The notes beneath the pieces were generated by a model. That model was not told where the DNA came from. It made no database searches and saw only the letters and a list, made by a program, of their open reading frames with translations. Source: an uncultured Planctomycetota bacterium (GTDB lineage Bacteria > Planctomycetota > Phycisphaerae > UBA1845 > UTPLA1). Taken from it: a stretch of DNA of 64,000 nucleotides. A program made the translations under genes and the position numbers. Where the stretch lies: NCBI GenBank assembly GCA_900696465.1, contig CAADGE010000022.1, positions 186,001-250,000 on the forward strand. Reading direction: 5' to 3'. How positions within the stretch are numbered: position 1 is the stretch's first letter; the number at the start of each line of letters is the position of its first letter. Positions 1 to 64,000 of the stretch are shown here, in pieces.

Positions 1-780
1 GTTGCCGGCGGCGAGGAGATTGTTGGTACCGATCCTGGGCTTGGGTGCGAAGGTGTCGGATCGATAACCTTCCGGAGCACTGAAGGAGAAGGTGTCGCCG
101 TTGATGGCGGGCGACGCACTCAGGTTGCTTGTGCTGAAGATGATCCTTCCGACCTGCGGCCCGGGCTTTCCAGGGATTCGAAGTTGCAGATTGTTCTCCA
201 ACCGGCGGAGCAGATGATCCTTTCGGCCGAACCAGTAGGTCATGGCCAGCCGATTCACCGGATCGTAGATGATCTTGAGCTTGTCGCACTCGACACCGTC
301 GACTTCCTCAACACCTTCGTGGATGACTTCGGATACAGTGATGTCCGTGCGAAACGGCGCGTCGACGAGGTACTTGGGCGGCAGCAGGGCGTTGAGTTCC
401 GGACTGACGGCGTCGGTCGTATTACCGCGCAGGAAAAGTCGACGGGCCTCCTCGATCCGGAAGGCCTCGTTGCCGTCTGATGCGAACTTGACCTGTGTGG
501 GGGTGTGCGATCCCGGTTCGGCCAGTTGGCCTTCGATGCGTACTTTCGGGCGGTCAGGCGTTTCGCCGCGCTGGGCGATGATCCTGCCCTTGACGGTCGG
601 TATCTGGTTGGCGATGGCGCCTTCGCCGCGGAATTCCGCATCGTAGGAGACCGCCGTCAGTTTGGCGGCCGCCTCGTTGGCCTTGCGCAACAGCTCGCGG
701 GGATCGGGCCGGGCGGAATCATCCGCGATTGCCGGAACAGCCGATGCGGCAATGAAACAAAGTACCCATGCGATTCTCAT
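1..780 (-). CDS. Secreted DUF2092-like protein, incomplete (C-terminus beyond window edge)
   Basis: Reading leftwards from the ATG at 780, an open frame of 260 codons runs off the window edge without a stop. It begins with a clear signal peptide (MRIAWVLCFIAASAVPAIAD), and an AGGAG ribosome site lies about 10 bases upstream. The rest is predicted extracytoplasmic, beta-rich sequence with the look of DUF2092/LolA-like lipid-binding folds: a stretch on strand-rich residues 35-110, then 'CDKLKIIYDPVNRLAMTYW' around residue 180. In planctomycetes such domains often precede a TlpA/thioredoxin domain, and the last visible part ('APKPRIGTNNLLAAGN') looks like an interdomain linker, but that domain is not in view. 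Function is unknown; the family assignment is tentative. Confidence 0.7.
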   Translation of the reverse strand, partial: MRIAWVLCFIAASAVPAIADDSARPDPRELLRKANEAAAKLTAVSYDAEFRGEGAIANQIPTVKGRIIAQRGETPDRPKVRIEGQLAEPGSHTPTQVKFASDGNEAFRIEEARRLFLRGNTTDAVSPELNALLPPKYLVDAPFRTDITVSEVIHEGVEEVDGVECDKLKIIYDPVNRLAMTYWFGRKDHLLRRLENNLQLRIPGKPGPQVGRIIFSTSNLSASPAINGDTFSFSAPEGYRSDTFAPKPRIGTNNLLAAGN

Positions 781-852
781 AACGTCAGACTCCTGCAAAT
801 CATGACCACGGGCCGAGGCCACCGACCTCGTCCCGCTGTCGGATTGCGAACT

Positions 853-1995
853 TCAGAGCGATGCTCGCCGGAACACCACATTATAACAGAGATCGTCCCC
901 CAGGCGACGGACTTTCACGGCGGCAAGCGCCGGCAGTTCTCGCATATTTCGCGGACCACGACCCCGCAGCGGCCCCGGTGCCTGTTCGCCTCCGATAAGC
1001 TGCGGGGCGACGAAGATGCAGGCCTCGTCGGCCAGGCCCGCGTCCAGAAAGCTGCCCAGCACCCGGCCGCCCCCCTCCACGAGCACGTTGGTCATTTGCC
1101 GGCGATGGAGTTCCCGCAGGATCGCCGCGGGCGACACGAGCATTGGCTGTGTGCGGTCGCCGGACGTCGATCTGAGACAAATCACTTCGCAGCCGGCCCT
1201 CTCAAGTTGCAGGCGATTCGACCGGCGGGCCCAGCCCGCTTCCGTGGTACAGATGAGCGTGGGTGTCGTGCCGGCGGTACGCACGATCTTTGCCGACGGC
1301 GGCGTACGCAAGCAGGAGTCCATCACGACGCGCAAGGCCGTCCGCCGTACGGGTACGCCGCGAGCCGTCAGCGCCGGATCGTCCGCGCGGATTGTGTCGA
1401 CACCGACGAGGATGGCATCGACGCGGGCGCGCAAGGCATGGGCGGCTCTGCGGCTGTCCGCCGACGTAATCCATTTTGAATCGCCGCTGCGTGTGGCGAT
1501 CCTGCCGTCGATGGACTGGGCCCACTTGAGGATGACGTACGGCCGGTGGTGCTTCTGGAAGGTGATGAACGGCGCCAGCAGTGCCGCTGCCTCGTCACCG
1601 AGCAGACCGACTTCGACGGCGATGCCTGCCCGGCGGAGCTGCCGAAGACCCTTGCCGGCGACGAGCGGATTGGGATCCCGAACAGCGACGACGACGCGCG
1701 CGACGCCGGCAGCGATCAGGGCGTCCGTGCAGGGCGGCGTCTTGCCGTGGTGGCAGCAGGGTTCCAGCGTCACATAGGCCGTGGCCCCGCGGGCTCGGGG
1801 GCCGGCGGCGGCGAGCGCGTTGGGTTCGGCGTGCGGACCACCGAAGCGGCGGTGCCAGCCCTCACCCACGACACGGCCGCTTTTTACAAGTACACAGCCG
1901 ACCATCGGGTTCGGCTCGACGCGGCCCAGACCCCGACGCGCCAGCAGAAGGGCGCGTTGCATGTGTCGACGATCGCTCCGAGTCCCGTTGGTCAT
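853..1995 (-). CDS. ribD: Bifunctional riboflavin biosynthesis deaminase/reductase RibD
   Basis: Cytoplasmic enzyme for two successive riboflavin steps: deamination of 2,5-diamino-6-ribosylamino-pyrimidinone phosphate, then NADPH reduction of the ribosyl side chain. The N-terminal cytidine-deaminase-like domain (about 1-145) carries the zinc motif HAE (H55, E57) and PCCHHGKTPPC (C80, C89). The C-terminal RibD_C/DHFR-like domain (about 150-370) has 'KWAQSIDGRIATRSGDSKW' and 'LVEGGGRVLGSFLDAGL'. At 380 residues it is the usual length for the fused enzyme. The nearest neighbours, on the same strand, are a sigma-54 activator upstream and an unrelated secreted protein downstream; no other rib genes are in the window. 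Confidence 0.95.
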   Translation of the reverse strand: MTNGTRSDRRHMQRALLLARRGLGRVEPNPMVGCVLVKSGRVVGEGWHRRFGGPHAEPNALAAAGPRARGATAYVTLEPCCHHGKTPPCTDALIAAGVARVVVAVRDPNPLVAGKGLRQLRRAGIAVEVGLLGDEAAALLAPFITFQKHHRPYVILKWAQSIDGRIATRSGDSKWITSADSRRAAHALRARVDAILVGVDTIRADDPALTARGVPVRRTALRVVMDSCLRTPPSAKIVRTAGTTPTLICTTEAGWARRSNRLQLERAGCEVICLRSTSGDRTQPMLVSPAAILRELHRRQMTNVLVEGGGRVLGSFLDAGLADEACIFVAPQLIGGEQAPGPLRGRGPRNMRELPALAAVKVRRLGDDLCYNVVFRRASL

Positions 1996-2055
1996 AAGTG
2001 ATTCTGGTTGCGGCTCGGGTCGGGTGATATGGGCGTCCCGCCCGTCGGTAAGAGT

Positions 2056-3423
2056 CTAGCGAATGTCGTATTCCTTGATCTTCCGGTAGAGCGTACGCGC
2101 ACCGATGCCAAGTTGCTTGGCCGCTTTTTCGCGGTTTCCCCCGTGCTGGACGAGGGCGTGCTGGATGGCCAGTTTCTCCAGATCGCGCAGCGTCAGATTC
2201 ATCGCCCGCGGCTTGAGCGGCACGATCTCAGTCGTCGCGTTGATCGGCGGCGTCGAGGGCAGGTCCTTGACGTCCAGCATCTCCGTGTCGCTGAATACCA
2301 CCATCTGGTTCACCACGTTCTGCAGTTCGCGGATGTTGCCGGGCCAGCGGTAGTTTTCCAGCAAGCGCAGGCACTCCGGGCTGATGCCGCGGACGTTCTT
2401 GCGGTGCAGCAGGTTCGCCTGCTGGATGAAATGATGCACCAGCGGGGCGATGTCTTCCCGGCGATCGCGCAGCGGCAGCAGGTTGATGTCCGCCTGGTTG
2501 ATGCGGAAGAACAGGTCCTCGCGGAAAGTTCGCTCCGCGACGGCCTGCTTGAGATCGCGATTGGTCGCACAGACGACGCGGACATCGACCTTGATCGGCT
2601 TGCTTGAGCCGACTCGAACGATCTCGCCGTTTTCCAGCACGCGCAGCAGTTTGGACTGCATGTTCTGGGGCATGTCGCCGATCTCGTCGAGGAAAATCGT
2701 GCCGCCGTCGGCCGCCTCGAAGAGACCGGCGCGGTCGGCGTGCGCGTTCGTGAACGATCCCTTGACATGGCCGAACAACTCGGATTCGAGAATGCCCTCG
2801 GAGATTCCCGCGCAGTTCACGGGCACCCAGGGTTTCTTGCGCCGGTCGGAGTTATTATGAATCGCCCGGGCGATGAGTTCCTTGCCGGTGCCGGATTCGC
2901 CGTAGATGACCACAGTGAGCTTGGTGTTGGCGAGTCGTCGGGCGCGGTCGAGGGCGCTGCGCATGGCGCTGCTGACGGCGATGATGCCTTCGAAGGAGTA
3001 GGCCTTGTTGAGCTGTTCGCGCATCAGGTGGTTTTCGCGCAGGGTGATGGCCTGTCGGGCGGCGCGGCTGACTGTGCTGCGAAGGGCCTCCAGGTCGAGC
3101 GGCTTGGTGAGGTAGTCGTAGGCACCGCCTTCGATGATGGCGTCCCGGGCGAGGCGCTCGTCGCCGTGGGCGGTGATGAGGATGCCCTGCGTCCACGGGC
3201 TCATCTCACGCGCCTTCTTGAGGACATCGAGACCGGTAAGCCGGCCCCCGAGCCGGAAATCAGAGATGACGACATGCGGCATGCGGGCCTTCATGGAGGT
3301 GAGGGCTTCGTCGCCGGACTCAACGAGCCGGCAGGCATGGCCGCTGCGCTCGAGGCCCTCTTTGACGGCCTCTCCGTGGGAACGCTCGTCCTCGACAATC
3401 AGGATGAAGGCGGTGTCGGACAT
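2056..3423 (-). CDS. Sigma-54-dependent response regulator (NtrC family)
   Basis: A 455-residue enhancer-binding protein. The receiver domain (1-120) has acidic residues E11-D12, phospho-acceptor D55 and K107. The AAA+ domain (about 148-375) has Walker A GESGTGKE (175-182), Walker B GTIFLDEIGD (241-250) and the WPGNIREL signature. A Fis-type helix-turn-helix closes the protein (about 410-450). The start was placed at MSDTAF because the receiver fold begins there; an in-frame ATG at 3549 would add 42 unrelated residues. The loop that normally reads GAFTGA and contacts sigma-54 reads GSFTNA here (222-227). No histidine kinase lies nearby, so its partner is elsewhere. A strong sigma-54-type promoter faces the other way about 440 bases upstream. 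Confidence 0.93.
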   Translation of the reverse strand: MSDTAFILIVEDERSHGEAVKEGLERSGHACRLVESGDEALTSMKARMPHVVISDFRLGGRLTGLDVLKKAREMSPWTQGILITAHGDERLARDAIIEGGAYDYLTKPLDLEALRSTVSRAARQAITLRENHLMREQLNKAYSFEGIIAVSSAMRSALDRARRLANTKLTVVIYGESGTGKELIARAIHNNSDRRKKPWVPVNCAGISEGILESELFGHVKGSFTNAHADRAGLFEAADGGTIFLDEIGDMPQNMQSKLLRVLENGEIVRVGSSKPIKVDVRVVCATNRDLKQAVAERTFREDLFFRINQADINLLPLRDRREDIAPLVHHFIQQANLLHRKNVRGISPECLRLLENYRWPGNIRELQNVVNQMVVFSDTEMLDVKDLPSTPPINATTEIVPLKPRAMNLTLRDLEKLAIQHALVQHGGNREKAAKQLGIGARTLYRKIKEYDIR

Positions 3424-3656
3424 TGGCGGGGTATTGTGGACGGAATGGGCGTCGTCGACAACGCCGGTCAGATCGTGGTGCGGGGCACGCCATTCGGCGT
3501 GGCGAATCGGCCGCAGCGGCGGCGGTCTGCGCAAACGAAGGGTACTCATGGATAATTCGCAAGATCACGGTGAACAGGTGGAGCCGCGCAGGCCCACACG
3601 ATGATCCAGTGATCTTGAACTTCGCGTAGACGTCTCCAGGCGTCCTGCTCTTTCAA

Positions 3657-3674
3657 CCTCGAGAGTGGTCGAGG
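3657..3674. promoter_or_regulatory. Inverted repeat in divergent region, candidate activator site
   Basis: CCTCGA and TCGAGG are separated by six bases, a perfect inverted repeat, and are flanked further out by TTCAA (3652-3656) and TTGAA (3688-3692). The centre is about 200 bases upstream of the sigma-54 promoter at 3866, the distance expected for an enhancer bound by an NtrC-type activator. No U-tract follows on either strand and both flanking genes run away from it, so it is not a terminator. Binding is inferred. The rest of the 538-base gap between 3424 and 3961 shows no convincing gene. Confidence 0.35.
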
Positions 3675-3865
3675 CGTCGGACGTCGATTGAAGGGGCATG
3701 TATCCGTCGCAGCCGTGAAAAAGCACGCGGCAGTTCGCGAAGATTCTGGCGGCCACTTTTTCCCGGGGGCCTGCTCGTGGTCGATAATGCCCCGATCCAC
3801 CTGCGCAGAGCGGCATATTCAAGGTACTGTCGGCGCGCCACTCGCGGCATCGAAAGAGTACCGGA

Positions 3866-3881
3866 TGGCATGACATTTGCA
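3866..3881 (+). promoter_or_regulatory. Sigma-54 (-24/-12) promoter
   Basis: The bases read TGGCATG-N4-TTGCA. This matches the sigma-54 consensus TGGCACG-N4-TTGCW at all positions but one (T for C), with the GG and GC elements at the required spacing. Transcription should start near 3892, giving a leader of about 70 bases before the ATG at 3962. A sigma-54 activator is encoded divergently next door, which makes a chance match less likely. Confidence 0.7.
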
Positions 3882-3961
3882 GGATCATCGTGCGGCAGAC
3901 GGTAGCTATGCAGTCGTGGGCCGTGCGGCTGGAGCGCGGCGCTCTGCAACGAGGTGCGATT

Positions 3962-4951
3962 ATGAAAGTCTTCATTGCCGACAAGTTTGAACAAAACGGT
4001 ATCCATCGGCTCGAACAGCTTGGCTGCGAGGTGACCTATCAGCCGGGGACGGCCGGCGAGGCCCTGACCGATGCCCTTCGAAAGGGCGGCTACGGCATTC
4101 TGATCGTTCGTTCCACACGCGTGCCGCGCGAGACGCTCGAAGCAGCCCCGGACCTGCATATGGTCATCCGCGCCGGTGCGGGGACGGACACCATCGACGT
4201 GGAAGCCGCGAGCGAGAACGATATCCGGGTCTGCAACTGCCCGGGGATGAACTCCGTGGCCGTGGCGGAGCTGACGATCGGTTTGATGATCGCCCTCGAC
4301 CGTCAGATCGTCGACGAAACAGACGATCTGCGGCATCGCGTGTGGAATAAGAAGAAGTACAGCCGGGCCCGCGGTCTCAAGGGTCGGACACTCGGCATCT
4401 GGGGCTTGGGTCGAATCGGCGCGGAGGTAGCACGCCGTGCAAAGGCCTTCGAGATGCGATTACTCTACAGCGATGTGATCGAGCGGGCAGACCTGGAGCG
4501 CGAACTGGGTATCCGTCGCGTCTCCACCGAGCAACTGCTCAGCGAGTCTGACTTCCTCACGCTTCACGTACCGGGCGGAATCCAGACGAAGCACCTGCTT
4601 GGCGAGGAGGAACTGGCGATCATGAAGCCGACGGCCTATGTAATCAACTGCAGCCGGGGCGGCGTGGTTGATGAGCAGGCCCTGGCGCGGGCAATTGCGA
4701 ACGGGACACTCGCCGGTGCGGCGCTGGATGTGTACGAGATCGAGCCGGGCGCCGACGAACGGGAGTTTCGCGATCCGATCCTCTCCGTGCCCGGCATTTA
4801 CGGCACCCATCACGTCGGCGCGTCCACCGAGCAGGCCCAGGCGGCCGTAGCTGAGGAGACCGTGCGGATCGTGGAGGCCTTCATGGATCGACGCGAGTTC
4901 CTGCACTGTGTCAATCCGCCGAAGCACGCCTCGTCGACGCTGCGGGCATGA
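3962..4951 (+). CDS. NAD-dependent 2-hydroxyacid dehydrogenase, SerA-like without ACT domain
   Basis: A 329-residue D-isomer-specific 2-hydroxyacid dehydrogenase, closest in motifs to the catalytic core of D-3-phosphoglycerate dehydrogenase. The NAD-binding motif is GLGRIG (148-153). The catalytic set is present: Arg232 in NCSRGG, Glu261 in DVYEIEP and His284 in HHVGAST. The C-terminal ACT or ASB regulatory domains of full SerA are absent, so the true substrate is open (3-phosphoglycerate, glyoxylate or another 2-oxoacid). The start ATG at 3962 has a GAGGTG ribosome site seven bases upstream; in-frame codons before it show no family similarity. Expression probably depends on the sigma-54 promoter at 3866 and therefore on a bound activator. 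Confidence 0.88.
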   Translation: MKVFIADKFEQNGIHRLEQLGCEVTYQPGTAGEALTDALRKGGYGILIVRSTRVPRETLEAAPDLHMVIRAGAGTDTIDVEAASENDIRVCNCPGMNSVAVAELTIGLMIALDRQIVDETDDLRHRVWNKKKYSRARGLKGRTLGIWGLGRIGAEVARRAKAFEMRLLYSDVIERADLERELGIRRVSTEQLLSESDFLTLHVPGGIQTKHLLGEEELAIMKPTAYVINCSRGGVVDEQALARAIANGTLAGAALDVYEIEPGADEREFRDPILSVPGIYGTHHVGASTEQAQAAVAEETVRIVEAFMDRREFLHCVNPPKHASSTLRA

Positions 4952-5145
4952 TCCGTGCGTCCGCGACTGTGCGGGACTTAAACGCAAGACAGGGTAAATC
5001 ATCCCGATATCTCATTCGACCGGATGGGCGTGATTGAGTTGCGCCGCGACCGTCCACGGAAGTCAATTCTTTTGGCAGGATGACCGATGCCATATAATTC
5101 CGGATTTGCCGGGGCACGCACGGGCGACAGCGCCGATTCGGTGAG

Positions 5146-6102
5146 ATGGACGAAACACAACCCTCCATGTCGAAGCAGCCCCGGCGCGGCCATCCGTTTC
5201 TGCGCGAGCTGGCAGCCGGTCTCCTGCGTTTTTCCGGGCTACCCTGGCTGATCCGTCATGTCGTTGCCCGTCGCCGCGTGACGATCATTCTCTATCACGA
5301 TCCCTCGCCCGATGTCTTCGAGGCGCACATGCGCTATCTTTCGCGGCGGTACCACTTCGTCGGCATGAACGACGTAGCGGATGCCATCGAGCGTGCAGAC
5401 TGGTCCCGCCTTCCGCCGCGGAGTCTGGTCGTGACGTTCGACGACGGTCACAAGGGCAACCACCTGCTCCTGCCGATCTTCCGACGCTACGGCGTCCGGC
5501 CGACGATCTACCTCGTCAGTCGGGTCATCGGCACCGATAGGCATTATTGGTTTCAGCATGACGGCGTTCATTCCTGGTCGCTCATGCCGCTGCCCAATGC
5601 ACAGCGGCTACGCGTCCTCGAGGAGCGGTTCGGCTTTACACCCACGCGCGAATACCCCGGCGATCGGCATGCCCTGTCCGTGGACGAGATTCGGGAAATG
5701 CAGGACGTGGTGGACTTTGAGCCGCATACCTGCTTTCACCCGGTCCTGCCGAGCTGTGAGGACGAGGAAAGCCGGCGGGAGATTGTTGAATCGAAGCACG
5801 ATCTGGAGAAACTGCTTGGCCGTCCCTGCCGGTCCTTCAGCTATCCGAACGGGGACTACGGTTCGCGGGAGATCGCGTACGCGAATGCGGCGGGCTTTGT
5901 CTGTGCTCGCACCATCGACGTGGGGTGGAACGGTCCGGCAACGGATCCGTTTCGATTGCGCATCACCGGTGTCACGGACGACGCATCGATCAACATCCTG
6001 GCGTCACAGTTGTCGGGCATCACGATGTACTTTCGCTATCTTCGCCGTGGTGGTCGTGGTGGACGCTATCCGCAGGTGCAGGTGGAGAGGGCCTCGACGT
6101 GA
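5146..6102 (+). CDS. Polysaccharide deacetylase (NodB-homology) family protein
   Basis: A 318-residue carbohydrate esterase family 4-like protein. It has the first catalytic motif TFDDG (97-101) and the metal-binding motif HTCFHP (194-199), followed by the late 'FSYPNGDYGSREIAYANAAGF' region typical of the family. A hydrophobic, basic N-terminus (residues 15-45) may be membrane-associated, but there is no cleavable signal. Such enzymes remove N- or O-acyl groups from sugars of surface polysaccharides or glycolipids. The stop codon overlaps the GTG start of the formyltransferase gene by four bases, so the two are probably translationally coupled and act on the same surface sugar pathway (inference). 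An alternative start is M8. Confidence 0.85.
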   Translation: MDETQPSMSKQPRRGHPFLRELAAGLLRFSGLPWLIRHVVARRRVTIILYHDPSPDVFEAHMRYLSRRYHFVGMNDVADAIERADWSRLPPRSLVVTFDDGHKGNHLLLPIFRRYGVRPTIYLVSRVIGTDRHYWFQHDGVHSWSLMPLPNAQRLRVLEERFGFTPTREYPGDRHALSVDEIREMQDVVDFEPHTCFHPVLPSCEDEESRREIVESKHDLEKLLGRPCRSFSYPNGDYGSREIAYANAAGFVCARTIDVGWNGPATDPFRLRITGVTDDASINILASQLSGITMYFRYLRRGGRGGRYPQVQVERAST

Positions 6103-6875
6103 GACTTGTGCTGCTAGCACCGTCGGTCCTGCAGGCCTTCGACCTGCGCGTGCTGGAGTACGTATTTGCCTGTGATCGCATCGAAATCGTCGGCGCAGTG
6201 CTGGATGCCCGTCCAGGCAAGTCGCGGACGCAGCGAATCCGCGAAGAGCTGCGCAAGGGTCGCGGCGGATATGTGCTGGTGATGGTGGTGCATGATCTGC
6301 TGCGTCGCCTGCACAGGCCGCAGCGTGAAGACGCCGCCGCTTACTTTGCCGCGCGCGGGGTGCCGACACTTTCCGCCCGGAAACTCTACGCGGACGAAAC
6401 GCTGGATTGGATTCGCGCCTGCCGGCCGGACGCGCTCTTTCGCAGTGCCTTCGGAATCATTCGTGAGCCGATCCTGTCGATCGCGCCGGGCGGGGTGTTG
6501 TCCTATCACCACGGAAACATCCGGCGGTACCGAGGTCAGCCCGTCGCCTTCTGGGAGCTGTACCACGGTGAACGCGAGATGGGTGTGACGATCCAGCGCC
6601 TCAACGCGGGCCTCGACAGCGGCGCGATTGTGAAGGAGATCGTCGTACCGATTCATCGAACTGACAGTTGGGCCACGTTGTACCGCAGGGCATACGACGC
6701 TTCGCCCGCACTTTTGCGTGATGCATGTCTGGCGATGGAGCAGCCGGGATTCAGCCCGATCACGATTCCCGAGGAGCAGCTTGGTCGGGTGTTCACCTCG
6801 CCGAACTTCCGGAAGTGGTTATCCCTTCAGCTTCGGGTAATGGGCCGAAAGCTCCGTGGCGAGCCGAAGTTGTGA
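6099..6875 (+). CDS. Formyltransferase family protein
   Basis: A 258-residue protein with the formyltransferase N-terminal fold, as in methionyl-tRNA and sugar-nucleotide formyltransferases that use N10-formyl-THF. The core region is 'GGVLSYHHGNIRRYRGQPV' (131-149) followed by GVTIQRLNAGLDSGAIV. Of the usual Asn-His-Asp catalytic set, His137 and Asp173 are present but the Asn position reads Ser135. The start is the GTG at 6099, inside a GTGA overlap with the deacetylase stop, with a purine-rich site (GTGGAGAGGG) upstream. An in-frame extension to 5925 would lie wholly inside the deacetylase gene and was rejected. Pairing with a deacetylase suggests modification of an amino sugar or lipid head group, not initiator tRNA. 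The gene ends 19 bases from convergent pheT. Confidence 0.8.
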   Translation: MRLVLLAPSVLQAFDLRVLEYVFACDRIEIVGAVLDARPGKSRTQRIREELRKGRGGYVLVMVVHDLLRRLHRPQREDAAAYFAARGVPTLSARKLYADETLDWIRACRPDALFRSAFGIIREPILSIAPGGVLSYHHGNIRRYRGQPVAFWELYHGEREMGVTIQRLNAGLDSGAIVKEIVVPIHRTDSWATLYRRAYDASPALLRDACLAMEQPGFSPITIPEEQLGRVFTSPNFRKWLSLQLRVMGRKLRGEPKL

Positions 6876-6894
6876 AGGGTGGTTGCGGGTCGGC

Positions 6895-9285
6895 CTAACC
6901 ACGCAATTCGAGCCCGCGTGCAGCCAGGTAGTCCCGGAAGCTGCCCTGAAACTCGCGAATATCCTCATCGCTGAGCGTGCCGTCGTCGCGGCCGATTTCG
7001 GCACGGAAGGTCAGACTGCGGCGACCCTGCGGGATTGAACCGCCCTGGTAGGACTCGATGAACTCCAGTCGTCGCAGGCGCGGATGGGTGAATCCGGCCA
7101 GCTCCCGCTGCACGTCAGCGTAGCGACGGGCTGAATCGCAAAGCGTGGAGAAATCCAGCCGGACGCGCGGATACTTCGGCAGAGGAGCGAGCTTCTCATG
7201 GCGGCCGGGCAGGTCCACGACCTTTGACAGATCGATCTCGCAGAGCGCCATGGAAACAGCTCGAAGCCGCTCGTCGATCCGCTGCTTGATCGACAGGGGC
7301 AGGATCGTCACGCGGCCGATCGATCGGCCTTCGATGGTAAGTTCGGCAAGCCGGGATTCATCCTCCCATGGGTACCGGGCCGAAGTCTCTGAGTATTCCA
7401 GCCGTCCTTCGAGGACCTGCATCGACCAACCGTCGAGCGATGATCGAAGCCGATCCCAAACGATCGCCTCGGCCCGGGCACCGGCCTGAGCCGTCAGCAG
7501 CGCCATGTTGCGATGCTGCGCGTTCTCGATGACTTCAACACCAGGAACGAAGACGCTTCCGATTTCGATAATGCTGAAGCGTTCGAAGTGGTGGCGATTT
7601 CGCTCGGCGATCGCCAGCAGCCCGGGCACCAGGGTCTGCCGCAGGCGTGCGCAATTCTCCGAGGCGGGGTTCCTGAGTGTGATGCAGGTGTCAGGATCGA
7701 AGCCGAGTTTTCGGATCCAATCGTCGTCATACCAGATGTAAGCATGAACTTCGACGAACTCGCCACCCACGCAAAAGCAATCGAGCGTGCTTTGTTCGAG
7801 GGTCAGCTCCGCGGAGGGCGCGAAGTGCCGCGCCGCCATCCTCGGCAGGGTCGGCTCAATGTTGCCGTAGCCGACAAAGCGGGCGATTTCCTCGATCAGG
7901 TCCGCTTCGATGGAGACGTCCTTCGTCGCGCGGTAAGTCGGCGGCGTGACGAGCACCTTCGTGCCGTTGCGCCGACAGGTGAACTCCAGCCTGGTCAGGA
8001 TGCGCGTGATCTGCTCCGGCGTTACATCTCTGCCGATGAAGCGAGCGGCGAAGGCAACGTCCAGCTCGATGGTCGGCGGCTTTTTTGGAGCTGGGTAGCA
8101 GTCCGACAGGGCGCTGGCCACTTGCAGCGCGGGCAGTTCGGCCGCCGCGAGCTTGTGAAATCGGGCGATGCCCAGCACGGTGTTCGCCGGATCGAGTGAT
8201 TTTTCGAATCGCGCGCTGGCTTCTGTGCGATGGCCCATCGCCGTCGCCGCGCGGCGAATCGTCGCCGCGTCGAAGTTCGCCGATTCCAACAGGACTGTCT
8301 CCGTCTTCGGGCCGACTTCGGTCTCCGCGCCGCCCATGATGCCGGCAATGGCCACGCTCCGGCGGTTGCACTGGATCATGAGCGCGCCGGGAGGCATTTC
8401 TCGCGTCACGCCGTCGAGCGTTGTGAACTTCTCGCGGGGGGAGGCCGCGGCGACCTGGATGTTCGTCAGCTTTGCACCGTCGAAGGCGTGCATCGGCTGG
8501 CCGAGTTCCATCATGATGTAGTTGGTCAGATCGACGAGCAGATCGATCGGCCGTTGCCCGCACCGGGCCAGTCGCGTCTGCATCCACAAGGGCGCCGGTT
8601 GCGCCGAAAGTCCCTTCATCAGCAGCGCCGTGTAGCGTGGGCAGCGACCGGCGTCGTCGATCTCGATCGGAATCACCGGCAGGCCGCTTGGAAGCTTGTT
8701 CAGATCGGTGACCTCGTATTTTCGCAGCGGCAGATCGAGCATCGCCGCCATCTCGCGGGCGATGCCGTAATGTCCCCAGCAGTCCGGCCGGTGCGTGATC
8801 GACTTGTTGTCGATCGCGATGATCCAGTCGTCGAAGAGTGCGGGGTCGATCGGTGATCCCGGTGCAGTGGTTGGCGGGAGGAAGACGGCATTGGCGCCGA
8901 CGAGGTTCAGCCCCAGCGCCTGTCCGGCTACGATCATGCCTTCGGACGGTCGGCCGGCGGGGTCGGTGACGCCGAAGGTGTGGCCTGCAACGGAAGCGCC
9001 CGGCGGGGCGAAGATGAGCATCTGTCCGGCGAGCAGGTCCGGCGCAGCCGAAAGTGTCGTGTAGGGTTTGTCAGCGACGACGGTGACGCGCCGCAGCTTT
9101 GCCTCGCCGTCGACGCGTTCGACTTTTTCGATGCGGGCAGCCAAAAGGCCGGCGAAGTCGGACGCGTGGTGTTCGATGCCGTCCACTTCGGCAGTGGTGA
9201 TGGTAAACCGCTGGGCCAGATCCCGCGGATCGATGTCGGCGGGAATCTCGACGAAGTCACGCAGCCAGTTCAATGAGATCAGCAT
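6895..9285 (-). CDS. pheT: Phenylalanyl-tRNA synthetase beta subunit
   Basis: A 796-residue protein of the normal length for bacterial PheT, the large subunit of the cytoplasmic alpha2beta2 enzyme that charges tRNA-Phe. The order of domains is visible: the N-terminal opening MLISLNWLRDFVEIP, a tRNA-binding EMAP-like domain (about 40-150), the B3/B4 editing region with MHAFDGAKL and IMGG (about 210-365), the B5 domain (about 410-475), the catalytic-core-like domain, and a C-terminal ferredoxin-like anticodon domain (about 700-796) ending in 'IREFQGSFRDYLAARGLELRG'. pheS is not adjacent, unlike the common pheST operon. The upstream neighbour on the same strand is a GNAT acetyltransferase 148 bases away. 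Confidence 0.96.
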   Translation of the reverse strand: MLISLNWLRDFVEIPADIDPRDLAQRFTITTAEVDGIEHHASDFAGLLAARIEKVERVDGEAKLRRVTVVADKPYTTLSAAPDLLAGQMLIFAPPGASVAGHTFGVTDPAGRPSEGMIVAGQALGLNLVGANAVFLPPTTAPGSPIDPALFDDWIIAIDNKSITHRPDCWGHYGIAREMAAMLDLPLRKYEVTDLNKLPSGLPVIPIEIDDAGRCPRYTALLMKGLSAQPAPLWMQTRLARCGQRPIDLLVDLTNYIMMELGQPMHAFDGAKLTNIQVAAASPREKFTTLDGVTREMPPGALMIQCNRRSVAIAGIMGGAETEVGPKTETVLLESANFDAATIRRAATAMGHRTEASARFEKSLDPANTVLGIARFHKLAAAELPALQVASALSDCYPAPKKPPTIELDVAFAARFIGRDVTPEQITRILTRLEFTCRRNGTKVLVTPPTYRATKDVSIEADLIEEIARFVGYGNIEPTLPRMAARHFAPSAELTLEQSTLDCFCVGGEFVEVHAYIWYDDDWIRKLGFDPDTCITLRNPASENCARLRQTLVPGLLAIAERNRHHFERFSIIEIGSVFVPGVEVIENAQHRNMALLTAQAGARAEAIVWDRLRSSLDGWSMQVLEGRLEYSETSARYPWEDESRLAELTIEGRSIGRVTILPLSIKQRIDERLRAVSMALCEIDLSKVVDLPGRHEKLAPLPKYPRVRLDFSTLCDSARRYADVQRELAGFTHPRLRRLEFIESYQGGSIPQGRRSLTFRAEIGRDDGTLSDEDIREFQGSFRDYLAARGLELRG

Positions 9286-9433
9286 TCAGCGTACTCGGCA
9301 TCGCACTCGGGCCGCAGCCGTCGGCGCGGGGGCACATTCTGGGGGTTCGACGCGAAGTTCGCAACCGGCGCGAAGCGAGAAGCGGAGGTTTCAGGATCGG
9401 TGCAGTGTCGGTCGTGATGATCCGGCGACCTGT

Positions 9434-9883
9434 TTACTCTGCAATCTGCTTTTCAAAGATGATCAGGTTCTCGGTGCGGTCCGGGTCCCAGCGCACGCCG
9501 ACGATGTTGAAGTCCATCTTGATCGCCATGTGCAGGATGGCGCGGTGGGCGTTGTGGCACTCCATGCGGATGTGGTGATAGCCATGCTCCAGGGCCCAGG
9601 CCATCTGGGCTTCATGTAGCTGCGAGGCGATGCCGGACCGGCGAAAATCGGCGACGATCCCGGTGAGCCAGGAGAAATACACCGTCGGCTTGAGTTCGAA
9701 ACCGGTCGAGAAACCGACCGGCCGCTTGTCGACCTGAGCGACGAGCAGGAGAGGGTTGTAGCGTCCGACCAGACGCCGGCGGAAGAACTCCACGTCATGC
9801 GGTGGGCGGAAGATGTCGTTGTACAGGTCGGTGATCAGCGGCAGCTCGCCGGGCCCGACGATAACGACTTCTGCATTGGCCAT
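9434..9883 (-). CDS. GNAT family N-acetyltransferase
   Basis: A 149-residue acetyl-CoA-dependent acetyltransferase of the GNAT fold. The beta4-alpha3 acetyl-CoA loop is 'GIVADFRRSGIASQLHEAQ', matching the R/Q-x-x-G-x-G/A pattern, followed by 'ALEHGYHHIRMECHNAHRAILHMAIKMDF', which is the usual segment before the last strands. The substrate cannot be told. The start at MANAEV (9883) was preferred over an in-frame ATG at 9913 because the first beta strand of the fold begins directly after it. The gene lies between ftsH and pheT on the same strand. Confidence 0.82.
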   Translation of the reverse strand: MANAEVVIVGPGELPLITDLYNDIFRPPHDVEFFRRRLVGRYNPLLLVAQVDKRPVGFSTGFELKPTVYFSWLTGIVADFRRSGIASQLHEAQMAWALEHGYHHIRMECHNAHRAILHMAIKMDFNIVGVRWDPDRTENLIIFEKQIAE

Positions 9884-9995
9884 GGAGGCTAACCTCTGGA
9901 AATTGCAAATCACGACTTACGAACTACAGGAACGGGTGAATCTCCGCGTGCACCTCGTCTGGTGATAGGTAAATCGTCATTCGCAGTTCGGCATT

Positions 9996-12062
9996 TTACC
10001 CCATACCCGGCTGGGGAAGCGAGCTGCCGGGAAGACCGCCGGGCAGTTCCGGGTCGGGCCGTGAGACGACCGGACGAGCCGCCTGACGGGGCGGCGCATT
10101 CTCATCTGCGAGGATGCCCGAGAGACTGGGTCGATCAAGCGTCTCGCCCTGGCAGAGCCGGCGTACTTCGTCGGCCTCGAGGGTCTCATGCTTGAGCAGC
10201 GCCTGTGCCACGGCTTCCACCTTGTCCCAGTTTTCTTCGAGAATCCGCCGTGCGTCGCGATAGGCCTCGTCGATCAGTCGGCGGATTTCGTCGTCGATGA
10301 CCTTGGCGGTGCTGTCGGAGTAGTTCTTCTCGGTGATGAGCATTTCGCGCGAGGAGTCCGCGGCATACTTCACGAAGCCGAGCAACTCGCTCATGCCCCA
10401 CTCCAGCACCATGGCCCGGGCGATGCGCGTGACCTGCTCGATGTCCATGGCCGCGCCGCTGCTGACATCGCCGCTGAAGCGCATCTCTGCGAGGCGCCCG
10501 CCGCAGAGCACGCGCATGGTCGATTGCAGCCAGCGCAGGCCGAAGCCGTAGCGGTCTTTCTCCGGGAGGGACATCGTGGCTCCCAGGGCGCGGCCGCGCG
10601 GGATGATCGTGACCTTGTGGAGCGGGTCGGCATCGGGCAGCAGCATCTGCAGCACAGCATGGCCGGCCTCGTGATAGGCCGTCGCCTGGCGCTCCTTTTC
10701 CTCGATGACCCGGCTCTTGTTGGAGCGGCCGTAACGCACCTTGTCGCGGGCCTCTTCGAGATCGTCCATCTCGATGAGGTCCTTGTTCTGCATGGTGGCG
10801 AGGATCGCCGCTTCGTTAATGATCGCCGCCAGTTCGGCGCCGCTGAACATGGGCGTGCCGCGGGCAAGCTTCATCAGATCGACGCGCGGCGAGATCTTTA
10901 CCTTCTTGGCGTGGACCTTGAGAATTTCCAGACGCCCCTTCACGTCCGGCAGCGGCACATAGACTCGGCGGTCAAATCGGCCCGGCCGGGTCAGGGCGGG
11001 GTCGAGGATGTCGTCGCGGTTCGTCGCGGCGATCACAATGACCTGGTCGGAGGTATCAAAGCCGTCCATCTCGACGAGGATGGCGTTGAGGGTCTGCTCG
11101 CGCTCGTCGTGACCGCCGCCGCTGTAGGCCGCGCCGCGGCGCCGCCCGACGGCGTCAATCTCGTCGAGGAAGATGATGCATGGTGAGTTTTCCTTGGCGG
11201 ACTTGAACAGATCGCGCACACGGGACGCGCCGACACCGACGAACATCTCCACAAAATCCGCGCCGCTGATGGAGAAGAACGGCACGTCCGCCTCGCCGGC
11301 GATGGCCTTGGCCATCAGCGTCTTGCCGCAGCCGGGCTCGCCGACCAGCAGGACGCCGCGCGGCACGCGGGCGCCGAGACGCTGGAACTTCTTGGGGTTC
11401 TTGAGGAACTCGATGATCTCACCGACTTCCTCCTTGGCTTCGTCCACGCCGGCCACATCCTTGAACGTGACGTTCGTCAGCTCCTTGTTGCTCACGCGAT
11501 GGCGGCTGCGGCCGAAGCTGCCGAGCATGCCGGCGCCACCGGCCGAGGCCCGCAGGTGGCGGAAGATCATGAAATAGACGAAGCCGAAGATCAGAATCCA
11601 CGGGATGATCCCGATCAGCATGTTCATGAACGGAGCGCTGGACGGCTGGTAATCAACCTTGACGCCCGGGGCGATCTTGCGGATCTCCGCCTCCACCTCG
11701 GGCATGCGGCCGACGGTGTTGTAGGCAACTTTGAAGCGGCGGTTGACCTGGCCCTGCGGCAGACCCTGGGCCGTGGGGGAATACTGCCCGTTGATCTCCG
11801 TGTCCATGATGGTGATGGTCTCGAATCGCCCCGCGCGGGCATCCTTCCAGAAGGTGTCGATGGAGATTTCCTTCGGAGGGGTGTATCCCTGGGAGACCAC
11901 GAGGGCGATCATCATGGCGATGAGCAGAAAGCCGATCCAGCTCATCACGCCGCGCGACATGCGCATGCGCGGCGGCGGCGGCGCTCCCCGTGGCGGCGTG
12001 CGCCGGGGTCTGCTGGAGCCGTTGTCCTGCGGGTCTTCCAGATTGGGGTCGTTCTCAGGCAT
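9996..12062 (-). CDS. ftsH: ATP-dependent zinc metalloprotease FtsH
   Basis: Membrane-anchored AAA+ protease that degrades misfolded membrane and regulatory proteins, including LPS synthesis enzymes in Gram-negatives. It has 688 residues. A proline/arginine-rich cytoplasmic N-terminus precedes transmembrane segment 1 (about 39-59), a periplasmic loop and transmembrane segment 2 (about 147-167). The AAA+ module has Walker A GEPGCGKT (241-248), Walker [10 protein letters not shown] (295-303) and the SRH '[21 protein letters not shown]'. The M41 protease motif is HEAGH (464-468), with Asp540 as the likely third zinc ligand. The Walker A variant EPGC instead of PPGT is unusual but keeps G-x4-GK-T. 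The last 60 residues are proline/glycine-rich. lptE lies about 100 bases upstream. Confidence 0.97.
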
Positions 12063-12162
12063 CAGTAACCCAGATTCACGGACGGGTCGTCAGGATTCGT
12101 TACGAACACGCGGGCACGGAGGGTCACGCTTCCTCTATCGGATTATAGTAGGATGCTCCGCA

Positions 12163-12693
12163 TCACCAATTCGCGGTGTACATCTCCTCGATCATCCGCT
12201 CGCTGAGGCGGTCCATCACCCGCTGGCTCGCGTGATAAAAATCTTCCCCCAGAGGCCGGACGTAATCCACGGTCTGAACATAAGTTGGACGATCCAGCAG
12301 CACCTCGCCGGTGCGAAGGTCCTTCCACTGGAAGCTGAGCACCACGGTGCAGGTCGTTTCCCGCGGGCGGACCGTCCGGAAATCGCGGCCGATGGTCGAT
12401 TGTCTTACCTCGCGGATGACTCCTGTGATCAGGGTGTCGGCCCGCTCCTTCTTGGCAAGCTTGAACGGCGTTTCCGATTCAATCCGCTTGGCGAGGGCTT
12501 CGGCCAGTTGCAGCTCCAGGCCGCGGCGGAATTCCTTCGATTCGAAGATGTCCACGGCGACGGTTCGGATGCGGTCGTTGTTCGCGTTCTCCGTGCGGAA
12601 GGTTTCCTCATGGCCGACGGAGTAACCGCATCCGGCGCTCAGCCAGCCCGCCATCAGGATCGCCGCACAATGAAACGACCGCACGCGAGACAT
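12163..12693 (-). CDS. LptE-like outer-membrane LPS assembly lipoprotein
   Basis: A 176-residue lipoprotein. A type II signal peptide ends in the lipobox LSAGC, with Cys22 as the lipidation site, followed by GYS, the start typical of LptE. The body ('RTVAVDIFESKEFRRGLELQLAEAL', then 'ADTLITGVIREVRQ' and a mixed beta pattern) fits the LptE/secretin-associated fold common in planctomycetes. LptE plugs the LptD barrel and helps place LPS in the outer leaflet. No lptD is in the window. The partners elsewhere here are Lgt (which would lipidate it), KdsC and the LptC/LptA-like giant. Family identity is good; the exact role is inferred. Confidence 0.78.
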   Translation of the reverse strand: MSRVRSFHCAAILMAGWLSAGCGYSVGHEETFRTENANNDRIRTVAVDIFESKEFRRGLELQLAEALAKRIESETPFKLAKKERADTLITGVIREVRQSTIGRDFRTVRPRETTCTVVLSFQWKDLRTGEVLLDRPTYVQTVDYVRPLGEDFYHASQRVMDRLSERMIEEMYTANW

Positions 12694-12944
12694 CCTGTCA
12701 CCTCATGGTTCACCGGCATCTTGCCGATGTGGCGCCGACATCTTGCCGGTTAGCATGCGGCATGGGCAAATCGTTCGTCACGCCGCAGGCCGAGGGCCGC
12801 AGACCCGAGGGCATCAACGCCGCACCACGACGACAGGGATTATACCCCGCCCGCTGCGGCAGGCAATCGCAAAGGAGATCTCTCAAACAGCCCGAGGCGT
12901 TGCCCTTTGTCGACGGCGATCGCGCCGCATTTCCCTCGCCTGCG

Positions 12945-12988
12945 CATCGGGCTGGGACGGCGAAGCTCTGCTTCGTCCACGCCCGATG
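12945..12988. other. Long imperfect inverted repeat in a 337-base gap
   Basis: CATCGGGC (12945-12952) pairs with GCCCGATG (12981-12988), and inside it CGAAGC (12961-12966) pairs with GCTTCG (12970-12975) around a TCT loop, with GGA/TCC pairs between. The whole folds into a 44-base hairpin. It lies just beyond the stop of the large repeat protein gene (13031) and before the start of lptE (12693), both on the minus strand, so it may end or stabilise the upstream transcript; no U-tract follows. Short open frames in this gap look unlike proteins. Nothing else was seen between 12694 and 13030. Confidence 0.4.
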
Positions 12989-13030
12989 GGGGACGGCGAA
13001 TTGCGGTGAGGGTGCCGTGTGCAGCTCGGC

Positions 13031-15466
13031 TCAACGGGACGCGTAGTCGCCGGCATACGCCGGGGGTTGACGCCCCTTGTCGGTGGTTTCGTGCAGCAGC
13101 GCCGCTACGAACGCGGCGATATCGGTGGAATCCACTTTCGACGCGCCCTCAGCCGTTACGTCGCCGGTGAGATTCGCCAGATAGCGCACGCAGTCTGACT
13201 CACCCTCGGGCTCCAGCATCGCCGCGACAAAGATCGGCACGTCGGAGAGATCGATGACGCCGTCGCAGTTCATATCGCCGGGCGCGCAGTCCGGGCCCCA
13301 GCGGGCGTAGAAGAAATAATCTGAATGTTCGTCGTCGTTGATGCCCCAATACGGAAACCTTCCGCCAAGGTGAAGTTCACCGTTAAACACCTGAAGACTG
13401 AGCCCCTCACCGAAGGGATCTACTCCGAGCAGTTCCCATTCCGCTCCCGTCCATCGCGCGAGACTGCGGGTCGATTTGCCGTCCGGAGCGGAGAACCACC
13501 CTGCGGCGTAGAGGTCGCCATGAACGATCTCAAGATCGTTCAGCTCGTACCCATAAATCACCGAAGTCATCGGGGACCACTCTGCGCCGTTCCATTTTGA
13601 AACCTGAATCGAACCATACACGCTGGCAGGGCCCAGCGCCAGCAGTTCGCCGTTTAGAACGGCCATGGGTCCGCCGTAAGCGTTGTTGTCCGAGCCGCCG
13701 AGCGGCTGCCACTCTGTACCGTTCCATCGCGCGATGTACCGCGCGGCGACACCGCCCGCGGTGGTAAAGCCACCTGAAGCGATAAGTTCATCGTTGAAAA
13801 CGATCAGATAGCCGACGTATCCGTTGAAGCCCAGGCCGAGCGGCTGCCATGCCTTCCCATCCCATCGGGCGATCCGATTGACGGCGACCTCTCCCGCCAT
13901 GGTGAAGCTGCCGCCGGCGATCAGTTCGCCGTTGTAATTCACCAATGCACGTACCGTGTTGTTGAATCCCGAGCCAACCGATCGCCATGTTTCGCCGTTC
14001 CATCGGGCGATGCGCAATGCGTCGGCTCCGCCGATTCTTTGGAAGTTTCCTGCGGCAATCAGTTCGCCGTCAAATACTTCCAATGCATCTACTTGGCTAT
14101 GAATGGAGAGCGGTTGCCCCAGTGAATTCCACGATTCTCCGTCATGGCGAGCGAGATAACCATCGAAAAAACTTTCATTTTGTTTCCCGGCGGCGATCAA
14201 TTGACCATTGTAGACAGTCCATTCATGCACAGCGCCGATCAGCCCCTTGCCGGTGGCATTCCAGTCGTTGCCGTCCCAACGAGCGATTCCTGCGACCAAG
14301 AGATCGTAAATCGTTGACATTCCGCTGACATAGAGGTCTCCGTTGTAGACTTCCAGCCGATTGGCGCGACTCATATCCCCCGGATCGCCCGATCGGAGCG
14401 CCTGCCAGGTCGAGCCGTCCCACTTTGCAACGTTAGGCATGGCCGTCCTGCTGATGAGTTGAATGTTTCCCACAGCGATCAGGTAGCCGTCATACAGGGT
14501 CAAGTCAAAGAGATGTGTAGATCTTGACGTATCCAAGCCGCTGTCCATGGCGTTCCATGCGCTGCCATCCCATCGGGCGACTCCACTGGCGAAGATTCCG
14601 CCGATCTCGTAGAACGTTCCGCCGACGATCAGATCTCCCTGATAGACCTCCAGTGCCTCTGCACCGAAGCTCGCGATGTTATTTCCCGTTCCGAACGGGT
14701 GCCAGGACGATCCATCCCAGCGTATGATCTGGCCCGATTGTACGCCGTCCACCCTACGGACATTCCCCGCAGCGATCAATTCTCCGTTGTACTCTTCCAA
14801 CGCTTTGATGATGGGGACGGGCTCGAATGTGTTCGTACCCATGGACTGCCAGTTGTGGCCATTCCAGCGTGCAACCGAGTTGGCCGCGACGCCTTCGATG
14901 GAGGTGAAATAACCCGCGGCAATCAAGTCGCCATTAAAGACTTGGAGCGTCGCTATGTAACCATCGTGGGGCCTGTCGATCCTGCCAATCGTGTGCCACT
15001 CGTTTCCGTCCCAGCGAACGATGGCCACGTCACTGAGAAACGGATCCGACCAACCGGCCGCGATCAATTCACCGTTGTAGACTTCCAATGCAAATACAAT
15101 CAAGAATGGATTCGTACCCACGGGGCGCCATGCCTTGCCGTCCCAGGCCGCGACATTCTCGACGCGTGTGGTTCCGGCAAGCGAAAAACTGCCGCCGACG
15201 ACAAGCAGCTCCGGCTCAGGACCGTCTCCGTCCGGATCCCACAGGGTCATGGCTTCAATGGGTCCGCTTACTCCCGGCACGCCGTCGGTCGGGCGAAGCT
15301 GAAGGGTACATTTGTCGGCGGCCTGCGATGCGGATGAAAACAGGATCGATAGACCCAACGCAACGAGGAGCAGTACGCCACCCAATCTCGCCGCTTTCGT
15401 CTGATCGCTCGTCGCGTGCGCGGACCTTCCACCGTACCATTTCCTGCTTCTGATCTGACTTGTCAT
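13031..15466 (-). CDS. Large secreted beta-propeller-like repeat protein with C-terminal dockerin-like domain
   Basis: An 811-residue exported protein. The N-terminal signal peptide runs to about residue 50 (hydrophobic core 'GGVLLLVALGLSILF', cleavage near SQAADK). Most of the chain is about fourteen repeats of roughly 40-50 residues of the form 'ARWDG..W...G', a spacer, then 'NGELIAAG.F', predicted to form stacked four-stranded blades as in kelch-like propellers. The C-terminus holds a calcium-loop pair, 'CAPGDMNCDGVIDLSDVPIFV' (opening) and a degenerate second copy with 'DSTDIAAFVAALL', like the dockerin-type tails of planctomycete secreted proteins. It probably serves in extracellular binding or scaffolding; no enzyme residues were seen. 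A candidate promoter with a perfect -10 lies about 110 bases upstream. Confidence 0.85.
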   Translation of the reverse strand: MTSQIRSRKWYGGRSAHATSDQTKAARLGGVLLLVALGLSILFSSASQAADKCTLQLRPTDGVPGVSGPIEAMTLWDPDGDGPEPELLVVGGSFSLAGTTRVENVAAWDGKAWRPVGTNPFLIVFALEVYNGELIAAGWSDPFLSDVAIVRWDGNEWHTIGRIDRPHDGYIATLQVFNGDLIAAGYFTSIEGVAANSVARWNGHNWQSMGTNTFEPVPIIKALEEYNGELIAAGNVRRVDGVQSGQIIRWDGSSWHPFGTGNNIASFGAEALEVYQGDLIVGGTFYEIGGIFASGVARWDGSAWNAMDSGLDTSRSTHLFDLTLYDGYLIAVGNIQLISRTAMPNVAKWDGSTWQALRSGDPGDMSRANRLEVYNGDLYVSGMSTIYDLLVAGIARWDGNDWNATGKGLIGAVHEWTVYNGQLIAAGKQNESFFDGYLARHDGESWNSLGQPLSIHSQVDALEVFDGELIAAGNFQRIGGADALRIARWNGETWRSVGSGFNNTVRALVNYNGELIAGGSFTMAGEVAVNRIARWDGKAWQPLGLGFNGYVGYLIVFNDELIASGGFTTAGGVAARYIARWNGTEWQPLGGSDNNAYGGPMAVLNGELLALGPASVYGSIQVSKWNGAEWSPMTSVIYGYELNDLEIVHGDLYAAGWFSAPDGKSTRSLARWTGAEWELLGVDPFGEGLSLQVFNGELHLGGRFPYWGINDDEHSDYFFYARWGPDCAPGDMNCDGVIDLSDVPIFVAAMLEPEGESDCVRYLANLTGDVTAEGASKVDSTDIAAFVAALLHETTDKGRQPPAYAGDYASR

Positions 15467-15573
15467 GACTTAACTCCCGCTGCCCCCAGATACTGGACCC
15501 GCTTCAAACGATCGGGGCGCAAGCCCCACAATGAATGGACCCAGGAGCTGACAGCGAGATGCGCGAATGGATA

Positions 15574-15603
15574 ATTATAATAATGGCTGGCTTTTCGGCC
15601 CAA
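15574..15603 (-). promoter_or_regulatory. Candidate sigma-70 promoter for the repeat-protein gene
   Basis: On the minus strand a perfect -10 box TATAAT (15579-15574) sits in an AT-rich patch that stands out in this GC-rich DNA. An 18-base spacer separates it from TTGGGC (15603-15598), a weak -35. Transcription would start near 15567, about 100 bases before the ATG at 15466. The remainder of the 15467-15828 gap shows no gene. Confidence 0.4.
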
Positions 15604-15828
15604 TCGAAGGATAAAAGGATGGCTGGGCCGCACTCCTGCCGCTGGCCAGGTCCGACACAAGTATAGGCCTTCACGCTGCATCCATCAAGCGATTCCGCCC
15701 TGTATTCGTCACGAGGATTCCCGCGCCACGTCCTCGCAGATTCCCGATTGCCCTGCAACCGGCCGAAGGTAGAATCCGCTTTTGACCGTTCCGCGGCGAG
15801 GAATCACTTGCATATTCGAGGCATCGCC

Positions 15829-16941
15829 ATGAAGCATGGATGCACACCGGCCGTGTCAGTTCTGTTCGCCACGTTTGCATTCGGGGGGATCTTCACCATC
15901 GCGCAAGCGAATCCCGGTTCGAACGATCCGCAAACCTATCACGAACGATTGGAATACGACCCGAAGACCGGTGAATGGCGCGAGATCGCCCCGCCGATCC
16001 CCGGCACGGAAGACGGCGATCTGGCACTGGCGAGGTCACTGCTGGCTCGCAGCGAGTTCAAGGACGCGCGAAAGGCGTTCGCTGCCTGGTTCAAGACTTA
16101 TCCCGGCTCGGAGTTCTGGCCCGAAGCACTCTTTTACGCAGCGGAAACGGAAGTCTCTGCAGAAGATCTGGAGCCGCGCTCCGGTCATCTCATCAAGGCC
16201 TACGAATGGCTGGAAGAGCTTCTCGACGGCTGGCCCGGCAGCGAGCTGGCAGACCGCGCCATCCGTAAAGAGATCATCATCGCCGAGCTGCTGCTCTTCA
16301 AAGGCCGCAAGCAGCGCGTCTGGAAGGGTATGTTCTGGCTCTCCGGGCAGGAAGAAGCGATCGCGATGCTGGACCGGATCATCGACGACCGCGCCCGTGA
16401 CACGCCGATCGCCGAGCAGGCCCTGCGGCTGAAAGCCGACTATTACTATCTGCGGGGAGATTTCGAGGAAGCCGAACAGGCCTATGCGCGATTGATGCGC
16501 GACTATGGTCGCGGCCGTTATGCGAAGTTCGCCCTGCTGCGCGCGGGAGAGTCGGCGATGGCCCGGTTTCCGGGGGTGGAGTTCGACGACTCCGATCTGC
16601 TGGAGGCGGAGGTTTATCTTCGCGACTTCGAGCAGAAGTATCCGCAGGACGCGGCGGAGGCGATGGTTCCGCAGCGGCTGGCGCGGGTGAATGAAAGCCG
16701 GGCGGAGAAAGATTACCGGGTGGCGCAGTACTATGAGCGCACGAAGGCGATCGATGCTGCGGTGTTTTACTATCGCCTCGTGGAGCACGACTGGGGCACA
16801 ACGATGTGGGCTGCGCAGGCGCGCCAGCGGCTGGTCGCGCTCGGGGCCATCGAGCCGGACCCCAATTATGATGAAGATGACGAAACGCAGCCGGCGGACG
16901 ACGATGCGTCAGAAGCAGTTTCCCGCGCGGACGACGACTAA
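15829..16941 (+). CDS. BamD-like TPR protein (outer-membrane assembly)
   Basis: A 370-residue exported protein with a signal peptide (residues 1-24) and no lipobox cysteine at the usual place. The body is tetratricopeptide-like helices of the BamD/YbgF kind: 'LARSEFKDARKAFAAWFKTYPGSEFWPEALF' style units (opening 'LARSEFKDARKAFAAWF'), a loop with 'YYYLRGDFEEAEQAYARLM', and a final 'YYERTKAIDAAVFYYRLVEHDW', which closely follows the BamD pattern of spacing between pore-side helices. The C-terminus is strongly acidic (many D/E after residue 345). It probably helps fold beta-barrel proteins into the outer membrane. The start at MKHGC was chosen because the signal peptide begins there. Its stop overlaps the convergent gene by four bases. 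Confidence 0.7.
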   Translation: MKHGCTPAVSVLFATFAFGGIFTIAQANPGSNDPQTYHERLEYDPKTGEWREIAPPIPGTEDGDLALARSLLARSEFKDARKAFAAWFKTYPGSEFWPEALFYAAETEVSAEDLEPRSGHLIKAYEWLEELLDGWPGSELADRAIRKEIIIAELLLFKGRKQRVWKGMFWLSGQEEAIAMLDRIIDDRARDTPIAEQALRLKADYYYLRGDFEEAEQAYARLMRDYGRGRYAKFALLRAGESAMARFPGVEFDDSDLLEAEVYLRDFEQKYPQDAAEAMVPQRLARVNESRAEKDYRVAQYYERTKAIDAAVFYYRLVEHDWGTTMWAAQARQRLVALGAIEPDPNYDEDDETQPADDDASEAVSRADDD

Positions 16942-18074
16942 CTCGATTCCGCTCGTTCGAGCATGACGCCGCAATTCGACCGCGATGCATGCCATCCGGC
17001 CGGCACGTGGATGGCCATCTCCGCTTCGTGAAGGTCGGTCGGCCCCGGGATCGGCGGGCCAGCATGCGGGATTGATCGCCATGACATCGGCGGCAGCGGC
17101 GTCGGGATTTTTTCGATGGTCACGTTGATGCAGGCGGCAAGGATGTGTGCATCTGGCGGCGCGGGGTGTCCGTGGCGGTGCAGGAACGATTCGCGATATT
17201 GGTCGAGCATCTCACGAAGATCGACGAGCGATCCGCACTCAATTTCAAACGGCTGATCATTTTCTGTCGAAGAACCCACTTCGACATAGCGTCGGCATAT
17301 TGTGTCGTCGATATCGCAACCTTCGAGGGTGACGGCTCGCGCGGCCTCGTCCATCAGTCGGGCGAAGGCATAGCGCAGCTGGGTTGCATCCTTCGTTTGC
17401 GGCGGGAGGACCTCGCGGAAAATCAGCACGCGATCCATCAACAGCATTCCCACCGCGGTGAGCGATGCCGCGTAGTCCGGCACGAGGACACGTCGCAGTC
17501 CTGCGGATTCGGCCATGTCGGCCGCCAGCGCCGGTCCCTGGTCGCCGAATGCGACAAGCGGCGCAGGGACTGTGGCGACGCTGCTAGCGTCCGGATCGCT
17601 TACGAAAAGAGCTCGCAGCAAGTCGGCTGGATACGGTCCAACCTTCGTCATGTCGTCGTTCTGTAAACCTTCGCCGGATTGATGCACTGTGATTTGCCCG
17701 CGACGATCCATCACGCCGCACTGCCAACGTCGCGCACCGATTTGCAGAAAGGGTAGCTCGCCGACTCGCAACCGCGGCAACAGTTCGTGAAGCATGATCC
17801 GCGCCGGATCGTGTCGGTTATCTTGTGGGACAATACGGATGCAAGTCGCGCCGTGTGAGCGTGCCAAGGCCTCGATCTCGGCGGCCATGCCGGCGTCCGT
17901 ATCGGTGCGAAAGACGACCTCGTAAGGCGCGCTCAGTGCAAGCCGAGCGATCCATTTCGGCCAGCCCTTTCTCGGCGGCTCGGCCGGTAGTCTGGCCGTG
18001 CGCAGCGCGTCGCCTTCCCGGCAGGCCAGGTGGACATGCGCGGCGTTCAAATCGATTCCAATGATCCTCTTCAT
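16938..18074 (-). CDS. Compact HyuA/oxoprolinase-like protein
   Basis: A 378-residue protein that follows the skeleton of hydantoinase A/5-oxoprolinase subunits but is little over half their usual length (about 650-700). The N-terminus 'MKRIIGIDLNAAHVHLA' resembles the first strand-loop of the actin-like ATPase fold. Residues 173-216 ('LVAFGDQGPALAADMAESAG' and 'RRVLVPDYAASLTAVGMLLMD') match the conserved HyuA block before its C-terminal domain, and the end ('GPTDLHEAEMAIHVPAGW') matches the HyuA 'GPaiieE...vPpGW' close. The central ATPase half is largely missing and the usual D-x-G-G-T phosphate motif reads DLNAA. Catalysis is therefore doubtful. The start at 18074 was chosen over 18125 by homology; no clear ribosome site is seen. 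Confidence 0.55.
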   Translation of the reverse strand: MKRIIGIDLNAAHVHLACREGDALRTARLPAEPPRKGWPKWIARLALSAPYEVVFRTDTDAGMAAEIEALARSHGATCIRIVPQDNRHDPARIMLHELLPRLRVGELPFLQIGARRWQCGVMDRRGQITVHQSGEGLQNDDMTKVGPYPADLLRALFVSDPDASSVATVPAPLVAFGDQGPALAADMAESAGLRRVLVPDYAASLTAVGMLLMDRVLIFREVLPPQTKDATQLRYAFARLMDEAARAVTLEGCDIDDTICRRYVEVGSSTENDQPFEIECGSLVDLREMLDQYRESFLHRHGHPAPPDAHILAACINVTIEKIPTPLPPMSWRSIPHAGPPIPGPTDLHEAEMAIHVPAGWHASRSNCGVMLERAESS

Positions 18075-18195
18075 GGCAAGCGGCGATGGTCGGGCGAAAA
18101 TCGCGACCCTGCACAAGGGGCCCATCCTATGCTACAACACTCAGCCAAAGCGAGACACACGAATCGAAGATTACGCAACATCGAGGCGTCATGAA

Positions 18196-18972
18196 ATGCA
18201 TACGAGCATGAATCACAGCGGCGAGAGCCCGCCGACGGCCACCAATCGACCGCTGGCCATTCTGATCGTCCTTCTGCTGGCGGGCTGGCTGCTCCGTACA
18301 GGCGGCGTCTGCCGGCCGGTTGAAGCGGAGCGCAGTGTCCATCCGGGAATCAACCGGGAGTACCAAAATCCTGACATCCCGCGCTGGATGGGTCGCTTTG
18401 AGAGCGAGAGTCGGGAGATTTACGAGCATCGTGATCGTATCGTGGCGGATGTGCTCGCCGGTCCGCGCGGGCTTGCCCTGGCCCGGGGCGAGATCGCCAT
18501 CGCCGACATCGGCGCCGGCACGGGCTTTTTCTCGATGTTGTTCGGCACGGCGGTCGGATCGCACGGCCGGGTGTATTCCGTGGACATCGTGCCGGAGTTT
18601 CTGGAGCTGATCCGCGAACGAAGCGAAAAGGAGGGACTCAACAACATCGCCACTGTCCTTTGCAGCGAGCGGGACGTGCGCCTTCCGCCGGAGTCGATCG
18701 ACCTCGCCTTTGTTTGTGATACTTATCATCATTTTGAGTATCCGCGGAGCACGCTGGCGTCGATCTTCCGCGCCCTGCGTTCCGGAGGTGAGTTGGTGAT
18801 CATCGATTTTCATCGCATCGAGGGTGTGAGCAGGCCCTGGATCATCGAGCATGTCCGCTGCGACCAGCAGACGGTCATCGAGGAGGTTATCGCCGCTGGC
18901 TTTGAACCTGACGAATCGCCAGACGCGGACTATCTCGAGGAGAATTACTTTCTCCGCTTTCGCAAGCCGTAG
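18196..18972 (+). CDS. Membrane-anchored or secreted class I SAM-dependent methyltransferase
   Basis: A 258-residue protein. Residues 18-36 (PLAILIVLLLAGWLL) form a signal-anchor or signal peptide. The Rossmann methyltransferase fold follows, with SAM-binding motif I ADIGAGTGFFS (about 99-109), motif II 'VYSVDIVPEFLE' and 'DLAFVCDTYHHFEYP'. The closing 'GGELVIIDFHRIEGVS' is motif III. Similar exported methyltransferases occur in planctomycetes and proteobacteria, and their substrates are not known. The start ATG at 18196 lies after an unrelated frame. It is followed by panC after only 12 bases, suggesting cotranscription. Confidence 0.82.
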   Translation: MHTSMNHSGESPPTATNRPLAILIVLLLAGWLLRTGGVCRPVEAERSVHPGINREYQNPDIPRWMGRFESESREIYEHRDRIVADVLAGPRGLALARGEIAIADIGAGTGFFSMLFGTAVGSHGRVYSVDIVPEFLELIRERSEKEGLNNIATVLCSERDVRLPPESIDLAFVCDTYHHFEYPRSTLASIFRALRSGGELVIIDFHRIEGVSRPWIIEHVRCDQQTVIEEVIAAGFEPDESPDADYLEENYFLRFRKP

Positions 18973-18984
18973 GACACCGGTGGC

Positions 18985-19851
18985 ATGTGCGAATCGCCCC
19001 TCATCGTGAAGACCGTCCGCGACGTTCGCGAGTGCGTTGCGAAGGCCCGCGCCGACGGACGCAGCGTTGGTCTTGTACCGACGATGGGCGCGCTGCACGC
19101 CGGCCACGTCAGTCTGATCGAGGCATCGAAGCAGGACGGCTGTTACACAGTGGTGAGCATTTATGTGAATCCCACGCAGTTCGCCCCGACGGAAGACCTC
19201 GCCACGTATCCGCGGACCCTGGAAGAAGATGTTCAGAAGTGCCGCGCCGCCGGAGTTGAGCTGATCTTCGCACCGGACAATTCGGAAATGTATCCACCGG
19301 GTGATCAGACGCGCGTGTGTCCCGGCCCGCTGGCGGATAAGCTCTGCGGCGCGTTTCGGCCGGGGCATTTCGAGGGTGTCTGCACGGTGGTGGCGAAACT
19401 GCTGCAGATCGTTCAGCCGGACACCGCCTACTTCGGGCAGAAGGATGCTCAGCAGGCGGTGATCATCCGACGGATGGTCGAAGACCTGCGCATGCCCGTG
19501 TGGATTGAAGTCTGCTCGCTGGTGCGGGATGCCGATGGGCTGGCACTCTCCAGCCGCAATGCCCGGCTTCGTCCCGAGGACCGCGCCCGTGCCCTCTCGC
19601 TTTATCAGGCATTGTGTGCGGGGAGGAAGCTGCTGGCGACCGGCGAGCCGTCGATGGGGCGAGTGATTGCGGCGATGCGCGCGGTGATCGCCGCGCACCC
19701 TGAGGTACGCGTGGATTATCTGAGTCTGGTTGATCCGGAAACACTGGAAGACGTGCAGAAGCCGCACGGGCGGGTGATGATTGCCGGCGCAATCCGAGTT
19801 GGAGACGTACGGTTGATTGATAATATGATCGTCGATCTGCCGGTGAAATGA
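18985..19851 (+). CDS. panC: Pantothenate synthetase
   Basis: A 288-residue cytoplasmic enzyme that joins pantoate and beta-alanine with ATP, the last step to vitamin B5 and coenzyme A. The conserved 'GLVPTMGALHAGHVSLI' with the HAGH nucleotide motif (about 36-39), 'YVNPTQFAPTEDLATYPR', 'DKLCGAFRPGHFEGVCTVV', 'YFGQKDAQQ' and 'SLVRDADGLALSSRNARL' are all in family order, and the length is normal. Other pan genes are not in the window. It follows the methyltransferase gene by 12 bases and is probably in the same transcript. Confidence 0.96.
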   Translation: MCESPLIVKTVRDVRECVAKARADGRSVGLVPTMGALHAGHVSLIEASKQDGCYTVVSIYVNPTQFAPTEDLATYPRTLEEDVQKCRAAGVELIFAPDNSEMYPPGDQTRVCPGPLADKLCGAFRPGHFEGVCTVVAKLLQIVQPDTAYFGQKDAQQAVIIRRMVEDLRMPVWIEVCSLVRDADGLALSSRNARLRPEDRARALSLYQALCAGRKLLATGEPSMGRVIAAMRAVIAAHPEVRVDYLSLVDPETLEDVQKPHGRVMIAGAIRVGDVRLIDNMIVDLPVK

Positions 19852-19953
19852 AGTGCCGGCCGGCCCGGTGAGCACGCGATTCTGCGACCGCTCGCGAGGG
19901 CGTGCCGTCGCGCGGGTCATCGCGTAAGATCGCCGTTTTGCAGCGGAGCGACC

Positions 19954-21189
19954 ATGTATCCGACGATGTTCAAAATCCCCTATCTGCCGGAATGGCTGGC
20001 CGACATCAAGAGCTACGGCGTCATGATGACGATCGCCTTCCTCTCGGGCATCTGGATGGCCTGCCGCCGCGCCGACCGCAGCAAGGCCAATGCCGACATC
20101 GTCCTGAACGCTGGATTCATCGCCCTGATCTGCGGGGTCGCCGGTGCGCGGGCCATGTTTGTCCTGCATTACTGGGACACGCGATTTGCCACGCAGTCGA
20201 ACCCGTTTCTGGCGATCTTCGACATCCGCGCCGGCGGGTTGGAGTTCTGGGGCGGGCCGCTGCTGACGATTCCGGTGCTGGGGATTTATCTTCGCTACAT
20301 CGCCAAAGCGTCGGTGAGATGGTATCTGGACATCACCGCGCCGTCGCTCGCCTGGGGGCTGGCCATCACGCGAATCGGCTGCTTCCTCAACGGCTGCTGC
20401 TGGGGAGCGGTCTGCGTCGATCATAAGGACCCGACAGAGCTCAAGGCACAGTACCCGTGGGCCGTTCGCTTTCCTTACGGAAGCGCCGCTATGGTGCAGC
20501 AGTATCGCTTTGGTCAGCTGACGCTTCCGAAGGAACTCATTTACCTGATCGAGCCGGTCGGTGAGGGCATACCGCTGCCTGCGGAGTGGATTCAGGCCGC
20601 CGTCCATGAAGGTCCAGACCATCGTCGACAGCTCGAGCAGCGCTACCAGCAGGCCTTCAACGATCTCAAGGCCGCGCATTCGGCCGGCACCGAAGGGCCG
20701 GCCTACCAGGCCGCCAAGGAGAAGGAACAGGCCGCACGTGCTGCCCTGTCCAGCTACAGCGAAACGATGGCGGGCCGGGTGGACCTGCACTGTCGCAGGA
20801 ACACGATGACGCTTGATGAATTGGCGCAGCTGGCAAGCATCTACCGCTCCCGGCCCGTGCATCCAGCGCAGCTCTATGAGACAATCTCGGCGCTGCTCAT
20901 CTGCTGGCTCTTGATCAAGCTGTTTTACTATCGCCGGCGTCACGGAATCGTGCTGCCGTGGTTCCTGATTCTGTACTCCATATCTCGCGTGCTTCACGAG
21001 GCCATCCGGCAGGACAACCCGCTGGACGTCGGCGGGCTCACGATTTCCCAGGCGATCAGCGCGGGAACTTTTCTGGCCGGTGTCCTCTGGTTGTATATCA
21101 TCTATACGAGGATGCCGATGGTCAGCCCGCGCGTTGTGCCCTTCGAGTATCCCGAAGAGCCGCCGACGGCAACCGCTCGGAAACGGTAA
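19954..21189 (+). CDS. lgt: Prolipoprotein diacylglyceryl transferase with an inserted loop
   Basis: Polytopic inner-membrane enzyme that moves diacylglycerol from phosphatidylglycerol to the lipobox cysteine of prolipoproteins. The family motifs are present: 'ARAMFVLHYWD' (65-75), 'GLEFWGG' (95-101), the signature 'ITRIGCFLNGCCWG' with Arg140 and Asn146, and 'RPVHPAQLYE' (300-309). Between residues about 178 and 296 there is an extra hydrophilic segment of roughly 115 residues, rich in Ala, Glu, Gln and Arg, where most Lgt proteins have about 10-30. It contains a likely coiled-coil helix (223-272) and a cysteine at 280. At 411 residues the protein is about 120 longer than typical. Lipoprotein substrates nearby include LptE. 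Confidence 0.93.
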   Translation: MYPTMFKIPYLPEWLADIKSYGVMMTIAFLSGIWMACRRADRSKANADIVLNAGFIALICGVAGARAMFVLHYWDTRFATQSNPFLAIFDIRAGGLEFWGGPLLTIPVLGIYLRYIAKASVRWYLDITAPSLAWGLAITRIGCFLNGCCWGAVCVDHKDPTELKAQYPWAVRFPYGSAAMVQQYRFGQLTLPKELIYLIEPVGEGIPLPAEWIQAAVHEGPDHRRQLEQRYQQAFNDLKAAHSAGTEGPAYQAAKEKEQAARAALSSYSETMAGRVDLHCRRNTMTLDELAQLASIYRSRPVHPAQLYETISALLICWLLIKLFYYRRRHGIVLPWFLILYSISRVLHEAIRQDNPLDVGGLTISQAISAGTFLAGVLWLYIIYTRMPMVSPRVVPFEYPEEPPTATARKR

Positions 21190-21274
21190 CGACCGCTACC
21201 GTCGATAGGATGGTTTCTGCGCGATGCAGGAATCCGCGCAGCCGCGCGCTGTGCAACGGGGAGGAACTCGCCCG

Positions 21275-22897
21275 ATGCCGCTTAATCGCAGCTTCACACT
21301 GATCGCCGCCGTGCTGCTTGGCGCGTCGGGTCCGGTGCAGGCGCAGAAGCGCGATGAGATGCTCTTTCGCAACAACCTGCTGCCCGGCCAGCTCACCGAG
21401 CATGTGCTTATTCGCACAACTCAGCGCGTTACGCAGAAGCCACGGCATGCAGAGACCCTCATCTGGCAGCAGCAGGCGCGAATCGTCCAATGCAACATTG
21501 ATGAATCCACGCCCGGCAGCGTGATGGTTTATCAGATGGTGGTCGATCGCCCGCCGCAGGTGATGCGCGTCCTGCATGGCGATGTGGAAGTCAAGCCACT
21601 GCCCAAGGCGGCGCTGTTCAATCTGCCGTCGCGTTCGACGCGGCTGCACAGCGCGACCATGACGGCGCGGGATGCACCGATCCAGGTGCCGCTGGCCGAT
21701 CGACTGAATCGCACTCTCGTTGAGATGGTTCTCGATTTCGCGCACTGGCCAGCCGCGCGGGTGGTTGCCGGTCACCGCTGGCAGCACACGATCAAGCTGG
21801 AGGACTTCGCCGGGGCGCAGACGCTGGAGTTCGTCGGGCTGACGCGCGAAGGCGGTGAAGTGGCCGCCCGGGTGAAGATGTCGCTGCGGGGCAAGTTCAC
21901 GGGCAAGCTGGAGCGCGATCACGTTTTCAACAGTGCCGAGGCGGAGTTTCTCTGGTCTCGGCCGGATCGCACGCTGCTGCGGTTAGAAGCCCGCGTGCAA
22001 TACGAGCGGCGGCGCGAACCGGTCAACGAGACGTTTGAGACGCACATCGCAGCGGCCCTGACCGATCTGCGGCAGCTTGATGAAAACGAACAGGAACTCG
22101 TCAAGGTGCAGCTCACACAGTTTTCCGGGGCGATGAAGGAGCTGCAACGAGGGCACCAGGTCGAAGCCCTGCGACGCTGCCGGGACTTTCGCGAGCGATG
22201 GCCCACTTCTCGCTGGCTGCCTGCGGTCGCCCAGCTGGAGTCGCAGGCCTCTCCGAAAGAAGGCGGGCGCGGCAAGCTCTCGCTCCGGCAGCTCAAGACG
22301 CACCTGGCGCAGAGCATCATCGTCTGGGAAGCTTCGCGCAGCAGCGACGAACACGACCTCGCAGAAAAGACGCAACGCACTTTTTCAAAACTCGCCGAGG
22401 AATACGGTGAACAGCTCGTTGCCCTGTCGCGCGAGCAGGACGACTCTGTCCGGGCCAGCGCCGCATTCGCCCTGGCCTTCAGCGAGCGCCCCGGCGACCT
22501 GGATCGTGTGCAGCGCCTGCTTCGGGACGGGTCTACGCAGGTGCGGTCCATGGCGCTGGCCGGGCTGGCGGCGCGCCGCGCCGAGGGGATCAAGCCCGCC
22601 GCCCTGCTCAAGCTGCTGGAGGATCCGGAAGCGGCGGTGCGTCGCCGTGCGTGCCAGGCGATCGCCGCTTGCATCCCACCGGAGCATTTTTCGATTGTCG
22701 ATGTCGTGGAAAAGATCGATCGGGTGATGATCCACGATGACAAGGAGATCGTTCGCCGAGAGGCCGTGCGCACGCTGGCGGTCATCGGGGCCCCGGCGGA
22801 TATCCCCAAGCTCGAACAGGCCCTCAGGCACGAATTGAATCACGCCATCCGCAAGGAGATCGACGCGGCGATCGAAGCGCTTCGTTCGAAGGAATAG
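21275..22897 (+). CDS. Exported HEAT-repeat protein
   Basis: A 540-residue protein with a signal peptide (MPLNRSFTLIAAVLLGASG to about VQAQ). The first 270 residues are predicted beta-rich and of no recognised family ('QARIVQCNIDESTPGSVMVYQ', 'GHRWQHTIKLEDFAGAQTLEF'). A helical linker with many Gln/Glu/Arg leads to at least three HEAT-type units near the C-terminus ('DDSVRASAAFALAFSERPGDL', 'STQVRSMALAGLAARRAEGI', 'EAAVRRRACQAIAACIPPE', 'KEIVRREAVRTLAVIGAPADI'). HEAT scaffolds bind other proteins. The start at 21275 has a GGGGAGGA ribosome site nine bases upstream. The gene follows lgt after 85 bases on the same strand. Confidence 0.75.
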   Translation: MPLNRSFTLIAAVLLGASGPVQAQKRDEMLFRNNLLPGQLTEHVLIRTTQRVTQKPRHAETLIWQQQARIVQCNIDESTPGSVMVYQMVVDRPPQVMRVLHGDVEVKPLPKAALFNLPSRSTRLHSATMTARDAPIQVPLADRLNRTLVEMVLDFAHWPAARVVAGHRWQHTIKLEDFAGAQTLEFVGLTREGGEVAARVKMSLRGKFTGKLERDHVFNSAEAEFLWSRPDRTLLRLEARVQYERRREPVNETFETHIAAALTDLRQLDENEQELVKVQLTQFSGAMKELQRGHQVEALRRCRDFRERWPTSRWLPAVAQLESQASPKEGGRGKLSLRQLKTHLAQSIIVWEASRSSDEHDLAEKTQRTFSKLAEEYGEQLVALSREQDDSVRASAAFALAFSERPGDLDRVQRLLRDGSTQVRSMALAGLAARRAEGIKPAALLKLLEDPEAAVRRRACQAIAACIPPEHFSIVDVVEKIDRVMIHDDKEIVRREAVRTLAVIGAPADIPKLEQALRHELNHAIRKEIDAAIEALRSKE

Positions 22898-22939
22898 TTT
22901 CGTAGCGTGGGCGCTTGCCCGCCGACCTGCTCGAGGGCG

Positions 22940-23296
22940 TTAAGATTCCACGACGACCTTGAATCCTCCGCAGGCCATTCGCTTGCAGTCGAAAGGCATC
23001 GGCTGTGAACACATCTTATGAATCTGCGGGTCCTTCATGATCTTCGCGTTGACCTGATTGCGGTGAGCCTTGGACTTGTACACGATCCACGCGAAGACGA
23101 CGGTCTCGCCGGGCTTGACCTTGGCCATCTTGGGGAATGGCATCATTCCTTTGATGTTCAGGTCGTCGCCGATGCACTCGCGGTATTCCAGCGCTCCGTG
23201 CTTGCGCCAGATCTTGCTTGCCTTCGCCGCCAGGCGCTTGTAGGCGGCGAGGTTTTTCTTCGGAACCGGCAGGACAAATCCATCGACATATTTCAT
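22940..23296 (-). CDS. DUF1428 family protein
   Basis: A 118-residue protein of the dimeric alpha-beta barrel DUF1428 family. It opens with MKYVDGFVLPVPKKNLAAY and includes 'WRKHGALEYRECIGDDL', 'FAWIVYKSKAHRNQVNAKIMKDP' and the closing 'PFDCKRMACGGFKVVVES', all characteristic. The molecular role of the family is unknown; members are small cytoplasmic proteins related to YgiN-like monooxygenase folds. The start was set at MKYVDG (23296), the usual family beginning, although the frame stays open upstream to 23380. Confidence 0.88.
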   Translation of the reverse strand: MKYVDGFVLPVPKKNLAAYKRLAAKASKIWRKHGALEYRECIGDDLNIKGMMPFPKMAKVKPGETVVFAWIVYKSKAHRNQVNAKIMKDPQIHKMCSQPMPFDCKRMACGGFKVVVES

Positions 23297-23690
23297 TTCA
23301 TCGCTCCAGTGGTTGTGGTCGAATCCGGCGGCGCCGAAATAAACGATGACGCCGTGGGTTCCGGCCCCTTGTCTGAACACCGTCCGCTATCATCCAGCGC
23401 TGGTCCGCGGATGACAAGCGATCAGAATAATTCTTTGCGGGCGTAATGTCCGTTTTGTGTCGCAGGGCCCGCGTTCTTTCATGCTGCACGTCATGATTAC
23501 CGCTCCGGATGCAAATAACGTTGCGAAGCAGGGCGAACTCGCACGATGGCTACGATCGTGTGAGCCGGGCAAGCTGCGTCCCAGATTTGCCCGGTGAGAA
23601 TCGCAATTTTAACTTTAGTCCGGATGATCGCACCGCCGGACGCTGCAGGAACATCACGCGGCAAGAGGCACGAAGAAGGGGGATTTCGAC
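23297..23690. other. Intergenic stretch with no recognised gene
   Basis: The 394 bases lie between two divergently transcribed genes. Short open frames in it are arginine-rich out-of-frame sequence without family features. A GC-poor patch near 23600-23620 might hold the promoter of the plus-strand gene, but the hexamers are weak. Nothing else could be supported. Confidence 0.4.
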
Positions 23691-24572
23691 ATGGCACGCA
23701 ACCACGTTTCAACGATCTGCACAATGGCGGCGATGACGGTTTCGTGGTTCGCCGCCGGCCCGCCCGATGCGGCCGCCGAAGTGACGTTTCATCTGCATCG
23801 ACACGGGACGGAGACCGACACCGGTCACCCCGATTTTCTCGCCGCCCTGATAGACGGCTACGTCGAAGACTTTGAGCACCCGGACATGATACCGAATGAG
23901 ACCGAAGTGCCGATGTTGACCTTCGGCGGAAATGAGCTGCACTTTGCCGGCGAATGGGACGGCCCCTTCATGCCGTACATCGGCTACTCGACAGCATTCA
24001 ATGTCCAGGGCCGTGTGTACCGCAATGTGCTCGTGAGCGGCTACCAGTTGACCATCACACCGGGTACGAACACGCACTTGCGCGCCCTGGGAATGTGGAT
24101 CTTTGACGATCGCCGCGCGCTTGATTCCGCCTATCTGATCGAAGTGGTCGAGACCAACGGCACGGTCTGGACAGCCGTTCTGGAGAACCAGATTCCTCGG
24201 AACAGCAACGGTCACGAGATCGAGGGCTTTGCCGGGGCTGTTTCCGACGTCGGCATTGCTTCGATGCGGATCGTCGCCGTGAATCCTTCCACGCTCGCAC
24301 CGCACAGTGACTTCTTCGAAATCGATCATCTGTTGGCTGACTTCACTCGGCCTCCGGTTCAGGAAGCACCGCCCGAGGAGGCCCCACCGGGCTTTGGTCC
24401 GCCGTGGGGTCCTCCGGAGTTCGTGAAGCTCCCACCCCAGGCGCAGGCGGCCCTGGAAAAGGCCCGTCAGCAGGTGGCTGAGAATCAGAATGCGAGCACG
24501 ACGAATGAGCCGAATCGGCAGCTGGGCCTGGAGAAGGCCGCGGCCAACGTCGCGAACAAGGGGAAGAAGTAA
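23691..24572 (+). CDS. Exported protein of unknown function
   Basis: A 293-residue protein with a signal peptide (residues 1-28, cleavage near DAAAEV). The central domain (30-215) is predicted beta-rich: 'FHLHRHGTETDTGHPDFLAAL', 'EVPMLTFGGNELHFAGEWDG', 'GRVYRNVLVSGYQLTITPG', and 'LRALGMWIFDDRRALDSAYLI', reminiscent of PEP-CTERM-type or jelly-roll secreted domains, ending 'SDFFEIDHLLADF'. A proline-rich linker (220-260) follows, then a charged helical tail with many Gln, Ala, Asn and Lys. There is no sorting signal or transmembrane segment at the C-terminus. No enzyme residues were recognised. The gene stands alone between a DUF1428 gene and the convergent mrp-like gene 30 bases away. Confidence 0.7.
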   Translation: MARNHVSTICTMAAMTVSWFAAGPPDAAAEVTFHLHRHGTETDTGHPDFLAALIDGYVEDFEHPDMIPNETEVPMLTFGGNELHFAGEWDGPFMPYIGYSTAFNVQGRVYRNVLVSGYQLTITPGTNTHLRALGMWIFDDRRALDSAYLIEVVETNGTVWTAVLENQIPRNSNGHEIEGFAGAVSDVGIASMRIVAVNPSTLAPHSDFFEIDHLLADFTRPPVQEAPPEEAPPGFGPPWGPPEFVKLPPQAQAALEKARQQVAENQNASTTNEPNRQLGLEKAAANVANKGKK

Positions 24573-24601
24573 ACAGCCCTCGAAAGCAGAGGGATGATGA
24601 T

Positions 24602-25675
24602 TCAGGTGATCCTGAGTTCGAGCGGCGGACTCTGGCCGAGGTTCTTGATGCTGACCTGGCCGGCCAGCCGGCGGACGAAGGCGAGGATCGCGTCGCGCGT
24701 GGCCTCGTCCGTTTTCTCGAAACAGTCGGCGGGCGTGCCGGCGTCGCCACTGGTGCGGATTCCGACGTTGATCGGAATTTCACCCAGGAAGGAGACGCCG
24801 ACGCGCTCCGCGGCTTTTCTTGCGCCGCCGCGTCCGAACAGGTCGTATTCCTTTCCCGTATCCGGTGCCCGGAAGTAGCTCATGTTTTCCACGATGCCGA
24901 GGATTTCCACGTTGAGCTGCTGATACATGCGCAAGGCCTTGATGGCATCGAGCAGCGCGACTTCCTGCGGGGTGCAGACCACGACGGCCCCGGTCATGGG
25001 AATGGACTGCGACAGTGTCAATGGAACGTCACCTGTGCCCGGCGGCAGGTCGATGATCAGATAATCCAGCTCACCCCAGTCGACCTGTTCGAGAAACTGG
25101 CGGATGACGCCGTGAACCATCGGTCCGCGCCAGATGACGGCCCGCTCCGGTTCGACCATGAATCCCATCGACATGACCCGCAGGCCGTGGGTCTCGATCG
25201 GCAGGATCTTTTCGTTGCGCACACGGGGCTTCTCGAACTCGATGCCCAGCATCTTCGGGATCGACGGGCCGTAGATGTCGGCGTCCATCAGTCCGACCCG
25301 TGCTCCCTCGCGGGTGAGCCCCATCGCCGCCAGGACTGCGATGGTCGACTTGCCGACACCGCCTTTGCCCGCACCCACGGCGATGATGTTCTTGACGCCG
25401 GGTAGCTGACCCGCGCGGTTCGGCGCGGCCCGGACCTGGGCGCTCCATTCGATGCGCACATCACTCGCGCCGAGCGGAAGGATGGCTTTTTCGATGTCCT
25501 TCTGAATCTGATCCTTCAGGGGGCAGGCCGGCGTGGTGAGTTCGATTCCGAGTTGGACCACGTCTCCGGAGACCTCGACGTGTTTGACCATGTTCAGCGA
25601 GACGAGGTCTTTGTGCAGTTCGGGGTCCATAACGCCACGGAGGGCAGCAAGGACGCTTTCGTTTGTCAGAGGCAT
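24602..25675 (-). CDS. Mrp/NBP35-type P-loop ATPase (iron-sulfur carrier family)
   Basis: A 357-residue cytoplasmic ATPase of the ApbC/Mrp family, which loads Fe-S clusters on target proteins. The N-terminal MIP18/DUF59 domain (1-80) starts 'ESVLAALRGVMDPELHKDLVS' and holds a cysteine at 51. The deviant Walker A is GKGGVGKST (103-111), followed by 'MDADIYGPSIPKMLG' and 'DYLIIDLPPGTGDVPLTL'. The CPxC cluster-binding motif that normally follows 'NMSYF' is replaced by RAPDTG (269-274), so cluster binding by that site is not expected. The start at MPLTNE (25675) was chosen because the DUF59 fold begins there; 34 in-frame codons upstream look untranslated. Confidence 0.9.
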   Translation of the reverse strand: MPLTNESVLAALRGVMDPELHKDLVSLNMVKHVEVSGDVVQLGIELTTPACPLKDQIQKDIEKAILPLGASDVRIEWSAQVRAAPNRAGQLPGVKNIIAVGAGKGGVGKSTIAVLAAMGLTREGARVGLMDADIYGPSIPKMLGIEFEKPRVRNEKILPIETHGLRVMSMGFMVEPERAVIWRGPMVHGVIRQFLEQVDWGELDYLIIDLPPGTGDVPLTLSQSIPMTGAVVVCTPQEVALLDAIKALRMYQQLNVEILGIVENMSYFRAPDTGKEYDLFGRGGARKAAERVGVSFLGEIPINVGIRTSGDAGTPADCFEKTDEATRDAILAFVRRLAGQVSIKNLGQSPPLELRIT

Positions 25676-25798
25676 AGGGTTCGAGTCCTGGGTTAGGGTC
25701 TGAAGGCCGGCGTCGTGCGTAAGTAAAAAACGCTTCCGAAGTATAGAGGCGCGATGACCGGCCCTGCCATGTGTCATGGCGATATTGGATGCGACGAG

Positions 25799-26302
25799 TT
25801 AATCCGCTGCATCCTCCGGCATATGTGGCAATCCGGCTTCACGCGCCAGGGCCTTGAGTCGCTGATAGTGCTCGGCGCCTTCCTCGGCCAGTTCGTGGAA
25901 CAGGTCACGGAGCGTCGCGTCGGGCACCAGTTTGCTGTGATGGGCGTAAAATGCGGCCGTCTTCCGCTCGGTCCGCAGGATCATCCGCATCGCCTCGCGA
26001 AAGTCGTCATCGTTGCGAATTTCCAGCAGACGCGTGCCGGTGACGACCAGTTCCTTGTCGTCAGAGGTCAGCACAAAATCCGCCTCGGGATACATCCGGG
26101 CAAGCAGCTCCTGAAGCCGCTGTTTGTGGCCCTGTTCCTCGTCAGCCATGGCGGCGAACTCCCTGCGAAAGTGTTCGTCGGGGGCTTTTTCGGAGAGGAC
26201 GAGATATCGATAGGCGGCGACCATCTCGCCATAGGCCCCGATGGCGAGTAGCTTGTCCGGTCCGCGACCGGCGGCGGCGTCTGGCGTAGGCTCGTCGCTC
26301 AT
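25799..26302 (-). CDS. Ferritin-like/rubrerythrin-type diiron protein
   Basis: A 167-residue four-helix-bundle protein. The expected iron ligands occur in order: Glu in 'LAIGAYGEMVAAYRYL', EEQGH (helix 2), Glu in 'LRTERKTAAFYAHH', and EEGAEH (helix 4), i.e. two E-x-x-H pairs as in ferritin-like diiron domains. There is no C-terminal rubredoxin domain, so it is not a complete rubrerythrin. Likely roles are peroxide detoxification or iron handling. The neighbours on the same strand are the Mrp-type ATPase downstream and DsbD upstream, consistent with redox/iron duties, but no direct functional link is shown. Confidence 0.83.
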   Translation of the reverse strand: MSDEPTPDAAAGRGPDKLLAIGAYGEMVAAYRYLVLSEKAPDEHFRREFAAMADEEQGHKQRLQELLARMYPEADFVLTSDDKELVVTGTRLLEIRNDDDFREAMRMILRTERKTAAFYAHHSKLVPDATLRDLFHELAEEGAEHYQRLKALAREAGLPHMPEDAAD

Positions 26303-26375
26303 GAGGACATTCTGAGCGGGAGCATGATGGAATGCAAACCGACGACGTAATGCAGATCACACCGGGTTTTGCGGG

Positions 26376-29045
26376 TTACGGTGCGGTTTGGCCGCGCATG
26401 GCCGTGTAGGCGGTCGATGCTGACTTGCTCGGGCCGGCGCGCTTGAGTGCATCGATCAGGATGCCGGGCGTCAGCAGTTCCGGGAGGATTTGCGGCCGGT
26501 CGGGCTGATTCGGTGCGAAGACCAGATAGAGCGGAACACCGGCGCGGCCGTAATGATCGAGCATCTCCTTGATCTGCGGATCGCGCCGGGTGTAGTCGGC
26601 CTCGAACGGAACGACGTTCAACTCGCGCATCACGCGCCGGGTTTCCGCAATATCAATCGATGACTTGAGATTCGCCTTGCAGTTGACGCACCAGTCGGCG
26701 GTGAAATCGACGAAGACGGTGTAACCGGCGCGAACGAAGCGCTCGACCAATACTGGATCGTACGGCACCCAGGGAATCGAACCGCCCTTTTCATCCCAGG
26801 CGGCGGGATTCCACGAGACAGCATCGGCACCGGATTCGCTGTCCGCGCCGCGGGTGAGCTGGATGGTTTCAGCAAGGGCCAGCATGCGGACATGCCGGGC
26901 CTGCGCCGCTTCAAGATTCTCCAGCGTGTCCACCCATCGGAAGGGAACCATCCAGGCGAACAACAGCGCCACGACGGCCAGGCCGTTGATCGCCAGCTTG
27001 CGAGCTGGAGGTTGGTGGAACTGCACCTTGCCCTTGATCCAGACGGCGATGCCGACGCCCAGGAGATACATAAGCGTGAGGTAGAGTCCCCAATCGCCAA
27101 GCTGACCGCGGATCGGATAAAGCAGCCAGATGACCGTGCCGAGCAGAAGGAAGCCCATCGCGGCTTCGAAGACGCCCATCCACGGACCGGGACGGGGGAC
27201 GAACTTCAGCCATGCCGGTTGAGCGGACAGGACAAGAAAAGGAAACGCCATTCCTGCGCCGACGGCCATGAAGATTCCGGCACCCTCCTGCGGTGAAAAC
27301 CTGCTTGCCGCACTGACGGCCGCACTGAGAAATGGCGCCGTGCAGGCGGTGCCGAGGACGGTCGCCAGTACACCGGTGAAATAGGCCGAGGTGAATCCTT
27401 CCTGCGCCTCGGCCTTCTCGCCGAGTTTGTTCACGATTCGAGGAGTAAAAAGCGCAAAGACGCCGAAGAGACTCAGCGCGAACGCCGTTACTACGCCGGC
27501 GAGAATCAGCACGACCAGCGGCCGCTGAAAGTGTTCACCCCAGCCCGATCCATGCTTTGCGAACAGCCATGCAATGAGCCCGAAGAAGCTCATGATGCCG
27601 GCGCAATAGGCCAGTCCGAGCAGAAAGACACGCCCGCGGGATTCCTGCGCCTGACGGACGAAGGAAAGGACTTTCAACGAGATCACCGGCAGGACGCAGG
27701 GCATGAGGTTCAGGATGAACCCGCCGATCAGTGCAAGTGCGATGACACCGTAGTAGCCCTTCTCGATGAACCAGTTCTGTAATCGATTGAGCCAGCCCTC
27801 GTCGATGCTCGATCCGGCGGACGTATCCGCTGCGGGATCGCCGACGGTGACGGGCGCTGCCTGTTCGGCATTCACGGCGTTTTCTGATGCAGGCGCGACG
27901 GAAAACCAGTCTGTCTGCGATGGCATGGGTTTGGCTGCTGGCGTCTGGCCGGAGGAAACGGTCTGATCGACTGTATCGGCGGCCGCCTGGTCATCGCGCT
28001 GCTCGGTTACCGCGCTGGAGTCCATGGCTGCCGGCGCCGGTCCGCCCTGCATGTGGATCGGAATCGCCACCTCGATCCACTGCGGCGGGTAGCAGGTGCC
28101 ACTCTCGTTGCACACCTGATACTGAAGCAACCCGCGAATCCATCGGGGTGCGCTGTCCGCGTCCTCCGCGACGGTCACGGGGATGCGAATCTCGACTTTG
28201 CCGCCGTACTCGCTGAGCTTGCCCAGGACCGGATCCACACGATCGTGTGCCTTCGGGTATTCCAACTCGCCGTATTCCAGCCCCATCGTCGGTTCGAGAT
28301 ACAGGACCGTGGGGATGAATTCTTCCTGTGACGGCTTGCGAGATTGCATATGGTGCTTTGGTGCGATGTCCAGCACGAGGGCGGCGGTGAAGGATTCGCC
28401 CGGTCGAACCTGCTCGCGATCGAGACGGTGGTCGATCCGGACGTGCTTCGCGGCAGAGAGCGGCTCCGGCAATGCGCGGCGGGCTTTCTTGAAAAGCGCT
28501 TCGTTGGCGGGTTTGACGGCTGTGCCGCGGGCTGCGACCGGCAGTGTCAACGAGAGTTCCACCTCGCCGGGAATGCATTCCTGCTTGCATGCGAGGTAGC
28601 TGACGTTGACCGTCAGGGAAACCTTCTCACCGGGTTTGACGGACTCCGGAACGCGAATCGTGACCGGGAAGATAGATTCTCCGGCAAGGACGTACGAGTC
28701 CTCCTTGAGAATCTTGTCGTACTTAGTTTTGGGAATCGGGAATTGCACGCGGCCGACGTGAAAGCCAGTGGGAACTTTCCAAGTAATCTCCGTCGGCAAT
28801 CCTGCCATGCCGCCGGGGCTGCGCCAATAGACGTGCCACTCCTTGTCCGGTGTGAGGACGACTGCGACCTCGAAGTCTTCGCCGGGCGTGATCGCTTCGC
28901 GGTCCGAGAACACTTGAACGGAAACGTTCGCATCACGCTTCGTCGGACTCGCAGTTTCGGCCGGCGCGAACGACGGCCAGCAGAGAAGGGAAATCAGTCC
29001 TATCAGCCGGAACAGTTGCATTGGTTGACTAGAGGTAATCGTCAT
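26376..29045 (-). CDS. dsbD: Thiol:disulfide interchange protein DsbD
   Basis: An 889-residue inner-membrane protein that carries electrons from cytoplasmic thioredoxin to the periplasm. A signal peptide (to about 30) leads into two N-terminal DsbD-alpha-like immunoglobulin domains (35-345). Eight transmembrane helices follow (about 425-725), with the membrane cysteines in 'LMPCVLPVISLKVLSF' and 'GTACTAPFLSAAV'. The C-terminal thioredoxin-like domain has the active site WCVNC ('FTADWCVNCKANL') and cis-proline region 'AGVPLYLVF'. The N-terminal part is longer than in E. coli (565 residues total) and its usual active-site Cys pair is not obvious; 'YLACKQECIPGEVEL' and 'CNESGTCYPP' hold two Cys pairs. 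It probably supplies reductant to the cytochrome c system encoded at 31.6 kb. Confidence 0.93.
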   Translation of the reverse strand: MTITSSQPMQLFRLIGLISLLCWPSFAPAETASPTKRDANVSVQVFSDREAITPGEDFEVAVVLTPDKEWHVYWRSPGGMAGLPTEITWKVPTGFHVGRVQFPIPKTKYDKILKEDSYVLAGESIFPVTIRVPESVKPGEKVSLTVNVSYLACKQECIPGEVELSLTLPVAARGTAVKPANEALFKKARRALPEPLSAAKHVRIDHRLDREQVRPGESFTAALVLDIAPKHHMQSRKPSQEEFIPTVLYLEPTMGLEYGELEYPKAHDRVDPVLGKLSEYGGKVEIRIPVTVAEDADSAPRWIRGLLQYQVCNESGTCYPPQWIEVAIPIHMQGGPAPAAMDSSAVTEQRDDQAAADTVDQTVSSGQTPAAKPMPSQTDWFSVAPASENAVNAEQAAPVTVGDPAADTSAGSSIDEGWLNRLQNWFIEKGYYGVIALALIGGFILNLMPCVLPVISLKVLSFVRQAQESRGRVFLLGLAYCAGIMSFFGLIAWLFAKHGSGWGEHFQRPLVVLILAGVVTAFALSLFGVFALFTPRIVNKLGEKAEAQEGFTSAYFTGVLATVLGTACTAPFLSAAVSAASRFSPQEGAGIFMAVGAGMAFPFLVLSAQPAWLKFVPRPGPWMGVFEAAMGFLLLGTVIWLLYPIRGQLGDWGLYLTLMYLLGVGIAVWIKGKVQFHQPPARKLAINGLAVVALLFAWMVPFRWVDTLENLEAAQARHVRMLALAETIQLTRGADSESGADAVSWNPAAWDEKGGSIPWVPYDPVLVERFVRAGYTVFVDFTADWCVNCKANLKSSIDIAETRRVMRELNVVPFEADYTRRDPQIKEMLDHYGRAGVPLYLVFAPNQPDRPQILPELLTPGILIDALKRAGPSKSASTAYTAMRGQTAP

Positions 29046-29291
29046 CGTCTAGGAGACCCTATATCTATACCGCGATGCTCCGATGCAAATCTCAGCAGGA
29101 TTTGGACTTAAGATGGTCCGCCGCGTATAGCGGTGACACCGTGCCGGACGATTTTTCTCATTTTAGCGTCGCCGTGCATCGAGTGTGAATCACGGTGCGG
29201 ACAACATTCAATACGTTCAGGCCGAAGGCAGGATCGTCGTAAGGGTTGATTCTATCAAAACTTCGAGCCGTCCTGTTAGGTTAATCGAATC

Positions 29292-29319
29292 TTGACGCCC
29301 GTGAACCTGACTTTATACT
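29292..29319 (+). promoter_or_regulatory. Sigma-70-type promoter
   Basis: TTGACG (29292-29297, five of six to consensus) is followed after 16 bases by TATACT (29314-29319, five of six). Transcription would begin near 29326 and run towards rny, almost 700 bases downstream. It is the best sigma-70 match seen in the window. Confidence 0.6.
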
Positions 29320-29325
29320 GGAACG

Positions 29326-29674
29326 TAGAAAGAGCGATCTGTTAGCTCTTTATTCAAGCGTACTTGGCTTGTTTTATTGTCCTGCGGGCCACGAGTCGGG
29401 CTCTTTGCGGAAATTGAGTTTCTCGCCTGAGTCGATGGGCCGCCAGCAAAAGGAGTCGAGCTACCCCCTGCAAGGTTCGTGGAGCCCCAGGGGCGGCTGA
29501 GAGGTTACCGATTGGTTTTGACGCAGCGACCGAAACACGGGACGCGCGAGAAGGGCGCCGTGCAATTCCGGCGGCTGTTCGATTCATGCGTCCTCGATGA
29601 TTTCAGGATGACTCGGTCGTCGTCGTGTCGACAAGACGTTCACGTGTGGCCGGGCAGTGATGACGAACTGCCCG
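29326..29674 (+). ncRNA. Candidate structured leader or small RNA upstream of rny
   Basis: Directly after the promoter at 29292 there are two hairpins: AAAGAGC/GCTCTTT (29329-29351, nine-base loop) and CAAGC/GCTTG (29355-29371) followed by TTTTATTG, which together look like a short RNA with an intrinsic terminator or attenuator. Further on, CGGGCAGT/ACTGCCCG (29651-29674) is an eight-pair stem. No plausible protein is coded between 29046 and 30017, the gap being 972 bases. The class is unknown; it does not match 6S, tmRNA, RNase P or SRP RNA signatures that I could recognise. It might be a long regulatory leader of rny or a separate small RNA; both are inference. Confidence 0.35.
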
Positions 29675-30017
29675 TGATGAGCCGCTAATGCGTATCAGAA
29701 AGTATCGAACGTGGGTGAGTCCAGGATTTCATTCGCCGTAAGCTGATCATAACGCTGGAATTACCCGTCGACATGACGAGAGGTGAGCGATGAACCGCTG
29801 CGAAGCGCGGCGGTGTGTTCGCATCTTTCGGCGCTGTCTGTCTGAACCTCTCTTTCGCGCCTTGATCTCCATGCCTTCAGCAGGGAACACGTGAGTTGTT
29901 CAATGCACCGGTCGGGCTGCGCACGAACGTGACCAGTGGATGCTGGCTGAGTTCTCGGGTTCCCCGGTGAAGGTTTGTGGGTCATGCCGATTCGGCAAAT
30001 TGGAAAGGTGAAACATC

Positions 30018-31604
30018 ATGGGACCTCTCGTACTGGCGGAGGTCTCGACCGGTTGGGCGCTGTTCCTGGCGATCCTGGCCCTGGTCATTGGCGGCGGTCT
30101 GGTGCTGCTGGTGCAGGTGCTTCAGGGCAAGTCGATCAAGGCACGGGCCGAGCAGGAGGCGTCGAGGACGATTCGCGATTCCCAGGCGAAGGCCCAGGAC
30201 ATCGTCCGCGCTGCAGAGGTCGAGACCAAAGCGACATTTCTGGCAAGGCAGGAGGAGTTTGAAAAGCAGACCGGCATCACCCGGAACGAGATCCGGGAGG
30301 CCGAGAAGCGTCTGGACAAGCGTGAGGATCAGCTCGAGCGGCAGATGGATGCGCTGGGCATCAAGGAACGAAACATTGAGAAGGCCGAAGCGCAGATACG
30401 AGAAAAGAAGGCGGAAATCGACAGAAAGGCGGCGGAGATCGACGAACTCCTGAGCAAGCGTCGCAACGAGCTGCTTCGCGTCTCGCAGTATTCCATGGAC
30501 GAGGCCAAGCGCGAGCTGCTCAAGCAGTTGGAGCATGATCTCGAGCAGGAATGCGCCGAGATGATCCAGAAGCGGCTGACGGAGGCCCAGGACGAGGCCG
30601 AGTCGCGCTCGCGCGAAGTCGTCATTACGGCTATCCAGCGATTTGCCGCCGGCCACACCGCCGCTTCCACGGTCAGCACGATCGACATCCCCAACGACGA
30701 GATGAAAGGTCGGGTCATCGGGCGCGAGGGGCGGAACATCCGCGCATTTGAGAAGGCCACCGGCGTGGACATCATCGTGGACGACACGCCCGGCGTGATC
30801 GAGATCACCTGCTTCGACCCGGTGAAGCGCGAGATCGCCCGCCAGGCGCTGAACAAACTCATTCACGACGGACGCATTCACCCGACTCGGATCGAAGAGG
30901 TAGTCGCCGAGATTCAGGCGAACATGGAGAAAGAGCTTCTGGAGATCGGCAAGAAGGCGGCCGTCGAAGCGAACGTGCAGGGGCTGAATCGCAAGCTGAT
31001 CGACCTGCTCGGCCGGCTCCACTTTCGCACGAGTTACGGGCAGAACGTGCTCCGGCACTCGATCGAGGTCGCCTATCTCTGTCAGATCATGGCGGATGAA
31101 CTCAAGCTCGACGGCGCTCTGGCCCGGCGCTGCGGCCTGTTGCACGACATCGGCAAAGCGGTGGATCACGAAATCGAAGGTGGTCACCCCGCCATCGGCG
31201 AGGAGATCGCGCGAAAATTCAGCGAGCGGCCCGAAGTGCTCAACGCCATCGCCGGCCATCATGGCGACGTACCGTCGACGAGCCCGTACACGCCGCTGGT
31301 CGCCGCGGCGGATGCCATCAGCGCGGCACGACCCGGCAGCCGTCGCGAAGCGCTCGAACGGTACATCAAGCGGCTTGAGCAACTCGAAGGCATCGCGATG
31401 AGCTTCGATGGGGTTCGCCAGGCCTATGCGATTCAGGCCGGTCGCGAAGTGCGCGTGATTGTCGACGCCAACAGCGTGGACGACGCCAACGCCTTCCGCA
31501 TTGCCCGGGATATCGCACAGAAGGTCGAGTCCGAAATGACCTACCCCGGGGAGGTAAAAGTGACGCTGCTTCGCGAAGTCCGGGCGGTGGAGTACGCGCG
31601 GTGA
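30018..31604 (+). CDS. rny: Ribonuclease Y
   Basis: A 528-residue membrane-anchored endoribonuclease that starts mRNA decay. The order is a transmembrane segment (about 14-35, '[21 protein letters not shown]'), a long coiled coil (40-210), a KH domain with [15 protein letters not shown] (about 233-247), and an HD domain with '[12 protein letters not shown]' (H-D pair near 377) and 'HHGD'. The end '[23 protein letters not shown]' and '[14 protein letters not shown]' is the typical family C-terminus. Length matches the family (about 510-530). The start ATG at 30018 has an AAGGTG site seven bases upstream, preceded by a short GCCGA-TT-CGGC-like palindrome (29986-29996). The ResB-CcsA gene begins 39 bases downstream. 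Confidence 0.96.
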
Positions 31605-31643
31605 TCGCCTGTCGCGCACAGCGACGCTACAATCCGCCACCAG

Positions 31644-34600
31644 ATGACGTTGAACTCCGACAACCGCAGCCAGCCCGCAAAAAAGGGCGGGCCGCTGCGC
31701 GCCCTTGTGGACGCCTTCGACAGCGTATGGCTCGGCGTCTTCTGGATCGTCCTCATTCTCGTCTACGGCACCCTCGGCTCGGCCGTGCCTGTCTTCCGGC
31801 AGTACTTCGAGCTGACCGAATTCGCCTATTTCAATCACTGGCTTTTTGCCACGATGATCGTCATGTTCTGCCTGACCCTGACGGTCACGACCCTGCGGCG
31901 GATCCGCTTTAACCTGCGCAACCTCGGCGTTCTTACCGTCCACACGGGTCTGATCGTTCTGTGCGTTGGCTCGGTCGTCTATTTCGGGCGCAAAGTCGAA
32001 GGCGATGTCTTTCTGGAAGCCCCGCGGATTCGCGTTCTCTCGGTCGATCGCGCCCAGACCGATCCGGATCGGGCAGATCTAGCGTCGATAGCCGCCGTTG
32101 AGGGTCGGAAGTGGGAGACGAACATGCCGGCCCTCGGCGGCCGATACCGCATCGAAGTGACTCGCGTCACGCATCAGGGGTTGGTGACCGCGCAGAGGGT
32201 GGAGCTGCTTGCGCAAATCGGCGACGAACCACCCCAGCGCATTGAGCTGGACCAGAGCGATCGCCAGAAGACCTTTGCGAAGCTCGGTGAACGAATCGCG
32301 CTCTGGCTGACGCCTGCGAACATCGGCGATTCCTTCTATGACGAGTCGACACCCATCCTTCTCGTCGAGCATCGCGGTCATGTTGAGCGGTTCGGCCTTC
32401 CGATGCTGCCGTATTACAAGGAACGCATCGTGCAGATCGGCGAACCGATTCTGGATTCAGCCGGGAATCCCGTCGCGCCGGATCGCAATACGGCGATTCG
32501 GCCGCTCGAGTACTGGCGGATGCCGATCGACCTGCACGATCCGTCTCGGGCGATCAGCGACGACTGGCCCGTGACCTTTGCCATCGACGGCTATCTGCCC
32601 TATGCCCGACTGGAGCCGCAACCGAAAACCGGCGGCGAGCGCACCATGCCGATCGCGAAAGTGCGCCTCGCGGCGTCCGGTGGCGTCCGCGAGGAGTGGC
32701 TGGTGGCCCAGCTACCGGATCGGGCGACGCTGGAGACGGACGGCGGACCCAGCGCCGAGTTTCGCTGGATCGGCGAAAGCACCGAACTCGACCCGGAATG
32801 GACGCGCCCACTCAGCGGCCGGCACGTTCTCGAAGTCTACGTCAAGGACCGGAACGTCCGGCGGACTTACGACATATCCACGGGGATGAAGATGGAGGTC
32901 GAGGGCACACCGTATGTCCTGACCGTGGAGGAGCTAAGACCGAACTGGCCGCTGATGACCGCCGGCTTTCAGAATGCGCGCACCCCGATCGCGCTCGTCT
33001 GGGTTGATTCACCGGATCAATCCTTTCAGCGGAGCGTGATGCAGCGATTCCCGGAGCTGAATCAGGACCGCGATCGCGCCGGCAGTCGTATCAGCACGGA
33101 GAAAAACCTCGTCGATGAAAACCTGGAACTGCGATACTTCGACGCATCGCACGATCATTACATGATCGTGGCCGGCAGCATGCTGTCGCCGACGCTGATT
33201 CATACCGCCGTCGGCGGGAAGCGGTCAGTTTTCGTTCCCGAGCTCGGCAAGACTTACGCAACCGAGAGCGGCGGCTCGATGACGCTGGTGAGTTACATCG
33301 AGAAGCCCACCTTTGAAATGCTGCCGGTCGTCGTGCCCGAGCGCAGTCGTCGATCGTTCGGTACGGTACGTCGCGGCGAGTCGCTCGTCCGCGTGCATCT
33401 GCGATCCAAGGAAGGTGACTGGGAGCGGCGCGTCTGGGTTCCGTTTTCACTCTACAATACGAAGCACGACGGCACGCAGCCGACCGTGGTGCGCGAGGTA
33501 CCGGGCCTGGGCGATCTGCGGCTCGTTTACGGCCGTGCGGAGGTGCCGCTGCCGGCGCGGCTGGCGTTGGAACGACTCCAGACGGATTTTTATCCCGGTC
33601 GTCAGCAGGCCAGCGGGTGGACCAGTTACTTTCGCTTCCAGACTCCGGATGGACAGGTGCAGCGGACGAAGGCGTGGCTGAACAACACGGCGAAGGTCGG
33701 TGAGTGGACGTTGTTTCAGTCGCAGGCCGCCGGCGATCATGAGTCGTTCACGGTATTGGGCGTTGGTAATCGCCAGGGCGTCATGACCATGCTCGCCGGT
33801 TGCGTGCTGATCACGCTGGGCATGGCCTATGCCTTCTGCGTCAAGCCGGTTCTCGTGCGACGGAGACGGGAGATGATCGAACGCAACCATTGCCAGACAT
33901 TGCCTCCGAATCAAGACGATGATTCTCCGCCGTCGGCTCCGACCGATTCGCGCGAGCGGCGCGATCGGTCGCTCACCACTGCCGCACTGTTGTTCTTCTG
34001 TTTGGCCATGCCCGCCGCGGCCGCGGAAAAGAAGGACACCGGCCGGATTCCGGAATCGGCAGCGGCGCTGCGTTCCATTCAGGATCAGATCGATATCCAG
34101 CGGCTCGGCGCGCTGGCAACGCAGTACAGCTGGCGATATTCCACTGTCGATTCCTGGGCGCGCGATGCCGTCAAGAACATCCACGGACCCGCGGCCGGCA
34201 AGCCGGGCCTCTTCGGACTGGATCCCGTCGTGGCGGCCTTCGAACTGCTCTTCAACGGCGATGCCTACGACCACGAGCCCATTCTTTTCATCAAGGATCG
34301 GGCCCTGCGACAGGAGCTGACGGCTGATCCCGTGCCGATCGATGAGAAAGAGCAGGCCCGTATCCTCCGTACGGGGATGGTCAGCCATGCCTTCCTGTCC
34401 CTTCCGGTGGTCAGCGAGCGGATTCGCACACTGAGCATGGATTCGCTTCGCAAGACGGCGATGGATCGACTGGGCATGGCCCTGGGCTACTCCGAAAACC
34501 TCTCCGCGACCTGCATGATGATCCCCACGCCGGACGGCGAGCATGACACACCGTGGGTGCCGCTTTCGGCGATCGAGCAGCATGCGGTCGGGGCGCACCC

Positions 34601-35804
34601 GCCGGATGCGGACAATATCTTCTCTGCTTACGCAGCGCTAAAGCAGGCATGGCTGGCCCGGGATGCCGATCGCATCAACGCGAGTATTGCCAGGTTCGAA
34701 TCGCTTCTGCCGAAGCTGGCGCCGGACGGTCTCTATCCATCGCTCGAACAGCGCCGCGCCGAGGTGACCTATCGCCGGCTGAATCTCATCTGGTGGGGCT
34801 GGGCGTGCTACATCGTCGCTTTCTTCATCTCCATCTTCGCGCTGGCCAGCCGATACGGCTGGGTGCGGGTGCTCGGCCTGCTCTTTCTCATTGCGGCCGT
34901 CGCCCTGCACGGCTACGACCTGGCCCTGCGCTGGCGGGTCATCGGCCGTGTGCCGGTGGCGAACATGTACGAGGCCGTCGTTTCCTCGACGTGGGTCGGC
35001 GCGGTCTTCGGACTGCTGCTGGAATTGTTCTCGAAGAAGCGCGTTTATCTGCTGGCCTCGGCGATGCTGGGTTTCTTTGCCCTGTCACTGCCGGAGCTTC
35101 TGCCGACGGTCATCGACAACAAGCTCGGCGGTATGATGCCGATCCTCGATGACATCATGCTCCGCATCCATACGGTGCTGATCATCTCCAGCTACGCGGT
35201 GATCACCCTCGCCTACGCCGTCGCCAACTGCTACTTATTCGTTGCCGCGTTTCGTGATCGCTCGAAGCTCGCCCAGGGCACCATCGGTGCGCAGCTCGGC
35301 GCCATCGGCTGCCTGATGGCGGCGAAGTTCGGCTACTTCGCCGGGCGGGAAGCCCTCGATTTCATCCTGTACATGGCGGCGGCACTCCTTGCCGGAATCT
35401 TTCTGGTGATCGGCGCCTGCGGGCTCCTGCGGGGCTCGCCTGCCACGGCACAATCGGCGTCCGGCCCAGTGCCCACGCTCTTTCCGGTCCGGCGCGGCCT
35501 CCTGGAAGAGTTCGACATGTCGCATCGCGTGCTGCTCTACACGGCGATGATCTCGCTCTTCGTGGGCATCGTGCTCGGGGCAATCTGGGCGGATTACTCA
35601 TGGGGCCGGCCATGGGGTTGGGACCCGAAAGAGGTTTTCGCCCTTAATACCTGGCTGGTTTATGCGATCCTGATTCACGCGCCGTTCATGGTCAAGAGGC
35701 GTGCGCTCGTAACGTCGGTCCTGAGTGTCGTCGGATTCGCGACCATGCAGTTCAACTGGTGGGTTGTCAATTTCTACATCGTCGGCCTGCACAGCTATGC
35801 GTAA
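31644..35804 (+). CDS. ResB-CcsA fusion, system II cytochrome c biogenesis protein
   Basis: A 1386-residue membrane protein that combines both halves of the system II cytochrome c synthetase, which exports haem and attaches it to CxxCH proteins. Residues 1-735 are ResB/CcsB-like: transmembrane segments near 29-50, 66-84 and 96-113, a large periplasmic part (115-710), and another at 713-735. Residues 1045-1386 are CcsA/CcmC-like with the haem-handling motif WGRPWGWDPKE (1320-1330) and conserved histidines H1089, H1176 and H1345. Between them, residues 777-794 read like a signal peptide ('LTTAALLFFCLAMP' then AAAA), as if a separate exported protein had been fused in. Residues 800-1040 hold an extra soluble domain without known family. 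A likely client is the cytochrome at 50.6 kb. Confidence 0.9.
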   Translation: MTLNSDNRSQPAKKGGPLRALVDAFDSVWLGVFWIVLILVYGTLGSAVPVFRQYFELTEFAYFNHWLFATMIVMFCLTLTVTTLRRIRFNLRNLGVLTVHTGLIVLCVGSVVYFGRKVEGDVFLEAPRIRVLSVDRAQTDPDRADLASIAAVEGRKWETNMPALGGRYRIEVTRVTHQGLVTAQRVELLAQIGDEPPQRIELDQSDRQKTFAKLGERIALWLTPANIGDSFYDESTPILLVEHRGHVERFGLPMLPYYKERIVQIGEPILDSAGNPVAPDRNTAIRPLEYWRMPIDLHDPSRAISDDWPVTFAIDGYLPYARLEPQPKTGGERTMPIAKVRLAASGGVREEWLVAQLPDRATLETDGGPSAEFRWIGESTELDPEWTRPLSGRHVLEVYVKDRNVRRTYDISTGMKMEVEGTPYVLTVEELRPNWPLMTAGFQNARTPIALVWVDSPDQSFQRSVMQRFPELNQDRDRAGSRISTEKNLVDENLELRYFDASHDHYMIVAGSMLSPTLIHTAVGGKRSVFVPELGKTYATESGGSMTLVSYIEKPTFEMLPVVVPERSRRSFGTVRRGESLVRVHLRSKEGDWERRVWVPFSLYNTKHDGTQPTVVREVPGLGDLRLVYGRAEVPLPARLALERLQTDFYPGRQQASGWTSYFRFQTPDGQVQRTKAWLNNTAKVGEWTLFQSQAAGDHESFTVLGVGNRQGVMTMLAGCVLITLGMAYAFCVKPVLVRRRREMIERNHCQTLPPNQDDDSPPSAPTDSRERRDRSLTTAALLFFCLAMPAAAAEKKDTGRIPESAAALRSIQDQIDIQRLGALATQYSWRYSTVDSWARDAVKNIHGPAAGKPGLFGLDPVVAAFELLFNGDAYDHEPILFIKDRALRQELTADPVPIDEKEQARILRTGMVSHAFLSLPVVSERIRTLSMDSLRKTAMDRLGMALGYSENLSATCMMIPTPDGEHDTPWVPLSAIEQHAVGAHPPDADNIFSAYAALKQAWLARDADRINASIARFESLLPKLAPDGLYPSLEQRRAEVTYRRLNLIWWGWACYIVAFFISIFALASRYGWVRVLGLLFLIAAVALHGYDLALRWRVIGRVPVANMYEAVVSSTWVGAVFGLLLELFSKKRVYLLASAMLGFFALSLPELLPTVIDNKLGGMMPILDDIMLRIHTVLIISSYAVITLAYAVANCYLFVAAFRDRSKLAQGTIGAQLGAIGCLMAAKFGYFAGREALDFILYMAAALLAGIFLVIGACGLLRGSPATAQSASGPVPTLFPVRRGLLEEFDMSHRVLLYTAMISLFVGIVLGAIWADYSWGRPWGWDPKEVFALNTWLVYAILIHAPFMVKRRALVTSVLSVVGFATMQFNWWVVNFYIVGLHSYA

Positions 35805-35981
35805 GTGGTGATCGGCTGCTGATTTCGGACGCATGCCGGCAATCGATCTTTAACTCGAATGGCGGGTGGTGTTGAACAGGCGACGTCCGATTGCCTTCTT
35901 CGGTAGATCCTGGTTAAAATGGTTTGTAATCGGGCTGTGCGAGAAGCGGCCTGGGTTGCTTCTTCGTTTCGGGGCCTACCC

Positions 35982-37214
35982 ATGAGCGAACGATTTCGAC
36001 GACCAGCGATCCGCCTCGGGCGACTTGCCGTCCTTCCGCTTCTAGCCCTGCTGATTTCCACGGCGTCGGGCGATGAGCCGGCCGCTCCTCCAGAAAAACC
36101 AACCACCGGCCAGGCCGACGGCTCGGGCGACAAGTCTGCGACGAAGACCTCGCGCCCGACCCGTAAGGAATCCAAGACGCCGTCTTCTTCCGGGTCGAAG
36201 CCGCGTTCGAATAAAGTGGATATGTCGCCGGTTCCGCCGAACAAGAAGGCGGAGAAGAAGGACCTCAAGCGACTCGGTGAAAAGTTCAAGCTTCGGCAGA
36301 CGGCCCATTATTCAATACTGTACGACACGAGCGAGGAAGACGTCAAACTCTTCGCGGCAGCCATCGAGCGGACCTACCGCTCCTGCATGAACTACACCCA
36401 GCGGCTCGGTTTTGATGCACACCCGCCGAAGCATAAGCTTCTGATTTATTACTTTGAAGAGCACGGCGACTACAGCAAATTCTCCGTCAAGCTTGGCAAG
36501 GGGCAGCGGGAGCAGTCCAATCCCGGCGTCTTCTTTCCGGACATGAACCGCAGCATGTTTTACAACTTTCGGAACCAGGAGAGCTACCGCCAGCTGCGCG
36601 AACAGGCGGAGCAGCGCATCGCCCAGCTTCGCGAGCAGCTCAATCAGCCCGGTTCCAACCGTCGCCAGATCGCCCAGGAGATCGCCCAGGCCCGGCGACT
36701 GGCGAACTTCAGCAACGTTCAGGGCGGCGACCAGAATGAAGCCACCATTCAGCACGAGGTGGCCCACCAGGTGCTCTGGAACATCGGCTTCCACAATCCG
36801 GACAACTTCTTCGCCAATCCTCGCTGGCTCGCCGAAGGTACCGCGATGCTGTTCGAGCCGGTGAGCACGGGCAAGAGTGCGAACTTCGGTGCCCTCAACA
36901 AGGAGCGTCTCAAGGAGTTCCAGGAACTGGTCCGGCAGAATCAGTTGATCCCGCTGCGCGACTTTATTTCCACGCATGGTTACTTCGGTCCGCAGACCAT
37001 CGGCATCGCCTATCCGCAGAGCTGGGCGCTGACCCACTACCTGAACCGAATGAAGAAGGACAAAGTGCGCGAGTACGCCGAACTGATCAACAAGCGACCC
37101 AAAGACTTCGAGACAACCCCTGAGAAGGAGATCGCCGACTTCGAGAAGGTCTTCGGCAAGGTGGATGACAAGTGGGTGCAAAGCTGGCTCAACTGGATGA
37201 AGACCGTGCGTTAG
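35982..37214 (+). CDS. Exported DUF1570-type zincin metallopeptidase
   Basis: A 410-residue secreted protein. A signal peptide (to about 30) is followed by a low-complexity, lysine/serine/proline-rich spacer (31-95). The catalytic domain shows the zinc-binding motif HEVAH (258-262) and a downstream glutamate in WLAEGTAM (E285), the arrangement of gluzincin-type DUF1570/collagenase-like peptidases common in planctomycetes. Before it are 'QTAHYSILYDTSEEDV' and 'AHPPKHKLLIYYFEEHGDY', also typical. The C-terminal half is helical. The start at MSERF (35982) was taken because the signal peptide begins there. The substrate is unknown; it stands alone between the cytochrome biogenesis gene and the next secreted protein. 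Confidence 0.82.
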   Translation: MSERFRRPAIRLGRLAVLPLLALLISTASGDEPAAPPEKPTTGQADGSGDKSATKTSRPTRKESKTPSSSGSKPRSNKVDMSPVPPNKKAEKKDLKRLGEKFKLRQTAHYSILYDTSEEDVKLFAAAIERTYRSCMNYTQRLGFDAHPPKHKLLIYYFEEHGDYSKFSVKLGKGQREQSNPGVFFPDMNRSMFYNFRNQESYRQLREQAEQRIAQLREQLNQPGSNRRQIAQEIAQARRLANFSNVQGGDQNEATIQHEVAHQVLWNIGFHNPDNFFANPRWLAEGTAMLFEPVSTGKSANFGALNKERLKEFQELVRQNQLIPLRDFISTHGYFGPQTIGIAYPQSWALTHYLNRMKKDKVREYAELINKRPKDFETTPEKEIADFEKVFGKVDDKWVQSWLNWMKTVR

Positions 37215-37452
37215 GGCAATGTCGAGGAACCTCTCCCCGGGTGCATAGCGATCGCATCGCCAACTGTCCCCTGAACCGCCTGCCACCGGATTGCCGATAA
37301 CTGTCGTACGGCAAAAGGGATATGTACTTCCGAAGAACTCGTTCATGGACACAGGCCGATTTTAAGTTAGAGTAAGATGGAGAAGGCGTCCCGTCCGCTG
37401 TCCCGGCGGCCGCCGAATCCCTCCTCGCGCAGTTCACAGAGGATTCGCACTT

Positions 37453-38562
37453 ATGAAACGCAGTTCCGGGCTCCGGTCCGTACCACTGTTGGTGGCGGCA
37501 TCGATTGCGTTCTGCTCGACTTCGAGCCATGCGGGCGTGACCGGCGTGGCCGGCGAGTCGCAGGTACGTATCACGCAGTTTCACGGCACGACCGCCGTGC
37601 AGTCAGACTTCAGTACCGAAATCGTCCCGAGCACCAAACCCGAGCCCCCGGCGATCGCCCGCGGTCGGCTGGATCGCGTCCTGGCGAACAACGACGTGGT
37701 GGCCGCCGGTCAGGGCGTGGCCATCATGTACGCGCCGAATCTTTCCGGCTCGGGCAATCCCAATGACATCGGGATCGATGTCGGTGCATTTACCGATGGT
37801 CCGGACAAGAATACAAGCTGGGTCTCCACGGCCACGGTCAAGCAGACGCGCTCGCTGCTGGTCAGTCCCGGTGAACTCGGGTTGCAGTTCGGCACGAGTT
37901 CGGCGCGCATTCGCAATCGCATTCTGCTCTCCGGGATCATGATCGTTTCTTCGGAGGAGCTGACGCGCGATCTGACCGGCGTCGATGTGCATTTCGCCTT
38001 CAACCTCTTCCGGCGTCAGGACGGCCGGGATGTTGCCATGCCGATCTCCGGAGAGATCGCGCTGGTCGGCGGACCCGGCGGCAGCGTGACCGTTCAGCGT
38101 CGTGCCGGCGCGTTAAACAACATCGTCATCCCTGTGATAGATCTCAACGCCGCGATTCCCAGTTCGCCGCTGGTCAAGGCCATTCTGTTTGACGGCGCGG
38201 AGCTGTTCTATGAATACGACGTCACGCTGAATCAGCCCTACGAGTTGGAACTGTCCGCGACCGCGACGGTCAAGACCGTGCCCGGGGGCGTCGGCGCCCT
38301 GGCGACGTTCGGGACGCCTTCGGAGGGTCTGGCGTCGATTTTCGATCGCGTCAAGAAAGATGACAGCGGCCAGCGGCTGATTGCCGCGATCAACCAGCGC
38401 GTCGATACCACAGGCCTGAAGTATGTGAACAACCCTGCGCCGTTTCCGGGGCTATCTTCGATGTGCGGCTCGATGGGCACCCTGACGATTTTCCTGATGT
38501 TTGTGGGCGGCTGCACTTCGGCTGCTCGAATACGGCGTCGGCGGCGATCACGAGGCGGATAG
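37453..38562 (+). CDS. Exported protein with CGS-transmembrane-Arg C-terminal tail
   Basis: A 369-residue exported protein of unknown family. The signal peptide is residues 1-27. The body is beta-rich ('GQGVAIMYAPNLSGSGNPNDIG', 'GVDVHFAFNLFRRQDGRDVAM' openings), like other planctomycete surface proteins. The end is notable: a Cys-Gly-Ser motif (C338), a short hydrophobic span (about 343-353, TLTIFLMFVGG), Cys354, then a run of five arginines. This tripartite layout of motif, membrane helix and basic tail recalls PEP-CTERM or MYXO-CTERM sorting signals, but no named consensus is matched. The preceding gene is 238 bases away on the same strand, and the following small SHOCT-like gene begins within eight bases of the stop. 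Confidence 0.72.
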   Translation: MKRSSGLRSVPLLVAASIAFCSTSSHAGVTGVAGESQVRITQFHGTTAVQSDFSTEIVPSTKPEPPAIARGRLDRVLANNDVVAAGQGVAIMYAPNLSGSGNPNDIGIDVGAFTDGPDKNTSWVSTATVKQTRSLLVSPGELGLQFGTSSARIRNRILLSGIMIVSSEELTRDLTGVDVHFAFNLFRRQDGRDVAMPISGEIALVGGPGGSVTVQRRAGALNNIVIPVIDLNAAIPSSPLVKAILFDGAELFYEYDVTLNQPYELELSATATVKTVPGGVGALATFGTPSEGLASIFDRVKKDDSGQRLIAAINQRVDTTGLKYVNNPAPFPGLSSMCGSMGTLTIFLMFVGGCTSAARIRRRRRSRGG

Positions 38563-38569
38563 CACACGC

Positions 38570-38875
38570 GTGGCGACCACCGGTACGACGGCACCATCGG
38601 AGGCCATCTTCTGGGGACTGGTCCTCATTCTCTCGATCGTCGTGCTCGGTGTGTTTGTCTGGATGGTGCGACGATGGGCATTCCGGCCGGCCGACGCGGA
38701 ACCGGAGGAGGCCTGGTCGTTGCAGCATTTGCGCGAATTACGGGCTGGCGGTCAGATCACGGATTCAGAGTTCGAGGTGCTCAAGTCAAAACTGCTCAGG
38801 GACCTGCGCGGGCCGATGGAGCGGAAAGACGCCCCTGCCGGGGTATCGCGCAAGATTGACGCGGAAAAACGATGA
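38570..38875 (+). CDS. Small membrane protein with SHOCT-like domain
   Basis: A 101-residue protein if translation begins at the GTG at 38570 (GAGGCGG lies about 12 bases upstream); an in-frame ATG at 38501 would overlap the previous gene by 62 bases. One transmembrane helix (about 12-34, 'IFWGLVLILSIVVLGVFVWMV') precedes a SHOCT-type motif, 'LQHLRELRAGGQITDSEFEVL' in part (about 52-71), the short two-helix element found at the ends of many bacterial membrane proteins. The tail is charged. The role is not known. It is probably cotranscribed with the preceding exported protein. Confidence 0.6.
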   Translation: MATTGTTAPSEAIFWGLVLILSIVVLGVFVWMVRRWAFRPADAEPEEAWSLQHLRELRAGGQITDSEFEVLKSKLLRDLRGPMERKDAPAGVSRKIDAEKR

Positions 38876-38997
38876 AATAAAGACCGTCGCCGATGAGCGT
38901 CGATATCTTGCCTGCCGGATGATAGAATACCGCGGCAGAAGACAGCCGCCCGCGCGTGGCGATCAATGGCGATGAAACGACCCGGGAGGAATCGGGC

Positions 38998-40329
38998 TTG
39001 AAGAACGGATCGAAAGGCAACGGCGGTTCAGGCGGAGATTCAGGGCGCGGCGGCATTCCCACCGGCGGCGTGAAGCGGCGCAAGACCAGCGCCTGCAGCT
39101 TTTGCGGCAAGACGCACCGGGACGTCGGCCCCATGGTCGAAGGTCCGAACGACACCTTCATCTGCTCGAACTGCGTCGATCTGTGCCACAATATCATCCG
39201 TCAGGAGAAGCGCCGGGCCAGCGGGCTGCGGCCGCTTTTTCACAAGATTCCGACGCCGTCGGAGATCAAGTCGTTTCTCGATCAGTACGTCATCGGCCAG
39301 GAGCACGCCAAGAAGGCGTTGTCCGTCGCCGTACATAATCACTACAAGCGGCTGAGCTATTCCGACCGAGCCGACGTGGATGACGTCGAGGTCGAGAAGA
39401 GCAACATTTTGATGATCGGGCCGACCGGCAGCGGCAAGACGCTTCTGGCTCGCAGTCTGGCGCGGATTCTCGACGTGCCGCTGGCCATCGGCGACGCCAC
39501 GACGCTGACCGAGGCCGGCTACGTCGGCGAGGACGTGGAGAACGTCCTGCTGCGCCTCTTGCAGTGCGCCGACTTCGATCTGGAATCCGCCCAGCGCGGC
39601 ATCATCTACATCGACGAGATTGATAAGATTTCCCGCAGTGCCGGTAACGTAAGCATCACGCGCGACGTCTCCGGCGAGGGCGTGCAGCAGGCCCTGCTCA
39701 AGATGCTCGAAGGCACCGTGGCGAACATTCCGCCGCAGGGCGGCCGCAAACACCCCGAGCAGCAGTACATCCAGATGGACACGACGCACATCCTGTTCAT
39801 CGTCGGCGGCACGTTCTCCAACATCGAGGAGATCATCAAGCGGCGCATCGGCGGGCAGTGCATCGGTTTCTCTACCGAGGAGCGCGGCGATCAGGACGAC
39901 GTCGACGCCCGCACCGAGCTGCTGCGTCAGATCAGCCCGGAGGACCTCGTCGAATACGGCATGATTCCCGAATTCGTCGGCCGCTTGCCCGTGGTGGCGG
40001 CGCTCAATCCGCTCGATGAGACGGCGATGGTCAAGATTCTCACCGAGCCGAAGAACGCCCTTTGCCGTCAGTATGCCAAGCTGTTTGAAATCTCCGGCAG
40101 CACGCTGGAGTTCACCGATGCCGCCTTGCACGAGATTTCCCGCCGGGCCCTCGAGCGAAAGACCGGGGCCCGCGCCCTGCGCGGGGTGATCGAGGACCTG
40201 ATGCTGGACATCATGTTCCACCTGCCCGAGCCGGACATGCAGGGCCGCTACGTCATCACCGACGCCGTCGTCCGCGGCGAGGCCAAGGCGTTCATCCCCG
40301 AAAAGGAACTCCGCAAGGAATCGGCGTAG
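38998..40329 (+). CDS. clpX: ATP-dependent Clp protease ATP-binding subunit ClpX
   Basis: A 443-residue AAA+ unfoldase that feeds substrates to ClpP. The N-terminal C4 zinc domain has Cys pairs at 33/36 and 56/59 (CSFCGK, CSNC). Walker A is GPTGSGKT (141-148); '[11 protein letters not shown]' is Walker B; the sensor regions and '[11 protein letters not shown]'-type segment (here [15 protein letters not shown]) follow. The start is decided by the ribosome site: GGGAGGA at 38984-38990 stands seven bases before a TTG at 38998, whereas the upstream in-frame GTG at 38956 has no such site; the N-terminal glycine/serine-rich leader is not conserved either way. The gene for ClpP and trigger factor are not in the window. 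Confidence 0.95.
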
Positions 40330-40515
40330 TCTGTTGGTACGCCCCTCAGTTGGCTTTTGCAGCCCGATAAACAGCGGTACTGCTGCACCCGGATCGATTC
40401 ATCCTGTATCACATTAACATCCACGGAAGCGTGTGCCGATAGATGGACTGCCCTCCGGACGCAATCGACCCGATCGGCTGTACCGGAACGCGAGAGCAAG
40501 CGAGGAGTTCGTGCC

Positions 40516-40695
40516 GTGGATGCTTCGAGCACATCAACCGATGGCAGCGTCATGATGATCTGCCCGAATCTCAAGTGCCGAAAGGTACTTCAGGTGCAGG
40601 AGAAGTATCGCGGCAAGCAGGTCAAGTGCCACTATTGCAACACGCTCTTCATGGTGCCCCTGCCCAGCAAGCCGAGCGACGAGCAGCCGACTTAA
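40516..40695 (+). CDS. Small zinc-ribbon protein
   Basis: A 59-residue protein beginning at a GTG with GAGGAG seven bases upstream. It carries two Cys pairs, CPNLKC and CHYC, spaced like the zinc ribbon at the N-terminus of many planctomycete proteins, here joined by 'KYRGKQVKC'. A similar module opens the VWA-like protein at 51-52 kb, and the two share a 'C..C-x12-16-C..C-x5-VP' pattern. No other domain is present. It may bind zinc and act as a small adapter; function is unknown. An in-frame ATG at 40357 gives a longer protein without a ribosome site and is less likely. Confidence 0.55.
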   Translation: MDASSTSTDGSVMMICPNLKCRKVLQVQEKYRGKQVKCHYCNTLFMVPLPSKPSDEQPT

Positions 40696-40755
40696 TCCAT
40701 CTACTCTCACGATTGCCGCGTTTCGTGCGATGAATCTACGCGCCACAGGCGGTAC

Positions 40756-41952
40756 TTACATGCCGCTGACCTGCGCCGCTGTCCTGAGCAGTCGTGGGCG
40801 GTGCTGCTTCAGCAGGGCGTCGAGCCGCTTGCTCAGACCGGGGTGCGAGCCGTCGAACTTCAGCTTCGCCGGGCTGGCGGCGAGTGCGACGAACCACTTC
40901 ACCAGATTCTCAAAATCGCGCACGTCGATGTATTCCGGTCCGATCTTTCTGCGCTCCGTGTCCATGTTGTGGTAGTTGCCCAGCGGCAGGCAGATGCCCG
41001 TCGCGTCGTAGCCGTAGTGGCAGTAAGCGGTCGATTCACAGGTGCCGCCGTCCATCAGCTTCCGCTGGTAGCGAAACGATTTGTCCTTCGCCGCCAGTTC
41101 TTCGGCTACGACCTGGCAGTACGCCGTCGCTGCGGGCGTGAACACACTCGCCCGATCGCCGACGCGCAGCACCGGTCCGTCACCCAGCGCCACCCCCGCA
41201 ATCGCCTTGCTGCACTCGACGGCGACGACGATTGCATTTCGCGGGACGGTCTTCGCCTCCACCGCCGCGAGCGCGCCGGCAAAGCCGACCTCCTCCGCAC
41301 GGGTGAAGAAGGCCATGCACGGCACACGCGACTTGCCGCGGCAGAGTTCATCCAACATGCACAGGATGCCCGCAAGGCCGGCGATGTCGTCGCACATTCG
41401 TGCTCGCAGTTGATGACCGCGGACGACAGCATCCCGGATCGCCCACATGCCCGGGCTGCCGGGTTTCACGGGCTTCACTACGCGAACGATGACCGCGGCA
41501 GGGGGGGCTTCGGCGCCGAAGGATCGCGCGCTGGCCACGGCGCGGCGCTGCTCGGCGCTGATCGGTTTCTGTCGAATGACGTCGACGATCTTGCCCGGCA
41601 CCCAGCGGCCGTTGGTGAAGAACTGCACACGCTCATTCGTGAAGTAGCTGCCCATGACCCAGCCGCGCCAGTCGGCGTGTACGTGTCGATCGTCGAGCAT
41701 CTTCGTGGCGCAAAAGCCGGGGTGGTCCATGTGGGCGGCGAAGAGGATCGGCCGTCCTTGCAACCGGGCATTTCGGCCGGGGTTGTATCGCACGAGCAGG
41801 TTGCCAAAGCGATCCGCGGAGAACTTGAGTGCCGGACGGCGAGCGATGAAGCGCCGGATGAATTCTACGACGCGTGATTCGCAGAACGGCGCGGTCGGCA
41901 GATTGACCAGCTCGGTCAGCAGCGAAAGATGACGGGTGCGGGACATTGGCAT
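40756..41952 (-). CDS. M42-type metallopeptidase
   Basis: A 398-residue aminopeptidase-like protein with the M42/M20 zinc fold. Metal-binding and catalytic motifs are in order: AHMDHPGF (H, D), CDDIAGLAG (bridging Asp), TRAEEVGFAG (catalytic Glu pair), 'AVECSKAIAGV' and a late His in GNYHNMD. The central 'GPSYFTNERVQFFTN' -like dimerisation domain is present. M42 peptidases cut N-terminal residues from peptides, often in large tetrahedral shells. The family is known from thermophiles and various bacteria. On the same strand, 25 bases beyond, lies the glutamine amidotransferase gene upstream. A six-base-later ATG is an alternative start. Confidence 0.83.
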   Translation of the reverse strand: MPMSRTRHLSLLTELVNLPTAPFCESRVVEFIRRFIARRPALKFSADRFGNLLVRYNPGRNARLQGRPILFAAHMDHPGFCATKMLDDRHVHADWRGWVMGSYFTNERVQFFTNGRWVPGKIVDVIRQKPISAEQRRAVASARSFGAEAPPAAVIVRVVKPVKPGSPGMWAIRDAVVRGHQLRARMCDDIAGLAGILCMLDELCRGKSRVPCMAFFTRAEEVGFAGALAAVEAKTVPRNAIVVAVECSKAIAGVALGDGPVLRVGDRASVFTPAATAYCQVVAEELAAKDKSFRYQRKLMDGGTCESTAYCHYGYDATGICLPLGNYHNMDTERRKIGPEYIDVRDFENLVKWFVALAASPAKLKFDGSHPGLSKRLDALLKQHRPRLLRTAAQVSGM

Positions 41953-41977
41953 GCGCTCCGGGGTTGCCGATCAGACG

Positions 41978-42562
41978 TCACATTCCAAGGAAGTTCGCCA
42001 GCAGGCGAGTGCCTTCGACGGTGAGAAAGCTTTCGGGGTGAAACTGCACACCTTCCAACGGTGCTGTCCTGTGCCGCAGGCCCATGCATTCCTTCTGGTC
42101 GGTCCAGGCGGTGATTTCGAATTCACGGCTGAGCGTTGTCGTATCGATCGTCAGTGAGTGGTAGCGCGTTGCCGTGAACGGGTTGGATAGTCCGGCGTAG
42201 ATCGTCCGCCCGTCGTGATGAATCTCGCTCGTCTTGCCGTGCATGATGCGCTCGGCGCGGACGACGCTTGCTCCGAAGGCATGACCGATGCACTGGTGAC
42301 CCAGGCAGACGCCGAGCACCGGAATCTTCCCGAGAAAATGCCGGACGGCGTCGTTGCTGATGCCGCCTTCGGCTGGTGTACAGGGCCCTGGCGAGATGAC
42401 AAGATGCGTCGGCTTCTTCGACTCGATCTCGTGCAGCGTGACCTGATCGTTGCGGTAGACGACGATCTCATGGCGCAGGGCGTGATCCTCCAGCCCGATC
42501 TCACCGAACCGCTGGACCAGGTTGTAGGTGAAGGAGTCGTAGTTATCGATGATGATGAGCAT
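41978..42562 (-). CDS. Anthranilate/para-aminobenzoate synthase amidotransferase component
   Basis: A 194-residue class I glutamine amidotransferase of the TrpG/PabA type, which supplies ammonia to chorismate for tryptophan or folate synthesis. It opens MLIIIDNYDSFTYNLVQ, has the substrate motif 'ISPGPCTPAEGG', the nucleophile in 'GVCLGHQCIGHAFG' and the His-Glu pair in 'GVQFHPESFLT'. The length is standard. The start at MLIII (42562) is the family start; ten in-frame codons upstream are not conserved. Its large-subunit partner is not adjacent, so tryptophan and folate roles cannot be separated from the sequence alone. Confidence 0.93.
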   Translation of the reverse strand: MLIIIDNYDSFTYNLVQRFGEIGLEDHALRHEIVVYRNDQVTLHEIESKKPTHLVISPGPCTPAEGGISNDAVRHFLGKIPVLGVCLGHQCIGHAFGASVVRAERIMHGKTSEIHHDGRTIYAGLSNPFTATRYHSLTIDTTTLSREFEITAWTDQKECMGLRHRTAPLEGVQFHPESFLTVEGTRLLANFLGM

Positions 42563-42750
42563 TGCAGCAGCCGCAGGCCAGTCGCTGATCACCCGGAAGC
42601 CAACTCCGAGGCGCCGGGAACATCTTCCGGCTCCTATGCAAACATCCTCCGAACAGCTTCGTTACCTGCCATTTTGATCCTCCGCACGCACGGCCGTAAG
42701 ATGGTGCGGCGCCTCAAGAGGATAAGCGGGCGCAAGCCGGGAGTATAGCT

Positions 42751-43929
42751 GTGCCGACGGATCCATCACGCAGACCGGGCGTTGAAACGCTGTGCATACA
42801 CTTTGGCGAGGACCGTGAAGAGCGCCATGGCGCCGCCGCACCGCCGCTCTACCAGTGCTCGACTTTTACCTACCCCGATTGCGAACAGTTCGTCGGCCGC
42901 ACAGGTCCGGAATGCGATCGCTACGATTACACGCGTGTCTGCAACCCCACGACGGAGCTGCTGGAATGCAAGATCGCCGAACTGGAGTGCGGCGAATCGG
43001 CGCGGGCCTTCGGCTCTGGCATGGCGGCGATCTCGGCGGCCGTCCTCTCCTGTCTCAAGTCCGGTGATCACGTCGTTTGCATCGATACCGTTTACGGCCC
43101 GACGCGGCGGCTGCTCTCGGACTACCTGCCGCGTCTGGGTATCGAGACGACGTATGTTCGCGGAACCGATCCATCGCATTTCGAGGCCGCCCTTCGCCCT
43201 CAGACGCGCTTGATCTACCTGGAGTCGCCGTCGAGTCTGCTTTTTGAACTGCAGGACCTTGGCGCCGTCGCGAAGCTCGCCCGCGAGCGCGGCATCACGA
43301 CCATCTGCGACAATTCCAACGCTACGCCGCTCTATCAGAACCCCCTCGCGCTCGGGGTGGACCTCGTGGTCCACAGCGCGACCAAGTACCTCAGCGGCCA
43401 CAGCGACTTGGTCGCCGGATTCGTCGCTGGCTCACGTCAGCGATTGACGGCCCTCTCCTCGCGGGAAGGCGAGTTGCTGGGTGGAATCCTTGATCCGTTT
43501 GCAAGCTGGCTGCTGCTGCGCGGGCTGCGCACACTTTCCGTCCGGCTTGAACGGCATCAGAAAAATGCGATGGCCTTAGCCCGGCTGCTGGAGAGCGACC
43601 CTCGCGTGGCGCGAGTGCTCTACAGCGGTCTGGAGAATCATCCGCAGGCAGCGCTGGCCCGGCGGCAGATGCGCGGCCACAGCGGCATGTTGAGCTTCGA
43701 GCTTCGCCAGGGCAGTCGCGAAGCCACCTTCGCCGTGGTCGATGCGCTCAACTTGTTCGGCATTGCAGTCAGTTGGGGCGGCTATGAGAGTCTTGCGATT
43801 CCCGTCGAAGTGACAGACCCGGCGGACGGCCGTAAGAAGTGGTTGATCCGCCTGAGCGTGGGGCTTGAAAGCGTCGAGGATCTCAAGGCCGATCTCTACC
43901 AGGCGCTTTCGCGAGCGTTGGCCTCGTAG
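42751..43929 (+). CDS. Cys/Met metabolism PLP-dependent enzyme (trans-sulfuration family)
   Basis: A 392-residue PLP enzyme of the cystathionine gamma-synthase/gamma-lyase/O-acylhomoserine sulfhydrylase group. The internal aldimine Lys212 lies in SATKYLSGHSDL; 'YDYTRVCNPTTELLECKIAELE' (opening) and 'AFGSGMAAISAAVLS' are conserved, and 'YLESPSSLLFELQDL' plus 'DNSNATPLYQNPLALG' complete the PLP-binding set. The usual substrate-specifying residues cannot be judged by eye, so the exact reaction is open. The start is the GTG at 42751 with GGGAG eight bases before it. It is transcribed away from trpG/pabA and towards kdsC. Confidence 0.88.
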   Translation: MPTDPSRRPGVETLCIHFGEDREERHGAAAPPLYQCSTFTYPDCEQFVGRTGPECDRYDYTRVCNPTTELLECKIAELECGESARAFGSGMAAISAAVLSCLKSGDHVVCIDTVYGPTRRLLSDYLPRLGIETTYVRGTDPSHFEAALRPQTRLIYLESPSSLLFELQDLGAVAKLARERGITTICDNSNATPLYQNPLALGVDLVVHSATKYLSGHSDLVAGFVAGSRQRLTALSSREGELLGGILDPFASWLLLRGLRTLSVRLERHQKNAMALARLLESDPRVARVLYSGLENHPQAALARRQMRGHSGMLSFELRQGSREATFAVVDALNLFGIAVSWGGYESLAIPVEVTDPADGRKKWLIRLSVGLESVEDLKADLYQALSRALAS

Positions 43930-44029
43930 CGCAGTTTTTTGACTCTTGTTTGCACATGACGATGCGTAACTCCTCCGTTGTGAGGCCGGTTTTCCCGGGC
44001 TACAATCTCCATTAAATCATGGTGCGGCA

Positions 44030-44605
44030 GTGCCGACGTTCGGGTCGTGGGCCTGTTTCCACGCCACGGCCGCTGCGGCTGGACGACGAACCTTGCCATT
44101 TATCAAGCTGCTGATTCTTGACGTCGACGGGGTCCTGACCGGCGGCGAACTGCCCTACGATGCGGGCGGCAATTCCTTTAAGTCGTTTCACGTGCAGGAC
44201 GGCGGCGCGGTGCGGCTCTGGCAGAATTCCGGCGGTCTTGTCGCCGTCATCAGCGGCCGATTATCGCCCGCGGTGGAGGCCCGGGCCCGTGAGCTTGGGA
44301 TTGAGCATGTGGCCCAGGGCGTGACCGACAAACAACCGGCGTATGAGACTTTTCTCCAGCGTGCAGGTGTGACAGACCCCGAAACCAGCGTCGTGGGTGA
44401 CGACTTTCTCGACATCCCGCTGATGCGGCGCTGCGGCTATTCCATCGCGGTTGCGAACGCCCTGCCGCTGGTCAAGCGGTCGGCGCGCTACGTCACTCGA
44501 CGGCGCGGAGGGCAGGGGGCGATTGCCGAGGCCGTGGAACGATTGATGCGATTGAACGGAACCTGGTCGGACGCGGTTCGCAAATGGACTTCAAACCCGC
44601 GCTGA
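44030..44605 (+). CDS. kdsC: KdsC-like 3-deoxy-manno-octulosonate-8-phosphate phosphatase
   Basis: A HAD-superfamily (C0 subtype) phosphatase that releases Kdo from Kdo-8-phosphate for LPS core synthesis. It has LILDVDGVLTGGEL with the nucleophile and general acid Asp pair, 'VISGRLSPAVEARARELGIEHV' (opening), 'KQPAYETFL' and GDDFLDIPLMRRCGYSIAVANA, closely matching KdsC. Length is 191 residues from the GTG at 44030; a TTG at 44093 (LPFIKLL) would give a family-typical 170 and is a good alternative. The next gene, 25 bases downstream, encodes an LptC/LptA-like protein, which mirrors the kdsC-lptC-lptA order in enterobacteria and supports the assignment. Confidence 0.85.
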   Translation: MPTFGSWACFHATAAAAGRRTLPFIKLLILDVDGVLTGGELPYDAGGNSFKSFHVQDGGAVRLWQNSGGLVAVISGRLSPAVEARARELGIEHVAQGVTDKQPAYETFLQRAGVTDPETSVVGDDFLDIPLMRRCGYSIAVANALPLVKRSARYVTRRRGGQGAIAEAVERLMRLNGTWSDAVRKWTSNPR

Positions 44606-44630
44606 TCGCTGCGCACGAAGAGGCCGCCAC

Positions 44631-47600
44631 ATGATCCGTATCACGGATGGTTTCACGAAGAAACTTGTGCTGATGGGTGTGACGTTCCTCATGGCCGTCG
44701 GCGCCTATCTGGTCTTCACGCGCGAAGACCAGGCGACGCGCGTTGCGCCGAAGCAGGATGCCACCGAGGTCGTCCGCCGATTCGTCACCCGACCGGTCAC
44801 GTCGCAGCCGGTCGTTCAGAGCTTCACCGAGGCCGGTCTGAATTTCAGCCCCGGCGATCAGACCCGCGTGAAGATCTACGACGAGATCACCGGCCGGCTC
44901 AAGTACATCTTCGAGGCCAAGAGCTGGGAACCGGTTTCGGAATCGGACTATCGCCTGAAAGACCTGTCCATCCAGATTTACATGCCCCGCGGCGAGATCA
45001 CATACATTAACGCGGATGAGGCCGAGGTGACGCTTGCCCGGAAGACCGGCTCGCGCGTTGATCCCAAGCGCGGTCGCCTGTGGGGCAATGTCACCGTGAC
45101 GATCGATCGCACGACCGCCAAGTGGCGTGAGGAAAATCCCGAACTTGCTGAGCGCTACGCACACGCGGACGACCTGATTCACATCCATCTGCCGGAGGCC
45201 CGTTTCGACATGGACCGTGCCGAGCTGAAGGCCGACGGCGATGTGCTGGTGGACAGCGTCGAGGCCCGCATCGAGAAATGCCGCGGGCTTCTCGTACAGT
45301 GGGACCAGGTGGACAATCGGATTGATCTGCTCCGCTTCGAGCACGGCGGACGAATGATGCTGCGACGCGGAGGGCGCATGGTGGATTTTGCCATGCCCGG
45401 CACGGTGCGAGAAAGCCGGTCCGAGAGTGCGAAAGCAGCCGCATCCGGGGCACCGGGTTTTGCGCCAAAAGCCCAGGCGATGAAGCCGCTCTCCATCGAT
45501 GCGATCTCCACGGCTGAAGCGGCGGCGGAGATTCGACTGGAAGGCGGGCTGGTTTCCGCGAACCAGCCGAAGTCGATCAGCACCGCGGCGCGCACTACTC
45601 CATCGACCGAGCGAACGGTCTCATCCACTGAGCCCAACCAGCTTCGAAGCGAGAAAGAGCTGGCCAGCGCCGTCGGTGAGCTGAAGCGCGAGGCCCGATC
45701 GGCGACCTCCGGTGAACCCAGGGCACAGTCTCTTGTGGACGACGCCCTTGCCCGATCACACGGCCGTGTGCATACATATCGCGCCGTTTTTGAGAATCAG
45801 GTCGTGGTCGAGCAACTCGACGGACTTCGAACCATCGGCAAGGTCGAGGCCGATCAGTTGGAGGTCAACTTCGATTTCGGCAAGAAACAGCGCGGCATGG
45901 CCTCCGGCAGATCGCCCTCGCAGGATGAGAAGCCCGAGGGCGCGCCGACGGACCACTCCGTGACTGCGAATGCTTCGCAGGTTGATCCCTCGAAGGCGGC
46001 AGGCGGTCGGCCCGCGGCGTTAACGCCGTCACCTGCTCCGTCTCTGGCGGACGATCCCACGAAGCTGGTGCTCACCTGGAACGGTCCGCTCGAGATGCGC
46101 CCGATCTGGTCCGCAGGCGGAGAGCCCCCGACAGGCGAGCGATTCGACGTCGTCGCCATCGGCAACCCGGTACGGCTCATGAGCGCGCAAGGCACGCAGA
46201 GCAGTCCGGGCAAGGTGGCTCGTGCGGCCTGCGATCAGTTGGTGTATCGCCACGAACGCAGACAGGCGTGGATGGCCGGACGGGACGATCGACCGGTGCA
46301 GATTCACGTGGACGACTCCGGTCGTCTCGTCGGCCGCGAGGTCTTCTTCGATCAGCAGCGCGGGCTCGGGCGCGTCGAGGGGCCGGGCACGATGTCTGAT
46401 GACCGCGGTTCGGATTCCGACGTCGGGTCGGATTCGACGATCTTCGCGGCGACTTCCGATCTGGTATCAAAGGCATCGGGCGAAGATGGCTCCGTCCGAA
46501 ATCGCGACCCGGTGCTGATCAAGTGGTCGCGCGGAGTGGACTTCGAGCTGGGCTCTCGCCGCGTCGAAGCGCTGAATGCCGCTACGGGAATGCGGGAAGA
46601 GAAGAACAAGGAGTTTCTCCGTCGGGCCTGGTTCCACGGTGATGTGAGCATTCGACAGGGGGATGAACGACTCGTCGGCGACGAGGTTGCGGTCACCTTC
46701 GGCTCGCCTCGATCCGGTGAGGACGTCGCCGATCATATTTCGCACCTGAGTATGAGCGGTAAGGTTCGCCTGGAACGCGGCGACGACGTCCTGGCCGGTG
46801 AGCGGCTCGATGTACAGATGACCGTCACGTCGGACGGTAAAAACCTGCCGAAAGTCGTGGACGCCGCAGGTGATGTGTTGGCCCGGCAGGCGGATCGGGA
46901 AATCCGCGCGGAGGAGATGCACGTTGAGATGACGACCATCATGGGCGAGCCGCGACCATCGCCGGATGGAACGACGATGCTTCCGGGACGTTCGCGCGTC
47001 GGCATCGATCGCATGGATGCCCGTGGTGACGTGCTCGTGCGCGACCCTTCGCAGAATCTCAAGATCAGCCGGGCCGAATCACTGGTTGCCTCCATGCGCA
47101 ACGGCAATGAACTTGTGCGGGCGACGATCCTGGGCAAGTCGCCGGAGGGCAGGGCTCGCGCGCGATTCGGTGATGTTGCCATGCACGGTCACCGTATTGA
47201 GATCGACATGGACGAGCAGGCCATCGAGGTGCCCGGTCCCGGTGTGGCTTTTTCACGTACGACTGAAGACTTCGGCGGCCGCAAACTCAGCGAGCCCACA
47301 ATCGTGCGCACAACATGGCGGGATCGCATGGAGTTTCACCTGGCGAGGAACTACGGCGTCTTCCTGGGAGGCGTGGTCAGCCGCACGGACAATTTCTCCC
47401 TGACCAGCAGCAAGCTGACCGTGCGTTTCGCAAAGGCGCCGCCGGCAGCGCCGCGGTCAAAATCGAGGGAGTTTTCCCCCCTACGTCTGATTGCCGCCAC
47501 TCGCGAGGAGGCGGCCTACGTGGACGCTATTGCATCGCCGAGTGTGGTGGCGGCTTACACGACGATCCGCCTTCTCTGGGGCATCCCGCAGGGCCGGCTT

Positions 47601-48497
47601 CTTGGCAGATTTGCCGGTCTGGGTGACGAGCGCAAAGGTCGTGACTCGATTGCGTACGCCTCGATCAGCGGGGAGCGCAAGCAGCCGGTCTATCTGGTTG
47701 CCGAGGGCAATGCCGAGGCGCTCAGTACAGAGCACGGACCACGCACGCGTCTCGGCACGCGCGGGCGACTGCTCTCGCGCATGCGCATCGCGGCCGACCA
47801 GATTGCCGTGGACCTTTCCGCGCAGCAGATGAACATTCCCTGTAAAGGGTCGCTGCTCATCGAGGATTACCAGTTTGACCCGCGCGAGCGAAAGGCCGAA
47901 TCCATGGCGTCCAGCGCCGCGGGTTCTCCGATGATGAGCAGTCTGCGCAGCGAAGGGCCCAGCCAGACGGCCGTCACCTGGACCAACTCGATGGATTACT
48001 TCGTGGATCGTAATCTCGTCGTCTTTGATCGAGACGTCACCATGGCCCATCGCAGCGGACGCGAGATGGTCATGCAGGGTGAACTGGCCACGGCGATGGG
48101 TATCGATCCCGACCAGATGCTTCGCCTCGGTAAGGGCCGTATCGCTACGCTTCGCGCGGGCAACCTGCTGCTGGAATTCAAGACCCCGCGCAGCCAGCGC
48201 GGCAAGGAGCGCGGTGCCGAGGACACCATGCGCGCCACCGATCTTCAGCGGCTCATTGCCAAGGGCTCGGTCTTCATGCGCGAAGACACACGCAGCTTGA
48301 CCGGCGAGCATTTGCAGTACATGGCCGAATCCGGCGAAGTGCGCGTCGAAGGCGGGCCGGGTTTTGAAGCGACCATCATGGAGGAAGAAGAGACTGCCGG
48401 CCGCTTCATGATGTGGCGGGGGCCGGTACTCACGTGGGATCGCATCACCGGTCGAATCGAGGCACCCAAGGCGGCGGTGCGCACGAGTCGTCGCTGA
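44631..48497 (+). CDS. Giant LptC/LptA-like LPS-transport bridge protein
   Basis: A 1288-residue protein with one N-terminal transmembrane helix (11-29, KLVLMGVTFLMAVGAYLVF) and a long periplasmic part. The first 240 residues resemble LptC ('RLKYIFEAKSWEPVSESDYRL', 'LSIQIYMPRGEITYINADEAE' openings). Beyond them at least six OstA/LptA-type beta units recur with patterns such as 'G.V.V......I.AD.L.V......I' (for example 'HGDVSIRQGDERLVGDEV', 'MSGKVRLERGDDVLAGERL', 'ARGDVLVRDPSQNLKISRAE' and 'AKGSVFMREDTRSLTGEHL'). Two low-complexity linkers (about 260-390 and 425-480) interrupt them. LptC and LptA together are about 380 residues, so this could form a single-chain bridge from inner to outer membrane. 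Placement directly after kdsC fits. Homology is by eye and needs structure prediction. Confidence 0.72.
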   Translation: MIRITDGFTKKLVLMGVTFLMAVGAYLVFTREDQATRVAPKQDATEVVRRFVTRPVTSQPVVQSFTEAGLNFSPGDQTRVKIYDEITGRLKYIFEAKSWEPVSESDYRLKDLSIQIYMPRGEITYINADEAEVTLARKTGSRVDPKRGRLWGNVTVTIDRTTAKWREENPELAERYAHADDLIHIHLPEARFDMDRAELKADGDVLVDSVEARIEKCRGLLVQWDQVDNRIDLLRFEHGGRMMLRRGGRMVDFAMPGTVRESRSESAKAAASGAPGFAPKAQAMKPLSIDAISTAEAAAEIRLEGGLVSANQPKSISTAARTTPSTERTVSSTEPNQLRSEKELASAVGELKREARSATSGEPRAQSLVDDALARSHGRVHTYRAVFENQVVVEQLDGLRTIGKVEADQLEVNFDFGKKQRGMASGRSPSQDEKPEGAPTDHSVTANASQVDPSKAAGGRPAALTPSPAPSLADDPTKLVLTWNGPLEMRPIWSAGGEPPTGERFDVVAIGNPVRLMSAQGTQSSPGKVARAACDQLVYRHERRQAWMAGRDDRPVQIHVDDSGRLVGREVFFDQQRGLGRVEGPGTMSDDRGSDSDVGSDSTIFAATSDLVSKASGEDGSVRNRDPVLIKWSRGVDFELGSRRVEALNAATGMREEKNKEFLRRAWFHGDVSIRQGDERLVGDEVAVTFGSPRSGEDVADHISHLSMSGKVRLERGDDVLAGERLDVQMTVTSDGKNLPKVVDAAGDVLARQADREIRAEEMHVEMTTIMGEPRPSPDGTTMLPGRSRVGIDRMDARGDVLVRDPSQNLKISRAESLVASMRNGNELVRATILGKSPEGRARARFGDVAMHGHRIEIDMDEQAIEVPGPGVAFSRTTEDFGGRKLSEPTIVRTTWRDRMEFHLARNYGVFLGGVVSRTDNFSLTSSKLTVRFAKAPPAAPRSKSREFSPLRLIAATREEAAYVDAIASPSVVAAYTTIRLLWGIPQGRLLGRFAGLGDERKGRDSIAYASISGERKQPVYLVAEGNAEALSTEHGPRTRLGTRGRLLSRMRIAADQIAVDLSAQQMNIPCKGSLLIEDYQFDPRERKAESMASSAAGSPMMSSLRSEGPSQTAVTWTNSMDYFVDRNLVVFDRDVTMAHRSGREMVMQGELATAMGIDPDQMLRLGKGRIATLRAGNLLLEFKTPRSQRGKERGAEDTMRATDLQRLIAKGSVFMREDTRSLTGEHLQYMAESGEVRVEGGPGFEATIMEEEETAGRFMMWRGPVLTWDRITGRIEAPKAAVRTSRR

Positions 48498-48900
48498 CAC
48501 GTCAACAGGCGAGCGGCGACTCGGCTGGAGGTCGGCGCACACGCTTCAAAAAACTCCGCGCCGGGACTTGCCTTTGCGGTCCTCGGGGGAAGAATCGTAC
48601 GAGAGGCCTGAGCCGGACCGGGAAGTCGCCGGGCACCAACCGATTGCGTGTGCCGCTGGATTCTAAGTACGGCGACTTTCAGAACGGTCCGGCACCTGTC
48701 GGCAGCATCGCCTCTGGCGATGCTGAGGGCAACGGGCACTGCGGCGTTCTCGTTCGAAGCGCCGCAACCATGAGCGCGGAACTCGCACTTCGCAAGCTCA
48801 ATGTGTCCTCTTCATTCAGCGCTCGTCACAGCCGAACAGCGGCTGCTGCGGCGCGTTATTCGAGATCGAAGCGGAGCGGGTAAGCATGAAGCGGCGGCGG

Positions 48901-49446
48901 TCTTGCACCACGCCTGCGCGAAGTCTGCATGCCGCGAGAGGATGATGATGCAATTCGGCAAACTTCATCATGTGCAACGGATCGGTGGGGGGCGCAGTTG
49001 TTGGGCTTCTTTCCTCCGATCGGGTGGTCGCGAGATGTGGCGGCGGATCGGTGCGGTTCGTGTTGTGGAGTGGGGATCGACCCGCACCAGCCGTAAACAT
49101 CTCGCGACCCCTGGCAGGAGGGCGATCATGAACAGGCAGGGAGGGGAGCCAGCGTGCAACGGCGGCGGGAGCGAGGGGTACAGGGGGGCTCCCGCCGCCC
49201 GGAGATACCGGCGCGGGGCGTCCGGAGAAAACGCAACCGGCGGTGAAAGAAGCCGGCCGGCGTCGAAGCGCGACCTGACAATGGCTCGCCCGCGCTTCGA
49301 ATGAGTCGGCATTCGGCGCTTTCCGCGAGGGGCGAAGGCCGGTTGCGATAACGTGAAGCCGCGTTTGACTTCGGGGAGAGGCAACGCGACTTCACCGGGC
49401 AGGCCGTGGTGGAACGCGGGAGTTCACCACGGCCGCCGCTATTTTT
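48901..49446 (+). ncRNA. Candidate structured non-coding RNA ending at a terminator
   Basis: No plausible protein lies between 48498 and 49525. On the plus strand successive perfect stems occur: ATGATGA/TCATCAT (48942-48971), GATCGG/CCGATC (48981-49021), a 13-pair closing stem GGTCGCGAGATGT/ACATCTCGCGACC (49026-49109) around a 58-base domain with an inner GGTGCGG/CCGCACC helix, a 12-pair stem (49161-49172 with 49188-49199), TCGAAGCGCG/CGCGCTTCGA (49263-49300), GAAG-GCGTT/AACGC-CTTC (49355-49393) and the terminator-like stem at 49402. Their density exceeds that of nearby coding DNA. RNase P, tmRNA, SRP and 6S motifs were looked for and not found. It may be an independent RNA or the 3' end of the preceding transcript; the left boundary is uncertain. 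Confidence 0.45.
49402..49446 (+). terminator. Rho-independent-type terminator
   Basis: GGCCGTGGTG-G-AAC (49402-49415) pairs with GTT-CACCACGGCC (49422-49434) around a six-base loop: 13 pairs with one bulged G. TTTTT follows at 49442-49446 after seven bases, slightly further than in classic terminators. The polarity of the U-tract fits a plus-strand transcript coming from the left. Confidence 0.55.
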
Positions 49447-49525
49447 ACGAAACGTAGCGTGTTCGTTTTTACACGCTGCAAGATTCATGCGTTGACGAAT
49501 CGATTGGGCTGGACGATCTGCCGAG

Positions 49526-50320
49526 TCAGGATAAGTACTTCACGAACTCAGCACGGGCCTGGGAGAACTCTGCGACGGGATTGCGGCTCGTCGTGCGCGT
49601 CAGAATGATATCACCTGAAAACCCCGCCTCGATGAGGGTCGCCAGAAATACGGCTGGGTTGAGCTGCCCCTCGCCCAGCGCGACTTCGTAACCGACCGTG
49701 CCGGCCGCGCCGGCGACGGCGTCACGTGCCCGGACAAGTCCGATCCGCCCCGGCAGGGCCTCGGCGACGTGATGCGGGTCTTCTCCCTGCATGATCATGG
49801 CGCCCGAATCGCAGCAGGCCTTGAGATAGGGACAGTTGATCTCCGTCAGGATTCGATTGAGCACCGGAGACGCGATGCCGGCGCTTTCAATGCAGACAAT
49901 AATCCCCAGTCGATCCGCGTCGTCGGCCATCTGCGTCAGGCACTCGCGGAGGCGCTCACGGTCGCCCACCGAGGGATCACGGGCGATTGGCCCAAACGTA
50001 GTGGAGACGACGGGAACATTCAGATCGCGGGCGAAGCCGATGATTCGCCGCATGGAGTCGAGGCGTCGTTCGCCTTCAAAGGGGTCATGGTAGCCCCGCC
50101 CGCTCGACGGACCTCGCAGACTGGCCAGCCGCAGGCCCAGGTCTCCCAGGTGTTTGAGCAGATGTCTTCGGCCGGTGGAACTCAGTTCGGACGGGCTGAT
50201 CGGACCGCTGACTGCCGAGATGTCGATAGCGCCGAAACCCAGCGTCCGTGCCTGCTGCATCGCCGCCTTGGGCTCTTGCCTGAGATCGTCCAGACAGATG
50301 GCAAGTTTGGGCTTTTCCAT
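49526..50320 (-). CDS. Sugar phosphate isomerase/epimerase family TIM barrel
   Basis: A 264-residue protein of the xylose isomerase-like/AP endonuclease 2 TIM-barrel superfamily. It starts 'MEKPKLAICLDDLRQEPKAAM' (opening) and has the strand-end metal ligands expected of the fold: Glu in VCIESAG, Asp in KACCDSGAMI, and the RARD segment, ending with 'AGFSGDIILTRTT'. Members isomerise or epimerise sugars or inositols, but the substrate cannot be read from sequence. Residues usually at the last metal site (a Glu on strand 8) are not clear, since the end reads ILTRTT. No sugar genes are adjacent. Its 3' end faces the structured region at 48.9-49.4 kb. Confidence 0.78.
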   Translation of the reverse strand: MEKPKLAICLDDLRQEPKAAMQQARTLGFGAIDISAVSGPISPSELSSTGRRHLLKHLGDLGLRLASLRGPSSGRGYHDPFEGERRLDSMRRIIGFARDLNVPVVSTTFGPIARDPSVGDRERLRECLTQMADDADRLGIIVCIESAGIASPVLNRILTEINCPYLKACCDSGAMIMQGEDPHHVAEALPGRIGLVRARDAVAGAAGTVGYEVALGEGQLNPAVFLATLIEAGFSGDIILTRTTSRNPVAEFSQARAEFVKYLS

Positions 50321-50551
50321 GCGTCGTGCTCACCCGGGAACCGGGGACCAGAATCGGGTTCGCTGCCTTCCGGCCGTCGATCGGTGGATTGTACCACACG
50401 GCATGCCTGTGGTAGCACGCACATCCCCGTGGTGAGTCGGCCGTTGACAGGCAGCGGGAGGCCGCAAGAATCGATCTGGTTTTTCGTTGTTCTCAGGGTA
50501 CGGGTGATCGCGCCGGCGACTGCCCTTTATGCAAGGAAGGAGTTACAGATT

Positions 50552-50989
50552 ATGTCCGAAACTCGTATTTCACGTTCAAAGGCATGGTTCATCGTCGCCG
50601 CCGTGGCCGTTACGGCTGCGGGAATGCTAATGTCCGCACAGGCCCAGTCGCCCGGCGCCGCCGGCAGCGCGGCGCCTGCTTTCAAGCCGGCGCAGCCGCT
50701 CGAACAGATGATGGAGGGGCAGAACAAGCTTTTCAAGGAAGTTCGAGCAGGCATCTTGGAACAGACCTGGAAAGAAGCAACGCTCTCGGCGTGGATTCTC
50801 GCCGAAATGGCAAACGCGAATCAGTATCAGCATGACGATGCGGAGTACCGAAAAATGGCTTCGAAGATGTCGGAGCAGTGCGTGGAGCTGGCGAAGCTTC
50901 TGAAGAACAAGGATGAGGAAGGCGCGAGGCGACAGGTCAGTGCAATCGGCCAGACCTGTCAGGCCTGCCACGACAAGTACAAGAAGTAG
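50552..50989 (+). CDS. Cytochrome c'-like protein (CxxCH at C-terminus)
   Basis: A 145-residue exported haem protein. The signal peptide (to about 31, SAQAQ) is followed by an alanine/proline-rich linker and a four-helix region with charged helices ('EQMMEGQNKLFKEVRAGILE' opening, 'DAEYRKMASKMSEQCVELAKL'). The haem motif CQACH is at residues 136-140, five residues from the end, as in the cytochrome c'/c556 group. Length fits (130-150). Likely functions are electron transfer or gas binding in the periplasm. Haem would be attached by the ResB-CcsA protein of this window, with thiols kept reduced by DsbD. The ribosome site AAGGAAGGAG lies nine bases before the ATG; longer in-frame extension is antisense to the TIM-barrel gene and was rejected. 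Confidence 0.85.
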   Translation: MSETRISRSKAWFIVAAVAVTAAGMLMSAQAQSPGAAGSAAPAFKPAQPLEQMMEGQNKLFKEVRAGILEQTWKEATLSAWILAEMANANQYQHDDAEYRKMASKMSEQCVELAKLLKNKDEEGARRQVSAIGQTCQACHDKYKK

Positions 50990-51067
50990 TGTCGACGCAT
51001 TCAGGCCACGATGCGTGCGCGCGCAGATCATCGTACTGCGAAGTCAAACTCAGTAACGGATCAGGGA

Positions 51068-52078
51068 TCAGAGACTGGTCTTGCGACCGGGTGAATTGTT
51101 CACGGCGTCGTACTGGCGGCTGACCACAGCGGCAAAGAGCGGATCGTCAGCCGCGATGAACTGGCCGCGTGTAGCCGAGGAGATGGCCGACAGGTCGCTC
51201 TGGCCGGCGGCTTCGCCGAGTGCGATGACATTGACCACGGCGCCGGTCTGCTCGGCCGAGCGTACAAGCACGCGAAGTTCTTCCTGGCTGAGCTTCCTGG
51301 CGAGGACAAGGAAGAGTTGATCCGTGTACCAGCCAGAGGCCATTGAGAGGGCTGCGGACAGATCGGTCCTGCCTGCGGTCAGCTTCGTGTTGAGCGTCGG
51401 CATCAGATCGCCGGTGGGCTCCATGACCTCGTTCAGGTATTTACCTTCTTCGGCCAAGGCCTGAACGATGCCGACCCGCCGGGTTCCCGCAGGGATGGCT
51501 GCGTTGACCGAGTTGGTCAGGAAGGCGAGATTCTCGATGTAGGGCGCCATGGACTCGTGGCCGTCTACGACGTATGCGACGGTATTGCCGGTAAGGCGAA
51601 TGCCGAAGTAGTGCGTCATCGGATCGGCCGTCAGCGCTGCAATGGCTTCTTCGGAGAGATGATCCGGCAGCTTCGGTGCGGGTTGCATGGCGACCGGAGC
51701 GTGGACAGAGGTCGGCGCTTCACGATAGAAGGCGACATAGAAGGCCGGTGCCGCAACCGCAAACACGAGGACAACCACGGCAGCGGTCAGACGCATCGGA
51801 GCATTCCATCGGCGAGCGGGCGACGCCGTCGCATGGCGGACAGATGGTGCAGAGACACGAGCCGCTACAGGAGTGACCTCATCGGCCAGTGGCGGCCGCG
51901 CGGGTCGAGATGCTCTCGAAGCCGCGCTTCGTTGCGCGTCGAGAGAAATAACACCTGAACTGGAGCCGGGCACCTGAAGCATGGTGCGACAGTGACGGCA
52001 CCGGCAGTGCGCACCGGCAAACGCATCCTCGAGGACGAGGACTCGTCCGCATTGCGTACATTTCAGGTGCAGCGGCAT
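51068..52078 (-). CDS. Zinc-ribbon and VWA-like membrane protein
   Basis: A 336-residue protein. A zinc ribbon with pairs CTQC (7/10) and CRHC (27/30) opens it, followed by a proline/alanine/arginine-rich linker, a single transmembrane helix (about 94-114, 'LTAAVVVLVFAVAAPAFYVAF') and a C-terminal domain resembling von Willebrand A: 'NTVAYVVDGHESMAPYIENL' in strand 1, 'AGTRRVGIVQAL', 'GRTDLSAALSMASGWYTDQLFLVLA'. The metal site normally D-x-S-x-S reads D-G-H-E-S, so one ligand is changed. The start at 52078 was chosen because the zinc ribbon begins there; 19 upstream codons are weak. A family of similar proteins is found in planctomycetes, and their role is not known. Confidence 0.66.
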   Translation of the reverse strand: MPLHLKCTQCGRVLVLEDAFAGAHCRCRHCRTMLQVPGSSSGVISLDAQRSAASRASRPARPPLADEVTPVAARVSAPSVRHATASPARRWNAPMRLTAAVVVLVFAVAAPAFYVAFYREAPTSVHAPVAMQPAPKLPDHLSEEAIAALTADPMTHYFGIRLTGNTVAYVVDGHESMAPYIENLAFLTNSVNAAIPAGTRRVGIVQALAEEGKYLNEVMEPTGDLMPTLNTKLTAGRTDLSAALSMASGWYTDQLFLVLARKLSQEELRVLVRSAEQTGAVVNVIALGEAAGQSDLSAISSATRGQFIAADDPLFAAVVSRQYDAVNNSPGRKTSL

Positions 52079-52228
52079 TGATCCGCTCCCAACAGATACC
52101 ACCCAGGACGAGACCTTCACCGTGCAGAACTGCACGCCGCCAATGGATTATACGCTGCAGCGGATGTGTCGGATCGCTGCATGCAATGAATTGCCGATGC
52201 GAAAGCCATGGCGGCAGATCGGCTTAGC

Positions 52229-53242
52229 TCATCCCTCAGACTGCCAAATATACAGGAAAACAGGCCTTTTTGTCCAGTAAAAAGGCACCTGTACATTTAT
52301 TAAATTGATCGTCCAGGCACCAGGATGGGCGGGAGTCTGAGCGTAGATATTTGGCTTCCAGCCCAACGGGCGAATGTAACGGACGGTGTGAGCTGCCTTT
52401 ATGTTCGCTCGAGATTTCGCTGCCTCGATTGCATCGTGGAGCGTACCGATCCGATCGATCAGGCCTGCCTCCAGGGCCTGTTCTGCAATGTAAACTCTTC
52501 CATCAGCAAGAGTTAATACCTTTTCGCGCGCCAGTTTGGGGCGCCCCGCACAGACGACATCCACAAACTGGCCGAAGAAATTATCCACCAAACCCTGAAA
52601 AATTTTTCGCTCGTCGGGTCGCATCTCGCGAAGCGGGCTGCCGGTGTCCTTGTACGGTCCGGACTTGATCGCATCGGCCGAGATGCCCAGTTTGGCCATC
52701 GTGTTGGAGACGTCGATCATTTGCATGATCACACCGATCGAGCCCGTGACGGTCGTTCGCTGTGCGATGATCTCATCCGCGGCGCAGGCGAGGTAATAGC
52801 CACCGCTGGCTGCAACATCCTGAAAATACGCCACCACGGGCTTGCCGGTCTTCTTCTTGAAGGCACTGATTTCTTCGTAAAGCGTGTCGCTGGCAGTCAC
52901 GGTACCGCCGGGCGAATTGATCCGCAGTACGACGGCCTTGACGCGTGAATCCGACGCGGCTGCGGCGAGATTTTCGACCGCTAGCGAGACCGGATGTTCG
53001 CCTTCGGAGAAGAGGCGCGGTTCGTAGGCATTCATCAGGATGCCGGAAATCTCAATCAGCGCGATACGGTCACTCACCCAGCCCGGGTCACGCAGAACGA
53101 CCTGCTCGCGCAACGTCTGGTCGGCGGGGATCGGCGTGATCTTGAACCCTCCTGACGGCCCACAACCGAAGTCAAGCCCGAGGAGGGCAAGCATCAGAGT
53201 CAAACGGAGCGTCATCAGCTTAATCTTGTTGAATGCTTTCAC
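52229..53242 (-). CDS. sppA: Signal peptide peptidase SppA-type protease
   Basis: A 337-residue S49 serine protease that digests leftover signal peptides and other membrane-bound fragments. The start is the GTG at 53242 with a GGGAGG ribosome site five bases before it; the ATG at 53215 is an alternative. An N-terminal hydrophobic segment ends in GLDFGC, possibly a weak lipobox. The S49 core has 'VVLRINSPGGTVTASDTLYEE' (opening), the nucleophile in DVAASGGYYLACAAD, 'VTGSIGVIMQ', and the lysine base in 'AIKSGPYKDTGSPLR'. It is the short single-domain form, like SppA of Gram-positives. The C-terminus after 'AIEAAKSRANI' carries about 60 extra residues, ending in an aromatic-rich stretch. Confidence 0.9.
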   Translation of the reverse strand: MKAFNKIKLMTLRLTLMLALLGLDFGCGPSGGFKITPIPADQTLREQVVLRDPGWVSDRIALIEISGILMNAYEPRLFSEGEHPVSLAVENLAAAASDSRVKAVVLRINSPGGTVTASDTLYEEISAFKKKTGKPVVAYFQDVAASGGYYLACAADEIIAQRTTVTGSIGVIMQMIDVSNTMAKLGISADAIKSGPYKDTGSPLREMRPDERKIFQGLVDNFFGQFVDVVCAGRPKLAREKVLTLADGRVYIAEQALEAGLIDRIGTLHDAIEAAKSRANIKAAHTVRYIRPLGWKPNIYAQTPAHPGAWTINLINVQVPFYWTKRPVFLYIWQSEG

Positions 53243-53399
53243 GTCGACCTCCCTTATTCTGAAATTAATCGAGCTTTCGGGATCATAAATAACGAGCATA
53301 TCCGTTAAGATGAAGATTGTCTGCCAACGAAGTGTTCAGCCATCAATGGGGGGTATCCGACCATACCCGGGGATTCTTAACCACAGGCAGGAGTTGTCG

Positions 53400-54938
53400 A
53401 TGTTTTCGTACTTGCGTCTGATCATTCGCGTCACCTGGACTACTCTGCTCGTCTGTTTGTCAGCATCTGCCGCCGAGCCGATTACTGCATCGAAGCTCGA
53501 ACAGCCAAAGCTCGAGATTGCACCGTTCGCACAAGCAATCGTAGCAACGGATGGACCGGTTGTTCGGCTTCGACCTGATGACACTCAATTTCCGCTCTTG
53601 CGGGGCGCCAATCAAGTACGGTTGCATGGCTTACCGATCGACGAATCTCGATCGATCTCGCTCGATCTGCACCGGATCGAGGTATTTTCGCCAGGCGCAC
53701 GGATCGTCCGGGGCACGGCGAACGGCGATGAGCCGCTACCGGTGCCTGAGGTCACCCTGTTCGGCGGTCGCGTTGCAGGCCGGCCGGACTCATCGGCCTT
53801 TCTGAGTGTCTCGTCGGACCATTGGCAGGGTTGGATCATGCTCGGACGAGAATCCTTCATCCTCTCCGACGGGCCGCATGGCAAGAGGGGCGATCTTGTC
53901 ATTTATTCTCCTTCGTGCCTGCCGGAGGATGCCATCAGGATACGGCCATTCTCCTGTGACAGCGAACGGCTGCAGCTTCCCGATCGAGTTCTGCCGGGTG
54001 TCGCAGAAGTTGCAGGGACCCTTCCGCGCGGCGCGTCCGCACCGAGCGCCTGTCGTCGGGCCGATCTCGCAATCGAGACGGATTTTGAATACACAAACGA
54101 TTTGTTTGGTGGCGACCTCGGTGCATCCGCCGCCTACACGGCGAGTCTGATCGGCGCCGTTTCCGAGATTTTCAAACGCGATTTCAACACCGAGCTTCGC
54201 ATTGTCTACCTCCGCCTCTGGGATACGAACGAGACTCCGTGGGATCAGGGGAACACGCTCGACCAGCTCTTCCAGTTCCAGGACTTCTGGAACGCCGAAA
54301 TGACACACGTGACACGAAACGCAGTGCATTTCCTCTCCGGCAGACCCCTCGGCGGCGGTGTCGCTTACTTGCCGGGGCTCTGCTATCCGGGTTACGACTA
54401 CGGTCTGTCTGCCAATCTGGGCGGCGCCTTCCCCTATCCTCTGGAACACAATCACTGGCAGAACTGGGATCCGTTCGTCGTCGCGCACGAAATCGGGCAC
54501 AAATTCAACGCACCTCACACTCACAACATGACACCGCCGGTGGATTGCTGCGGCGGCTGGGCCGGAGATGCTCATCCCTCCTGCGGCGGCTCGCAGGATT
54601 GCAGCGTTGTACCGGACGGGACGATTATGAGCTATTGCCATACCTGCGCCGGTGGGATGCTGAACATTCGCCTGGAGATGCACACGCGAACGGTGCAGGA
54701 GCGGATACTGCCGCTACTCACCAATCCATGGTTTTGCGACCTTGTCCTTCCCTGCGACCCCGTGGGAGACTGCAACGGCGACGGTGTGCTGGACCTGGCG
54801 GATGTCGAATGCTTTGTCGACGTGGCACTGGGCAACAACCCCTACAACGGACCGATGCAGCGCAGCGACTTACGTAACGACGGCACTGTCAACGGCCTCG
54901 ACGCTCAACCGTTCGTTGAAGCGCTGACAGGTCCGTGA
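53400..54938 (+). CDS. Secreted zincin metallopeptidase (M12B-like) with dockerin-type tail
   Basis: A 512-residue exported protein. The signal peptide ends near residue 25 (SASAAEP). A propeptide-like beta-rich region (30-200) precedes the peptidase domain. The zinc motif is HEIGHKFNAPH, three histidines and the catalytic glutamate in the HExxHxxxxxH arrangement with Asn where Gly is usual, followed by the Met-turn IMSYCH, as in reprolysin-like zincins. Cysteine-rich 'CCGGWAGDAHPSCGGSQDC' (about 385-403) suggests disulfides. The tail has the calcium-loop motif 'GDCNGDGVLDLADVECFV' and a second loop with 'RSDLRNDGTVNGLDAQPF', a dockerin-like pair. It probably degrades extracellular protein. 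Its 3' end overlaps the convergent SDR gene by 34 bases. Confidence 0.86.
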   Translation: MFSYLRLIIRVTWTTLLVCLSASAAEPITASKLEQPKLEIAPFAQAIVATDGPVVRLRPDDTQFPLLRGANQVRLHGLPIDESRSISLDLHRIEVFSPGARIVRGTANGDEPLPVPEVTLFGGRVAGRPDSSAFLSVSSDHWQGWIMLGRESFILSDGPHGKRGDLVIYSPSCLPEDAIRIRPFSCDSERLQLPDRVLPGVAEVAGTLPRGASAPSACRRADLAIETDFEYTNDLFGGDLGASAAYTASLIGAVSEIFKRDFNTELRIVYLRLWDTNETPWDQGNTLDQLFQFQDFWNAEMTHVTRNAVHFLSGRPLGGGVAYLPGLCYPGYDYGLSANLGGAFPYPLEHNHWQNWDPFVVAHEIGHKFNAPHTHNMTPPVDCCGGWAGDAHPSCGGSQDCSVVPDGTIMSYCHTCAGGMLNIRLEMHTRTVQERILPLLTNPWFCDLVLPCDPVGDCNGDGVLDLADVECFVDVALGNNPYNGPMQRSDLRNDGTVNGLDAQPFVEALTGP

Positions 54939-55939
54939 GCAGACGACGCAGGCCCGTACTCTGCGCGGTACCACTCAAACGCTTCGCGCATGCCGTCGTC
55001 AAACTTCACGATCGGTTTCCAGTCGAGGAGTTTTTGCGTGTAGTCGCAGTTGATTCGCTGCGGCAAACCCGTCAATGCGATGGCGGAGCGGCGCATCACT
55101 GCGGCGCGCGGCCCCTTCCTGAAGAGGTATTCCCCCAGCCAGCCGGCGATGAATGCCACGCGGTAGGGCACGGACTTTGTCACACGCGGCAGTCCGAATC
55201 CATCGGCTATGGCGTCGAAGTACTGGCGCTGTGTGATGTGCTCATTTCCGCCGGCGATCAGGGTCTTGCCGGCGGCGTCGGTGTTTTTGCCGGCAAGGAG
55301 GATGGCCTGTACGGCATCGCGAACATGGACCAGAGCCATGGGATTGGAGCCGTCGCCGAGAATGGTCATGATGCCGCCCTTCATGACCGGCTCGAGGTAG
55401 GTTTTCATCGTGCGATTGCGAGCGCCGTAGAGATAGCCGAGGCGAAGGATGGTCCATTCCATCTGCGCGGCCTGCTGTCGGACGATCTGTTCGGCATGGT
55501 ACTTGGCCCTTGCGTAGGGGAACCAGCGCGGCGGTTCGGGCGATTCGGTGAATTCGTTGATCGTCACACCATGCGCCAGCAAACGGGGGTGGTAGATGCC
55601 GCAGGAACTGACAAAGACGAATCTTCGCACACCGGCGCGCCGGGCTGCGTGCAGAAGGCGGCGCGTGCCTTCGATCGTCGTGCGGTTGTACTCTTCCCAG
55701 GTGCCGACGATTTCGACGCGGGCGGCGCAGTGATAGACGACATCACAACCCGCGCACGCAGCATCGAGCGAATCAGGTTTGTCCAGGTCTCCGGTGCGCA
55801 CGATCGCGCCGAGCGACTCAAGCATCTTGTGATCACTGCCGGGGCGACAGAGCGCGATAACCTCGTCTCGCTGCTTACGTAGCTGTTCGATGAGATGGCT
55901 TCCGACGAATCCGGTGCCGCCGGTGATGAAAGCACGCAT
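54905..55939 (-). CDS. NAD(P)-dependent extended SDR (epimerase/3-beta-HSD type)
   Basis: A 344-residue extended short-chain dehydrogenase. The Rossmann motif GGTGFVGS (7-14), 'DVVYHCAA' and the active-site pair Y-x-x-x-K in YARAK, with 'SSCGIY' before it, are all present. The C-terminal half ('GDGSNPMALVHVRDAVQAILLA', opening) fits the NAD-dependent epimerase/3-beta-hydroxysteroid dehydrogenase group. It is the last gene of a three-gene minus-strand set after a KAS III-like enzyme and an isoprenylcysteine-methyltransferase-type protein, so its substrate is plausibly the beta-keto product or a polyketide, as for OleD-type reductases, but that is inference. Overlap with the zincin gene at the 3' end is convergent. 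Confidence 0.82.
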   Translation of the reverse strand: MRAFITGGTGFVGSHLIEQLRKQRDEVIALCRPGSDHKMLESLGAIVRTGDLDKPDSLDAACAGCDVVYHCAARVEIVGTWEEYNRTTIEGTRRLLHAARRAGVRRFVFVSSCGIYHPRLLAHGVTINEFTESPEPPRWFPYARAKYHAEQIVRQQAAQMEWTILRLGYLYGARNRTMKTYLEPVMKGGIMTILGDGSNPMALVHVRDAVQAILLAGKNTDAAGKTLIAGGNEHITQRQYFDAIADGFGLPRVTKSVPYRVAFIAGWLGEYLFRKGPRAAVMRRSAIALTGLPQRINCDYTQKLLDWKPIVKFDDGMREAFEWYRAEYGPASSAHGPVSASTNG

Positions 55940-55972
55940 GGTGGATGCCGAAGGGCCCTCGGTCCGGGCCGG

Positions 55973-56572
55973 TCACGGGTTTGAGTCAGCACGCGGCGGG
56001 CAAGGAAGCCACCGGGGTACACGGCGACAATACTCGACGTAACTGTCACCGAAGCGGTCTCGCAGGCGCGGCTCTTCGATGCGCGTCACCTGATAATGTG
56101 CAAAACCGATGCCGATGATAACCAGCCCGAAGATTCCCCACGAGCCCAGGAACACGGCTTCACCGAAAACGGTGACGATCAGGGTGATGACGACGGGATT
56201 GCGCACCCAGCGGTAGGGTCCGGTGGCTACGAATATCTTGGGCGGGTCGAATTCAACATGCGGCCCGCGCCCGTGAAAGATCAGCCAGACCGAGCAGAAA
56301 GTGTAGGCGGCCAGGCCGATGGCGAAGATAGCGACGCCCAGCAGGCGCTGAAAGCTGCTCCAGAAATCGCGAATGACCGTCGCCGCTTCTTCCGTGGAAG
56401 TCGGCCACATTCCCGCGAGGTGAAAGAGCGAGGGGATGATCCCAAGGACCATCAGGAGAAAACCAACGGTATAGACCGCGCTGCGAAGCGCGAAGGGCTT
56501 TTCATTCGCCGGTGGGTTAGGCGCTGACATGTTGGCGTTGGACGAATCGACGGAATCCGGGACGGCTACCAT
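55973..56572 (-). CDS. Isoprenylcysteine carboxyl methyltransferase-family membrane protein
   Basis: A 199-residue integral membrane methyltransferase of the ICMT/phospholipid methyltransferase group. About four transmembrane helices are visible (30-50, 80-100, 125-145, 150-165), followed by the conserved 'YRWVRNPVVITLIVTVFGEA' (opening) and the C-terminal 'RIEEPRLRDRFGDSYVEYCRRVPRWLP' segment, with the E-E pair typical of SAM binding in this family. The start ATG at 56572 overlaps the TAG stop of the ketosynthase gene (ATGGTAG), giving likely translational coupling; a later ATG at 56530 is possible. Similar methyltransferases sit next to type III polyketide and ketosynthase genes. Confidence 0.78.
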   Translation of the reverse strand: MVAVPDSVDSSNANMSAPNPPANEKPFALRSAVYTVGFLLMVLGIIPSLFHLAGMWPTSTEEAATVIRDFWSSFQRLLGVAIFAIGLAAYTFCSVWLIFHGRGPHVEFDPPKIFVATGPYRWVRNPVVITLIVTVFGEAVFLGSWGIFGLVIIGIGFAHYQVTRIEEPRLRDRFGDSYVEYCRRVPRWLPCPPRADSNP

Positions 56573-57681
56573 CGTACTGCGAAGCCCGCCGTCATCCACT
56601 TGCTCGACTCGACGGCGTGGACAAAGGCCAGTTCGCCGGACTTCAGTTCACCGGATCGCACCATCTCATCGAGGTGCAGGAGCGTGGCCGCGCCACCGCA
56701 GTAGCCGATCTTGCCGCTGCGGAACTTGATCTTGTCGCGCGTGATGCCGAGCCGATCCAGGAAGGCCGGGATGTGATCCTCGTACAACTGGAGCGTGGGG
56801 ATCGACACGACGTAGTGATCAACGGTGCTGGGGTCGATCTTGAGCTGTTTGGTGAAGTTGCAAAGTCCTTGGAGCAGGAGCGGCGCGGCGTTGTCGTTGA
56901 CCGCAGAGAAGTCCTGCCAGAGGTGGTGCATGCCGTCGTTGTAGAGTTCGGGAATCTGATGCTTGGACTGCATGAGGTCCGCGGCGGCACCGCCGGCGAC
57001 CATGCCTGCGGGACGGCCTGCACCGACGGATTCGACAAACGTGCCGACGATTTCGCGACCGGGCGATCCGTTCTCGCCGGCCTGGAGGACGAGGGCGCCT
57101 GCGCCGTCAGCCAGGATCCACCGCAGAGCAGCGTGGACCTTGTCCATCTTCGACTGATTGAAGTAGCAACTCCGCAGGTAAATAGAGGAAAGCTGGCTGT
57201 AGGCGACGAGGGCCGTTCGGTAGCGGCCGCTTCGCAGGGCGTCGTAAGCGACCTGAACACCCTTGCCGACGCCGGTGCAGTTGGAGTGGATTTCCATCTC
57301 GGCGCAGTTCTGGATGCCGAGGCGCTCCTGAAGCAGCGTGCTTGTTGGCGGCGTGCTCTGGTCGTAGGACGGGCAGGAGATGATCAGCAAGTCGATCTGC
57401 TGCGGCTCCATCTTCGCCATTTCGAGCGCGTTGCGGGCAGCTTTTTCAGCGAGACTGCTGAAGTTGAACGTCATGTCGCCGGTTTCGGGATCCACGGCAA
57501 AGTGCCGCGTGCGCACTCCACCGCGATCGAGCATTTTCGGGCCGAGATTGTCGATGAAGCTCTTCACCTTGGTCGGCGCATCAGGCAACGGACCCAGCAC
57601 GGCTTCAAGTCGATCATTCGGAACGGGAGGACCCGGCAGGAAGCTTCCGGTGCCGGCAATCTTTACGGGTAGCAGCGACAT
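56566..57681 (-). CDS. KAS III-like thiolase-superfamily protein
   Basis: A 371-residue protein of the 3-oxoacyl-ACP synthase III type. The nucleophile Cys135 lies in 'HSNCTGVGKGVQVAYDAL' (opening). The region corresponding to the His of HQAN in FabH reads VVSIPT (about 291-296), and the usual Asn region (GNTSAA) reads GYCGGAA (326-332). If this alignment by eye is right, the decarboxylation pair is missing, as in acyltransferase-type members (CerJ class) that form esters without condensing malonyl groups. The start at MSLLPV (57681) begins with the core beta strand. It is the first gene of the three-gene operon with an ICMT-type methyltransferase and an SDR. Confidence 0.8.
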   Translation of the reverse strand: MSLLPVKIAGTGSFLPGPPVPNDRLEAVLGPLPDAPTKVKSFIDNLGPKMLDRGGVRTRHFAVDPETGDMTFNFSSLAEKAARNALEMAKMEPQQIDLLIISCPSYDQSTPPTSTLLQERLGIQNCAEMEIHSNCTGVGKGVQVAYDALRSGRYRTALVAYSQLSSIYLRSCYFNQSKMDKVHAALRWILADGAGALVLQAGENGSPGREIVGTFVESVGAGRPAGMVAGGAAADLMQSKHQIPELYNDGMHHLWQDFSAVNDNAAPLLLQGLCNFTKQLKIDPSTVDHYVVSIPTLQLYEDHIPAFLDRLGITRDKIKFRSGKIGYCGGAATLLHLDEMVRSGELKSGELAFVHAVESSKWMTAGFAVRW

Positions 57682-57914
57682 AGCACTCCTGGTCAATAAA
57701 TCGCCTTCGAGGTTGTTGGTCACCTCAAACCTGGACCACCGTTCTGAGAACGGCGGCTGACCACGCCAGATAGCAAGTCGGGTATTCTAGCAAGACCCGC
57801 GCCATGTGGGCAGTCAACATGTTTACACGAAATCATCGGCACTGCCAACTGCCCCGGGACACCCGCTTTCGGGAGCGGCCTGCAGTCCTTCGAACAGTCC
57901 ACATATACGTTATC

Positions 57915-57942
57915 TTGCATTAACCCTTATTTCACAAATAAT
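57915..57942 (+). promoter_or_regulatory. Weak sigma-70-like promoter in a 373-base divergent gap
   Basis: TTGCAT (57915-57920) and AATAAT (57937-57942) are separated by 16 bases, in a patch of A/T-rich sequence that is unusual here. It would drive the dipeptide epimerase gene from about 57949. The rest of the gap between 57682 and 58054 shows no gene. Confidence 0.3.
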
Positions 57943-58054
57943 TGCAGTCGTTAGACATCTGGCAGGCCGGCAGGAAAGGGCTCGAAAGCTGGTCCAGCGG
58001 CTTGACAAAGGGGCAGAGACGGCGAAATCGGGATCAGCCGGGCAAGGTGATTGG

Positions 58055-59080
58055 ATGGAAATAAGCTGGCAGCGAATCTCTCTAAAAATGGCCGCTCCCT
58101 TTCGCACAGCCAAGGCACTGCGAACGGATAAAGAGACTTTGTGGGTGAAAGTCACCCAGGACGGCGTCACGGGGTGGGGAGAGGCCGCCCCGGTGGACAC
58201 CTATCGCCAGACGATCGAATCGGCGGAGAAAACGCTCGCAGTGGTAGCAGCAGGGCCCGTGCGGGACGTCTTTGAGATCGAGCAGGTGCTGGATGCACTG
58301 CGTACGGCGCACGACGACCAGCTCGCCACCGTTGCGGCCATCGATGCTGCCATGCATGACTGGGTCGGCAAGAGGTTCGGCGTTCCCGTTTATCGCTGGC
58401 TGGGCTTGTCTTCGGGACCGATTCCGCCAACTTCTTTTACGCTCGGCATCGAAGAGGATACCGATCTGTTGGCCGAACGTATAAGGCGTACCGCGGAGTA
58501 TCCGATACTCAAGGTCAAGCTGGGTAGGCCGAACGATGAGGAAATACTGCGGACTATTCGGCAATTGGCACCGAGGAAGGTTTTGCGAGTTGATGCGAAC
58601 ATGGCGTGGACGGTCGATGAAGCGCGATCGAAGCTGGCGATGCTGGCAGCGCATGGCGTGGAATTCGTAGAACAGCCGCTCGTGGCGTCGGACCTGGATG
58701 GACTGCGTCGACTGAAGGAGGCCCGGGTTCTGCCGATCTTCGCGGATGAGAGTTGCGTGCGCCCTGCGGATGTGCTTGCGCTGCGCGACTGTGTGGACGG
58801 GATCAACATCAAACTGAGCAAGTGCGGCGGGATTCGGCCGGCGATGACCATGATCCGACTGGCGCGACTGCTCGGCATGAAGGTGATGCTCGGCTGCATG
58901 ATCGAGAGCTCGCTGGGCATCGCCGCGGCACTGCAACTGGCCTCGATGGTCGATTACCTGGACCTGGACGGGCATCTGCTTCTGTCGGAAGACCCATTTG
59001 ATGGCATCGGCAGAGCGGGGGGGCGACTGACCCTGAACGATTTACCGGGGCTGGGGATTTACCCTCGAAAGCCGTGCTAA
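58055..59080 (+). CDS. Dipeptide epimerase of the enolase superfamily
   Basis: A 341-residue protein matching the L-Ala-D/L-Glu epimerase group, cytoplasmic and possibly in murein-peptide recycling. The capping domain (1-115) is followed by the barrel with the KxK motif (K153, K155 in ILKVKLG), metal ligands D180 (VDANMAW), E206 (FVEQPL) and D231 (ADESC), and K256 in NIKLSKCGG. The barrel-end 'DLDGHLLL' (303-309) carries the D-x-D element of dipeptide epimerases. The start ATG at 58055 has AGGTGA six bases upstream; the frame continues to 57806 but without family similarity. Its dipeptide cannot be named. Confidence 0.85.
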   Translation: MEISWQRISLKMAAPFRTAKALRTDKETLWVKVTQDGVTGWGEAAPVDTYRQTIESAEKTLAVVAAGPVRDVFEIEQVLDALRTAHDDQLATVAAIDAAMHDWVGKRFGVPVYRWLGLSSGPIPPTSFTLGIEEDTDLLAERIRRTAEYPILKVKLGRPNDEEILRTIRQLAPRKVLRVDANMAWTVDEARSKLAMLAAHGVEFVEQPLVASDLDGLRRLKEARVLPIFADESCVRPADVLALRDCVDGINIKLSKCGGIRPAMTMIRLARLLGMKVMLGCMIESSLGIAAALQLASMVDYLDLDGHLLLSEDPFDGIGRAGGRLTLNDLPGLGIYPRKPC

Positions 59081-59154
59081 ACGATTTGCCCTGCTCTTTA
59101 ACCCTCGATCTCGTTGCCAATTAGATCATTCTTGAACCGGCGCATCCCTTCGAC

Positions 59155-59182
59155 TTGACGGACAGCCATTATATGAAACAAT
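59155..59182 (+). promoter_or_regulatory. Candidate sigma-70 promoter with structured leader for the GntR gene
   Basis: TTGACG (59155-59160) and AACAAT (59177-59182) are 16 bases apart. The leader of about 200 bases that follows forms two short hairpins, GAGCC/GGCTC (59190-59204) and CGAAGGG/CCCTTCG (59206-59230). The 316-base gap 59081-59396 holds no gene. Confidence 0.3.
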
Positions 59183-59396
59183 AGAGGGTGAGCCGGTTGG
59201 GCTCTCGAAGGGTCATTCCCGCTCCCTTCGCTCTCCCACCGCCCGACGGGGCAATCGATTGCGTCTCGTCGTCGCGGCAGCATTTCCACCCGGTAGTTCA
59301 GGCGTTCGTTCACGCAGCGTCACCGCGCACGATTCGCGGTCCGTCGGGGCGTTCGTCTGAATGATTGCCTCGCTTAGCAATCTGGAGAACGTGGCC

Positions 59397-60629
59397 ATGA
59401 CGGAAGGCATATCGCCGCGCGTGAACGGGACCGGATCATCTTCAGGGAATCGATTGAGCTACAAGTTCCAGCGGCTTCGCGAACAGATTCGCGAGGCGAT
59501 CGTGAACGGCGAGTTCAAAGGTCAACTGCCGGGTGAGCGGGAGCTGGGCCGCCGATTTCGGGCCAATGCCAAGACGATCAACAAGGCGCTTTGCGATCTG
59601 AGCAGCGAAGGTCTGCTTGTCCGCATCATCGGCCGGGGTACCTTCGTCTCCCACGGTGAGACGAGTTCGTCCGAATCGATCACGCAGACCTATCAGATTT
59701 TCTCGCAGAAGGATTTTGCTGCCTCTCCGCATCGACGGCAGATGTTCGATGCCTTACGCGCGGCGCTGGTTCTGCGTGGTCACACGCTCGAACTCGTTCC
59801 GCTGCAGGATGCCGCCGAGACAGCTCCGATACCGATCACCGCGTGGCCGACTGCGTTGCGAAGGCAATCCTCCGGGCTGGTTATTTATCCACACGATCCG
59901 CAATCAGCACTGGGAGGCCATCCCAGCGATGAGTTGATTGCCGAGGCCTGGCGGCGACATATTCCGGTCGTGCTGCTCGCTGCAGCGTCGAGCGGGCCGA
60001 AGGTTCATTCGGTAATGCCGGACTATACGAGCGCTGGCTTCTGTCTCTCGGAACATCTCTTCATGCTGGGTTGTGAACAGGTCGCACTGCTTCGGCATCG
60101 CGCAGAGGGGCGCGAGGTCGATCTGGTGGTCGGTGGGTGTCAAACGGCCGCGATGCGTCACCGGGGTTATGTCGTTGAACTGAATATGGAGGAGGGATCG
60201 GATTGGGTCGGCGGGCTGCTGGGGGACAGCTCGCCGGTCGCATCGCGCACGACGCATGGACCAACGCTGGGCCTGATCTGCGTAGGCAGCCGGGCATTGG
60301 CGGCGGCGCGGAGTGATCAGACCATCGCCGATCTGATTGCGCGCGGTGCGTTGGTCGTGACTTGTATTCTCGAACCGGGTGACTCCGCCGCCGAGGCGGC
60401 CGACGTAACGTCATTTGAGTTCGATGTAACGAAGATGGCCGGCTGGGCCGCACGGCTGCTCATGGAAGCCAGAGCCGGCCAGCGGCCGGTCGAGGTGATT
60501 GTCCCCGGCGAACTTCGCGTACGCGGCAGAATTCCGACGAACGGCCGATCGACGCGCGGGCATGCTGTCGGCTCCAACGGTCGCGAGCGCTCAAATCTGC
60601 GCGAGCAACTGGCCGAAGCCGTCGTTTGA
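59397..60629 (+). CDS. GntR-type transcriptional regulator with periplasmic-binding-like sensor
   Basis: A 410-residue DNA-binding protein. The N-terminal winged helix-turn-helix of the GntR family (about 18-95) shows 'LREQIREAIVNGEFKGQLPGE' (opening), 'RELGRRFRANAKTINKALCDL' and 'GLLVRIIGRGTFVS', i.e. P-G-E-R-E-L and the R-G-T-F-V wing. The rest (about 115-390) looks like a LacI/periplasmic-binding fold ('SGLVIYPHDPQSALGG', 'PTLGLICVGSRALAAA', ending 'RPVEVIVPGELRVRGRI'), as in the LacI/GntR hybrids common in planctomycetes. It probably represses sugar-related genes, perhaps its own. The start ATG at 59397 has GGAGAACG upstream; an ATG at 59361 is possible. Confidence 0.84.
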   Translation: MTEGISPRVNGTGSSSGNRLSYKFQRLREQIREAIVNGEFKGQLPGERELGRRFRANAKTINKALCDLSSEGLLVRIIGRGTFVSHGETSSSESITQTYQIFSQKDFAASPHRRQMFDALRAALVLRGHTLELVPLQDAAETAPIPITAWPTALRRQSSGLVIYPHDPQSALGGHPSDELIAEAWRRHIPVVLLAAASSGPKVHSVMPDYTSAGFCLSEHLFMLGCEQVALLRHRAEGREVDLVVGGCQTAAMRHRGYVVELNMEEGSDWVGGLLGDSSPVASRTTHGPTLGLICVGSRALAAARSDQTIADLIARGALVVTCILEPGDSAAEAADVTSFEFDVTKMAGWAARLLMEARAGQRPVEVIVPGELRVRGRIPTNGRSTRGHAVGSNGRERSNLREQLAEAVV

Positions 60630-60823
60630 CCGCGGAACGCTGCAATGCCATTCGGGGCATGCGCCGGCGGCGCACATGTTTTCCTGCGCGCTCGTACTGG
60701 AAGAATCGACCCCAAGCGTGCCGGGATTGATTCTCCGTCTCCTGCGCTCCATAATGACGGGTCACCGTTGACGGCGGTCCGTGTCGACGGGTAGCGGCGT
60801 TTCTAGAAAGGATCCGTATTTCC

Positions 60824-61570
60824 ATGGGAGCTACGCTCGAAGCACTGCATCGACTTCAGGAAGTCGAATTGCAGATTGCTGAGTTGCGAAAGGTGATCGA
60901 TCGAAAGGCCCGCGCGGTTCGGCAGCAGGAAGCCCGCATTTCCGAGTTGCAGGCAAAATACCAGAAGGAGCACGATGCCCTGCGCAGCGGACAGATGGAG
61001 GCCGATCGTCTCGATCTGGATGTCAAGTCGCGCGAGGCAGAAATCGCCAAGCTCCGTACGGCCCTGCAGGGGGCAAAGACGAACAAGGAATACTCAGCGA
61101 TCCTGACGCAGCTCAACACAAACAAAGCTGACAACAGCAAGCTGGAAGATCGTGTGCTCGCCCTAATGTCCGAGCTGGACAAGAAGCGACAGGTGCATGC
61201 TGAGTTGCAGGCGCAGATCAAGTCCGAGGAGGCCCGGCTTGAAGAACTCAGGCAGGTGGTTCGGGAGGCGGAGGACAAATCGCGGGATCGCCTCGAATCA
61301 CTCCGCGCTCAGCGTATCGAAGCTGCCGCTGTGGTCCCGCCATCAGCGCTGGAGCTCTTCGAGCGCATTGCCCGAAAGAACGATGGCGAGGTGATGGCAC
61401 GGGTCATACGCACGAATCCGAAGCGGGCGGAGTACGCCTGCGAAGGTTGCAACATGGCCATCACCATCGAACAGGTCAACGCGATTTTGTCGCGTGACGA
61501 TGCGATCCCCTGCAACATCTGCGGCCGGATTCTCTTTCTGGACACCGCAGCCGCTACCAGCGTTCGATAG
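60824..61570 (+). CDS. Coiled-coil zinc-ribbon protein (CT398/DUF164 type)
   Basis: A 248-residue protein. Residues 1-170 form a long alternating coiled coil rich in Glu, Gln, Lys and Arg, including 'LRTALQGAKTNKEYSAILTQL' (opening), the GAxTNKEYxAL-like turn typical of the family. The C-terminal zinc ribbon has CEGCN and CNICG pairs ('ACEGCNMAITIEQVNAI', 'AIPCNICGRILFL'), which are conserved as C4 ligands. Relatives (CT398, HP0958) act as adapters, for example binding RNA polymerase sigma-54 factor and flagellar proteins in other bacteria. It shares no obvious operon partner; the RNase H gene follows 182 bases downstream. Confidence 0.86.
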   Translation: MGATLEALHRLQEVELQIAELRKVIDRKARAVRQQEARISELQAKYQKEHDALRSGQMEADRLDLDVKSREAEIAKLRTALQGAKTNKEYSAILTQLNTNKADNSKLEDRVLALMSELDKKRQVHAELQAQIKSEEARLEELRQVVREAEDKSRDRLESLRAQRIEAAAVVPPSALELFERIARKNDGEVMARVIRTNPKRAEYACEGCNMAITIEQVNAILSRDDAIPCNICGRILFLDTAAATSVR

Positions 61571-61751
61571 TCCCAATCACCCGGCCGTTTCTCTCCCTGA
61601 TCCGGCTTGCAGCGGATCATTCTGATGGTGAATTGCCGACGACGTATGTTACGCCGGCTGGCTCTGCATACCCCTGCATCTGCGGCCGAGGTGCGATATG
61701 ATCCGCACGTCACCGGTCCGCAGGGCGTTGCGGCGTTCAGGATTTCGACCC

Positions 61752-62480
61752 ATGGACCTTCAGATACACATCGACGGCGGCGCACGCGGCAATCCCGGTC
61801 CGGCTGGAGCGGGCGTGGTTCTCACCCGCGGCGATGGGAGCCCGCTGCTCGAAGTCGGATACTACCTGGGTCGAATGACGAACAACGTCGCAGAATACAC
61901 GGCCCTGCTTCGCGCGCTGGAGTCAGCGGAACAGATGGGCGCGAAACGGCTCGACATCGCTTCTGACAGCGAGTTGCTTGTGCGGCAGATCAATGGTGAG
62001 TACCGCGTGCGCAACGAAGGGTTGAAGGACCTTTTCGCCGAGGCCTGCGATCGGCTCAGTCGCTTTTCACAGTGGCGGCTGCGTCATGTCCGGCGCGAGG
62101 CCAACGCGCGCGCCGATGAACTGGCCAATCTGGCGATGGACGCAGGTGAGGATGTCGTCGTGCTGGATCGCCGAGGCGCAGGGAACGGCAAAGCCGACCA
62201 ATCCACGACGAATGGTGCAACGGCGCGGGCACGCAAGTCGCGTTCATCCGCCGTGCACGAAGTGCGCGTTTGTTGCGTTCAACCGCCCAATGAAGAGGTT
62301 TGTCCGTCGCCTTGTTCGGCGGAAGCAATCTATTCATTCAGGGATGCGACGCCGGCGGGCATCTGCATCCATGCGGCGCCGACGATTCTGCAGGCGGTGT
62401 TCGCAGCGAGGGATGGATCGGGGAAACAGGAAGTTACCTGTGCCCGCAAGGGCTGCAGAGCGAGGTTCGTCGTCCAGTGA
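61752..62480 (+). CDS. Ribonuclease H fused to a Cys-rich C-terminal domain
   Basis: A 242-residue protein. Residues 1-135 form an RNase HI-like domain that hydrolyses RNA in RNA-DNA hybrids, with the acidic set D8 (IDGGARGNPGPAG), E48 (NNVAEYTALL), D72 (IASDSELLV) and D122 (RADELANL). After a basic linker (140-168) there is a Cys-rich tail with cysteines at 174, 175, 184, 188, 205, 230 and 235 ('AGICIHAAPTILQAVFAARDG', opening; 'VTCARKGCRARF'), recalling the TIGR04076-like pattern. The tail is not usual in RNase H proteins and its function is unknown. Start ATG 61752 was chosen because the fold begins there. The stop TGA overlaps the next gene's GTG. Confidence 0.82.
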   Translation: MDLQIHIDGGARGNPGPAGAGVVLTRGDGSPLLEVGYYLGRMTNNVAEYTALLRALESAEQMGAKRLDIASDSELLVRQINGEYRVRNEGLKDLFAEACDRLSRFSQWRLRHVRREANARADELANLAMDAGEDVVVLDRRGAGNGKADQSTTNGATARARKSRSSAVHEVRVCCVQPPNEEVCPSPCSAEAIYSFRDATPAGICIHAAPTILQAVFAARDGSGKQEVTCARKGCRARFVVQ

Positions 62481-64000
62481 GTGCGAGCACGAACACCACC
62501 CTGCGACCGGAGTCGCTCGCGCGATCGCACGGTTCCACAGCGGATGCGTCGACAGCGTCGAAGGTTCGCGCCACGTCGTCATCCGGATCGAGGAATCCTC
62601 TCGCGCGATGGTATGAGCAGACATCCCGACCCTGGATCTTTCTGCTGCTGGTGATTTGTTGCCTCTATCTTCCGTCGCTGGGCGATGGGTTCATCCTGGA
62701 TGATCACCGGGCACTTCGTGTGCTGCAGGAGTACGCCTCGGGCGAGCGAAGTTCGCCGTCGGTCTATCGGTTTCTTTCCGGCGATGCGGAGGCCAATCGC
62801 AGCGAGCGCGCGGAGGGCTGGTACCTGTGGTGGATCGCGGACGACCTGAAATACCAGCACATGCGGCCGCTGGCCGAATGGCTGCTGTACCTGGAGTACC
62901 GGCTTTTCGACCGATGGGCACCGGGCTATCGTCTGGTGAATCTGTTTTTGTATGCCACCGGTGTGCTGCTGGTTCTGCGGTTGTTCCGGCTGGTGTCGAG
63001 TGACGAGCGTATGGCACGCTGGGGAGCGCTGCTTTTCGCGGTGGCGGCCTCGCACGCCATTCCGGTGCTGTTCGTCTCCTCGCAGGGGGATGTCGTCGCG
63101 CTGGTCTGCGTCGCGGGTGCGATGCTCTGCGCGGGAACCTTCGTTGAGACCGGGCGGATCAGCCGACTGATGATGTTCCTGGGTCTGTTCGCCGCAGGGC
63201 TTGGCATGAAGGAAGCCGTGCTGCCGGTGGCCGTCGCACCGCTGATGTTCCATCTTTTCAAGCGTTCAAGCGACGGTCTGCGCCGCGGACTCCTGGGTAC
63301 GGCGCTCTCGCTAATGATATCGCTTGTCTGGCTGTCGATGTACGTACGCGACGGTTTCGGCAGCAACACGTCGGTCATGCTGGACCCGATCCACGACAGA
63401 GCGGATTACTTGCGGGCCCTTCCGTTGCGGTCCCTGCTGCTGCTGTCGACCTGGGTGGTACCGGTCAATCCCTTCTTGTTTGAGTTTCAGACTGAGTTCA
63501 AGGCCTTTGAATGGATCTATGCAGTGCAGGGTGGCGCGACGCTGGCGATTCTGGCGGTGATGTACTGGCGATACCATCGGCGGCAGAACGGTGTCGTCAT
63601 GATGGCGCTCTGGGTGCCGGCCTTCCTGCCGATCCTCGTCTGCACGCCGCCGGATGATCGCGTCATGATGCTTCCAAGCATCGGTCTGGCATATCTCGGC
63701 GCGGCCTGGCTGACGCGCCCCCGATCCGACGGCACCCTGCGGCTGCGCGTGATTCCACTGCTGCTCTTTGTCGTCTTGCAGGTCTGCACGGTCTGGATCA
63801 CGGGCCGTCTGCTGGCTTATCTCGAATCGCAGTCACAATTGCACGTGCACTCGATGGCGGAGTCTTTCGGTCGGCCGATGGTCGAAGAGGACCACATCTT
63901 CGTGCTGAACAATCCTTTTTCGTTTGAGGGGCTGTTCATGCAGGATCGGCTGCGATCCCTGATGGGACCGTCGGATGGTCGGGCCGCGATTCTGTCAGAC
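62477..64000 (+). CDS. Polytopic membrane protein, incomplete (C-terminus beyond window)
   Basis: From a GTG at 62477 (GTGA overlap with the RNase H stop) an open frame of 508 codons continues past the window edge. After a serine/threonine-rich N-terminus (about 1-45) the chain has about eight to ten hydrophobic helices ('PWIFLLLVICCLYLPSL', 'LVNLFLYATGVLLVLRLF', 'LPSIGLAYLGAAWL' among them). An early 'GDGFILDDHRAL' segment (69-80) recalls the DD motif region after the first helix of GT39/GT83-type and TMTC-like glycosyltransferases, though the expected substrate residues were not confirmed. Such proteins may mannosylate or glycosylate exported targets; a TPR region could follow outside the window. 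The coupling with RNase H is probably just close packing. Confidence 0.66.
   Translation, partial: MSASTNTTLRPESLARSHGSTADASTASKVRATSSSGSRNPLARWYEQTSRPWIFLLLVICCLYLPSLGDGFILDDHRALRVLQEYASGERSSPSVYRFLSGDAEANRSERAEGWYLWWIADDLKYQHMRPLAEWLLYLEYRLFDRWAPGYRLVNLFLYATGVLLVLRLFRLVSSDERMARWGALLFAVAASHAIPVLFVSSQGDVVALVCVAGAMLCAGTFVETGRISRLMMFLGLFAAGLGMKEAVLPVAVAPLMFHLFKRSSDGLRRGLLGTALSLMISLVWLSMYVRDGFGSNTSVMLDPIHDRADYLRALPLRSLLLLSTWVVPVNPFLFEFQTEFKAFEWIYAVQGGATLAILAVMYWRYHRRQNGVVMMALWVPAFLPILVCTPPDDRVMMLPSIGLAYLGAAWLTRPRSDGTLRLRVIPLLLFVVLQVCTVWITGRLLAYLESQSQLHVHSMAESFGRPMVEEDHIFVLNNPFSFEGLFMQDRLRSLMGPSDGRAAILSD

Follow-up and report, generated by a model that had tools for sequence, protein, structure and literature searches.

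In Escherichia coli, the genes for LptC and LptA, the separate proteins that bridge the periplasm in lipopolysaccharide (LPS) transport, follow the phosphatase gene in the order kdsC-lptC-lptA. In the genome of an uncultured planctomycete, a stretch of 64,000 nucleotides of which (the window) was analyzed here, the gene directly 3' of kdsC encodes a single protein of 1288 amino acids, which raises the question of whether one chain does the work of both. Architecture and gene content support the interpretation that it does, and we consider it quite probable that the product of this gene is a covalently continuous Lpt bridge that replaces separate LptC and LptA.

The long gene downstream of kdsC and its distribution

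The open reading frame begins with ATG and coincides exactly with the 1288-residue protein that an earlier, sequence-only reading of the window had placed right after kdsC (Table 1). Homology in the KdsC protein begins near position 44102, so that the actual start of kdsC is perhaps downstream of 44030. The same reading had likened the order of kdsC and an lptC-like gene to that of proteobacteria, and this order is the same as in E. coli and recurs in the relatives: kdsC is located upstream of the long gene, on the same strand, in 38 of the 40 distinct loci of the order (39 of the 41 fetched loci, of which L053 and L054 represent one contig; 37 of 39 without the split gene in L064). Among the fetched loci, only L079 and L080, from genomes of one genus (G023 and G043), showed no kdsC beside the long gene. 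lptB does not follow the long gene and is on another contig. Approximately 1 kb 3' of the long gene (48498-49525) is without a recognised gene; neither of the two small ORFs in this interval (156 and 167 amino acids) matched a Pfam or NCBIfam family.

Rather than being a peculiarity of the source genome, the long chain is the norm in the order. Of 101 genomes searched (the source genome plus others from its genus, family and order), 94 carry it; among those with at least 90% completeness and at most 5% contamination, the count is 61 of 63. The 40 chains that were aligned are 1052-1306 amino acids long. One locus (L064:4265-7965, genome G015) has a frameshift in the variable linker, at approximately residues 425-475, that breaks the gene into frames of 502 and 731 amino acids; given that G007, a genome of the same genus, has an intact long frame, the split is likely an assembly error. 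The nearest named relative, and the only one recovered by the scan of genome contigs, is 'Planctomycetota bacterium isolate PLA2' (L053), with 66% identity in the best segment, and a scan of viral contigs yielded no relative of the protein. For a survey of the class, the Pfam OstA model PF03968 alone is too weak, and the order's own profile performs better. Across the phylum, this profile matches 81 of 195 genomes at E 0.001, where an unmatched genome may merely be too diverged for the profile; within the same class, the matches are mostly in frames of about 870-1217 amino acids.

Table 1. Positions in the window of kdsC, the long gene and the predicted parts of its product (residue numbers refer to the 1288-residue protein unless the row is that of kdsC)
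Feature	Position	Strand	Evidence
kdsC (KDO 8-phosphate phosphatase)	44030..44605	+	TIGR01670, 151.4 bits (cut-off 106.95), residues 25-176
Predicted single-chain LptC-LptA bridge gene, 1288 aa	44631..48497	+	Pfam OstA match; conservation across the order; codon-position pattern
N-terminal membrane anchor, ~residues 10-31	44658..44723	+	19-residue hydropathy up to 2.18
LptC-type domain, ~residues 60-262	44808..45416	+	Score 57.1, E 1.3e-8, to the LptC domain of the 635-720 aa protein (f45)
Variable linker, probably disordered, residues 263-375	45417..45755	+	Alignment occupancy 0.36-0.78 in most 20-residue blocks
OstA/LptA-type module 1, residues 376-592, with variable loop ~421-475	45756..46406	+	Score 32.3 to an OstA module
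OstA/LptA-type module 2, residues 625-742	46503..46856	+	Pfam LptD_N at 665-691 and 706-731; score 42.4 to an OstA module
OstA/LptA-type module 3, residues 743-880 (740-880 in the profile comparison)	46857..47270	+	Pfam LptD_N at 745-863; score 32.4 to an OstA module
OstA/LptA-type module 4, residues 885-1090, with variable loop ~941-1000	47283..47900	+	Score 64.3, E 4.8e-10, to an OstA module
OstA/LptA-type module 5, C-terminal, residues 1105-1288	47943..48494	+	Score 74.1, E 3.9e-12, to an OstA module

Domain composition of the chain

The hydrophobic segment near the N-terminus is the only one in the 1288-residue protein, and 37 of the 40 relatives have a similar segment in a similar place. 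The Pfam family LptD_N/OstA (PF03968) is matched in more than one stretch of the protein, with 41.2 bits against a cut-off of 20.4, and its model matches 33 of the 40 relatives at E 0.01. The match to Pfam LptC (PF06835; residues 80-135), at 13.3 bits, is below the cut-off of 21 and is a hint only; at E 0.01, this model matches 6 of the 40 relatives (best E 3.7e-5). The match to the LptA equivalog TIGR03002, 31.6 bits, is likewise below its cut-off (71.7). By these models, the protein is of the OstA type, yet it is no classical short LptA. Comparison of the 40-sequence profile with itself revealed internal repeats (E 1.5e-17 for residues 121-1072 against 511-1281, with further off-diagonal matches), and comparison with solved structures identified N-terminal domains of LptD (5iv9, E 5.5e-5) and LptA (8onu, E 0.01). 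Single sequences of E. coli LptA and LptC were also used as hhalign queries and discarded, being too distant to yield significant matches.

A shorter protein found elsewhere in the Planctomycetota provides a closer reference. In three families (denoted f45, f63 and f67), a single chain of 635-720 amino acids carries a TM anchor together with LptC and OstA modules. In all 11 proteins tested, both Pfam models score over their cut-offs (LptC, 40.6-72.6 bits against 21; OstA, 72.3-111.2 bits for the whole protein against 20.4), so that, by curated models, a fused LptC-LptA protein does exist; in each of the 11 loci, kdsC is found no more than about 0.6 kb upstream of the gene. The two forms thus have in common the anchor, the combination of LptC and OstA parts in one chain and the nearby kdsC, whereas the shorter form is about half as long, exceeds both Pfam cut-offs and, as judged by profile comparison, contains three OstA modules. 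Many of the genomes with the shorter fused protein also show a separate LptD-sized frame (approximately 920-970 amino acids). Short OstA-type proteins were also detected in further families of the phylum (197 and 369 amino acids; L116 from genome G130 and L119 from genome G103), indicating that split or shorter arrangements exist there.

Segments of the 40-sequence profile, with borders set by eye ahead of the comparison, were scored against the LptC domain and each of the three OstA modules of the shorter protein. Residues 60-262 score 57.1 with the LptC domain of f45 and at most 21.9 with the f45 OstA modules, and the five OstA-type segments, conversely, score at most 16.2 with LptC. In the controls (25 column shuffles per segment and reversed profiles), all scores were 24.5 or lower; for the LptC segment, the shuffled maximum was 24.5 and the reversed one 12.1, and for the OstA comparisons the control maximum was 19.4. 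Furthermore, module 1 matches module 5 with an E-value of 3.3e-10. By these scores, the N-terminal domain is closer to verified LptC domains than to OstA modules, and the chain consists of one LptC-type part followed by about five OstA-type parts, in this order; 'about five' is the honest number because modules 2 and 3 can be counted as one long unit. The LptC-like N-terminal part and the several OstA-type units proposed in the sequence-only reading were thus both recovered.

Structure prediction agrees weakly with an LptC-type N-terminal domain. The AlphaFold2 model of residues 58-262 (pLDDT 48.2) is nearly all beta. A Foldseek search with this model returned nothing significant at E 0.001; with the VIA aligner, the same low-confidence model placed four LptC chains on top, with Z of 6.7, 6.3, 6.1 and 5.4, which we read as agreement with LptC and no more, given that values below 8 may merely reflect a common arrangement. 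For residues 79-1278, the AlphaFold2 model obtained from a two-sequence alignment had a mean pLDDT of 29.6 and was not used, so that the number of modules and the continuity of the groove rest on sequence.

With regard to that continuity, the modules could also be real but joined like beads on a string by flexible linkers, with no single rigid groove, and with transport through parallel chains or through pairing between copies. Variable stretches of low occupancy are indeed found at residues 263-375, 421-475, 593-620 and 941-1000, and the first of these, a linker of approximately 110 residues that separates the LptC-type domain from the first OstA module, is a place where the sheet is perhaps discontinuous; in E. 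coli, moreover, a stable LptA multimer is not strictly required (PMC5575297). However, the stretches 421-475 and 941-1000 fall inside modules and resemble surface loops, residues 625-940 run on without a break, and the junctions between modules are short in the f45 version. We consider the beads-on-a-string arrangement rather unlikely, and prefer the continuous bridge.

Partner genes and the search for separate LptA and LptC

A bridge of this kind would be expected to act with LptB, LptF, LptG and LptD, and these are encoded elsewhere in the source genome. lptB scores 318.5 bits, over the cut-off, and lptF and lptG adjoin each other. lptD is over the cut-off in the genome search and slightly under it when the whole protein is scored (19.0 against 22.4 bits). 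The LptF-like protein (545 amino acids; L021:4861-6498, contig C5) matches the LptF/LptG model in two stretches, positions 2-130 and 243-350, which are approximately 180 residues further apart than in the model; its periplasmic part thus seems enlarged, too. LptD has 1047 amino acids (L018:5205-8348, contig C40), and the match to the LptD model starts at residue 553, leaving a long N-terminal region before the barrel.

Separate genes for the two bridge proteins were not detected. In the source genome (4.14 Mb, 96.8% complete), no separate LptC was matched at E 0.001, and no OstA-type gene was identified other than the long gene and the LptD region; a weak OstA match on contig C29 was rejected as false because the frame is GAPDH-like. 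Could the chain, then, be an extended LptC that covers only part of the periplasm, with a separate LptA, too diverged or hidden in an assembly gap, completing the path? The genome is a draft of 48 contigs, short OstA proteins are easily missed, and the frames of 197 and 369 amino acids mentioned above do occur in some other Planctomycetota. Against this, across 41 genomes of the order, there is no over-cut-off OstA match in a frame shorter than 600 amino acids: the OstA matches fall in the long chain, in frames the size of LptD, in the split G015 gene and in one frame truncated at a contig end. A search of the source genome with the order's own profile returns nothing besides the 1288-residue protein up to E 10, and an assembly gap common to all genomes is unlikely. 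An extended LptC with a hidden partner is, in our judgment, improbable. The sequence-only reading envisaged a single-chain, multi-module path for LPS that would replace oligomerised LptA and could suit a widened periplasm. This view is partly supported, namely with respect to the LptC-type and multi-OstA chain, the order of kdsC and the lptC-like gene and the lack of a detectable separate lptA or lptC.

The cargo might still be another lipid, such as phospholipid, which has been suggested for proteins like TamB and YhdP, because function is deduced here from family and gene neighborhood only. However, the chain belongs to the LptA/LptC/LptD_N families and is paired with kdsC, a gene of Kdo synthesis, in a genome that encodes, in addition to LptB, LptF/G and LptD, LpxC (291 bits) and a Kdo transferase domain (184.5 bits). 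With lpxC, the Kdo transferase and kdsC, the organism is predicted from its gene content to make Kdo-lipid A, and a bridge dedicated to a different lipid seems very improbable. Finally, high-GC genomes do carry long spurious frames, several of which overlap this gene on the opposite strand, but both chance and an assembly fusion can practically be dismissed as the origin of the frame, as independent genomes each contain it undivided and composed of the same parts, and the differences from the closest relative (0.235, 0.179 and 0.518 per codon at positions 1, 2 and 3, respectively) are concentrated at position 3, which indicates a real gene under coding constraint.

A tentative model and its relation to known transport systems

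In the model that we propose, the N-terminal helix would anchor the chain in the inner membrane, the LptC-type domain would receive LPS from the LptB2FG transporter, and about five LptA-type beta modules of the same chain would hand it over to outer-membrane LptD at its N-terminal domain. The model presumes that the modules adopt the predicted folds, that their grooves would form one continuous path and that the ends of the chain would dock to LptF and LptD. As the chain would stand in for separate LptC and LptA, the number of bridge units would be set by the gene and not by oligomerisation of LptA. We further suggest, with considerable reservation, that the chain might act as a molecular ruler, in which the module count (three LptA-type units in one group of families, as opposed to about five in the present order) is adjusted to periplasm width, and the constant stoichiometry of a single chain dispenses with assembly and disassembly of LptA. 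LptC with one LptA and the LptF/G and LptD parts measures approximately 16 nm (PMC5575297), that is, approximately 4 nm per unit; at this rate, as an estimate, the six-unit chain with two end units would extend to roughly 32 nm and the version with three OstA modules to 24 nm. The E. coli periplasm is 21 nm wide, the number of LptA units per bridge has not been determined experimentally, and the stability of the bridge is debated (PMC5575297). If the whole path is fused with a fixed number of modules, a permanent continuous bridge can suffice, and the length of the bridge can be counted from the gene and set against periplasm widths that have been measured. Annotators, for their part, gain a way of recognising the missing lptA and lptC of the Planctomycetota.

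The arrangement appears, from its architecture and gene content, to be a genuine and new form of the Lpt system. A search of the open-access literature, mostly at the level of titles and abstracts, turned up no account of a bridge in which LptC and LptA are fused or form a single chain, and an earlier description is possible. In a previous survey, LptD and BamA were found in the searched planctomycete genomes, and the text is without LptA and LptC (Speth et al. 2012; PMC3422733).

Compared with the LptB2FGC-A-DE bridge of E. coli, the planctomycete system shares, in addition to the gene order described above, the succession of inner-membrane anchor, LptC-type part and OstA-type parts, as well as the same partner genes. 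It differs in having one polypeptide instead of two, with about five OstA-type modules in place of a self-associating single-module LptA, and in the location of lptB outside the cluster; the sequences are very distant. With the N-terminal domain of LptD, the chain shares membership in the OstA family (PF03968), and its best matches among solved structures are such domains; unlike LptD, which is encoded separately in the same genome, it is without an outer-membrane barrel. The idea of a single polypeptide that spans the periplasm for lipid transport has precedents in LetB of the LetAB system and in the long MlaD of Veillonella, for both of which it has been proposed (PMC8727689, PMC10665443), and LetAB has been explicitly contrasted with Lpt, the bridge of which consists of small separate proteins (PMC8727689). 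LetB and MlaD, however, are MCE-domain phospholipid proteins, with a fold unrelated to that predicted for the chain described here.

Follow-up and report, generated by a model that had tools for sequence, protein, structure and literature searches.

To our knowledge, few noncoding RNAs of more than 600 nt exist in bacteria. The OLE RNA (Ornate, Large, Extremophilic) is presented as a heavily structured molecule of about 600 nt that carries highly conserved stretches and resides in an RNA-protein complex (PMC9723947, PMC10898510), and the GOLLD and ROOL RNAs as assembling into RNA-only cages (PMC12286853). The RNAs of such size that have been studied so far are protein scaffolds, as for OLE, or RNA assemblies, as for GOLLD and ROOL (PMC9723947, PMC10898510, PMC12286853). 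The Rhodopirellula-1 motif, from Proteobacteria and Planctomycetes, is described as a candidate structured RNA (PMC2864571); its table row there carries no Rfam accession, such that Rfam searches may not cover the motif, and we liken it to the RNA presented below by description only.

Here we describe a candidate RNA gene in a 64-kb window, by which we mean the whole stretch of DNA analysed (contig G000:C22:186001-250000), from a Planctomycetota genome of 4.14 Mb in 48 contigs. Our best reading is that its product would be of the same general kind as OLE, GOLLD and ROOL, but a member of none of those families. The likeness of the predicted RNA to OLE lies in large size, heavy structure and conserved nucleotide stretches; however, OLE occurs mostly in Gram-positive bacteria, is shorter and has other motifs, and the Planctomycetota RNA has no Rfam match to it. 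GOLLD and ROOL, which often lie on phages, share with our candidate RNA the character of a large structured noncoding RNA; yet Rfam matches it to neither, and one scan of a viral contig collection with the pattern of its terminator gave no match.

The gene would lie in a gap of 1028 bases (48498-49525) that separates two long open reading frames in the ORF list: upstream, on the plus strand, a gene for a 1288-aa LptA/LptD_N-like protein (44631-48497), and downstream, on the minus strand, a gene for a xylose-isomerase-like TIM-barrel protein (49526-50320). The upstream protein has LptD_N as its sole Pfam match and is much longer than the usual LptA; its gene was detected in 17/17 genomes of the family. 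An earlier note on this DNA had remarked on the length of the gap, and had proposed within it a large structured RNA spanning 48901-49446 with a terminator-like stem and U-tract on the plus strand. The long gap, the 3' end at 49446 and the terminator, made up of a hairpin (49402-49434) and a short U-run (49442-49446), are all borne out, whereas the start had been placed some 300 bases too far downstream. Most likely, the gap carries one independent plus-strand transcription unit, a candidate RNA gene of ~845 nt with likely limits of ~48602-49446, and the hairpins of 48901-49446 make up only the 3' two thirds of this larger unit.

The 5' boundary is marked by a sigma70-like promoter, TTGCCT and AAGAAT at a spacing of 16 (48568-48595, plus strand), which is conserved in 12/12 homologues with the consensus TTGnnT-N16-AA[CG]AAT and a spacer of exactly 16 in every one. 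A stricter form of the pattern (TTGNCTT-N15-AANAAT) is found at a single place in the 64-kb window, where 100 shuffles predict 0.00 occurrences. Upstream of the -35 box lies an A-tract reminiscent of an UP element (48548-48553, plus strand), and an A- or A/T-rich run is found at a similar position in all twelve homologues, taking the form of mixed A and T runs with no pure A-tract in G010 and G016. From the A-tract and the invariant spacing, we infer that the promoter is strong. By eye, -10-like hexamers (TACAAT, TAGAAT) can also be read 5' of the RNase P genes in G009 and G005.

With the start placed 7 bases past the -10 box, near 48602, and the end at the intrinsic terminator (GGCCGTGGTGGAAC/GTTCACCACGGCC plus U-run, 49402-49446, plus strand), in which 13/13 modelled pairs are kept in 4/4 genomes, the transcript would measure ~845 nt (48602-49446, plus strand). 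Counted from the inferred start up to where the aligned stretch ends, lengths are 738-973 nt for the ten full-length units, and 442 and 447 nt for the two short units. Searched in IUPAC form across a collection of 84,980 species with one genome per species, the terminator yielded three matching stretches, all at this locus and in Planctomycetota MAG records; by sequence, this form should also match G002, G003 and G014, which are absent among the three and perhaps outside the collection, from which records close to the home genome may be excluded, and it would miss G008, G010, G016 and the short units.

Relatives of the unit occur in 12 of the 17 genomes of the same Planctomycetota family, ten of them full-length and two shortened, and the home genome holds a single copy. 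Blastn of 48500-49525 against 101 genomes matched seven, home included. The hits in G001 and G002, of the same genus, and in G010, of the same family, are convincing homologues; G023, G035 and G044, which belong to other families, gave short matches of 32-49 bases, with E between about 3e-4 and 7e-4. R1, a covariance model that represents the 3' domain and was built from four sequences, matched 9/114 genomes of the order, all in this family (E 2e-46 to 3.5e-5), and direct reading of the stretch 3' of the LptA-like gene added G016 (full length), G007 and G015 (both short). A second covariance model, R2, represents the stem that we call arm D. In G003, G014, G007 and G015, none of which was used in building R2, its best genome-wide match fell precisely on the locus, these matches being individually weak (E 0.4-1 per genome). 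In G007 and G015 the unit is about half as long as elsewhere and most of the motifs are missing; this short form is a natural deletion variant. In both genomes, which belong to genus g6, the same promoter opens the ~445-nt unit (L048:229-710 and L051:209-685, respectively), and G016 of the same genus has a full-length one.

No recognisable copy was found in the other five family genomes (G004, G006, G011, G012 and G013), either after the LptA-like gene or with R1 and R2 genome-wide, the best E value of R1 being 0.012 and the loci L090, L091, L092, L095 and L096 giving no match to R2. The unit is therefore not essential family-wide, as far as genomes with listed completeness of 75-99% can tell, absence from an incomplete genome being weak evidence. 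From 397 genomes of the class, R2 retrieved seven family members and, outside the family, two matches of marginal strength (E 0.07 and 0.09), in a search that missed the true members G003 and G014, as large sets are run under stricter filters and divergent members may escape. From 392 genomes of the phylum, R1 retrieved the home genome and three outside matches of 23-30 bits, which we rejected as chance: their hairpins are rearranged and bypass a large share of the model, a GGGGAGAGG-like loop is missing from two of them (G682 has GGGGAGCGG), L087 lacks GGAGTGG, and R2 matches nothing close to any of the three. As far as searched, the RNA appears confined to one Planctomycetota family, with no credible member found outside it.

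Considering that ten of the twelve copies lie directly 3' of an LptA-like gene, the unit could instead be the 3' UTR of that gene, or act in cis on it or on the isomerase gene downstream. However, a promoter of its own is kept in all twelve units, and in two of the twelve genomes the unit is displaced: in G002 it sits after a transglutaminase-like gene and before an EamA transporter gene, ~750 kb from that genome's own LptA-like gene, and in G009 it is on a different contig from the LptA-like gene. In both of these genomes R1 finds no match after the LptA-like gene. Own promoter and displaced position together argue against a 3' UTR, as does the occurrence of the LptA-like gene without the unit in five of the 17 genomes, and we regard a cis-acting role as very unlikely.

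Folding of 48880-49450 supports the stable structure that the earlier note had claimed: on the plus strand it reaches -284.9 kcal/mol (z -4.39), and 0/100 dinucleotide shuffles were equally stable. The minus strand of the same region is also unusually stable (z -5.57), and folding energy alone therefore gives no strand; across homologues, the plus strand is more stably folded than the minus in 12/12 units (z -1.48 to -5.72, 30 shuffles each).

In the minimum-energy fold of the home sequence, the RNA would begin with a 5' arm closed by GCCGGACC...GGTCCGGC (48612-48693; this and all following features are on the plus strand), and long arms resembling it are predicted in G001, G002, G010 and G009. 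Next comes a hairpin (48741-48766), predicted in G000, G001 and G002, which precedes the conserved motif CTCGCACTTC (48782-48791); the CTCGCAC core of this motif is found in 10/10 full-length units, 205-316 bases into the aligned stretch, and is invariant in the seven that were aligned. Further 3' lie a pyrimidine stretch, CUUUCCUCCGA (49009-49019), arm D (49026-49109), a 12-pair hairpin, GGCGGCGGGAGC/GCTCCCGCCGCC (49161-49199), a multibranch 3' domain with closing helix CGCAACCGGC/GCCGGTTGCG (49232-49349), on which R1 is based, and a hairpin presenting the loop GGGGAGAGG (49353-49395). The perfect 13-, 12- and 10-pair stems reported earlier are all present here, as the stem of arm D (49026-49038/49097-49109), the 12-pair hairpin (49161-49172/49188-49199) and the closing stem of the 3' domain (49232-49241/49340-49349). 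A GGGAGT...ACTCCC hairpin like the 12-pair one is readable in G001, and not clearly in other members. The RNA also contains a 14-base inverted repeat (48749-48762 / 49292-49305), 93% complementary with its halves 529 bases apart, which could allow long-range pairing.

Comparison of relatives, a check that had been suggested for this structure, shows covariation in the helices of arm D and of the 3' domain. For arm D, 94.2% of cells are paired across eight sequences, that is, eight of the ten full-length units, with G003 and G014 excluded because the stem in these two could not be matched to the others column for column. Six of the 13 pairs have changed on both sides, a count reached by 20/500 shuffles; cells with double changes number 15 against 6.0 in shuffles (0/500), and the covariation score was likewise reached by 0/500. 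When the partner is slid by 1-3 columns, pairing falls to 35-51%, a control that favours the tested structures, considering that they were derived from the same sequences. The distal part of arm D holds GGAGUGG (49067-49073), which, as GGAGTGG in the DNA, is invariant in the eight sequences aligned there. In the 3' domain, 94.7% of cells are paired in four sequences and eight pairs show double changes, which 1/500 shuffles reach; its closing helix is 100% paired in four genomes, with double changes in 3/10 pairs. Further pair types among the four sequences of this domain were no higher than in shuffles (128/500 reach the value). Our covariation claims cover arm D and the 3' domain only: MAFFT aligned the 5' and middle parts poorly, in the 5' part so poorly that pairs could not be counted, and we make no claim there.

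In principle, the stems could be chance hairpins of G+C-rich intergenic DNA, or part of a repeat element: stable hairpins are favoured where G+C is high, and the minus strand, too, folds well. This explanation is refuted by the homologues; considering their conservation, the promoter, the covariation and the one copy in the home genome, we give it virtually no credence.

A further element of structure may link distant parts of the RNA. The hairpin that follows the 3' domain is predicted in eight of the ten full-length units with a loop reading GGGGAGA, or GGGGUGA in G008; neither sequence is present in G005 and G016. Between this loop and CUUUCCUCCG, 362-465 bases upstream, 47/50 standard pairs can be counted over five sequences, including one double change, against 21-35/50 when the partner is slid by 1-3; no clear counterpart was seen in the other five of the ten. 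In the home sequence, the candidate partners are the loop GGGGAGAG and the pyrimidine stretch ~360 bases 5' of it. This pairing is suggestive of a long-range pseudoknot.

As to what the RNA is, Rfam 15 gave no match in the window at gathering score, none in 48400-49700 at E<=5, and none at gathering score in the 11 homologue loci, in agreement with the earlier impression that no familiar RNA signature is present. RNase P RNA, tmRNA and 6S RNA are stand-alone stable RNAs, as the candidate would be, and we rejected all three as its identity, their genes being on other contigs of the home genome: RF00010 matches G000:C35:133148-133680 (E 3.6e-85); RF00023 matches G000:C42:109194-109545, and ARAGORN finds no tmRNA, an RNA marked by tRNA-like ends and a tag frame, in the window; RF00013 matches G000:C48:287694-287883 over its cut-off, 6S RNA being about 190 nt long, and leaves the RNA locus unmatched. 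Among the 17 family genomes, RNase P RNA was found in 16, tmRNA in 17 (16 over cut-off) and 6S RNA in 15 (five over cut-off). The RNase P RNAs of the family, that of the home genome and its relatives, match over ~400-545 bases against a model of 367 positions, and some therefore carry insertions. In open-licence articles, we recognised no report of the RNA described here.

A catalytic RNA would be expected to have the size, the multibranch architecture and the invariant motifs found here, which could point to a ribozyme or to the relic of a self-splicing intron. However, no intron or ribozyme family was matched in Rfam at E<=5, model searches found one credible copy per genome, and no reverse-transcriptase-like frame was noticed by eye within the element, whose 167-aa ORF has no Pfam match; a catalytic or intron origin is, in our estimation, distinctly unlikely. 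That same ORF (48801-49304) raises the question of whether the unit is the mRNA of a small or fast-evolving protein. Long open frames are indeed present, owing to the G+C-rich DNA, but the length of the unit varies freely among homologues, and no shared protein reading frame was found among the ten full-length units. Amongst 207 frames of at least 30 aa from these ten, the 89 cross-genome rows were short or came from the close pair G003/G014, whose matches fall in several different frames of either strand, as expected of conserved noncoding DNA. The earlier finding of no convincing protein thus stands, and we attach hardly any weight to a coding function.

What the locus offers, then, are the features of a large structured bacterial noncoding RNA: several hundred nucleotides, covarying helices and no conserved protein. 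The large structured, terminator-ended RNA first proposed is supported by homologues in which promoter and terminator are conserved and helices covary, and we suggest that it represents a new family within a known kind, the large structured bacterial RNAs, unrelated by model to any listed family. That the unit has its own promoter, its own terminator and conserved helices and motifs, without a conserved protein, is strongly supported by the comparisons above.

Considering these properties together, we propose that this is probably a single-copy, independently transcribed gene for a long structured RNA of one Planctomycetota family, which would act in trans and may serve as a scaffold. The position of the gene changes whilst promoter and fold persist, and a movable single-copy gene that keeps both most likely encodes an RNA that acts in trans. 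The arms would then fold the RNA into a defined particle serving as a scaffold, on which CUCGCAC, GGAGUGG and GGGGAGAGG could be exposed to a protein partner, to another RNA, or to further copies of the same RNA. We put forward a scaffold because the similar-sized RNAs studied so far proved to be scaffolds or RNA assemblies; taken by itself, this is the least certain step, to which we give a little short of an even chance, and no partner protein was found for the RNA.

Perhaps, instead, the RNA is a trans-acting regulator that titrates a CsrA-type protein, or that pairs with the ribosome-binding sites of mRNAs via its purine-rich loops or CUUUCCUCC. The conservation of GGAGUGG and GGGGAGAGG would suit such a role, as would the presence in several members of CUUUCCUCC, which resembles an anti-Shine-Dalgarno sequence. 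However, GGA is not enriched in the home unit (19 against 21.1 expected, and for ANGGA 2 against 3.6 expected), nor is there a clear excess of either in the other 11 units, and a CsrB-type sponge, with many GGA/ANGGA motifs in hairpin loops, was rejected on these counts. The usual sponge RNAs are also shorter than this ~845-nt unit, which counts against a regulator of this kind; as for the pyrimidine stretch, it is kept in only about half of the members, and pairing within the RNA explains it equally well. We therefore hold a regulator to be unlikely, and prefer the scaffold RNA. Going further, we could speculate that this RNA represents a new class of ~850-nt RNA machine peculiar to the one Planctomycetota family, whose particle would be an RNA-only multimer, an RNA-protein complex or a ribozyme, held together in part by the CUUUCCUCCG/GGGGAGAGG pseudoknot, and whose halved form in one lineage may show the minimal core; this is a tentative idea, and rather less likely to be right than wrong.

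Whatever its role, the family provides a compact set for structural work, comprising predicted boundaries, ten full-length members, a natural variant of half the length and five relatives devoid of a copy. The same set may serve to ask what large RNAs do in Planctomycetota.
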